Of a stretch of 30,369 nt of DNA, positions 1 to 30,369 are shown in pieces. Made by a program: the position numbers and the translations under genes. Numbering within the stretch: the stretch's first letter is position 1; each line of letters opens with the position of its first letter. The notes beneath the pieces were generated by a model, which did no database searches, was not told the origin of the DNA, and saw only the letters and a program-made list of their open reading frames with translations. The stretch comes from a virus. Location of the stretch: IMG/VR virus record IMGVR_UViG_3300025133_000434, positions 1-30,369 of that record; one strand, 5' to 3'.

Positions 1-105
1 TCCGTAGACGTTGACGCATGGAAAACGTACCGCCAAGAATTACGGGACTTGCCAGCCAATACGGCTGACCCAGCGAACCCTGCGTGGCCGTCGAAGCCGA
101 CCTGA
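1..105 (+). CDS. Tail fibre assembly/chaperone-type protein, C-terminal fragment (partial)
   Basis: Frame 1 is open from the first base to a TGA at 103-105 and gives 34 residues. The visible text includes WKTYRQELRDLP and ends NPAWPSKPT. The pattern W-x-x-YR-x-x-LRDLP followed by a short linker and P-x-WP-x-x-P is typical of the C-terminus of phage tail fibre assembly or tail assembly chaperone proteins (Phage_tail_APC type). The N-terminus lies outside the window. Its position just before the lysis genes fits a tail fibre module upstream. The identification rests on a short motif only, so the family is likely but not certain. Confidence 0.6.
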   Translation, partial: SVDVDAWKTYRQELRDLPANTADPANPAWPSKPT

Positions 106-106
106 T

Positions 107-415
107 ATGACACGCGCCCTCGCCATAGCCCTCGTCTTGCTGGCCTTCCCCGCCGCCGCGCAGCAGCAAATGCCGTGCGCTCCAAGGACGGCGGTGGTGG
201 CGGGCTTGAGCGGGCCAGATCATCGTGAAAAGCCGGTATATCGAGGCTTGGCTAACGGAAACTTAATCGAATTATGGCTATCAGACGAGGGTGGCTTTTC
301 TATTATTTTGACTAGGGCAGAGGGTGGGCTTAGTTGCATGTTAAGTGCTGGCCACGCAATGCACATAGTAGACGAAGCAGATCAACCGACGCCGAAGCCC
401 GGGCCTAAGTCGTGA
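107..415 (+). CDS. Small secreted protein of alphaproteobacterial type
   Basis: ATG 107 lies one base after the preceding TGA, suggesting coupled translation; an upstream in-frame start at 11 would overlap the tail gene. The 102-residue product starts MTRALAIALVLLAFPAAAQ, a clear signal peptide with an AAA-Q cleavage site, so the mature protein should be periplasmic. It has two cysteines (MPCAP near the new N-terminus and LSCM near residue 87) that could form a disulfide, and a proline-rich C-terminus. From memory, small exported proteins with a CAPR motif, a central 'LWLSDEGGFSI'-like strand and a 'G.SC...GHA' motif are common in Rhodobacterales and Rhizobiales. Their function is unknown to me. 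It lies directly before the holin candidate and overlaps it by 4 bp, so it is probably made late. Confidence 0.65.
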   Translation: MTRALAIALVLLAFPAAAQQQMPCAPRTAVVAGLSGPDHREKPVYRGLANGNLIELWLSDEGGFSIILTRAEGGLSCMLSAGHAMHIVDEADQPTPKPGPKS

Positions 416-615
416 CTATTCGCGCGGAAAATATTGATACTGGAATGGTGAGCATGGGGATGGCATCTGCGGCCTGGAATTTCGTATTGGGCGATTTGAA
501 TATTCTGCTGGGCACTGGTGTTGCCTTGCTCTCGCTGGTCGTCTTGTGGCAACGGTTTCGTATCAATCGCCGTGAGCTTCAGAAACAAGACGCTGGCTAT
601 AAAGAGGGGCAGTGA
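412..615 (+). CDS. Holin candidate, single-span (T7 gp17.5-like size)
   Basis: GTG 412 overlaps the upstream stop by 4 bp (GTGA). The 67-residue protein has one hydrophobic stretch at about residues 22-47 (WNFVLGDLNILLGTGVALL and onward), followed by a charged basic/acidic tail (RINRRELQKQDAGYKEGQ). Length, one central membrane span and a charged C-terminus match T7-type class II/III holins. It lies directly upstream of the endolysin gene, with a 1-3 bp overlap. The role, forming inner-membrane lesions that release the endolysin, is inferred from architecture and position. The membrane protein at 1034-1231 is a competing holin candidate. Confidence 0.55.
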   Translation: MTIRAENIDTGMVSMGMASAAWNFVLGDLNILLGTGVALLSLVVLWQRFRINRRELQKQDAGYKEGQ

Positions 616-1034
616 TGTTCTTCTTTGGATCAACCAGCAAAGCCCGACTTTTGGAGTGCGACCCCCGGCTGCAAACCATCTTGAACGCGGTGATCAAGCA
701 CATGGATTTCACTGTACTTTGCGCGACCCGGTCCCGGGCCGACCAAGAGGAGGCGGTGAGGAAAGGTCTCTCGCGCGCACAGTACGGGGAGAGCCCGCAT
801 AATTTCTCCCCGGCGCTCGCGGTTGATATCGCGCCGTATCCTGTCGATTGGAGAGACTTCGAACGGTTCTCCTTTCTTGGCGGCCTGATGAAAGGTGTAG
901 CGTCTGCCGAAGGTATCGCCCTGACGTGGGGGTACGACTGGAACAACAACGGGACGCTCGGGAAAGACGACCCTGCGGAGAGCTTAATAGACGCTCCGCA
1001 TTTTGAACTAAGCAATTGGAAGGAGTTAACCTAG
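615..1034 (+). CDS. Endolysin, peptidase M15 (VanY / L-Ala-D-Glu or D-Ala peptidase type)
   Basis: ATG 615 overlaps the holin TGA by one base and has GAGGGG about 6 nt upstream, so it is preferred over GTG 612. The 139-residue product carries the zinc peptidase M15 signature: S60-x-H62, then A69-x-D71-I, then W105-G-Y-D-W and H129-F-E131, with H62, D71 and H129 as the expected zinc ligands. R39-S-R-A-D43-Q before them matches the conserved arginine region. Such enzymes cleave peptidoglycan peptide stems. There is no signal peptide, so it needs a holin to reach the wall. The gene sits between two small membrane protein genes and ahead of the spanins. Confidence 0.88.
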   Translation: MFFFGSTSKARLLECDPRLQTILNAVIKHMDFTVLCATRSRADQEEAVRKGLSRAQYGESPHNFSPALAVDIAPYPVDWRDFERFSFLGGLMKGVASAEGIALTWGYDWNNNGTLGKDDPAESLIDAPHFELSNWKELT

Positions 1035-1231
1035 TGGAAATGTTTATGACTGTTGTTGCGGCGATGCCGGATTGGCTGACTGCGATTACCGCTCTGGTTG
1101 CCGCGTGTGCGGGTATCGCCGCGCTAACCCCAACCCGGTCTGACGACAAAATTATTGGTGTGATCTTGAATGTCATCAACGTGATCGGCATGAATTTCGG
1201 CAAAGCGAAGAACGCTGACGCCGATGTTTAG
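1034..1231 (+). CDS. Small membrane protein, second holin/antiholin candidate
   Basis: GTG 1034 overlaps the endolysin TAG by one base and follows AAGGAG by about 9 nt; ATG 1040 is an alternative. A TTG at 1016 would overlap the endolysin further and precedes the ribosome binding site. The roughly 65-residue product has one hydrophobic segment (WLTAITALVAACAGIAAL, about residues 13-30), then a soluble helix ending IGMNFGKAKNADADV. I recognise the tail 'GxNFGxAKNA' as recurrent in small phage membrane proteins without known function. Its place between endolysin and spanins suggests a lysis role such as holin, antiholin or lysis timing. This is inference. Confidence 0.55.
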   Translation: MEMFMTVVAAMPDWLTAITALVAACAGIAALTPTRSDDKIIGVILNVINVIGMNFGKAKNADADV

Positions 1232-1442
1232 CTGGGTGTCTCTGCTGTCGGGTATCGTCAAGATTGCCGGCATGATCGCGGGGATGTTTCGAGACGCGCG
1301 ATTGCGGCGAGACGGAATGAACGCGGTTGCCGCTGCAAGCGCCGTCCGAACTGTGAAAGGCAGAATGGAAGCGTATGAAATCCGCACTGACGCTGATGCT
1401 ACTGCTGTCGCTCGGCGCATGTCAAAGCGTCGTCGTTTTTGA
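1224..1442 (+). CDS. Inner-membrane spanin candidate (Rz-like)
   Basis: ATG 1224 overlaps the preceding gene by 8 bp. The 72-residue product has an N-terminal membrane segment (WVSLLSGIVKIAGMIAGMF, residues 4-22) followed by a charged helical domain rich in Arg, Asp and Ala. This N-in single-span layout with a periplasmic helix is that of an i-spanin, although the protein is shorter than lambda Rz (153 aa). The strongest support is the next gene, an outer-membrane lipoprotein that starts inside this one in another frame, the usual Rz/Rz1 arrangement. Together they would fuse inner and outer membranes in the last step of lysis. Confidence 0.6.
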   Translation: MFSWVSLLSGIVKIAGMIAGMFRDARLRRDGMNAVAAASAVRTVKGRMEAYEIRTDADATAVARRMSKRRRF

Positions 1443-1578
1443 GTGCCCGCCGTTTCCCTGGCCGGGGGACGGGGTCATCAGTTTCATGGACGCCGGTTCA
1501 AAGACTGATAGGGAAGTGGGCAACTGGTGGCGGGATATAGTCCGGCACGGCGTGGAGTGCCGGGCGTTGAAGGAGTGA
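1375..1578 (+). CDS. Outer-membrane spanin lipoprotein (Rz1-like)
   Basis: ATG 1375 lies inside the i-spanin candidate in a different frame, overlapping it by 68 bp, with GGAAG just upstream. The 67-residue product begins MKSALTLMLLLSLGAC: a basic start, hydrophobic core and lipobox L-G-A-C with the lipidated cysteine at 16. The mature part starts CQSVVVFECPPFPWPGDG. The proline-rich stretch PPFPWP is typical of Rz1 proteins. It should be anchored in the outer membrane and pair with the inner-membrane spanin across the periplasm. The lipobox and the out-of-phase overlap make this call fairly secure without sequence searching. Confidence 0.75.
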   Translation: MKSALTLMLLLSLGACQSVVVFECPPFPWPGDGVISFMDAGSKTDREVGNWWRDIVRHGVECRALKE

Positions 1579-1590
1579 CAGGGGCAAGAC

Positions 1591-3186
1591 ATGGTGAGTA
1601 TTGACGAACAACTTGGCCGGGACGAACGACGCCGGGTGCTCCTCCGCCGGAAGCGGGCGGCGTTGGTCGCCCGGGATGACCTGTTGGCGTTCGCCCGGCT
1701 GACGATGCCTGACCCCGACAACATGGAGGACCCTCGGGAAAGCAGATATTCCCCAGCGGCGCACCATAAACTAATCGTGGATGTTTTGATGGCGGTGGAG
1801 CGTGGAGACGAGCGCCGGGTCATCATCGCCGCCCCTCCGAGACACGGCAAGACGCAGATCACCACCAAGATCGCCCCAGCGTGGTATGTCGGTAGAAACC
1901 CCAAACACTCCGTCATCGTCGCCACCTACAACGAAAAGTTTTCCGGGGATTTGGGGCGAGCAGTGCGAAATCTGATGCGTTCGCCGCTCTATGCGCAAGT
2001 TTTCCCGGATGTGTGTCTCGAAACCGGGTCTCAGGCCAGCGATTACATGCAAGTCGCAGACGGCGGTGCTCTCGCTTTCGCCGGACGCGGCGGAACCATC
2101 ACCGGACGCGGCGGGCATCTGCTGTTGATCGACGATCCTCTCAAAGGTCGGGAAGAGGCGGACAGCCCGACAATCCGGGACAAGCTCTGGTCCTGGTACA
2201 ACAATGACCTCAAGACACGCTTGATGTCTGATACGGGCCGGATCATCCTCATCCAGACCCGGTGGCATGAAGACGATCTAGTGGGGCGTCTGACTGATCC
2301 TATGAACCCACATTACGAGCCCGCAGAGTCAGCGGCGTGGAGGGTCGTAAACCTTCCTGCGCTCGCAGAAGACAATGACCCGCTAGGGCGTCCCGTCGGG
2401 GCGGCGTTGTGGCCGGAGAGGTTCAGCGCCAAACATCTTGAAGGTGTTCAGCGCGCGGACCCCCGGGGTTTCATGGCCCTGTACCAGGGTAAGCCGAGCC
2501 CCGACGATGGCGAGTTCTTCAAGGCCGAACACATTGCCGAATATGGCCGGAGTGAACTCCCACGCAAGGAGGCTCTGCGGTTTTACGTCGCCTCTGACCA
2601 CGCTGTCTCAACCAAACAGGGCCGGGACAAGACCGTTTTGATCCCTGTCGGGGTAGACGAAGAGGAGAACATTTGGATCATGCCGGAGGTCTGGTGGCGG
2701 CAGCAACCGACTGATGTTGTTGTCGAAGCCATGTTGAACACAATTCAGATGTTCCAACCGTTTTGGTGGTGGGCCGAGCGGGGTCACATCACGAAATCAA
2801 TCGGGCCTTTCCTCCGTAAGAGAATGATCGAGGAACGGACGTTTTGTGCGATAGACGAAATTGTCCCTATTTCAGACAAACAGACCCGGGCGCAGTCGAT
2901 ACAGGCGCGTATGGCGCTGGGGAAGGTCCGTTTTCCAAAATTCGCGACCTGGTACCCTGCGGCCAGGGATCAACTTTTGAAATTCCCGCACGGGACCCAT
3001 GACGATTTTGTGGACGCCCTGGCGTACATAGGGCTGGGCCTGAACAAAATAGTTCCGTCGCGATACGCGAGCAAGAACCGCCGCCGGAAGGAAGAAGACC
3101 GCCCGGGGTCTCTGGCCTGGGTGAAGGCCAATTCCAGCCGGGAAAAACGGGAAGCCAACTTGCGGGTTAATACAAGCGGATGGTGA
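1591..3186 (+). CDS. terL: Terminase large subunit (ATPase-nuclease DNA packaging motor)
   Basis: A 531-residue protein. The ATPase domain shows Walker A APPRHGKT (residues 81-88), Walker B LLLIDD followed by P (about 177-183), and the coupling motif IQTRWHEDDL (221-230). The C-terminal nuclease domain shows acidic residues at FYVASDHA (D336), WWAERG (E396) and HDDFVDALAY (D472, D475), the RNase H-fold metal site. The protein drives DNA into the prohead and cuts the concatemer. It begins 12 bp after the outer spanin and precedes the portal gene. No small terminase gene was recognised nearby. The last seven codons are repeated just after the stop (see 3163-3210). Confidence 0.95.
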   Translation: MVSIDEQLGRDERRRVLLRRKRAALVARDDLLAFARLTMPDPDNMEDPRESRYSPAAHHKLIVDVLMAVERGDERRVIIAAPPRHGKTQITTKIAPAWYVGRNPKHSVIVATYNEKFSGDLGRAVRNLMRSPLYAQVFPDVCLETGSQASDYMQVADGGALAFAGRGGTITGRGGHLLLIDDPLKGREEADSPTIRDKLWSWYNNDLKTRLMSDTGRIILIQTRWHEDDLVGRLTDPMNPHYEPAESAAWRVVNLPALAEDNDPLGRPVGAALWPERFSAKHLEGVQRADPRGFMALYQGKPSPDDGEFFKAEHIAEYGRSELPRKEALRFYVASDHAVSTKQGRDKTVLIPVGVDEEENIWIMPEVWWRQQPTDVVVEAMLNTIQMFQPFWWWAERGHITKSIGPFLRKRMIEERTFCAIDEIVPISDKQTRAQSIQARMALGKVRFPKFATWYPAARDQLLKFPHGTHDDFVDALAYIGLGLNKIVPSRYASKNRRRKEEDRPGSLAWVKANSSREKREANLRVNTSGW

Positions 3187-3210
3187 CGGGCTAATACAAG
3201 TGGATGATGA
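3163..3210 (+). repeat. 24-bp tandem duplication across the terL stop and portal start
   Basis: Units 3163-3186 and 3187-3210 match at 21 of 24 positions. The first ends the terminase (codons for RVNTSGW then TGA). The second would read RANTSG followed by two stops, and contains the ATG used by the portal gene. It looks like a small duplication of the terminase 3' end that now supplies the intergenic leader of the next gene. Confidence 0.85.
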
Positions 3211-5312
3211 AAATGGACAACGAATACGATACTGATCTTAATAACGAAACAGGTGCCGGGGATAAGGTGATCATGCGTGAACGCCCGGACCCCAAAGAAG
3301 CCCGCGCCTCTCTGGTCCGCAAGTGGCAAAGCCGCGTAGCGGGCGCCAAATCCCATTTTGAAAAAACTTTCAAGGGGATGCGGGCTGATCAGCAGTTTGT
3401 TAGAGGAAAGCAGTGGGGCACACAGCAACGCCAAGAGAGATACGTCGCCAACGTGGCGCATCGGCATGTGCAGCAGAAGACCGCTTTTCTCTACGCCAAA
3501 AATCCGCGTGTCTCCGCCAAGACACGGGCCCGTTTGGTGGGTACCGTCTGGGACGGGTCTAACAAACATTTGATGACTGCGATGCAGGCCCTCGCAGGGG
3601 GCGAGCCTTCTCCCGAGGCGCAAGCTATCGTGCGGGAAGCCGAGACCGCCCGGAGCCACAACCAAATGCTGCGCCGGGTCGGAGACACGCTGGCGCATCT
3701 CTATGAGTACAACCTCGACGAACAGACAGACCCCTTTAAGTCCATGCTCAAGCTGACCGTGCGCCGCGCCGTTACGACCGGGGTCGGGTATGTCAAACTT
3801 GGATTTCAGCGGGTAATGGAGACCCGCCCGGATGTGAAATCTAAAATTGCTGATTATTCTCAGAGACTTGCGACCCTCGAACGGTTGGCTGCGGACACGG
3901 CGGACGGGGAGATCAAGAAGGACGACTCCGGGGCAGAGGAGTTGCGCTTATCAATCCAGGCCCTCCAAAAGGAGGAACAGGTCTTGTTGCGGGAAGGGCT
4001 GGCTTTCGACTATCCGAATAGCGCGAGCATCATCCCTGACCCAAAATGCACAAATCTCCGAACGTTTTCTGGGTGTGATTGGGTGGCGCAAGAATACTTG
4101 CTGCCCCCCGAAACGATCCAGGAGGTATACGGGATCGATGTCGGTAACCACTATCGCGGTTATTCGAAGCAGAACGATGAAGGGGGTGACCTGATCGCGG
4201 AAGTCGTCGGCCAGATGGAGGCCGGGAGCGACGAGGGTGAAAGCACGGGGCAACCAAACGCCATGGTTTGGGAAATCTACCACCGGGCCGATGGGCTGGT
4301 GTATGTCATTTGTGACGGATACCCCGATTTCTTGCAGGAGCCCGAGGCACCGGATGTCTATCTGGAACGGTTTTGGCCCTGGTTCCCATTGGTTTTAAAC
4401 GAGGTTGACGACCCGAGCGATGTCTTCCCTCCGAGCGATGTGGCTCTGATCCGAGACATGCAACACGAGTACAACCGGGCCCGCCAAGGCTTGCGGGAGC
4501 ATCGTCGTGCTAACCGGCCCAAAACGGCAGTTGCCGCCGGGGTGCTCGATGAGGAAGATGTCTCCAAGTTGCAAACTCACCCGGCCAATGCGGTCATAGA
4601 GTTGAACGCTTTGGCCCCCGGGCAATCTGTCGATCAGGTCTTGCAGCCGGTCAAAAACCCGCCGATTGACCCGGCGCTGTACGAAGTCCACAGCGTCTAC
4701 GAAGACATTCTGCGGGTGGTGGGCGTCCAAGAGGCGACACTGGGCAGTGTCTCCGGGGCAACGGCAACGGAAACTTCGATTGCGCAAAGTTCCCAAGCCA
4801 GCGCCACTCAGTCGAACGTGGATGACCTGGATGAAGTCTTGACCCTGGTGGCGCGGGCCGCCGGGCAGATTTTGTTCGCGGAGACGTCGGAGGAAACGGT
4901 CAAGCGGATCGTGGGCCCCGGCGCGGTGTGGCCGCGCATGTCCCGCGAAGATATCGCTGCGGAAATCTTCCTGGAGATCGAATCCGGTTCGACCGGCAGA
5001 CCTAACCAAGCCCAGGAAATCCAGAACGCCGAACGCATTTTCCCTCTGCTGTTGCAAATTCCGGGTATCAGCCCTGAATGGCTCGCGAAGGAGCTTCTGC
5101 GCCGGTTGGATGACCGGATTAATCTCGCAGAGGCGTTCGATGTGGACATGGCGTCAGTGGTCGCGCAGAACCAAAACACCCAGCCAGCGACCGGAGACTC
5201 GCAGACAGACCCGCAAGCCCAGGGGCCCCAGGGCGGGGCGAATACCCCCACCCCGGAACAACCCCCCGTTCCAGAATTAGGCGGAATGCCGCCTAACATG
5301 CCGTTGAATTAG
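3204..5312 (+). CDS. Portal protein (podovirus head-tail connector, P22/SU10-like)
   Basis: A 702-residue protein directly after the large terminase and before the scaffold and capsid genes. ATG 3204 is taken as the start; ATGs at 3207 and 3213 are equally possible because no strong ribosome binding site is visible. The size fits the long portals of P22- and SU10-type podoviruses. Visible portal-like features are an N-terminal helical region, a stem/wing stretch with VTTGVGYVKLGF, and a late helix region with SGATATETSIAQSSQAS followed by a helical barrel-like segment. The C-terminus is low in complexity (Q-, P- and G-rich). The dodecamer would form the DNA entry channel and bind the terminase. 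The call rests on position, size and general pattern. Confidence 0.85.
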   Translation: MMKMDNEYDTDLNNETGAGDKVIMRERPDPKEARASLVRKWQSRVAGAKSHFEKTFKGMRADQQFVRGKQWGTQQRQERYVANVAHRHVQQKTAFLYAKNPRVSAKTRARLVGTVWDGSNKHLMTAMQALAGGEPSPEAQAIVREAETARSHNQMLRRVGDTLAHLYEYNLDEQTDPFKSMLKLTVRRAVTTGVGYVKLGFQRVMETRPDVKSKIADYSQRLATLERLAADTADGEIKKDDSGAEELRLSIQALQKEEQVLLREGLAFDYPNSASIIPDPKCTNLRTFSGCDWVAQEYLLPPETIQEVYGIDVGNHYRGYSKQNDEGGDLIAEVVGQMEAGSDEGESTGQPNAMVWEIYHRADGLVYVICDGYPDFLQEPEAPDVYLERFWPWFPLVLNEVDDPSDVFPPSDVALIRDMQHEYNRARQGLREHRRANRPKTAVAAGVLDEEDVSKLQTHPANAVIELNALAPGQSVDQVLQPVKNPPIDPALYEVHSVYEDILRVVGVQEATLGSVSGATATETSIAQSSQASATQSNVDDLDEVLTLVARAAGQILFAETSEETVKRIVGPGAVWPRMSREDIAAEIFLEIESGSTGRPNQAQEIQNAERIFPLLLQIPGISPEWLAKELLRRLDDRINLAEAFDVDMASVVAQNQNTQPATGDSQTDPQAQGPQGGANTPTPEQPPVPELGGMPPNMPLN

Positions 5313-5412
5313 ATGGTTTTTTGGTGGTTTGTTTGTTATTGCGGAAGACACAAGACATGTGCTAAGACAAGAGACACGGCTTAAAAACCGTTTATTTTCA
5401 GGAGGCGTTACG

Positions 5413-6477
5413 TTGGAAGAGTCGCTGCCCAACACAGAACACAACATCGACGATACCCCGGAAACGGAGGATGCGTCCCCGTCGAGCGCGGAAGCCCAGG
5501 GCTGTGAGCCCGAGACGATGCTTGACGCTGTTGCCGACAGCGTTGACATGGAGTTTGAGGCCGACAGTGATTTAAATGTCGAAAATGAACTCGCTGAATC
5601 TCAGGCAGAAGAGGAACTCCCCGAACCTCAAGAAACCGGTACGGACCCGCGAACGGACACCGACCAAGTTGAAGCTGGAACGTCAGAAGAAACCGAAGAT
5701 CAACCGGAAGACGGGGACATCCCCGATGAGCCGGACGAAGCCGAGTTGGATGACTACAAACCCAAGACACGGCGTCGGATCGAAAAGTTGCTGACCGAGC
5801 GTAACGAACTCCGGCAGACACAGGCGCAATACCAGCCCTTTGTCGAAGCCATGACGAACAGTGATATTTCTCAAGAGGACATGTCTTTGCTCTTAGGGGC
5901 GGGGGCTGCGTTACGACAGGGAAATTACGAAGCGTTCTTGGCGGGGGTTCTACCTTATGTCGAACAAGCCCAGGCTATGTTGGGTGAACGACTGACGCCC
6001 GATCTTGAGCAACAGGTTTCCGAAGGATACGTCTCCCCCGAGGCTGCCCGGGAGTTAGCGCAACGTCGCGCTTTCGCCGAACACGGACAGCACGAGGCGG
6101 AACGTGCCCGGCAACGAAGCGAGGCTGAATCAATGGAGGCCCACGCGACGAATGTCCAACGAACCATCTCCGATTGGGAAACGGCGGCCCGCCAGCGCGA
6201 TCCGGACTATTCACAGAAACAGGACGCCGTCCGCCGGTACGCAATGGCACTTATTCAGGAGCGGGGCTTGCCTCGAACTGCTGAAGAAGCTGTCAATTAC
6301 GCCGACGCAGCATATGAGGAGGTGTCGAAGTTGATGCGATCTGCGGAATCGCCGCGCCGCCCGACCCGGCCCACCCCTAACGGTGCCCTGTCTTCAAATG
6401 CTCATGGAGCTAAAGGAGAGCCAAACAGCCTTATGGATGCAGCTTTGCAAGGGCTGGCCTCTGTTAGCTCCGGATAA
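5413..6477 (+). CDS. Scaffolding protein
   Basis: TTG 5413 is chosen as the start because a perfect AGGAGG (5400-5405) lies 7 nt upstream; an earlier in-frame TTG at 5329 has no such site. The 354-residue product has a very acidic N-terminal half rich in Glu, Asp, Pro and Thr. Next comes the basic helix KPKTRRRIEKLLTERNELRQ, then a long coiled-coil-like region full of Gln, Glu, Ala and Arg. Acidic start plus coiled coil, immediately before the major capsid gene, is the standard picture of a phage scaffold that guides prohead assembly and then leaves. The 100-bp gap before it (5313-5412) holds only a weak ACGG...CCGT hairpin. Confidence 0.8.
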   Translation: MEESLPNTEHNIDDTPETEDASPSSAEAQGCEPETMLDAVADSVDMEFEADSDLNVENELAESQAEEELPEPQETGTDPRTDTDQVEAGTSEETEDQPEDGDIPDEPDEAELDDYKPKTRRRIEKLLTERNELRQTQAQYQPFVEAMTNSDISQEDMSLLLGAGAALRQGNYEAFLAGVLPYVEQAQAMLGERLTPDLEQQVSEGYVSPEAARELAQRRAFAEHGQHEAERARQRSEAESMEAHATNVQRTISDWETAARQRDPDYSQKQDAVRRYAMALIQERGLPRTAEEAVNYADAAYEEVSKLMRSAESPRRPTRPTPNGALSSNAHGAKGEPNSLMDAALQGLASVSSG

Positions 6478-6492
6478 CGGAGACGTAAGACC

Positions 6493-7566
6493 ATGGCGTT
6501 TACAACCGCTGAAGTAACGAGTATCGCGAATGCGAGCCTCGATTTCTACCTGAACAAAGGTAAAGCCTTTGATCAGTCTATCCAGAAGAAACCACTCCTC
6601 GACCGTATGCAGAGGGCTAAGAAAACCTTCACTGGCGGTAGAGGAGACATTTCTGTTGGCCTTAAAGGCACCTACGGTGCCGGTGGGACCAACGATGGCG
6701 TCACGGGTTATACCCACGATGACACGGTGTCATTTTATACCCCGGCCAACATCGACCGCGCCGCGTACACTTGGCGTGAGATGCACATTGGTATGGCGTT
6801 GACCCACACCGAACTGAAGATTGACGGCATTTCGGTGGAAGACACGAACGGCGAAGGCACCCGCTCACATTCCAAGCGGGACATGCACACGCTGGTTGGT
6901 CTGCTCGAAAACAAACTGGAAGATTTGGGCGAACAGTATTCTTCGACCATGAACACTCTTCTATGGGGTGACGGCACTGGTGACGCGAAAGCACTCGCTG
7001 GTGTTCAGTCAATCATCTCAGCCACTCCGACGACCGGTACGGTGGGCGGTATCAACCGTGCAACTTCCGGCAACGAGTGGTGGCGCAACCGGGCCCGCAC
7101 GGCGGCTAACGGCACTACTGCCGTTACCTCTGCTGCAACCAGCGGTGGCGTCCTTCTGCAAGCTCTGCAAGAGGAACACCGTCAATTGACCCGGTATGGC
7201 GGAAGCCCGAACCTCGCACTCTGCGGGTCGGACTTCATCGCTGCGATGGAGACCGAACTTCGGGCCAACGGTAACTACTCACAAACCGGTTTCGCTGATG
7301 GCGGAAACGACTTTGCCGTTACCGGTGTCAACTTCATGGGGCAGAAGTTCATCTACGATCCGTCGTTGGATGATCAGTCTCTTCAGAAACGTTGTTACTG
7401 GCTGGATACCAAGGGCGTCTTTTTGATGTGCATGGATGGCGAGTGGAACCGGGCGCATACCCCGGCCCGTCCGTCGAACCAGTTCGTAATGTATCGTTCC
7501 ATCACTTGCACCGGCCAGATGGTCGCGCGCCAGTGTAACTCGTCCTTGGTGATCGACATCCTCTAA
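6493..7566 (+). CDS. Major capsid protein (HK97-fold type)
   Basis: A 357-residue protein with GGAGA upstream of ATG 6493. It follows the scaffold gene and precedes a strong hairpin, the usual place for the most abundant virion protein. The sequence shows a capsid-like pattern: an N-terminal helix, the segment WREMHIGMALTHTELK, a long helix LVGLLENKLEDLGEQY, then TPTTGTVGGINRATSGNEWW, which resembles the 'GGI-R-...-WW/F' segment of HK97-fold coat proteins. The C-terminus is a beta-rich domain ending SSLVIDIL. It should self-assemble into the icosahedral shell. The fold is inferred from pattern and gene order, not from a structural match. Confidence 0.85.
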   Translation: MAFTTAEVTSIANASLDFYLNKGKAFDQSIQKKPLLDRMQRAKKTFTGGRGDISVGLKGTYGAGGTNDGVTGYTHDDTVSFYTPANIDRAAYTWREMHIGMALTHTELKIDGISVEDTNGEGTRSHSKRDMHTLVGLLENKLEDLGEQYSSTMNTLLWGDGTGDAKALAGVQSIISATPTTGTVGGINRATSGNEWWRNRARTAANGTTAVTSAATSGGVLLQALQEEHRQLTRYGGSPNLALCGSDFIAAMETELRANGNYSQTGFADGGNDFAVTGVNFMGQKFIYDPSLDDQSLQKRCYWLDTKGVFLMCMDGEWNRAHTPARPSNQFVMYRSITCTGQMVARQCNSSLVIDIL

Positions 7567-7605
7567 CCAGGGACTTTCCCGCCGCTGACTTGTTCAGGGG
7601 CATCA

Positions 7606-7644
7606 GAGACCCGAGGGCTCACCCTCCCGGTGCCCTCGGGTCTC
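7606..7644 (+). terminator. Strong hairpin after the major capsid gene
   Basis: A perfect 13-bp stem (7606-7618 with 7632-7644: GAGACCCGAGGGC and its complement) encloses a 13-nt loop. No run of T follows, so it may be a partial terminator or an mRNA 3'-end stabiliser that raises capsid expression relative to downstream genes. Confidence 0.7.
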
Positions 7645-7664
7645 AATCATCTAGGAAAGACACC

Positions 7665-8009
7665 ATGCACCTTTGCACTTGTGAAATAGCGGTTGCCGGA
7701 GACCTCCGGAACACCGTCATCCGTGGCGGGCACGATCCGGTTACCTTCCCCGAAGTCAGTATCTTGAAATTCCTCCATGGGGAGGCCGCAGTCACGAACG
7801 TTGAGGTTTGCGGCGAGGTCGATAGAGACCCCGGGGAAGAGAAAGCCCGACTGATAAGCAAATACCCGGGGCAGGCCGTTGAAACCTTATTCCCCGGTAC
7901 CAAACCGCCTATGGAGACGGAGGTACGCGGGTATAAGCAACCATCGAAAACCGGCAAGAAAGCGTCCGGGCGTGGCGAAGCCACTCCGTTCAATCCTGTC
8001 ACGGGGTGA
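7665..8009 (+). CDS. Hypothetical protein, probable virion component
   Basis: ATG 7665 is preceded by AGGAAAG at about 10 nt. An earlier in-frame start at 7590 would run through the hairpin and is not used. The 114-residue product starts MHLCTCEIAVAGDLRNTVIR and has a C-x-C pair near the N-terminus. It ends in a basic, lysine- and glycine-rich tail (KQPSKTGKKASGRGEATPF). No family is recognised. Between capsid and adaptor genes, tailed phages often keep a decoration, head-completion or small connector protein. The acidic-to-basic layout would suit a DNA- or capsid-binding accessory protein, but function is unknown. Confidence 0.7.
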   Translation: MHLCTCEIAVAGDLRNTVIRGGHDPVTFPEVSILKFLHGEAAVTNVEVCGEVDRDPGEEKARLISKYPGQAVETLFPGTKPPMETEVRGYKQPSKTGKKASGRGEATPFNPVTG

Positions 8010-8015
8010 TAGAGT

Positions 8016-8711
8016 ATGCCTACCGGTGTCCAACTCAGCCAGTTAGTGTCCGACTTACGGAGTGAACTAGGCCACTCCGTAAACGTGGCGCATGGCGTCA
8101 ACTCGAAAGAGAATATGCAGTATGTGCTCCGGCGCACACAGCATATCCTTTACGAGGAACATGATTGGCCTTTCCTGCTGGTTGACCGGGACATCCCGGT
8201 CTACGCCGGGCAGTATCTCTACAACTACCCCGGAGACATGCCTTTTGAGGTAATCAACGCCGCGTGGTTCCAAGAGGGCTCACGCTACACGGGGATGGAC
8301 TACGGGATCACTATTGATGATTTTAACCTTTACGACACCGCTGCGGATGAGCGGTCGAACCCTGTCCTGAAATGGAGACACCGTCCTGACGAGGGGCAGT
8401 TTGAGATTTGGCCGGTGCCCAGTATCAGCGGGACGCTCCGCTTCCGGGGATCATCCGAACTTGACGCCATGGTTGACGACGACGACGTCTGTACGTTGGA
8501 CGCCAACCTTATTGTTCTTCACGCTGCCGCCGAATTATTGGCCCGGCAGAACTCGGCGGATGCCCGGTTCAAGGCCGAATTAGCTCGAAAACACCTTATC
8601 AAACTCTTGAGTAACCAAGGCGCGCAGAAGAGACGCTCATGGGTTATGGGCGGGGGCAACCCTGCGCCTGCACTGCGCCCGGGTATCGACTACATCCCGA
8701 CACGGAGCTAG
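8016..8711 (+). CDS. Head-tail adaptor protein (gp4/SU10 adaptor-like)
   Basis: A 231-residue protein just downstream of the capsid group and overlapping none of its neighbours. It begins with a helical region (LSQLVSDLRSELGHSV, then MQYVLRRTQHILYEEHDWPFL). The 'L...Q..LY.EHDWPFL' segment is a feature I associate with podovirus adaptor proteins. A beta-rich middle (YAGQYLYNYPGDMPFEV, then FEIWPVPSISGTLRFRG) and a C-terminal helix pair follow. Adaptors sit beneath the portal and connect it to the tail nozzle, which matches the next gene. The arrangement portal - scaffold - capsid - adaptor - nozzle strongly supports the call. Start codon ATG 8016 has only a weak ribosome binding site. Confidence 0.75.
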   Translation: MPTGVQLSQLVSDLRSELGHSVNVAHGVNSKENMQYVLRRTQHILYEEHDWPFLLVDRDIPVYAGQYLYNYPGDMPFEVINAAWFQEGSRYTGMDYGITIDDFNLYDTAADERSNPVLKWRHRPDEGQFEIWPVPSISGTLRFRGSSELDAMVDDDDVCTLDANLIVLHAAAELLARQNSADARFKAELARKHLIKLLSNQGAQKRRSWVMGGGNPAPALRPGIDYIPTRS

Positions 8712-8715
8712 TGTT

Positions 8716-10095
8716 GTGGCCTTCTTTCTCATCGAGGATTTCAGGGCGGGGCTGGACGTCCGCAAGGCGTCTGACACGGCACCAGCCGGGACACTGACGC
8801 AATTCGACAACGCGCATGTCTCTGCTGGCGGCGAGATCGAGAAACGCCTTGCCTTCAGTAGCCGGTACACCCTGCCGTCGAGCACCTTCGGACTTTGTAC
8901 GCTTGAAAATCAGATATACGTCCACGGGACCGCCTCCAACCCATTGACCGGGGCGCACCCGAACACAACTTATTTTCAGGTCACGACGTCCACAGGGTCT
9001 AACTTGTCGAGTATGGTCGATTGGGATGTTTACGACGGACAGATTTATGCTGTTTTTGAGCTTGCAGACGGTACCATCGATCATTTTTACAACGGTTCTC
9101 GGGTAACCGCCGCCGCCGGTAAGGGCCGGTATATCAAAACATTTCAGACCAAGATGTACGCGGTTGAGAACAAGACGCTCAATTTCAGTAATGCAGGGAG
9201 TTGCACCGGTTGGACGGGCACCGGGTCCGGGTTTATCAATCTGGCGCAACAAGACGCCCGGGGCGTCGATGCGGTGGGTCTTGAGGTCTATTTCAACCAA
9301 CTCGCAATCCAGAGCCGCCGGGTGACCGACATTTGGGCGATGGACGTGGACCCTGCGAACAACGCACTTCAGCAGACATTACACCAGACAGGTACTCTCG
9401 CGTCTCGCTCTGTGTCTCAGTTCGGCAATGGCGATGTGTTCTATCTGGCGGACAGCGGTTTGCGGTCTCTGCGAGCCCGGGACAGCTCCAACGCGGCGGC
9501 GGTTTCCGACATCGGCTCGCCTATCGATCCGCTACTGGTTGCCCACATTAACACGCTTGGGGAAACCTCGACCGCCTTGGCTCAAAGCGCCGTGGAACCG
9601 GTGACCGGGCGTTTTTGGCTCGTGCTAGGAGACACCGTCTATGTCTTGTCGTATTTTCCCGGACCCAAAATTACGGCGTGGTCGCAATATGCACCGGGGC
9701 TGACCTTCGATCATGTCGAGGCGCTGGGAAACACCCTGGTCGCCCGCGCCGGAGACGAAGTTTATACTTTTGGCGGCTCTGACGGTAAGACCTATGACAG
9801 CTCTGAAACACAAATCACTACACCGTTTCTGTCGATTACCAACCCGGCCAGGACAAAGACTTTTGAAGGCGTTGACGTTGCATGTGTTGGGACCTGGAAA
9901 ATCGGTGTTGCCTTCGACCCCTTCAACCCGATTTACGAAAATGTGGGCACAGTAACCAACTCCACCTACCGCACGGGGCGGCTTGAAATGGCCGGGGCCG
10001 GTACGCACATTTCTGTGCAACTGACTTCTTCTGACGCTTCCGCCGCGAGCGTGGCGAACGTGGGGGTCCACTATTCCGGCGGGGAGGTGGGCTGA
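8716..10095 (+). CDS. Tail nozzle/tubular protein, beta-propeller type (gp10/gp12-like)
   Basis: GTG 8716 lies 4 nt after the adaptor stop, with GGAG about 8 nt upstream. The 459-residue product has repeated short beta strands and turns (for example LENQIYVHGTASN, VYDGQIYAVFELADG, ALGNTLVARAGDEVYTFG), as expected for the beta-propeller nozzle of podovirus tails. It begins AFFLIEDFRAGLDVRKASD and keeps a phrase type common in such proteins (GDVFYLADSGLRSL). Six copies would form the tail end through which DNA leaves. It is placed between adaptor and internal virion protein genes, as in T7-, P22- and SU10-like phages. Confidence 0.75.
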   Translation: MAFFLIEDFRAGLDVRKASDTAPAGTLTQFDNAHVSAGGEIEKRLAFSSRYTLPSSTFGLCTLENQIYVHGTASNPLTGAHPNTTYFQVTTSTGSNLSSMVDWDVYDGQIYAVFELADGTIDHFYNGSRVTAAAGKGRYIKTFQTKMYAVENKTLNFSNAGSCTGWTGTGSGFINLAQQDARGVDAVGLEVYFNQLAIQSRRVTDIWAMDVDPANNALQQTLHQTGTLASRSVSQFGNGDVFYLADSGLRSLRARDSSNAAAVSDIGSPIDPLLVAHINTLGETSTALAQSAVEPVTGRFWLVLGDTVYVLSYFPGPKITAWSQYAPGLTFDHVEALGNTLVARAGDEVYTFGGSDGKTYDSSETQITTPFLSITNPARTKTFEGVDVACVGTWKIGVAFDPFNPIYENVGTVTNSTYRTGRLEMAGAGTHISVQLTSSDASAASVANVGVHYSGGEVG

Positions 10096-10598
10096 TGGGG
10101 GTGACCCTGACCCAAGGCCCCGATATAGAGGGTCTACGGCACATAACCACTAATATGCGGTCAAGGGACAAAGACGAAATTTACGCTACCCGGTGGGACG
10201 ATTGCCCCGATTTCCTGGCCGAGCAGGCGGCGGGCAGCGGAGGTTTTCAGTGGCTCGCCCGAGTGGGGGAAGAACCCGCAGCAGCAATTGGCGCGACCCC
10301 GCTTTGGCCTAACGTCTGGTCCGTCTGGGCATTTGGGACAAAGAGTTGGCCTCGATGTGTTTTATCGCTGACAAAACATGTGAAAAGAGTTATGATTCCT
10401 GCATTACATCAGGCAGGGGCCCACCGGGCCGAATGCCGCGCGTTAAAGACGCATACGGAGGCTTGCCGCTGGCTGGAAATGCTGGGGGCGCGAAAAGAGG
10501 CCGAGTTAGCTGGGTTCGGTCGCCAGCGTGAAGATTTCAACCTTTACGTTTGGAGACAGAGCGATGTGTTTCTTCGGCAGCAAACCCAGAATAGATAA
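10095..10598 (+). CDS. GNAT-fold gp13-like protein (internal virion protein A type)
   Basis: ATG 10095 overlaps the nozzle stop by one base, with GGGGAGG just upstream. The 167-residue protein has an acetyltransferase-like plan. An N-terminal strand and helix (RHITTNMRSRDKDEIYAT) is followed by a strand FQWLARVGEEPAAAIGATP, the segment WSVWAFGTKSWPR, and a late 'helix then R-x-x-LEMLGARKEAELAGFGR' as in the last part of GNAT proteins. No clear acetyl-CoA loop (Q/R-x-x-G-x-G/A) is visible. T7 gp13 and relatives share this fold and position and are needed for virion maturation rather than for acetylation. I therefore favour a gp13-like structural role. Confidence 0.65.
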   Translation: MGVTLTQGPDIEGLRHITTNMRSRDKDEIYATRWDDCPDFLAEQAAGSGGFQWLARVGEEPAAAIGATPLWPNVWSVWAFGTKSWPRCVLSLTKHVKRVMIPALHQAGAHRAECRALKTHTEACRWLEMLGARKEAELAGFGRQREDFNLYVWRQSDVFLRQQTQNR

Positions 10599-11220
10599 CA
10601 CCCCGGCAATCCAGGCCCAACAAGAGGCGGAGCAAGCGCGGGAACGGGAAGATACCCGGGCGGCGGATATTGCCCGGGGACAAGCCAGTATCGCAGAGAA
10701 TTTCTCGCAGTTTGACGAGCCATTCTACGACACCCGGCGGACGGCGTATGTCGATTACGCCACCCCGCAATTGAACGAACAATTTGGGGACGCAGAAGAG
10801 ACCACTAACTATAATTTGGCGCGCCAGGGCCTCCTACGAAGCCAGGAGGCAATAGATCAGATCGCCCGCTTGAACGAACGTTTCGCATTTCAGAAGGCGA
10901 ACATATTGGCCGACGCAGATAGCCACGCACAAGAACAGCGCGCGGACGTTGAGAATAATAGACAGAAACTCCTAAACCAGCTTGACGCCTCTGCGGACCC
11001 TGATGCCGCCGCGAATAACGCGCTGACCCAATCCAATTTTCTCAGGACATCGAAACCAGAGTTCTCTCCTTTGGGGTCGATGTTTGGTGACATGATGTCC
11101 GTTGCGAGTAACTACCGGGAAGGGCAACGGGACGCCGACGCCCGCAAGATCGCGGAGCAATACACGGTGCCTGCGCCTGGACTGCCAGGGTCCAAGGGCA
11201 GCGGAAAAAATTATAAGTAG
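10564..11220 (+). CDS. Internal virion protein candidate (MCFFG-type)
   Basis: ATG 10564 lies inside the end of the gp13-like gene (35-bp overlap) and has GGAGA about 7 nt upstream. An upstream start at 10528 lacks such a site. The 218-residue product starts MCFFGSKPRIDNTP, then is highly charged and helical (RADVENNRQKLLNQLDASAD and similar), with Gln, Glu, Arg and Ala dominating. The C-terminus is low complexity (PGLPGSKGSGKNYK). Phage proteins starting 'MCFFG(S/G)' next to nozzle genes are usually internal/ejection proteins. It is adjacent to a second Met-Cys protein, and both may be gp14-related. No enzymatic motif is seen. Confidence 0.6.
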   Translation: MCFFGSKPRIDNTPAIQAQQEAEQAREREDTRAADIARGQASIAENFSQFDEPFYDTRRTAYVDYATPQLNEQFGDAEETTNYNLARQGLLRSQEAIDQIARLNERFAFQKANILADADSHAQEQRADVENNRQKLLNQLDASADPDAAANNALTQSNFLRTSKPEFSPLGSMFGDMMSVASNYREGQRDADARKIAEQYTVPAPGLPGSKGSGKNYK

Positions 11221-11229
11221 GAGACCCGC

Positions 11230-11952
11230 ATGTGTGATCCAGTAACCATAGCCGGTATGGCTCTTTCCGCCGCTGGTTCGATGATGAACAATAGGACACA
11301 GCAGAAATACCAAAAGGCGCAAATAACCGCCAATAGGCAGGCCAGCGATGCCGCGCGGCAGCTTCGTGAGGCTGAATTTCAACGACAAGACGCGCTCAAA
11401 CAAAAAGCCTTTGCTGGTCTACAAGACAACATTGACGCCCACATTCTGGACACCCAGGAAGATCAAATGTCCGGGGAAGAAGACCGCGTCAAACAAATTT
11501 TCGAGGAAAATATCCCGGCGGCAGACACAAACAACGCCCTGTTGTCGGGGCAACAGAACGCCGGAACGAATTTTGACGACGCCGCTGCGAAGACCCTGGC
11601 AGACAGCAGTGAACAGACCCGGAAGCGACTTAATGCTTTCGCCCGGTTGCAATCGTTCGGCGGATCGCGAGACGCCAACATGTTCCGGCACCAAGGCACA
11701 AACCGAATTATCGGGACGCAAGGGGGCCTGCGGGCCAGCAGTCTTGGCGCGACACAGGCCGGGCAGGGTGCCGTGCTCAACAACCCTGCGTATGTAGCGT
11801 CGGGCAGTACGACCTTGGGTGACGTAATGATGGGCGGGGGCAAGGCCCTGGGGTACGCCGGAGGCCAGGGTTGGAAACCGAGCTTCTCAGCAGGCAATGC
11901 GGCACCGCCGTCCCTGGGCACGGGGCCCGCCGTCAGTTGGTGGAATACATAA
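11230..11952 (+). CDS. Internal virion protein B-like (gp14 type)
   Basis: ATG 11230 has AGGAG about 6 nt upstream. The 240-residue product starts MCDPVTIAGMALSAAGSMMN, a pattern (MCDP-V/A-T, then a short hydrophobic Ala/Gly segment) characteristic of gp14-like internal virion proteins of T7-type podoviruses. A long helical, Gln- and Arg-rich region follows, then a Gly-rich C-terminus. T7 gp14 is ejected first and forms an outer-membrane pore for DNA passage. The same role is inferred. It sits between another Met-Cys protein and the long gp15-like protein, in the expected order. No membrane segment other than the short N-terminal one is obvious. Confidence 0.72.
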   Translation: MCDPVTIAGMALSAAGSMMNNRTQQKYQKAQITANRQASDAARQLREAEFQRQDALKQKAFAGLQDNIDAHILDTQEDQMSGEEDRVKQIFEENIPAADTNNALLSGQQNAGTNFDDAAAKTLADSSEQTRKRLNAFARLQSFGGSRDANMFRHQGTNRIIGTQGGLRASSLGATQAGQGAVLNNPAYVASGSTTLGDVMMGGGKALGYAGGQGWKPSFSAGNAAPPSLGTGPAVSWWNT

Positions 11953-11964
11953 AGGACATATAAA

Positions 11965-14175
11965 ATGGCGGCGTACACAACAAATCCCGGGTTGGCGGAG
12001 GCATTAGCTGGTTTCGGAAAATCCCTTTTCCCCGACAGCAGCAAACAGATGCAGGCGGCGTATACCCGCGCGCGCGCCGACCGGGCGAACCAGCAGCGTC
12101 TCCAGGTGATCCAACAGATGGAGATAGCAAGGGCACAGGAAGCCCGGGACGCCGCAGAGGCGAAACGGAAAGTCGCCTTGGCCGAAGAAAAAACCGCCGT
12201 ATCAGATCGTCTTGGGAATGTCCTGTCCCGCCAAGGTAAAATTGAGGGTTCGGTGACACCGTTAGTGCCGCAAGGGGTTACCCCCAAGCAATTCATTGGC
12301 CCCATGCGCCCGGGCGTGAAGCATGACATATATGATCAGAGTGATCTCGCCCGTGTCTTGGCACGCGCGGCGGGGCACAAGGACATGGCAGCCGCCAGCA
12401 ACCAAGCCGTCGCCACAACCCACGCCATGACCGGCGGAGATTTTGGGCAAAGACAAGCGGCCTTGGGCGGTTCCAGTAACTCCAGCAATATGGATACTCT
12501 GGCTGCCCGTCGCCAGACAGCAAAACTCCGCGACGCCCAAAAATACGCTGCCAAAGTTAATGAACTGAGGGTGGAGGCGGGTCTCAAACCCATAGACCCC
12601 GACAAGATTTTGCCAGTGGCCCTGCAAAAAGTTACCGGTCTAACCCAAGGTAATGCAAACGACCGCAGCGACGCGATTTCAGCGCGGGATGCAGCCGAAG
12701 CCCTGGCCCTAGAAGATAGAAGGAGCGCGGGTTCGCTGGCTGTTGCGAACGCCGACAACGCCGGAAAGCTCGCTCGTATTGCCCCCCAAGGCGCGGCGGA
12801 TACGCAAAGAGAAGTCGCTGTCCAAACGCACAAAAACATCGGCACGGCGGACGTCGCCAACATCGACAACGCCGGAAAGCTCGCTCGTATTGCCCCCCAA
12901 GGCGTGGCGGATACGCAAAGAGAAGTCGCTGTCCAAACGCACAAAAACATCGGCACGGCGGACGTCGCCAACATCGACAACGCCGGAAAGCTCGCTCGGC
13001 AAAACATGGAACCGGTAGACGTTGGCGAAACAGACACAGCTTTTCTTCCCCCGGGTCACCCGCTGCGTACTGACGCGAACCAGGGTGTTCTGCTGGGCGC
13101 TGGCGCACGGCCCAAGACCGAAGGTGAAGCCGAAGCACTCATTAATCTGACCGCAGGCGGGCCCTACGACGGCACCGGTAAAGATAATCAGTCGCTTAAC
13201 ATCGTTCACAACTTCAATAAATACTACCGGAACCCGGAAGCCCGGGGAAAGCTGGGCCCGGACCATATCGCGATGTACGCCGCCGCGTACCACGAACTGT
13301 ACGGCCCCAAGAAGGTGCGGCTGGGTGTCTACAACAAGCATACGGGCGAGGTCGCTCAACAATGGGTGGACCAACCCGGGATCGCCCCGACACGGGGCGT
13401 TGTTGACCCCGAGAAACTTTACGCGGCGCAAGAAAACCAGTCACGCTCGCCCGCACCGCCCCCCGTGTCTCGTGTCTCCGATGGCGGTGACGCAGCGGAA
13501 CTAATGGCCGCAGACGCCGCCACACAACAGGAGGCCGAAGCGGATGAAGACTTCAAGGCTAACCGGCATAATCAGCCACCCCCACTTAGTACCGCCGGTG
13601 AGGAAGCCGTTATTATCGCCGGTACGGTGATGCCCCCCAAAGCCCGTACCGAAATGCGCGCGAAGGCTTACGAGTATTGGGGCCGCATGACAATCGGCGA
13701 GGCGGGACTACAGAGTAGTATAGACGCCGCAGGCGGTGTCCCGGACGTCTATAATTTCTTTTGGGCCGCCCCGAGCCAAACCATCGGCGGTATGTTGTTA
13801 GGGAATGCGATGGCAAGCTCGGAAGCCAAGGGCTATATGGCGTCCGCGCAGCTATTCTTGAACGCCATACTCCGTCGGGATAGTGGTGCGGCGGTCCCCT
13901 TAACTGAATACCCGCAGTATTGGTCGCAGTTTATCCCCCTGCCGAATGACGACCCCCAAACGCTGATGCGTAAGAAGTGGGCCCGAAAGAGTGCCACGGA
14001 CCTTATGAAAAAGAACGCCGGTCTTACCCCGAGCGAACTCCTGGAGGCGACTAAAAGAGAAGCAGAATTTTTAGTGCAAGACGCGGCTCTCAGAGAGCAG
14101 CCGGGCCAGCAATCCGGCGACAACTCGCAAGTGAAAGCTTTGATGGAAAAATACGGTAAAAACGGTAAAAGTTGA
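11965..14175 (+). CDS. Large internal/ejection protein (gp15-like position) with internal repeats
   Basis: ATG 11965 has AAAGGA about 9 nt upstream. The 736-residue product is close in length to T7 gp15 (747 aa) and holds the same position, between the gp14-like and a longer ejection-type gene. It has a helical, Arg/Ala-rich N-terminal region (residues 25-75). A tandem repeat of 37 residues occupies about 264-345 (unit containing DNAGKLARIAPQG). The C-terminal half carries a globular domain with RTEMRAKAYEYWGRM, and the end is basic (EKYGKNGKS). No enzyme motif is visible. It would be part of the internal core that is ejected to form a periplasmic conduit for DNA. Function is inferred from position and size. 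Confidence 0.65.
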   Translation: MAAYTTNPGLAEALAGFGKSLFPDSSKQMQAAYTRARADRANQQRLQVIQQMEIARAQEARDAAEAKRKVALAEEKTAVSDRLGNVLSRQGKIEGSVTPLVPQGVTPKQFIGPMRPGVKHDIYDQSDLARVLARAAGHKDMAAASNQAVATTHAMTGGDFGQRQAALGGSSNSSNMDTLAARRQTAKLRDAQKYAAKVNELRVEAGLKPIDPDKILPVALQKVTGLTQGNANDRSDAISARDAAEALALEDRRSAGSLAVANADNAGKLARIAPQGAADTQREVAVQTHKNIGTADVANIDNAGKLARIAPQGVADTQREVAVQTHKNIGTADVANIDNAGKLARQNMEPVDVGETDTAFLPPGHPLRTDANQGVLLGAGARPKTEGEAEALINLTAGGPYDGTGKDNQSLNIVHNFNKYYRNPEARGKLGPDHIAMYAAAYHELYGPKKVRLGVYNKHTGEVAQQWVDQPGIAPTRGVVDPEKLYAAQENQSRSPAPPPVSRVSDGGDAAELMAADAATQQEAEADEDFKANRHNQPPPLSTAGEEAVIIAGTVMPPKARTEMRAKAYEYWGRMTIGEAGLQSSIDAAGGVPDVYNFFWAAPSQTIGGMLLGNAMASSEAKGYMASAQLFLNAILRRDSGAAVPLTEYPQYWSQFIPLPNDDPQTLMRKKWARKSATDLMKKNAGLTPSELLEATKREAEFLVQDAALREQPGQQSGDNSQVKALMEKYGKNGKS
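12754..12998 (+). repeat. 111-bp in-frame tandem repeat (two full copies plus partial third)
   Basis: Copies start at 12754, 12865 and 12976, exactly 111 bp (37 codons) apart. The first two differ at very few bases (for example GCGCGGCGG against GCGTGGCGG near 12792/12903, and GCC against ATC just before each unit). The third copy stops after about 23 bp, at GCTCG. The near-identity at DNA level indicates a recent duplication. Confidence 0.92.
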
Positions 14176-16424
14176 TGGCGGGGTACACCATAGAAGAACT
14201 CTCCCAGGCGCTGATACGGGCCGACGCAGCCGGTGACACACAGGCCGCCCAGAGGCTCGCGGCGGAGATACGAGCATTACAGGGCCCGCAGGCGGGGGCT
14301 ACGCAAGAAACCTCGTCTCCAAAGTCCAAGGGTTTTGGTGAAAGTGTACTCCGTGGCGGCGGGCAGTTCTTGTCCGGGGTGAACGAAGGGTTAGCGACAA
14401 TAGCGGGTGCGCCGGTTGATTTGATGCGGGGCGCGCTGAACTACGGCATTGACGGCGTCAACTATGTCGCCGGGGCTGACATCGATCAATTACCGCCCGG
14501 GTATGGTGGTTCTAAACAAATCAAAGGTGCCCTGTCCGACGTCGGGGCCGTGACACCGGTAGACACCGAGTTTAAGACTTCGCGTAAAGTCGGCGATTAC
14601 ACGGGCATGGGGCTGGGCACGGTCCTGACCGGGGGTGCTTTAGCCCCAACAACGGTTGGGGCGACCAGGGTCGGGCAAATACTTTCCGCGCCGACCGCCC
14701 ATATAGTTAGAAACCCCGCATCCGGACTAGCGAAAACTCTTGTGGGTGAAACAGCAGCGTCAGGCGGCGCGGTTGCGGGCGAGAAATACGGAGAAGGCTG
14801 GGGCGCGGGCGCGGGCGAAAACATCGCGGAATTGGTTGGTGCCGACGCCGAGACAGGCCAGCAGTACGGTGCGTCTACGGGTAAGACACTGGGCGGTTTG
14901 CTGGGCGCGCTTGCCCCGACGGCGGCGACGGGCGTGGCTGTGGGCGGCCTCAAAACGACATTGGGGCACCCCAATAGCGAAAAAATCTATGACGCTTTAG
15001 TCAGTCAAAACATGACCCCCAGCCCTGGGCTTGTCGGTAACAAGGCGGCGAGTTTCCTAGAGAATGCCACGGCGAATGTGCCGGTGGTCGGGGCCCCGGC
15101 GTTGTTAAAGCAGCGTCGTCAAAATAGACAGTTCGGAGACGCAGTTGAAGATATCGCGGGTTTCCGGCGGGGGCACTTTAACCAGTTGGACCCGATTGAT
15201 GAGGCCAGCGTCGGGAACAAGATCGCGACCGTCGCTGATGCCGCCGCCCAACGTATCCGCAAGGAAATCGACCGACGTGAGACCGCTCTGGAACGTAAAA
15301 TCGGCCCAAACACCCCGGTTGATGTCTCCGGGACACGGCGGGCTATCAAACAACAAATCCCGCACACTGACGCGAGATTGGCGGACGGCCTTTCTGCTGA
15401 AGCCAGAAACCTTGAACGCAACACTGTGCCGAGACATGCAACTTTGCGCGGATTGCTGATGGCGGATAAACGCGCTCTTGCAAAACAGCTAGAGCGCACT
15501 AAGCCGGGGACCGAACAACACGCCCGGCTTCAGACCCAACTTGCGGGCATCGAAGCTAAGATTCTTAAAAACCAACAAGTACCCTGGGAAAAAATGCGGG
15601 ACTACCGGTCAGGTGTCGGCAAATCCGTAGACGGAACCCAGGGCCTTCCGCGCGGACACCGGAAGGGGATTTACGCTGGTGTCACCAGAGACGCCGACCG
15701 GGTTGCGCAAGACACGGGACACCTTGACGAATGGAAGCGCCTGCAAGGTGATGAGCGCCGTTGGCTCCGCAAGAACGAAACTTTAGATCAGGGCGGAGAC
15801 GTGCCGTATCTCGAAAAGCTGGCAGGCAAGGAGGGCGGCGAAGTTTACAACCACGTCATCACGGGCGGACGGCAGAACTGGGAACGTCTGGACGCCCTCA
15901 AGCGAAACGTTAAGCGTGAAGAGTGGGACGACATCAGCGCCGACGTCATCGACCGTATGGGCCGGGCGTCGGAAGGAGACCACATTTTGGGTGGAGAGTT
16001 CAGCCCCGCGAAATTCTTGACCAATTGGCAAAAGCTCAGTGAACGTTCAAAGACCCTGCTTTTTGATAGCCCGGTCGTCCGGCGGGATATGAATGAGCTA
16101 GCTGCTGCGGCTTCTGGGTTCAAAGCCCGGGGGCGCGCCGGTAATCCCTCTGGGACAGCGTCATCCCTTATGATAGGCGCTGGCGGCCTAGCTACTGGCG
16201 CGGGGTTGATGACAAGCATCCCGGCCACAGCCGGTGTGGCGACAGGCATCGCGGCCACGTCTGGGGCCGTGTCTTCGACTGCCCTGGCCCGGATCATCGC
16301 GGGCAAACACCCTGGAATCGCAGAGCGCCTATTACGACGTCTCCCGGGGCGCGCGGCAGCCGCAACCAATGAAGCGTTGGCGCAAGACCCGGAGGATCAA
16401 ACCGGTGTCTCGACGAGCCCGTAG
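14175..16424 (+). CDS. Large ejection protein (gp16-like position), Gly/Ala-rich hydrophobic regions
   Basis: ATG 14175 overlaps the preceding TGA by one base and is preferred over TTG 14172. The 749-residue product begins with a helical hairpin rich in Asp and Ala (ALIRADAAGDTQAAQRLAAE, about residues 12-31), a motif I have seen at the N-terminus of several phage ejection proteins. Residues about 90-260 are Gly/Ala-rich and hydrophobic. A charged helical middle (about 300-600) and a second hydrophobic Gly/Ala/Thr stretch (about 660-710) follow. This fits a DNA-ejection protein that inserts in the host inner membrane. No lytic transglycosylase motif like that of T7 gp16 was found. Function is inferred from position and composition. 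Confidence 0.65.
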   Translation: MAGYTIEELSQALIRADAAGDTQAAQRLAAEIRALQGPQAGATQETSSPKSKGFGESVLRGGGQFLSGVNEGLATIAGAPVDLMRGALNYGIDGVNYVAGADIDQLPPGYGGSKQIKGALSDVGAVTPVDTEFKTSRKVGDYTGMGLGTVLTGGALAPTTVGATRVGQILSAPTAHIVRNPASGLAKTLVGETAASGGAVAGEKYGEGWGAGAGENIAELVGADAETGQQYGASTGKTLGGLLGALAPTAATGVAVGGLKTTLGHPNSEKIYDALVSQNMTPSPGLVGNKAASFLENATANVPVVGAPALLKQRRQNRQFGDAVEDIAGFRRGHFNQLDPIDEASVGNKIATVADAAAQRIRKEIDRRETALERKIGPNTPVDVSGTRRAIKQQIPHTDARLADGLSAEARNLERNTVPRHATLRGLLMADKRALAKQLERTKPGTEQHARLQTQLAGIEAKILKNQQVPWEKMRDYRSGVGKSVDGTQGLPRGHRKGIYAGVTRDADRVAQDTGHLDEWKRLQGDERRWLRKNETLDQGGDVPYLEKLAGKEGGEVYNHVITGGRQNWERLDALKRNVKREEWDDISADVIDRMGRASEGDHILGGEFSPAKFLTNWQKLSERSKTLLFDSPVVRRDMNELAAAASGFKARGRAGNPSGTASSLMIGAGGLATGAGLMTSIPATAGVATGIAATSGAVSSTALARIIAGKHPGIAERLLRRLPGRAAAATNEALAQDPEDQTGVSTSP

Positions 16425-16501
16425 GGAAAACGATTTTTGACTACGCGAATCTTCAGTGGGTGTCGCGACCCCTTTCAACGTGTCACACAGGAGATTGAGA
16501 C

Positions 16502-16720
16502 ATGACTACACGGACCAAAGGGCACCCACAGCCAAACATGGGTGTACTCACTGTCGCCACCTTGCCTAGCACGGCGGGCGCAGTGGAAGAAGGAGACGTC
16601 GCCTACGCCTCCGACGCCCGGAAGGCGGGGGAGACGGCGACCAACGGCAGCGGGTGCTTGGTGTTTTACGATGGTACCAATTGGATTGCTGCTGACACCG
16701 GAGCAACCGCTGCGGCCTAA
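16502..16720 (+). CDS. Small structural protein candidate
   Basis: ATG 16502 has AGGAG about 9 nt upstream, and the gene ends just before a strong hairpin, so it closes the late operon. The 72-residue product has short beta-type segments: VLTVATLPSTAG, VAYASDARKAGE and CLVFYDGTNWIAADTG. The phrase 'G-x-x-V-(F/Y)-YDGTNW' is common in short repeats of phage fibre, collar and decoration proteins. It has no signal peptide or membrane segment. I infer a minor virion component, but cannot place it in the particle. The 77-bp gap before it holds the palindrome GTCGCGAC at 16462-16469 and no other clear signal. Confidence 0.6.
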   Translation: MTTRTKGHPQPNMGVLTVATLPSTAGAVEEGDVAYASDARKAGETATNGSGCLVFYDGTNWIAADTGATAAA

Positions 16721-16727
16721 CGCGATT

Positions 16728-16757
16728 TTAGGGGGAGGTGTTTTTATCTCCCCCTAA
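16728..16757. terminator. Hairpin ending the late operon (possibly bidirectional)
   Basis: A perfect 10-bp stem (16728-16737 with 16748-16757: TTAGGGGGAG and its complement) surrounds a 10-nt T-rich loop. It lies 8 bp after the last late gene on the + strand and 22 bp beyond the tRNA 3' end on the minus strand, so it could stop both transcripts. Confidence 0.75.
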
Positions 16758-16778
16758 ACTTGCAGACCAAGATAATAG

Positions 16779-16853
16779 TGGTGCCGCCGGGGAGATTCGA
16801 ACTCCCGACTTCCCCCTTACCAAGGGGGTACTCTACCCCTGAGTTACAGCGGC
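16779..16853 (-). tRNA. tRNA-Thr (anticodon GGT)
   Basis: On the minus strand a full 75-nt cloverleaf can be folded. The acceptor stem GCCGCTG pairs with CGGCGGC (one G-U). The D arm is ACTC/GAGT. The anticodon stem CCCCC/GGGGG holds the loop TTGGTAA, so the anticodon is GGT. The T arm is GGGAG-TTCGAAT-CTCCC, followed by discriminator A and an encoded CCA. All arms are intact, so it may be functional. It lies 249 bp from the integrase gene on the same strand, a typical position for a phage attachment site. An 11-nt piece covering its anticodon arm recurs at 16934-16944. Confidence 0.93.
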
Positions 16854-16944
16854 GCAAATTGTTAAGTGCCGAACTTCGGTATCTCCCGGTTAAAAATACT
16901 CCGTTAAAACAATTACTTAACTCTCTTAACCCACCCTTACCAAG
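16814..16944. other. Candidate attP region: repeated 11-nt anticodon-arm sequence
   Basis: CCCTTACCAAG occurs at 16814-16824, inside the tRNA-Thr anticodon arm, and again at 16934-16944 in the spacer before the integrase. Tyrosine recombinases often cross over in the anticodon arm of a tRNA. The repeat may be a core-type integrase site or the relic of an older tRNA copy. The att function is inferred. Confidence 0.45.
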
Positions 16945-17021
16945 AATGTGCTCCCAACAAAACCGACACAAGCGATACTGCCAATCCCTTAGAAACCCTA
17001 ACATTCTGTGATAGTCTATCT

Positions 17022-17048
17022 GGACACAACAGGACAAAACGGACAAAT
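17022..17048. repeat. Three short direct repeats GGACAMAAY next to the integrase
   Basis: GGACACAAC (17022), GGACAAAAC (17032) and GGACAAATT (17041) follow each other at 9-10 bp spacing, about one helical turn. Direct repeats phased like this beside an integrase gene resemble arm-type integrase or excisionase binding sites. That role is inferred. Confidence 0.5.
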
Positions 17049-17051
17049 TTT

Positions 17052-17097
17052 GTGCCGAAATGCGGCACTTTCGAGGGATAGTGCCGCATTTCGGCAC
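17052..17097. repeat. Nested 17-bp inverted repeat downstream of the integrase
   Basis: Arms 17052-17068 and 17081-17097 are perfect complements around a 12-nt loop. Each arm is itself a small palindrome (GTGCCG, 5 nt, CGGCAC), so the DNA or RNA can form one long stem or two short hairpins. It starts 5 bp beyond the integrase stop. It may be the integrase terminator, though no T-run follows on the minus strand, or a protein-binding site of the attachment region. Confidence 0.8.
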
Positions 17098-17102
17098 CCG
17101 TA

Positions 17103-18122
17103 TCAAACTCGCCTATTCACTGCGTTCTTCAGATAATCCGGGCTGTGGTGCCCGTAGACCTTGGTGACAGTCTCGACAGTGTCACCTAGAACTCCAGCGA
17201 CGTCCCAGACCGATACTCCCGCACGAAGCATCAACGTCGCGGCGGTATGCCGCAAGACGTGGGGCGTGACCCACGGGTAAGGGGTGCGGTGCCTAAACGT
17301 GTCAAAGGTCTTCCGGATGTCCCCGGGGTCGTCCAGAACAAAACTTCCTCGGCGCTCGGCGTATGCTTTTTGGAGCATCGGCAAGAGCCTGTCGGAAATC
17401 GGCACGGGGACCCGGCGCTTTTTGCTGGTCTTGAGCTTTGGGTCTCGGAAGTCAATCAATTTTTCGGATAGACATACCCGGTCCCAGGTCAACCCTTGTA
17501 TCGCGGATTTGCGCGCCCCGGTGTCTAGGGCTATCGCCACGAAACGGGTCAGACGGGTTAGACGAGGTTTGCCGGAGCTGTGTTTCCCCGCCAGAGCCAG
17601 GAACTCGTTTTCCTGTTGCTCGTTAAGCCATAAATCTCTGGGGGGCCCAGAAGGCGGCAGCTCGATATGCGGGGTGTCTCCAGCGGAGACAAGCCTGTTT
17701 TTGAATCCAAAATTTAAGATTGTACGGAGCGCGCCTAAGTCTCGTCGTAGGGTTCCGTCTGCTACATTACGAAGCACACGAAATTTTAAAAAATCGTCGG
17801 GAGCGATTTCGCGCGGGGTCATGTGACCAAAAAACCGGACGATGTGCTGGACACCGAACATTTGGCCCGCGCTAACGCCCCGGGCTAGGGCGCTACTCTT
17901 ATACTGGGCGGCGATGTCGGCGATAGTCGGGTCGGCCAACGCCTTGGCTATCGCCTGTTCTTGCTTGATGAACTCAGCAAGGACAAGTTTCGCCTCGTTG
18001 AGATTTGCCGTCCGCGTTGTAAGAGTTTTTGTTCTGTAACCAGGACCGCTCCCATCTTTTTCGGAGTAGCGGATTTCGTAGTTCTTTCCGTAACGGCTTT
18101 TTGCGAGGGTTGGGTTGAGCAT
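17103..18122 (-). CDS. int: Tyrosine recombinase integrase
   Basis: ATG 18122 is preceded by AGAGG about 6 nt upstream. The 339-residue protein has an N-terminal arm-binding/core-binding part (residues 1-160) and a catalytic domain. Visible catalytic residues are R204 (DTGARKSAI), a lysine in KTSKKRR (231-236), H288-x-x-R291 (HVLRHTAA) and the nucleophile Y323 (KVYGHHSPDY). The position usually held by His or Trp before the tyrosine is Asp314 (LGDTVETV). The enzyme would insert the phage genome at a matching tRNA site. It is transcribed toward the tRNA-Thr, and its first 175 bp overlap the excisionase-like gene. The VYGHHSPDY form is one I associate with alphaproteobacterial integrases. Confidence 0.95.
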   Translation of the reverse strand: MLNPTLAKSRYGKNYEIRYSEKDGSGPGYRTKTLTTRTANLNEAKLVLAEFIKQEQAIAKALADPTIADIAAQYKSSALARGVSAGQMFGVQHIVRFFGHMTPREIAPDDFLKFRVLRNVADGTLRRDLGALRTILNFGFKNRLVSAGDTPHIELPPSGPPRDLWLNEQQENEFLALAGKHSSGKPRLTRLTRFVAIALDTGARKSAIQGLTWDRVCLSEKLIDFRDPKLKTSKKRRVPVPISDRLLPMLQKAYAERRGSFVLDDPGDIRKTFDTFRHRTPYPWVTPHVLRHTAATLMLRAGVSVWDVAGVLGDTVETVTKVYGHHSPDYLKNAVNRRV

Positions 18123-18280
18123 TCTCTACCTCTTTCAAGAAAATCCAAAAGGTCTATCAGCTTGATGCGGATTGGCTTGCCTCGGTAAAAGGGTAACCTC
18201 CCCGACTGCCGCCACCGCGCGACGGTCCGGGTAGACACCCGGGCCAAGACGGCGGCCTCGGTCTGCGTGATCAGCCGCAC
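17948..18280 (-). CDS. Excisionase-like helix-turn-helix protein
   Basis: GTG 18280 lies 4 bp downstream of the repressor stop; no good ribosome binding site is seen, so coupling is likely. The 110-residue product begins with a MerR/Xis-type HTH and wing: TQTEAAVLARVSTRTVARWR, then SGRLPFYRGKPIRIKLIDLLDFLE (residues 5-50). The remaining 57 or so residues are Ser-, Arg- and Lys-rich, lie in the overlap with int, and may simply be constrained by that frame. Small HTH proteins just before int usually direct excision and can also repress. Overlap of xis with int is known from lambda. The HTH part is convincing; the C-terminal extent is less so. Confidence 0.72.
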   Translation of the reverse strand: MRLITQTEAAVLARVSTRTVARWRQSGRLPFYRGKPIRIKLIDLLDFLERGRECSTQPSQKAVTERTTKSATPKKMGAVLVTEQKLLQRGRQISTRRNLSLLSSSSKNRR

Positions 18281-18284
18281 AGCG

Positions 18285-18737
18285 TCAATCGTCGTCGTAC
18301 TTCGAGATCATTGACACGATTTCTGCGGCCAGAGTTAATGGCACCAGTTTGTTTACTTGGAGGTGGACCTTGTCCCCGTGCCCGGCGATTGACGTCAGCG
18401 CAACTTCCGGGTTCTCCCGGTCAACTGTCGCGGCGGTTATGTCGGGGGCAAGTTCTTCCGGGGTGACGTCCAGCGCGTCCGCCAATAATGCTAGGTTCTT
18501 CGGGTCCGGCAAAGACGTGCCTTTGAGGTACACGCTGATCCGGTCACGCGATTTTGCCACCTTGTAGCCACGCTCATCGAGTTTGGTGCCAAATGCGCGG
18601 CGGGCCAAGTCCGACTGACTTAACCCTTTTTCCGTCATCTTGTCATAAAGTTTTCGGGCGAATTGTTCGATTTCGAGTTTTTCGATATTCGTCCGGCCCC
18701 CAACGGGGGATAAGCGACGATTAGGCGATTTAGACAT
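18285..18737 (-). CDS. XRE-family phage repressor (CI-like)
   Basis: ATG 18737 is chosen because GGAAGG lies 7 nt upstream; ATG 18740 and GTG 18752 are alternatives. The product of about 150 residues contains an HTH_3 domain: KLYDKMTEKGLSQSDLARRA, then an insert, then RDRISVYLKGTSLPDPKNLA and LLADALDVTPEEL. The C-terminal region has no S24/LexA peptidase motif, so it would not self-cleave on DNA damage in the lambda way. It is transcribed away from the early operon, upstream of xis and int, from the promoter at 18791-18819. It likely maintains lysogeny by binding CAAYATGTT elements in the divergent spacer. Confidence 0.85.
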   Translation of the reverse strand: MSKSPNRRLSPVGGRTNIEKLEIEQFARKLYDKMTEKGLSQSDLARRAFGTKLDERGYKVAKSRDRISVYLKGTSLPDPKNLALLADALDVTPEELAPDITAATVDRENPEVALTSIAGHGDKVHLQVNKLVPLTLAAEIVSMISKYDDD

Positions 18738-18790
18738 CATGTGGCCTTCCACTTATCGGCCCGCGTGGGTGTCCCAGGGGCGCACCAAAC

Positions 18791-18819
18791 AATATGTTAG
18801 TGTTGTGTTGTAGTGTCAA
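18791..18819 (-). promoter_or_regulatory. Promoter for the repressor-xis-int operon
   Basis: Read on the minus strand, TTGACA (18814-18819) and CATATT (18791-18796) are separated by exactly 17 nt. The -35 box is perfect and the -10 box matches 4 of 6 positions. Transcription would start near 18784, about 45 nt before the repressor start. The -10 box overlaps an operator-like AACA-ATA-TGTT element, which suggests autoregulation. Confidence 0.75.
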
Positions 18820-18870
18820 GAGGATTCGGGCAAACAAAACAACAAAATCCCACGGATTGTGATTTGGCAG

Positions 18871-18899
18871 TTGACCGATGGATACAACATGTGGTTAGT
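18871..18899 (+). promoter_or_regulatory. Candidate early promoter (divergent from the repressor)
   Basis: TTGACC (18871-18876) is followed after 17 nt by GTTAGT (18894-18899). The -35 box is good and the -10 box is poor (3 of 6). The spacer contains the operator-like ACAACATGTG. Transcription would start near 18906, 50 bp before the Cro-like gene. The weak -10 makes the exact position uncertain. Confidence 0.4.
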
Positions 18900-18955
18900 T
18901 TGGTTGGAATAGAACAAGACAACGCACAACATGTTGATTTCAGATTGGAGCCAAA

Positions 18956-19285
18956 ATGGATTTGGAGAACTCAACACCGCCCCCGAAGAGCCCGGATTGG
19001 GACGCGCGAGAGCTGATAAAGAGAGCCGGAGGGTGCGTTGCCATCCGCCGGAATACCAAGGCCCTGGGGTACCGGGTACCGTCCGCGCCACAGGTCTATA
19101 TGTGGCAGAACCGGCAGCGCGTTCCCAGTGAATGGGTAGCGGTCTTGCTTCTCCTCGCAGAGGCGCGTGGTGAGGTGGTAGCTCCGAAAGAAGTCATCAA
19201 AAACATCGTGACGAACCCCGGCGCGGATTTACTGCGTTTTCCCGCAAGAGAAAATCACACGCCGAGTTCCGACCCCTTCACCTGA
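18956..19285 (+). CDS. Cro/YdaS-like DNA-binding protein
   Basis: ATG 18956 has GGAG about 5 nt upstream. The 109-residue protein contains a Cro-like HTH region: ARELIKRAGGCVAIRRNTKA, then RVPSAPQVYMWQNRQRVPSEW and a final helix VAVLLLLAEARGEV (about residues 17-75). The pattern 'L-I-(K/R)-R-A-G-G-...-V-x-x-W-x-x-R-x-x-V-P-x-x-W' is that of YdaS/Cro-type regulators. It is the first gene to the right of the divergent promoter region, where Cro normally lies. It probably shuts down the repressor promoter to favour lytic growth. The C-terminal 30 residues look disordered. Confidence 0.72.
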   Translation: MDLENSTPPPKSPDWDARELIKRAGGCVAIRRNTKALGYRVPSAPQVYMWQNRQRVPSEWVAVLLLLAEARGEVVAPKEVIKNIVTNPGADLLRFPARENHTPSSDPFT

Positions 19286-19302
19286 CGGAGAAAGGAGCGC
19301 AG

Positions 19303-19515
19303 ATGCCGGAGTCAGACAAAACCGACAAATACCTCAAAGGTCGCCGGGAACTCCAGGAAGACTTACGGAGAACCCGTAAAGAGTATCTGCTGATTGACGG
19401 GCGGAGAACCCAACTTAAACGAAGAATGTCCCGACTGTCGGACGAAATGGCCGACATCGAAAATTCCTGGCTATCCCAGGGGAAAGAAGGAGACACCAAT
19501 GAACCTACTGGATGA
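19303..19515 (+). CDS. Small coiled-coil early protein, unknown
   Basis: ATG 19303 has AAAGGAG 6 nt upstream, a strong site. The 70-residue product is charged and probably one long coiled coil: LKGRRELQEDLRRTRKEYLL, then RRTQLKRRMSRLSDEMADIE. No family is recognised. It is the second gene of the early operon and overlaps the next gene by 17 bp. Small helical proteins at this place in temperate phages are often host-takeover or regulatory factors, but nothing here identifies a target. Confidence 0.65.
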   Translation: MPESDKTDKYLKGRRELQEDLRRTRKEYLLIDGRRTQLKRRMSRLSDEMADIENSWLSQGKEGDTNEPTG

Positions 19516-19849
19516 AGCCAAAGCTGTCATCGAGGAGCGGGGCAGAACCCACGGGGATTTCCGTGTGGTCCACGCAACCATAGCAGAACTGTGGACGACT
19601 TACGCGGGCATGGGAAAGTTCGAAGATTACAATGTCGCCATGATGATGGCGTTGTTGAAGGTAGGAAGGATCATCGTGAATGAAGAAAAAGGGGGCCAGC
19701 ATAACGACGACAACGCGCTTGATTGCTTGGGCTACATCTACTTGGCACACGAGTTGAGGAAAGGAGACACGAATGCCCCTATGGGACACGAACAAGATGA
19801 ACACGAGGATAGAGAACCTTATCAGCCGGTTTCAGTCGGGGGAGATTGA
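19499..19849 (+). CDS. DUF6378-like phage protein
   Basis: ATG 19499 has GAAGGAGA 6-7 nt upstream, which sets the start; a longer in-frame reading from 19394 would cover the previous gene. The 116-residue product shows the pattern I associate with DUF6378: LLDEAKAVIEERGRTHGDF, then TIAELWTTYAG, NVAMMMALLKVGRIIVN and DNALDCLGYIYLAHEL. The repeated acidic helices and HGD motif resemble a helical, MazG-like nucleotide-handling fold, but activity is unproven. The last 25 residues are charged and overlap the next gene. Confidence 0.75.
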   Translation: MNLLDEAKAVIEERGRTHGDFRVVHATIAELWTTYAGMGKFEDYNVAMMMALLKVGRIIVNEEKGGQHNDDNALDCLGYIYLAHELRKGDTNAPMGHEQDEHEDREPYQPVSVGGD

Positions 19850-20027
19850 CGAGCATCAGATCGAACAAGGGTTCGATGACCTGGGCGTGGAGTCTTCAAA
19901 TATCCTCGCACTGAGGGAAAAGCCGGAATCACTGAAGACAGTCAAGAAGGAGTGGACCCCGCTAGGTAAGCGGCTGATCGGGGAACATGTCTTTAACACG
20001 ACATTCGGGATGAAAATCAATGGCTAG
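19773..20027 (+). CDS. Hypothetical early protein
   Basis: ATG 19773 is preceded by AAAGGAG and the same GGAGACAC-x-AATG context as the gene at 19499, so it is preferred over ATG 19797 despite a 77-bp overlap with the upstream gene. The 84-residue product is charged, with a helical middle (IENLISRFQSGEIDEHQIEQ) and a basic C-terminal part (KEWTPLGKRLIGEHVF). No family is recognised. It overlaps the resolvase gene by 8 bp, so the two are probably translated together. Confidence 0.6.
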   Translation: MPLWDTNKMNTRIENLISRFQSGEIDEHQIEQGFDDLGVESSNILALREKPESLKTVKKEWTPLGKRLIGEHVFNTTFGMKING

Positions 20028-20571
20028 GGGGCCGGGGGTAGCGGAACCATCCGCGCGCCCGGAACGACAAACCTTCTTCATAGGCATGGACCCCGGGATA
20101 ACAGGCGCGGTCGCGCTTTTGGACCATCGCAAGCATGAGGTGCTTATTGAGGACATGCCGACCGTAACAATGAAGATTTCCGGGCGGAACAGGAACCGCA
20201 TCGTCGAGCCTGTCTTGGCGGCGGTGTTAAGAGAGTGGGCCCTGACCCGGGACATCTTTGCCGTTATCGAACAAGTCGGAGCGATGCCAGGGCAGGGAGT
20301 AACCAGTACCTTCACCTTCGGGATGTCGTTCGGCATTTGCACTGGTGTCTTGGCGGGGCTGAACATCCCCAGCGAGACAGTTCGACCCCAGGAATGGAAA
20401 AAGCTCGTTCGGGTACCAAGGGGTAAAGACGCCTCACGGGCGATGGCTGCGCGGCTTTTCCCGAGACAGGCGGCTTTGTTCGCCCGAAAGCGAGATGACG
20501 GTCGCAGTGACGCCGTACTGTTGGCAATTGCGGCTCACAAATTACATCAACAAAACAAATTTGTTGACTGA
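20020..20571 (+). CDS. RuvC-like Holliday junction resolvase
   Basis: ATG 20020 overlaps the previous stop by 8 bp. The 183-residue protein has the RuvC/RNase H-fold catalytic set: D24 in IGMDPGITGAVAL, E84 in VIEQVGAMPGQG, and D160/D164 in DDGRSDAVLLAIAAH. The region MPGQGVTSTFTFGMSFGICT matches the helix that contacts the junction in RuvC (there often 'QG...AF..G...G'). It would resolve branched intermediates of phage recombination and replication before packaging. Length is close to E. coli RuvC (173 aa). Its place in the early operon next to replication genes is usual. Confidence 0.88.
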   Translation: MARGPGVAEPSARPERQTFFIGMDPGITGAVALLDHRKHEVLIEDMPTVTMKISGRNRNRIVEPVLAAVLREWALTRDIFAVIEQVGAMPGQGVTSTFTFGMSFGICTGVLAGLNIPSETVRPQEWKKLVRVPRGKDASRAMAARLFPRQAALFARKRDDGRSDAVLLAIAAHKLHQQNKFVD

Positions 20572-20595
20572 AACCAAATACGTTACTATTTACCA

Positions 20596-20658
20596 ATGGA
20601 CGTCATGCCAGACGATCACGAGGAAACGTTGGAAACGTACAGTAGAAAGCATAAATAA
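20596..20658 (+). CDS. Micro-ORF directly before the winged-helix gene (20 aa)
   Basis: ATG 20596 to TAA 20656-20658 encodes 20 residues (MDVMPDDHEETLETYSRKHK). Its TAA overlaps the ATG of the next gene by one base (TAATG), a typical translational coupling junction, and the next gene has no good ribosome binding site of its own. No clear ribosome binding site precedes this ORF either. It may be a leader peptide, or chance. Confidence 0.3.
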   Translation: MDVMPDDHEETLETYSRKHK

Positions 20659-21362
20659 TGAGCAAAAGAAAAGGCAGCCGAATGGCCCCGGACACGATCC
20701 GTCCCCTGGCCGATCTTGTTGGCGCACAGATATCAGCAATCGCCCCGACACCCGACCAAGTTGAACAAACTGACCCGATCAGGCAGTTCGGACGGACACA
20801 AAGAAAACTGAAGACGAAACGGTTTTCCAGCCTTTACATATGGGGCCAACGCGAGTGCCGGGTTGAACTGGTGGGAGAATGGCTGCCCGCCGCCCCGAAC
20901 CCAAACCGATACAACCGGGCTCTCCGGATAAACGTCTTGAACGCCAGATTTTCGGCGGGGATGGCGAATGATATCGGGCTGCACATGTCTCCGGCAGAGT
21001 TGATTACCCTTCTCCCGGGAGTTTCCGCGCCCACTATCCGGCGCGAACTCCAATTGCTTGTAACCCGGGGCCTAATTCTCCTGGTGTCGGACCCTTCGGA
21101 TAATCGCAGGAAACTAATTTTCCCGACACAAAAGTTCATGCACTTGTTTTTCCGCACCACGCTCACGAAGTTGGTTCTTCGTTATGGTTTGGTGTACGGG
21201 TCCGACCGGTTGGCCGCCGCGACCTTCCACACCAGATGGTGTCAAGATTTCCAATTTGACCCGGAAATCTTAAACATTGGCCGGGAATTAGTGAACAAAA
21301 CGTCCACCTTTTCGAGAGTGGTCCAGGTTGACGCCAAGGAGGACGTCGCACTTTTCTGCTAA
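20658..21362 (+). CDS. Winged-helix (MarR-like) DNA-binding protein
   Basis: A 234-residue protein with a central winged-helix unit at about residues 110-165: MSPAELITLLPGVSAPTIRR, then ELQLLVTRGLILLVSDPSDN and RRKLIFPTQKF. The 'V-S-(A/P)-(P)-T-(I/V)-R-R-x-L-x-x-L-x-x-x-G-L-(I)-x-x-x-x-D-x-x-D-x-R' layout is that of MarR-type regulators. The N- and C-terminal parts are not recognised. It could regulate the early operon or the switch to late genes, or take part in replication initiation. It follows the resolvase gene. The 114-bp gap after it (21363-21476) holds only a weak GCCG-CGGC hairpin near 21434. Confidence 0.6.
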   Translation: MSKRKGSRMAPDTIRPLADLVGAQISAIAPTPDQVEQTDPIRQFGRTQRKLKTKRFSSLYIWGQRECRVELVGEWLPAAPNPNRYNRALRINVLNARFSAGMANDIGLHMSPAELITLLPGVSAPTIRRELQLLVTRGLILLVSDPSDNRRKLIFPTQKFMHLFFRTTLTKLVLRYGLVYGSDRLAAATFHTRWCQDFQFDPEILNIGRELVNKTSTFSRVVQVDAKEDVALFC

Positions 21363-21476
21363 AAATGGGATAAAAATAGGGGACATATTTTAGGTGGTTT
21401 TTGTTGGCAGACAAAGCCTACAGTGTTTTCAGACGCCGGAACAATCGGCGATCACGAAAAACCGTAGGAAACGCGA

Positions 21477-22853
21477 ATGCCGACCAGCAACCTCCCCCCG
21501 GACAGCCTTCGGCCATACCAAGTCACTGGCGCGGCATTTCTCGCCGGGCGGACCCGAGCCGGTTTATTCGACGACTGCGGACTAGGTAAGACCCCCCAGA
21601 CCCTTGTAGCGGCGAAGATGGTCGCCGCTAAAAAAATCTTGGTAGTTTGCCCGGCAGTCGCCCGGTACCACTGGGCGCGCGAAGTGCAGCGGTGGTTCGA
21701 CCAGGACGCCGACATCAAGGTTGTCACTTCAAAACTCTCCAAACACCCCGCCCTGGCGGATATCGTCATTGTCTCCCACGATCTTCTCGTCTCTGCGGAC
21801 ACGCATACCGCGCTGCTGGGGGAGAGTTGGGATTTGCTTGTGATCGATGAGGCGCACTTCCTGAAATCGAGAGGCGCAAAAAGGACAAAGGCCGTCTACG
21901 GAAGTCGATGCGATTTGTCGGGCCGTGCGCTGGCCGCCCAGGCCAAACGGGTCTGGGTGCTGACAGGCACCCCGGCCCCCAACCATGCGGGCGAACTCTG
22001 GACACATTTACGCGCCCTGTATCCGAGCGCGATCCCGGGGGTCAACGGCACACCGATGGGTGAGAACGAATTTATCTCGCAGTATTGCCGGACAGCCGCA
22101 ACCCCTTGGGGCCTCCAAGTGCAGGGTTCGAAAAACATGGGCGCGTTGAGAACCAAGATGGACGGGTTCTTCCTCCGGCGTTTAAAGAAAAATGTTCTGA
22201 CGGATTTACCGGCGGTCACAGTCGGCGCGTTACCCATATCCTTGAAGCGCGCTGACGGTCAAGGCATGAACAAGGTTCTGTCGCAGTACCCCGACGCTGC
22301 GCATCTGGCGGAGGCGGCGAAGACGTTGACGGAGGACGGCCTTCTGGACTTTCTCCGGGCGAACGCAGCGGAACTTGCTACTTATCGGAGACACACCGGT
22401 CTACTCAAGTTACCGGTTTGCCTGGAATGGTTGAAAACAGAAATGGGCTCGACCGATAAAAAGTTCATTGTCTTCGCAATCCACCACGCCGTCATCGACG
22501 GTATCGTAGACCACATGGCGGCGTTCAACCCCGTCAAGATAGACGGTCGAGACAGCGCCCGAGACCGGGACAACGCAGAACAGAAATTCACACATGACCC
22601 CCGGTGCAAGCTCTTTGTGGGCCAAATCACTGCCGCCGGTACAGCAATCACTCTCACCGTGGCGTCCGATGTTGTTTTCTTTGAGGCCGATTGGACGCCG
22701 TCAAACAACTACCAAGCCCTTTCACGGGCGCACCGTTTCACCCAGACCCGGGGTGTCGTCGCCCGGTTCCTGACGCTCCACAACTCCATCGATGACACAA
22801 TCCAGCGGGCGCTTACGAGGAAGACCCGCGAGCTGACACAACTGTTCAACTAG
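21477..22853 (+). CDS. SNF2/DEAH-box helicase
   Basis: ATG 21477 follows AGGAAA by 5 nt. The 458-residue protein shows the superfamily 2 SNF2 motifs in order: Q-like start LRPYQVTGAAFLAGR, motif I DDCGLGKTPQT (residues 32-42), motif Ia ILVVCPAVARYHW, motif II DEAH (124-127), motif III LTGTPAPN (162-169) and motif VI QALSRAHRFTQTRG. It is short and lacks accessory domains, like the phage SNF2 helicases found with DUF2800, DUF2815 and family A polymerase genes. It would remodel DNA or protein-DNA complexes in replication or recombination. The genes here match that known replication module. Confidence 0.9.
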   Translation: MPTSNLPPDSLRPYQVTGAAFLAGRTRAGLFDDCGLGKTPQTLVAAKMVAAKKILVVCPAVARYHWAREVQRWFDQDADIKVVTSKLSKHPALADIVIVSHDLLVSADTHTALLGESWDLLVIDEAHFLKSRGAKRTKAVYGSRCDLSGRALAAQAKRVWVLTGTPAPNHAGELWTHLRALYPSAIPGVNGTPMGENEFISQYCRTAATPWGLQVQGSKNMGALRTKMDGFFLRRLKKNVLTDLPAVTVGALPISLKRADGQGMNKVLSQYPDAAHLAEAAKTLTEDGLLDFLRANAAELATYRRHTGLLKLPVCLEWLKTEMGSTDKKFIVFAIHHAVIDGIVDHMAAFNPVKIDGRDSARDRDNAEQKFTHDPRCKLFVGQITAAGTAITLTVASDVVFFEADWTPSNNYQALSRAHRFTQTRGVVARFLTLHNSIDDTIQRALTRKTRELTQLFN

Positions 22854-22868
22854 GTAAAAGAGGTAAAC

Positions 22869-23342
22869 ATGTCTGTAGAAGTCAAAATTGTCGCAGAGAA
22901 TACCAGTTCCTTGCTGAAAAAGTTAGGAGAGGTCGCGCAGACGATGACCGATCCGCGCGCCCTCCCCGATGTTAGTACCATGGTGAGCGCCATCAACACC
23001 CAATTGCCGCCGGGGATGGAGTGCGTGATCCTCGATCACCAAGAATCGAAAACGGAAAAACCCAAGACGAAAAAGAAAGCCGCTGCAAAAACGGCTGAAA
23101 GCGCGCCGGACGTTCCCGCTGAAGACGCAGCCGAAGACCCCCCAGTGGGCAGCGATGACCAACGTGCGTTCGACGACGCATTGGACCTCCTGGCGCAATG
23201 TTACGAACAGGAGAGCGGTAAGCGCGCTGTCCAGGCTCTACTCACGAAACACCGCGCCCAGAAGTTCAATGATATTGCTATCTCCCACGGGCCTGATTTG
23301 CTGAAGGCCGCAAAAAAGATTGTGGCGGATTGCGCCCCATGA
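22869..23342 (+). CDS. Hypothetical protein, replication module
   Basis: A 157-residue protein 15 bp after the helicase, with AAGAGG upstream of ATG 22869. It has a short N-terminal helical domain (MSVEVKIVAENTSSLLKKLG). A Lys/Ala-rich then acidic linker follows (TKKKAAAKTAES, then PAEDAAEDPP). The C-terminal helical domain reads FDDALDLLAQCYEQESGKRA, then LLTKHRAQKFNDI and LLKAAKKIV. I have seen similar C-terminal modules in phage DNA-metabolism proteins but cannot name the family. It overlaps the nuclease gene by 4 bp (ATGA), so the two are co-translated and may act together. Confidence 0.65.
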   Translation: MSVEVKIVAENTSSLLKKLGEVAQTMTDPRALPDVSTMVSAINTQLPPGMECVILDHQESKTEKPKTKKKAAAKTAESAPDVPAEDAAEDPPVGSDDQRAFDDALDLLAQCYEQESGKRAVQALLTKHRAQKFNDIAISHGPDLLKAAKKIVADCAP

Positions 23343-24559
23343 CGGAAGACACCGCGCAGCATTCAATTCTTGGTGCGTCTGGCATGGACCGCTGGTCTCA
23401 GTGTCCCGCCAGCGTTTCACTCTCCACTGGTCTGAACTCCTTGACGTCTTCCTTCGCAGCCGAAGGCCAGGGCGCTCACGCCTTGACAGAGCATTGTCTT
23501 GTCACCGGGGAAGACCCGCAACTCCTTATCGATGCGGAGTTCCCGTCAGACCTGGGCCCCATCAAGGTGGACGCCGAGATGGCAGACGCAGCGGAGATGT
23601 ATTTGGATTTGTGTGCGACCGTGTCCCAGAAAGCGAAATTCAACGCAGCCGAAATCCGGGTCAACGTGAACGCTCTTTGGGGGGACGACACCCCACCCGC
23701 AGACATGTTCGGCACAGCGGACTATGCGTGTTGGGGGACCCCCGACCGGCGGCTAACTGTCATTGATTTCAAATATGGCAAGGGTGTCGCCGTCGATATA
23801 GCCACCGCTGGTGGACTTAATCCCCAACTCCAGTATTACGCTCTTGGTGTCCTGCTTGGCATCCGGCAAGACGGTGAACAGTCGCCGCTATGGGTTGACA
23901 TCTACATCTGCCAACCCCGGGCAGATCATCCGTCCGGGCCGATCCGGCGGGCCACTCTGTCTGTCCTGGATTTGTTGGCCTGGGGCCATGACGTCCTAAA
24001 GCCCGCAGCCGAAGCGTGTTTCGCCGACAACCCGAAGGCTGTTGTTGGCCCCGGGTGTCGTTGGTGCCCCGCCAAAGGCCGGTGTCCTGCCCTTCGACAG
24101 GTCGCGCAAGAAACAGCGCGGGTTGAGTTCGACGGACTGCCGCCACTACCGATAGACCTGGACGACACAGAACTTGGTGCGGTCCTGGACAAGTCGGAGA
24201 TTATCCGCGCGTTTCTGGACGGTGTCCGGGCGGAAGCCTCCGGGCGGCTTGACCGGGGCGGGCGTGTCACCGGCTGGAAGCTGGTGCAGAAACGCGCTGT
24301 CCGAAAATGGTTAGACGAGGACCAAGTGTTTAGAATACTGGAAGACGCTGGACACCAGAACGACAAAATTCGTGTAACGAAGATCAAATCTCCAGCGCAG
24401 ATGGAGAAGGTTCTCAAAGATGACCAAGAGACCCTTGGCCGTCTGACTGATTTGATCTCAAAGGCAAGTTCGGGGGTCAGCCTCGTTAGGGACCTGACCC
24501 CCGGGCAAATTGCTGCTGCTGCTGACGCAGCGGCGGACTTCGATGAAATCCCGGAATGA
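23339..24559 (+). CDS. DUF2800 family RecB/Cas4-like Fe-S nuclease
   Basis: ATG 23339 overlaps the previous stop (ATGA). The 406-residue protein has PD-(D/E)XK nuclease motifs: E42-x4-H47, GTAD128, VID143-F-K145 and NPQLQYYALG (Q163/Q165, Y166). Four cysteines are placed as in Cas4/AddB-type iron-sulfur nucleases: C22 near the N-terminus (SQCPAS) and C240, C243, C249 (CRWC-x5-C). The enzyme would degrade or trim DNA ends, probably as the exonuclease of a phage recombination or replication system. It is followed by the DUF2815 SSB and the polymerase, the usual companions of DUF2800. The C-terminal third is basic and helical. Confidence 0.88.
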   Translation: MTEDTAQHSILGASGMDRWSQCPASVSLSTGLNSLTSSFAAEGQGAHALTEHCLVTGEDPQLLIDAEFPSDLGPIKVDAEMADAAEMYLDLCATVSQKAKFNAAEIRVNVNALWGDDTPPADMFGTADYACWGTPDRRLTVIDFKYGKGVAVDIATAGGLNPQLQYYALGVLLGIRQDGEQSPLWVDIYICQPRADHPSGPIRRATLSVLDLLAWGHDVLKPAAEACFADNPKAVVGPGCRWCPAKGRCPALRQVAQETARVEFDGLPPLPIDLDDTELGAVLDKSEIIRAFLDGVRAEASGRLDRGGRVTGWKLVQKRAVRKWLDEDQVFRILEDAGHQNDKIRVTKIKSPAQMEKVLKDDQETLGRLTDLISKASSGVSLVRDLTPGQIAAAADAAADFDEIPE

Positions 24560-24604
24560 CCCGGGTTTCAAACCCGACCAACACCAATGAAAAGGAAAAG
24601 TCAA

Positions 24605-25165
24605 ATGAGTGAAACTCTTCGTACCCCGGTGGGCGTGTCTTCGTTTGTTCACCTGTTTACCCCCCGGGCCCCAACGGCGGGCGCTGAACCCCGTTTCTCC
24701 ATGAATATCCTATTCAATGGAGAGGCGCAAACCTCGCCTGAGTTCAAGGCTCTCCAGAAGGCCGTGAAGGGATGCATCAAAGAGAAGTGGGGGGACAACC
24801 CGCCGTCGAAGCTCCGGAACCCGTTCCGGGACGCCAGCGAGAAAGACTATAACGGCTATGAGGAAGGCGTCATCTACATTAGCCCGTGGTCTAAGCAAAA
24901 GCCCGGGATCGTGGACGGTCGTCTGCAAGACGTCCTGGCCCAAGACGATGTCTTTCCGGGGCAACTGGTGCGGGCGACGATCCGTCCCTTTGCTTATGAC
25001 AACTCCGGCAACAGGGGTGTCTCCTTCGGGCTGCAAAACGTGCAGATCGTGAAGAAAGACATGCCGCGTCTTGACGGTAAGAAGGCCGCTAACAAGGATT
25101 TCGAAGCGGTAGACGACGACGCTGGAGAAGACGCCGACCCGTTCGACAACAACTTCGATTCCTAG
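24605..25165 (+). CDS. Single-stranded DNA-binding protein (DUF2815)
   Basis: ATG 24605 is chosen because AAGGAAAAG lies 4-5 nt upstream; ATG 24587 would place that site inside the gene. The 186-residue protein looks like DUF2815: TPVGVSSFVHLFTPRA, FSMNILFN, SPEFKALQKAVKGCI, then an OB-fold-like middle (VIYISPWSKQKPGIV, LVRATIRPFAYDNSG, RGVSFGLQNVQIVKK). The C-terminus is strongly acidic and ends DPFDNNFDS, like the protein-interaction tails of SSB and T7 gp2.5. It would coat ssDNA and recruit polymerase and helicase. A strong hairpin follows the gene. The palindrome CGGGTTT-C-AAACCCG (24562-24576) lies just before it. Confidence 0.88.
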   Translation: MSETLRTPVGVSSFVHLFTPRAPTAGAEPRFSMNILFNGEAQTSPEFKALQKAVKGCIKEKWGDNPPSKLRNPFRDASEKDYNGYEEGVIYISPWSKQKPGIVDGRLQDVLAQDDVFPGQLVRATIRPFAYDNSGNRGVSFGLQNVQIVKKDMPRLDGKKAANKDFEAVDDDAGEDADPFDNNFDS

Positions 25166-25172
25166 CCCCGGT

Positions 25173-25208
25173 CCCGGCGCATCTGTTTTTTTTAACAGAT
25201 GTGTCGGG
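25173..25208 (+). terminator. Strong hairpin with T-only loop after the SSB gene
   Basis: Arms 25173-25187 and 25194-25208 pair over 15 positions, including two G-U pairs, with a 6-nt loop of T only. The innermost 8 bp (CATCTGTT with AACAGATG) are perfect. No T-run follows the stem, so it may attenuate or protect the SSB message rather than end transcription fully. Confidence 0.7.
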
Positions 25209-25245
25209 TAACACGGCAAACACTGCAATACTAAGGAACCACGAT

Positions 25246-25476
25246 ATGCTGCATGACAATCTATCGACCACGCCTACAAAACGGATACCGTCCCTTTATA
25301 AGCTGAATTTCCTGGCCGATTGGCTGACCGGGCGGATAGACCGGCTGTCGGGTGTCATAATCTCGACCGGCGGGGGGACCCCCGAAATCGAGACCCACAT
25401 GAACGCCTTGGCGCTAGAACTCAACCATGTCACTGAACTGGTCGAGCAACAAGGAGGCGGCCATGAACGAGATTAA
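25246..25476 (+). CDS. Hypothetical small protein
   Basis: ATG 25246 follows AAGGA by about 7 nt and is preferred over an in-frame GTG at 25201 that lies in the hairpin. The 76-residue product is mostly helical, with a Gly-rich turn (STGGGTPEIE) and a long final helix (ALALELNHVTELVEQQ). No family is recognised. It overlaps the next gene by 14 bp and stands between SSB and polymerase genes, so a replication accessory role is possible. Confidence 0.6.
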   Translation: MLHDNLSTTPTKRIPSLYKLNFLADWLTGRIDRLSGVIISTGGGTPEIETHMNALALELNHVTELVEQQGGGHERD

Positions 25477-25645
25477 GATCATAGGCCGCGACATCGTCTA
25501 TGCCGGAGAAGTGGTCGCCCGGCTGAACAAGGAAAATCTAGCCTCGACGGAAGACCGGTTCCTGACTGACATCCAGGCGGTTGAGACCCCGGGATCAAAC
25601 AACTGTCAGGACTGCCGCTGGTACGACCCAGACGTGGACGGTTGA
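25463..25645 (+). CDS. Hypothetical small protein with a C-x-x-C pair
   Basis: ATG 25463 is preceded by a perfect AAGGAGG 5 nt upstream, so the gene is likely translated well. The 60-residue product has two short beta strands (NEIKIIGRDIVYAGEVVARL), a helix and a C-terminal N-x-C-Q-D-C-R-W motif. One C-x-x-C pair is not enough for a typical zinc finger alone. No family is recognised. It ends 1 bp before the GTG proposed for the polymerase. Confidence 0.6.
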   Translation: MNEIKIIGRDIVYAGEVVARLNKENLASTEDRFLTDIQAVETPGSNNCQDCRWYDPDVDG

Positions 25646-25646
25646 T

Positions 25647-27572
25647 GTGGCAGAAACGCTACACCTCGACGTGGAGACTATCTCCGCAGCAGACCTCCGG
25701 CAAACCGGGGTCTTCAGATATGTTGACGACCCCACAACAGACGTCATTGTCGCCTGCTACGCCTTCGGCCCCCAGGGCCCGGTTGGTGTCTGGCTACCAG
25801 GGCAGCCGTGCCCCCCGGATGTTCGAACCCATATCGAGAACGACGGAAAGATTGCGGCATGGAATGCACAGTTCGAGCGTCTGGTTTGCGGCGGCATACT
25901 GAGCCCAAGACACGGCTGGCCGCAAGTGCCCAAAGAGAACTGGGTTTGCACAATGGCGCAAGCCAGCTATTGGGGCCTCCCTCTATCGCTGGACATGGCC
26001 GCCGCCGCTATGAAGGGACCACCCAAGGACAAAGACGGCCACGCTTTGATGTTGCGCATGTCTCGGCCTCGGAAGGTCAACACTGACGGTACTTTCGAAT
26101 GGTGGCACGAAGACGACCCGGCGCGGTACCAGCGGCTACAGGACTATTGCGTCCAGGATGTCGAGGCAGAACGTAGCATCGCGTATCGCCTCCCTGCGCT
26201 GCCGCCACAAGAAGTCGCGGTCTATCAATCGGACCAAGCAATCAACGACCGGGGTGTCTGGCTTGACGTAAATCTTGTGCTTACCATGGAACGCTATGCC
26301 GTCAATGCCAAACAGGCCCTTGACCTCGAAATGACGCAGGTCACCGGGGGCACGGTCAAGACATGTAATCAGGTCGCTAAAATTCTCGGATTTGTCCGGC
26401 AGACATATCTGGGGGTGAACTCTCTGGACAAATCTTCGGTTACCAAGGCGCTCGCAGATAGTCACCTGACCGGAAACGCGAGACGCGCTGTTGAACTCCG
26501 CAAGCTCGCGGCCAAGAGTTCCACGGCAAAACTGGCGTCAATGCTGCGCTGCGTCGGGACCGATAGCCGTGTCCGGGGCATGTTGCAATACTACGGAGCG
26601 TTTCGCACCGGTCGCCACGCCGGGAGATTGATCCAACCACAGAACATGCCGCGCGGTGAAATCAAAAATGTTGAAAAAGCGATCACCTGGATGCTCGACG
26701 GCGTCGCCCCTGAGATGATCGAGATGACCTTCGGCCCGATACTCACGGTCGTGTCTTCGTGTCTCCGGGGGTGTCTCGCCGCGCCGGAGGGTAGAGAACT
26801 TGCTGTCGTCGATTTCTCACAAATCGAAGCGAGGGTTTTGGCATGGGAAGCCGGGCAACAAGATATCCTGGATGTTTTTGCAAACGGCGAGGATGTGTAC
26901 GTTTACGATGCCAAGCAGATCGGTTCGGACAACCGGGCCCTGGGCAAAGTCTGTCGGCTTGGTCTGGGCTACGGCATGGGCAAGGCCAAGTTTGTCGAGA
27001 CGGCAGTCACCTACGGCTTGTCTCTGACTGAAGATTTTGCCGGGGAAGTCGTTTCCGGCTGGCGCAAATCGAACCCGTACATCACGGGGTTCTGGTACGA
27101 CTGCCAGGACGCCGCCATGAAAGCAATCCGGAAACGGAAAATCTACCGGGTGGGTAAAGTTTCATACGCAATGATGGGGGGAAACCTGATCTGCAAATTG
27201 CCGTCCGGGCGGTACTTGGTCTACCGGGAGGCTCAAGTCGAAACGGACGAAGAAGGCCGAGGGCGAATTACATACCTCGGGATAAACCAGTATAGCCGCA
27301 AATGGGAGCGGCAAGACACCTGGGGCGGAAAGCTGGTCGAGAATATCACCCAGGCCATTGCTAGAGATTTGATGGTCGAAGCAATGCTGCGCCTCGACCA
27401 CGCCGGTCACGAGGTACTGCTGACCGTGCATGATGAATTGATTGTTGAACTACCAGAGAAGACCTCCGGGGGCCTCCCGGACATAGAGAAAACCATAAAG
27501 ATCAACCCGGGGTGGGCCGCTGATTTGCCGACCGACTGTGATGGCTGGGTAGGACGACGATACCGAAAATGA
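25647..27572 (+). CDS. DNA polymerase, family A, with 3'-5' exonuclease domain
   Basis: GTG 25647, just after the previous stop, is taken as start because the protein then begins VAETLHLDVET at the exonuclease motif; an earlier reading from 25581 overlaps the previous gene. The 641-residue product has Exo I D8-x-E10, Exo II AWNAQFE (71-77) and Exo III YCVQD (167-171). Polymerase motifs are RTGRHAGRLIQPQN (320-333), motif A VVDFSQIEAR (D389), motif B around K434-Y442 (LGKVCRLGLGYG) and motif C VHDE (594-597). It has no 5'-3' exonuclease domain. It would be the replicative phage polymerase, with SSB and primase-helicase nearby. Confidence 0.95.
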   Translation: MAETLHLDVETISAADLRQTGVFRYVDDPTTDVIVACYAFGPQGPVGVWLPGQPCPPDVRTHIENDGKIAAWNAQFERLVCGGILSPRHGWPQVPKENWVCTMAQASYWGLPLSLDMAAAAMKGPPKDKDGHALMLRMSRPRKVNTDGTFEWWHEDDPARYQRLQDYCVQDVEAERSIAYRLPALPPQEVAVYQSDQAINDRGVWLDVNLVLTMERYAVNAKQALDLEMTQVTGGTVKTCNQVAKILGFVRQTYLGVNSLDKSSVTKALADSHLTGNARRAVELRKLAAKSSTAKLASMLRCVGTDSRVRGMLQYYGAFRTGRHAGRLIQPQNMPRGEIKNVEKAITWMLDGVAPEMIEMTFGPILTVVSSCLRGCLAAPEGRELAVVDFSQIEARVLAWEAGQQDILDVFANGEDVYVYDAKQIGSDNRALGKVCRLGLGYGMGKAKFVETAVTYGLSLTEDFAGEVVSGWRKSNPYITGFWYDCQDAAMKAIRKRKIYRVGKVSYAMMGGNLICKLPSGRYLVYREAQVETDEEGRGRITYLGINQYSRKWERQDTWGGKLVENITQAIARDLMVEAMLRLDHAGHEVLLTVHDELIVELPEKTSGGLPDIEKTIKINPGWAADLPTDCDGWVGRRYRK

Positions 27573-27638
27573 AAGGCGCTCCGTCTGTTATTGCGAACGA
27601 CAAAGCAAGACGATAAAATGAACACCCTTTAACGGCAA

Positions 27639-27670
27639 GGCCCCGGCGGGGAACCACTCCCACCGGGGCC
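27639..27670. terminator. GC-rich hairpin between polymerase and primase genes
   Basis: GGCCCCGG (27639-27646) pairs with CCGGGGCC (27663-27670). After one C/A mismatch, three further G-C pairs follow (27648-27650 with 27659-27661), closing an 8-nt loop. No T-run follows on either side. It may slow transcription or protect the polymerase mRNA. Confidence 0.6.
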
Positions 27671-27704
27671 ATTAACACTCAACACCCTGAAAGGAAACAC
27701 AGGA

Positions 27705-27785
27705 ATGCCTAACCACAATATACTCCCTCCACCCCGGGATGACAAGCCTCTAACGGGGGGAGGGCGCTGCGGTGGACGGCGGTAG
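27705..27785 (+). CDS. Short proline/glycine-rich ORF before the primase-helicase (26 aa)
   Basis: ATG 27705 follows AAAGGAA (about 27689-27696). The 26-residue product (MPNHNILPPPRDDKPLTGGG then RCGGRR) ends at TAG 27783-27785 and overlaps the GTG start of the next gene by 14 bp. It is preceded by a plausible ribosome binding site. It could be a small protein or a leader that couples translation to the primase-helicase. It is too short to assign by family. Confidence 0.4.
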   Translation: MPNHNILPPPRDDKPLTGGGRCGGRR

Positions 27786-30111
27786 TAATGTGATTACAAT
27801 CGCAAAACGTGTCGAACTCTCCAACGAAGATTTCCTCAGAGGAATTTTCGGAACCGAATGGAAACGGGCGCACACCACCAGTTTCAAGGAAGACCCATAT
27901 GATCTGGATACCTTGAACCTCCGGCACTACTGGGGCGGAGGACCCGCCGAGACACAGCTACAGTATTGTACGGAAGACCGGAACACCTATTTTGTCATTT
28001 CACTCTTTGAACTCGCCGATGATGGACGTGCGCGGCGACGCAAAGACCTTCACGATGCGACGTATGTGATCACGATTGACGATGTTCACGACAAGGTCCC
28101 TGCGGAAAACCTGAAGGATTTACCGGAACCGAGTTACAAGCTGGAGACCTCCCCGGGGAATGAACAATGGGGCTACCTGTTGGAGACACCGGAAACCCGA
28201 CAGGAGAGAATAGACGCGCTGCTGAACGGTCTGGTTGCTGCGGGCATTGCTGATGACATGAAAGACCCAGGCATGAAAGGCGTCACCAGATATGTGCGTA
28301 TGCCGGTGGGCTCGAACACCAAGAAAAAATACAACGCCGCCTACAAATGTAAACTGACGGTTTGGGAACCAACACGCAAATTCCAACTTGAAGATTTAGC
28401 GCGGCCATTCGGGATCGATGTCACGAATGTTTCGGCGCAGACCTCACGGTACGGCACGGGCATCCCGGAGACAGAAGACCCGATAATCCCGTTGCTGCAT
28501 CAAGCCGGGGTATTCAAAGGCAAGATCAAGCCGGGCACCTACGATGTCGAATGCCCGTGGATAGACGAACACACCGGGGCGGCGGACAGCGGAGCGGCAT
28601 ACCTGTCTCCGTTCGGTTTCCGCTGCCACCACGGTTCGCATGACGACAGACATTTCGGGCATGTTCTGGATTACCTGGAGGAAAACATCACGGGTGCCAA
28701 AAAGTCTGTGCAATGGGCTCAGATGGTCCACGAGTTTGATGAAGAAAGCCGCTGGCCGTTCACGATTGCCAAGACATGGAGGACAAAAGACGTCATCGAG
28801 GAACACGCCGGTTGGCTGACCCACTTACAGACTCTGGACCCCGCCCGTTACGACAGCTTGGTGGAACAGTGGGATATCGTGTGCGGGGTCTCAGGCAGTG
28901 TGATCGCAGACATAGAAAGAGGCGCGGAGGCAGAACACGAACACAGAAACACCGGGGGCCTTGGAGTTCTCCGGCCTTCGGATTGGGCCGGAAGACCGAC
29001 TCCGGTGCGTGATTGGGTGGTGGATGATTGGCTGCCGCGCGGCAAAGTCACGTCTCTGTACGGTGACGGCGGTTTGGGAAAAACACTTCTAGCGCAGATG
29101 TTAGCGACTTCACTGTCGAGAGGCGACGATTGGCTTGGTGAAAGAACGAAGAAGACACGGGTTCTCTGTGTCCTGTGTGAAGACGATGAAGAGGAGATGT
29201 GGCGTCGGCAGGATGACATCAACAGAAAATTCGTCCTGGATATGAACTCCTGGGACGACGACGACAGCCTCTTTTATATGTGCCGGGAGGGGGAAGATAA
29301 TCTACTGATGACGTTCGACAAGCAATCTCTGGGTACACTGACGAACTTCTGGGCGAAGCTCCGAGACACGGCTGTGGCCTTTGACGCCGAGGTAGTAATT
29401 CTGGACACCCTGGCGGATATCTTTGGGGGCAACGAAATCAATCGGCTGGAAGTCAGACAGTTTGTGCAGCGGGCTCTTCTGGGGCTGGCGCAGAGCATCA
29501 ACGGTAGTGTTCTGTTTTTGGCGCACCCGTCTCAGGCGGGCAAATCGTCCGGGCAAGGCTTCTCTGGCTCAACTGCGTGGAACAACTCAGTCCGGTCAAG
29601 ATGGTATCTTTCGTCGATGGACGAAGATGATTCACGGGGGAATTACCGCAGACTGTCGCGGGTCAAATCAAACTACAGCGCGTCGGGTTCGGACACGGAC
29701 AAAATCCTTGAGTGGGAAAGGGGGGTCTTCAGGGTTGTGCGGTCGGCTGAAGACGGCGAAGTCGATGAGACCACCGGAAAATCTCAGAATGATGTGGAAA
29801 TCGGGAAGATCATTATTGACGGTGTATTGCTGGCGGACAGGCAAAAAGTCACATTGGGAAAAAAGAAGGGTGCCAGGACTGCGTATCTAGCTGATTGGTG
29901 CCGACATGAGATTTCCCGGGCGGATATCTACACGGTCAGCATGATAGACCAAGTGATGCGGCGCATGTTGGTAGAGGGTGAACTTGTCGAGGGCGTGGAA
30001 AAATCCTGGCGTACCGACGGGGGCACGGGCCGGAACAAAGCCCGGGGGATCGGGTATGTTGACCTGGACTCAGCAGGAGCTGCGCGCGATGAGATTAACC
30101 CATTCTCGTGA
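27772..30111 (+). CDS. Primase-helicase fusion (AEP/RepB-like primase plus RepA-like AAA ATPase)
   Basis: GTG 27772 follows GGGAGG by about 9 nt. The 779-residue protein has an N-terminal primase-polymerase-like part, with YVITIDDV (D103/D104, the metal-binding strand) and TRYVRMPVGSNTKKK (R173, R176, P178), a pattern of archaeo-eukaryotic primase relatives. A segment CPWIDEHT (261-268) with FRCHHGSH (283-290) follows, as in phage primase-helicases. The ATPase has Walker A GDGGLGKT (431-438), Walker B VVILD (541-545), AHPS (584-587) and GSTAWNNSVRSRWYL near the expected arginine finger, as in RepA-type hexameric helicases. A C-terminal winged-helix-like end is possible. It would prime and unwind DNA for the family A polymerase. 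Confidence 0.85.
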   Translation: MDGGSNVITIAKRVELSNEDFLRGIFGTEWKRAHTTSFKEDPYDLDTLNLRHYWGGGPAETQLQYCTEDRNTYFVISLFELADDGRARRRKDLHDATYVITIDDVHDKVPAENLKDLPEPSYKLETSPGNEQWGYLLETPETRQERIDALLNGLVAAGIADDMKDPGMKGVTRYVRMPVGSNTKKKYNAAYKCKLTVWEPTRKFQLEDLARPFGIDVTNVSAQTSRYGTGIPETEDPIIPLLHQAGVFKGKIKPGTYDVECPWIDEHTGAADSGAAYLSPFGFRCHHGSHDDRHFGHVLDYLEENITGAKKSVQWAQMVHEFDEESRWPFTIAKTWRTKDVIEEHAGWLTHLQTLDPARYDSLVEQWDIVCGVSGSVIADIERGAEAEHEHRNTGGLGVLRPSDWAGRPTPVRDWVVDDWLPRGKVTSLYGDGGLGKTLLAQMLATSLSRGDDWLGERTKKTRVLCVLCEDDEEEMWRRQDDINRKFVLDMNSWDDDDSLFYMCREGEDNLLMTFDKQSLGTLTNFWAKLRDTAVAFDAEVVILDTLADIFGGNEINRLEVRQFVQRALLGLAQSINGSVLFLAHPSQAGKSSGQGFSGSTAWNNSVRSRWYLSSMDEDDSRGNYRRLSRVKSNYSASGSDTDKILEWERGVFRVVRSAEDGEVDETTGKSQNDVEIGKIIIDGVLLADRQKVTLGKKKGARTAYLADWCRHEISRADIYTVSMIDQVMRRMLVEGELVEGVEKSWRTDGGTGRNKARGIGYVDLDSAGAARDEINPFS

Positions 30112-30179
30112 TAGAGGGGTCCTGGTGTCTCAGAGTGAACGGATTACAAACCGTTAGAAAATTCACCTATAAAATTTAC

Positions 30180-30369
30180 CTAGTTAATCCGGCGGTCGTG
30201 AGCGTCAGCGGCAGCAGCAGATGCTACGGTAGAACCGCGAGGCACGATTTCAACTTTACCGCCCGCATCGACCACACGCGCTGCGATTAGACCAAGCGTC
30301 GCAGCTTGTGCCGTCACCGTTGGCCAGCCGAGAGACTGTGCCTCAACATCGTCGGCGGCGAGTCCAAGT
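30180..30369 (-). CDS. Unknown protein, C-terminal 62 residues (partial at window edge)
   Basis: On the minus strand a frame stays open from the right edge to a TAG at 30180-30182. It reads LGLAADDVEAQSLGWPTVTA, then a helix-like AATLGLIAARVV, then GKVEIVPRGSTVASAAAADA and HDRRIN. The composition (Ala, Val, Asp, Gly, balanced charge) is protein-like, and no start is visible because the gene runs off the window. It converges on the primase-helicase gene, leaving 68 bp between them. No family is recognised. Confidence 0.55.
   Translation of the reverse strand, partial: LGLAADDVEAQSLGWPTVTAQAATLGLIAARVVDAGGKVEIVPRGSTVASAAAADAHDRRIN

Follow-up and report, generated by a model that had tools for sequence, protein, structure and literature searches.

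A nested palindrome between the integrase gene and the attP core of a phage as candidate paired arm-type sites

The DNA that we analysed (the window, 30,369 nucleotides of IMG/VR virus record IMGVR_UViG_3300025133_000434) has its terminase, capsid and further structural-type genes on the plus strand. The structural genes are followed by a minus-strand block that encodes a repressor, an excisionase-like (Xis-like) HTH_17 protein and a tyrosine integrase (int). Past int, in the direction of transcription, lie a palindrome, a block of TGTCC repeats, the candidate attP core and, after 83 nt, a complete phage tRNA-Thr, which was the sole match in an Rfam search of the window. The features discussed here are listed below together with their counterparts in contig IMGVR_UViG_3300025889_000269 (L003), the single close relative found.

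17951-18280, minus strand: HTH_17 excisionase-like open reading frame, overlapping the start of int
17103-18122, minus strand: tyrosine integrase gene (int); R204, K235, H288, R291 and Y323 present; PF00589
17081-17097: right arm of the palindrome, GTGCCGCATTTCGGCAC; dyad copy 1, GTGCCG-AAATG-CGGCAC on the minus strand
17069-17080, strand not applicable: loop or spacer between the dyads, 12 nt, TTTCGAGGGATA (13 nt in L003)
17052-17068: left arm of the palindrome, GTGCCGAAATGCGGCAC; dyad copy 2, GTGCCG-CATTT-CGGCAC on the minus strand
17023-17045, minus strand: TGTCC direct repeats (TGTCCGTTTTGTCCTGTTGTGTC) with 9-10 bp phasing, 6 nt from dyad copy 2 in the window and in L003
16949-16972, minus strand: second TGTCGGTTTTGT repeat, adjoining the core
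16934-16955, minus strand: attP core candidate GGGAGCACATTCTTGGTAAGGG; TTGGTAA (16937-16943) corresponds to the tRNA-Thr(GGT) anticodon loop
16864-16882, plus strand: third, degenerate dyad copy AAGTGCCGAACTTCGG(TAT) beyond the core, 14/16 identical to 17055-17070 (minus strand)
16779-16853, minus strand: phage-borne tRNA-Thr(GGT), 83 nt downstream of the core; equal spacing in L003
L003 7556-7572: dyad GTGCCGCGTTGCTGCAC, counterpart of window 17081-17097
L003 7586-7602: dyad GTGCCGCAAAACGGCAC, counterpart of window 17052-17068, with TTTTT next

The palindrome begins 5 nt past the int stop codon. Its location between int and the attP core bears out the sequence-only reading, which had placed it between attP candidates and the int stop. 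That reading had also described four GTGCCG/CGGCAC blocks and a perfect 17-bp stem, and both arms matched this description letter for letter at exact coordinates: the 17-nt arms are perfectly inverted, and each is itself GTGCCG-N5-CGGCAC, with copy 1 the first to be met after int and copy 2 the next. This nested palindrome is far beyond chance. No perfect inverted repeat in the window is longer, 60 dinucleotide shuffles reach an arm of 11 at most, and both occurrences of GTGCCG-N5-CGGCAC in the whole window belong to it. The RNA fold z-scores are -7.7 (plus strand) and -6.6 (minus strand), with no shuffle equally stable. As free RNA, the long stem has a calculated energy of -35.7 kcal/mol as opposed to -18.6 kcal/mol for the two-hairpin form. 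This preference of 17 kcal/mol for the long form led us to reject the suggested switch between one long and two short hairpins.

The PF00589 match and the catalytic residues identify the adjoining gene product as an intact tyrosine integrase. A structural model of this protein (overall pLDDT 78, pTM 0.48, hence of moderate quality) aligns with full-length lambda Int structures and predicts an N-terminal beta-beta-beta-alpha fold at residues 5-59 (pLDDT mostly 61-87). The Pfam Int_N model matches 4 of 12 members; the window Int is not among them.

Conservation in relatives, a check that the sequence-only reading had proposed, was seen in L003, which is 68% (int), 81% (terminase) and 71% (DNA polymerase) identical to the window. 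Both dyads of L003 lie directly at the stop codon of an extra 179-aa gene that follows int (7016-7555); this possible cargo gene has no PHROGs match. Past the dyads, the order is 6 nt, TGTCCGTTTTGTC, core, 83 nt and tRNA-Thr. The stem letters of the two phages are the same at 23 of 24 positions, with the N5 loops and the spacer diverged. We counted no compensatory changes in the short stems, and one compensatory change and three broken pairs in the long stem, which in L003 is paired at 14 of 17 positions. Since letters would be free to vary if only RNA pairing mattered, the unchanged stem letters point to DNA sites. This is an indication rather than proof, because the doubly nested design itself limits change. 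Elsewhere, no exact dyad was found in the window, and none with up to one mismatch in the contig of L003.

To look for the motif beyond the core, we compared the hairpin segment with the core-to-tRNA stretch, using shuffles and real segments as controls. The window contains a 14/16 match (AAGTGCCGCATTTCGG / AAGTGCCGAACTTCGG) that was equalled by 0 of 400 shuffles and by 0 of 389 other 77-base window segments. In L003, CTAACAGTACCGCA matches the phage's own dyad at 13 of 14 positions (CTAACAGTGCCGCA; 0/400 shuffles, 0/160 real segments) and stands at the position that aligns with the window copy at 16864-16882. The far-side copy lies 66 bp (window) or 67 bp (L003) from the core centre; for the int-side copies the distances are 120 and 149 bp (window) and 110 and 140 bp (L003). 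When the two phages are aligned, the sole larger gap in the stretch from dyads to core is 10 nt long, about one helical turn. Judged from sequence, this spacing together with the single 10-nt gap would look like that expected of sites on looped DNA.

The core has 11 nt in common with the phage tRNA. From its anticodon loop we infer that attB lies in a tRNA-Thr(GGT) gene; a search for the host attB with GAGCAYATTCTTGGTAA gave no hit in 385 genomes of the class searched. Between 16779 and 16955 (L003 7690-7865), the anticodon-loop core stands 83 nt upstream of the complete tRNA-Thr(GGT), and since both have the same orientation, transcription from the host tRNA promoter could, after integration, continue through the host 5' half into the phage tRNA. 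This arrangement, with its short tRNA-gene core and a phage tRNA of matching isotype, resembles tRNA-dependent lysogeny (Guerrero-Bustamante and Hatfull 2024, PMC10865867). Roseobacter phage CRP-810, whose integration in the middle of tRNA-Thr was shown by its authors (PMC11288001), uses this tRNA-Thr(GGT) anticodon region as well. In CRP-810, however, the tRNA is encoded on the opposite strand and stands between core and int, and its Int is just 24% identical to that of the window. CRP-810 carries CGTGGCACAC on both sides of its core (16/400 shuffles). Apart from the dyads, the TGTCC repeats (17023-17045 and 16949-16972) are the most conserved non-coding block; they are possible excisionase sites or further Int arm sites.

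A terminase-profile scan provided many members of a wider group, and ten of the contigs searched carry a related int; this search covered the terminase relatives apart from a remainder on short contigs. Motif dyads directly after int or its operon occur in L173 (TTGCGTTTT), L170 (TTTTGCGCTGT), L171 (TGGCGCAA), RHph_N65 (TTTGCGCACC) and Rhizobium phage 16-3 (AATCATTG). In these five, the motif returns roughly 120-270 bp further on, in several with short direct repeats in between. The cross-core match was reached by 0/300 (L173), 13/300 (L170), 84/300 (L171), 0/300 (RHph_N65) and 7/300 (16-3) shuffles, so that L171 fails this test though repeats are visible. The dyad of 16-3 is an inverted repeat within the annotated functional attP. 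Ordinary terminator hairpins stand right after int in L165, L167 and L168 (scores 24, 54 and 16), where no cross-core repeat was found. No int was found in the fragments L084 and L085, which are the nearest relatives by terminase, and the L041 contig is without the dyad and spans other genes. Pattern searches of all IMG/VR returned one unrelated match to the nested GTGCCG pattern (a coding tandem repeat), two chance matches besides L003 for the attP core, and only L003 for dyad plus TGTCC. By pattern, no Int was found in GTDB genomes, and repressor-based scans led to a distant Rhodobacteraceae relative without the att region of the palindrome.

Taken together, the repeat, its position, its recurrence past the core, the conserved letters in L003 and the similar layout built from other motifs in related phages argue for the palindrome as a pair of inverted arm-type sites of attP that are probably bound by Int, a reading to which we assign a probability of roughly one half (0.52). 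The palindrome would form the int-proximal distal arm of attP and contain four half-sites of about 9 bp (consensus AGTGCCGCA), arranged as two inverted pairs. These sites and the weaker far-side copy would hold the integrase through its N-terminal domain, while its catalytic domain acts on the anticodon-loop core and attP is folded into a recombination complex. Transcribed into RNA, the palindrome may also help to stop the int transcript before it reaches attP and the tRNA gene. The suggestion that the palindrome might be an integrase or excisionase site thus gains indirect support, by way of the recurrence past the core in both phages and the fixed stem letters, and we infer that the bound protein is Int.

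Tyrosine-integrase attP arms provide the closest precedent (lambda Int; CrimD and Pixie, PMC3203893; Rhizobium phage 16-3). In these systems, as in the window, short sites flank a tRNA-gene core, some of them inverted, and adjoin int; the integrase has its catalytic part preceded by an N-terminal domain, which the structural model predicts for the window Int too. For mycobacteriophage CrimD, inverted arm-type pairs were predicted together with a stem-loop terminator inside attP (PMC3203893). The window differs in that its int-side candidate sites are two abutting dyads that make a perfect 17-bp palindrome. Several observations count against arm-type sites: the palindrome motif itself is carried by only one close relative, L003, the far-side copy is degenerate and in L003 even more so as a dyad, L171 fails the shuffle test, terminators too are placed 0-5 nt past the last stop codon, as the ordinary ones of L165, L167 and L168 illustrate, the conserved TGTCC repeats rather than the dyads could be where the arm-binding part of Int docks, and the Int model has a pTM of only 0.48.

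Terminator function is a serious rival or a possible second role. Under this explanation the palindrome is only a terminator or stabilizing 3' hairpin of the int operon, with the nesting produced by inverted duplication. A GC-rich stem-loop closes the transcription unit, a few nucleotides after int in the window and directly at the stop codon of the extra last gene in L003; this is consistent with a terminator, as are the hairpins just after int in L165, L167 and L168. In L003 the second dyad is followed by TTTTT (score 24; +24.2), and the three longest inverted repeats of the window are all intergenic and 3' of genes. The tail of the window palindrome (AAAATTTGTCC), however, lacks a U-tract and scores -8.9 on the minus strand, the plus strand scores -6.5, and a generic scan, whose loop limit of 8 leaves out the long form, does not call it. 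A terminator would also leave the recurrence past the core and the fixed stem letters unexplained. We consider this explanation rather unlikely on its own. A combined role, in which the DNA serves as the Int-binding distal arm and the RNA ends or destabilizes the int message, such that Int occupancy of attP and the expression of int would be coupled by feedback, appears improbable.

We regard it as similarly doubtful that a partner protein, such as the HTH_17 excisionase-like product, the repressor or a host factor, recognizes the dyads as DNA sites in place of Int. A palindromic 17-bp site would suit a dimeric HTH protein, and the Xis-like gene overlaps int, but repeats on both arms fit Int better, the direct TGTCC repeats resemble Xis sites more, and the repressor-early gene region (18740-18960) contains no such dyad. 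Structured RNA near int and attP also recalls lambda sib/tI, where sib is located past attP and is lost from int upon integration. By analogy, the 17-bp stem of a read-through RNA, perfect and long enough for RNase III, would be cut and the int mRNA degraded. The palindrome lies on the other side of attP, between int and the core, so that integration would not separate it from int. The stem in L003 is paired at only 14/17 positions. RNase III control is not supported, and we consider it very unlikely. A cruciform or a replication signal, both raised by the sequence-only reading, found no support beyond the perfectly inverted arms: the GC skew has no turning point near 17 kb, and the palindrome is kept together with attP. 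We give these ideas almost no weight.

As arm-type sites, the palindrome would provide a function for a structure that is otherwise annotated as an int terminator. Recurrence of the hairpin motif past the core offers a simple test by which, in phages with related integrases, attP arms can be told apart from terminators. The completed attP map of a phage group with its own tRNA-Thr would also make it likely that tRNA-dependent lysogeny reaches beyond actinophages.

Other repeats in the window deserve brief mention. The region upstream of the repressor (18740-18960) contains ACAACATGTTG-like palindromes, which are candidate operators; the idea that the int-side palindrome is itself a repressor operator was rejected, as no dyad of its type occurs there. 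Two further perfect inverted repeats lack a U-tract: one of 13 bp (7606-7644) separates the capsid gene from the gene that follows it, and one of 11 bp (16727-16758) lies where the structural operon converges with the tRNA/int block. Finally, the open reading frame at 11965-14175 contains a near-identical tandem repeat of about 36 aa (IGTADVANIDNAGKLARIAPQG...) at 12740-13020.
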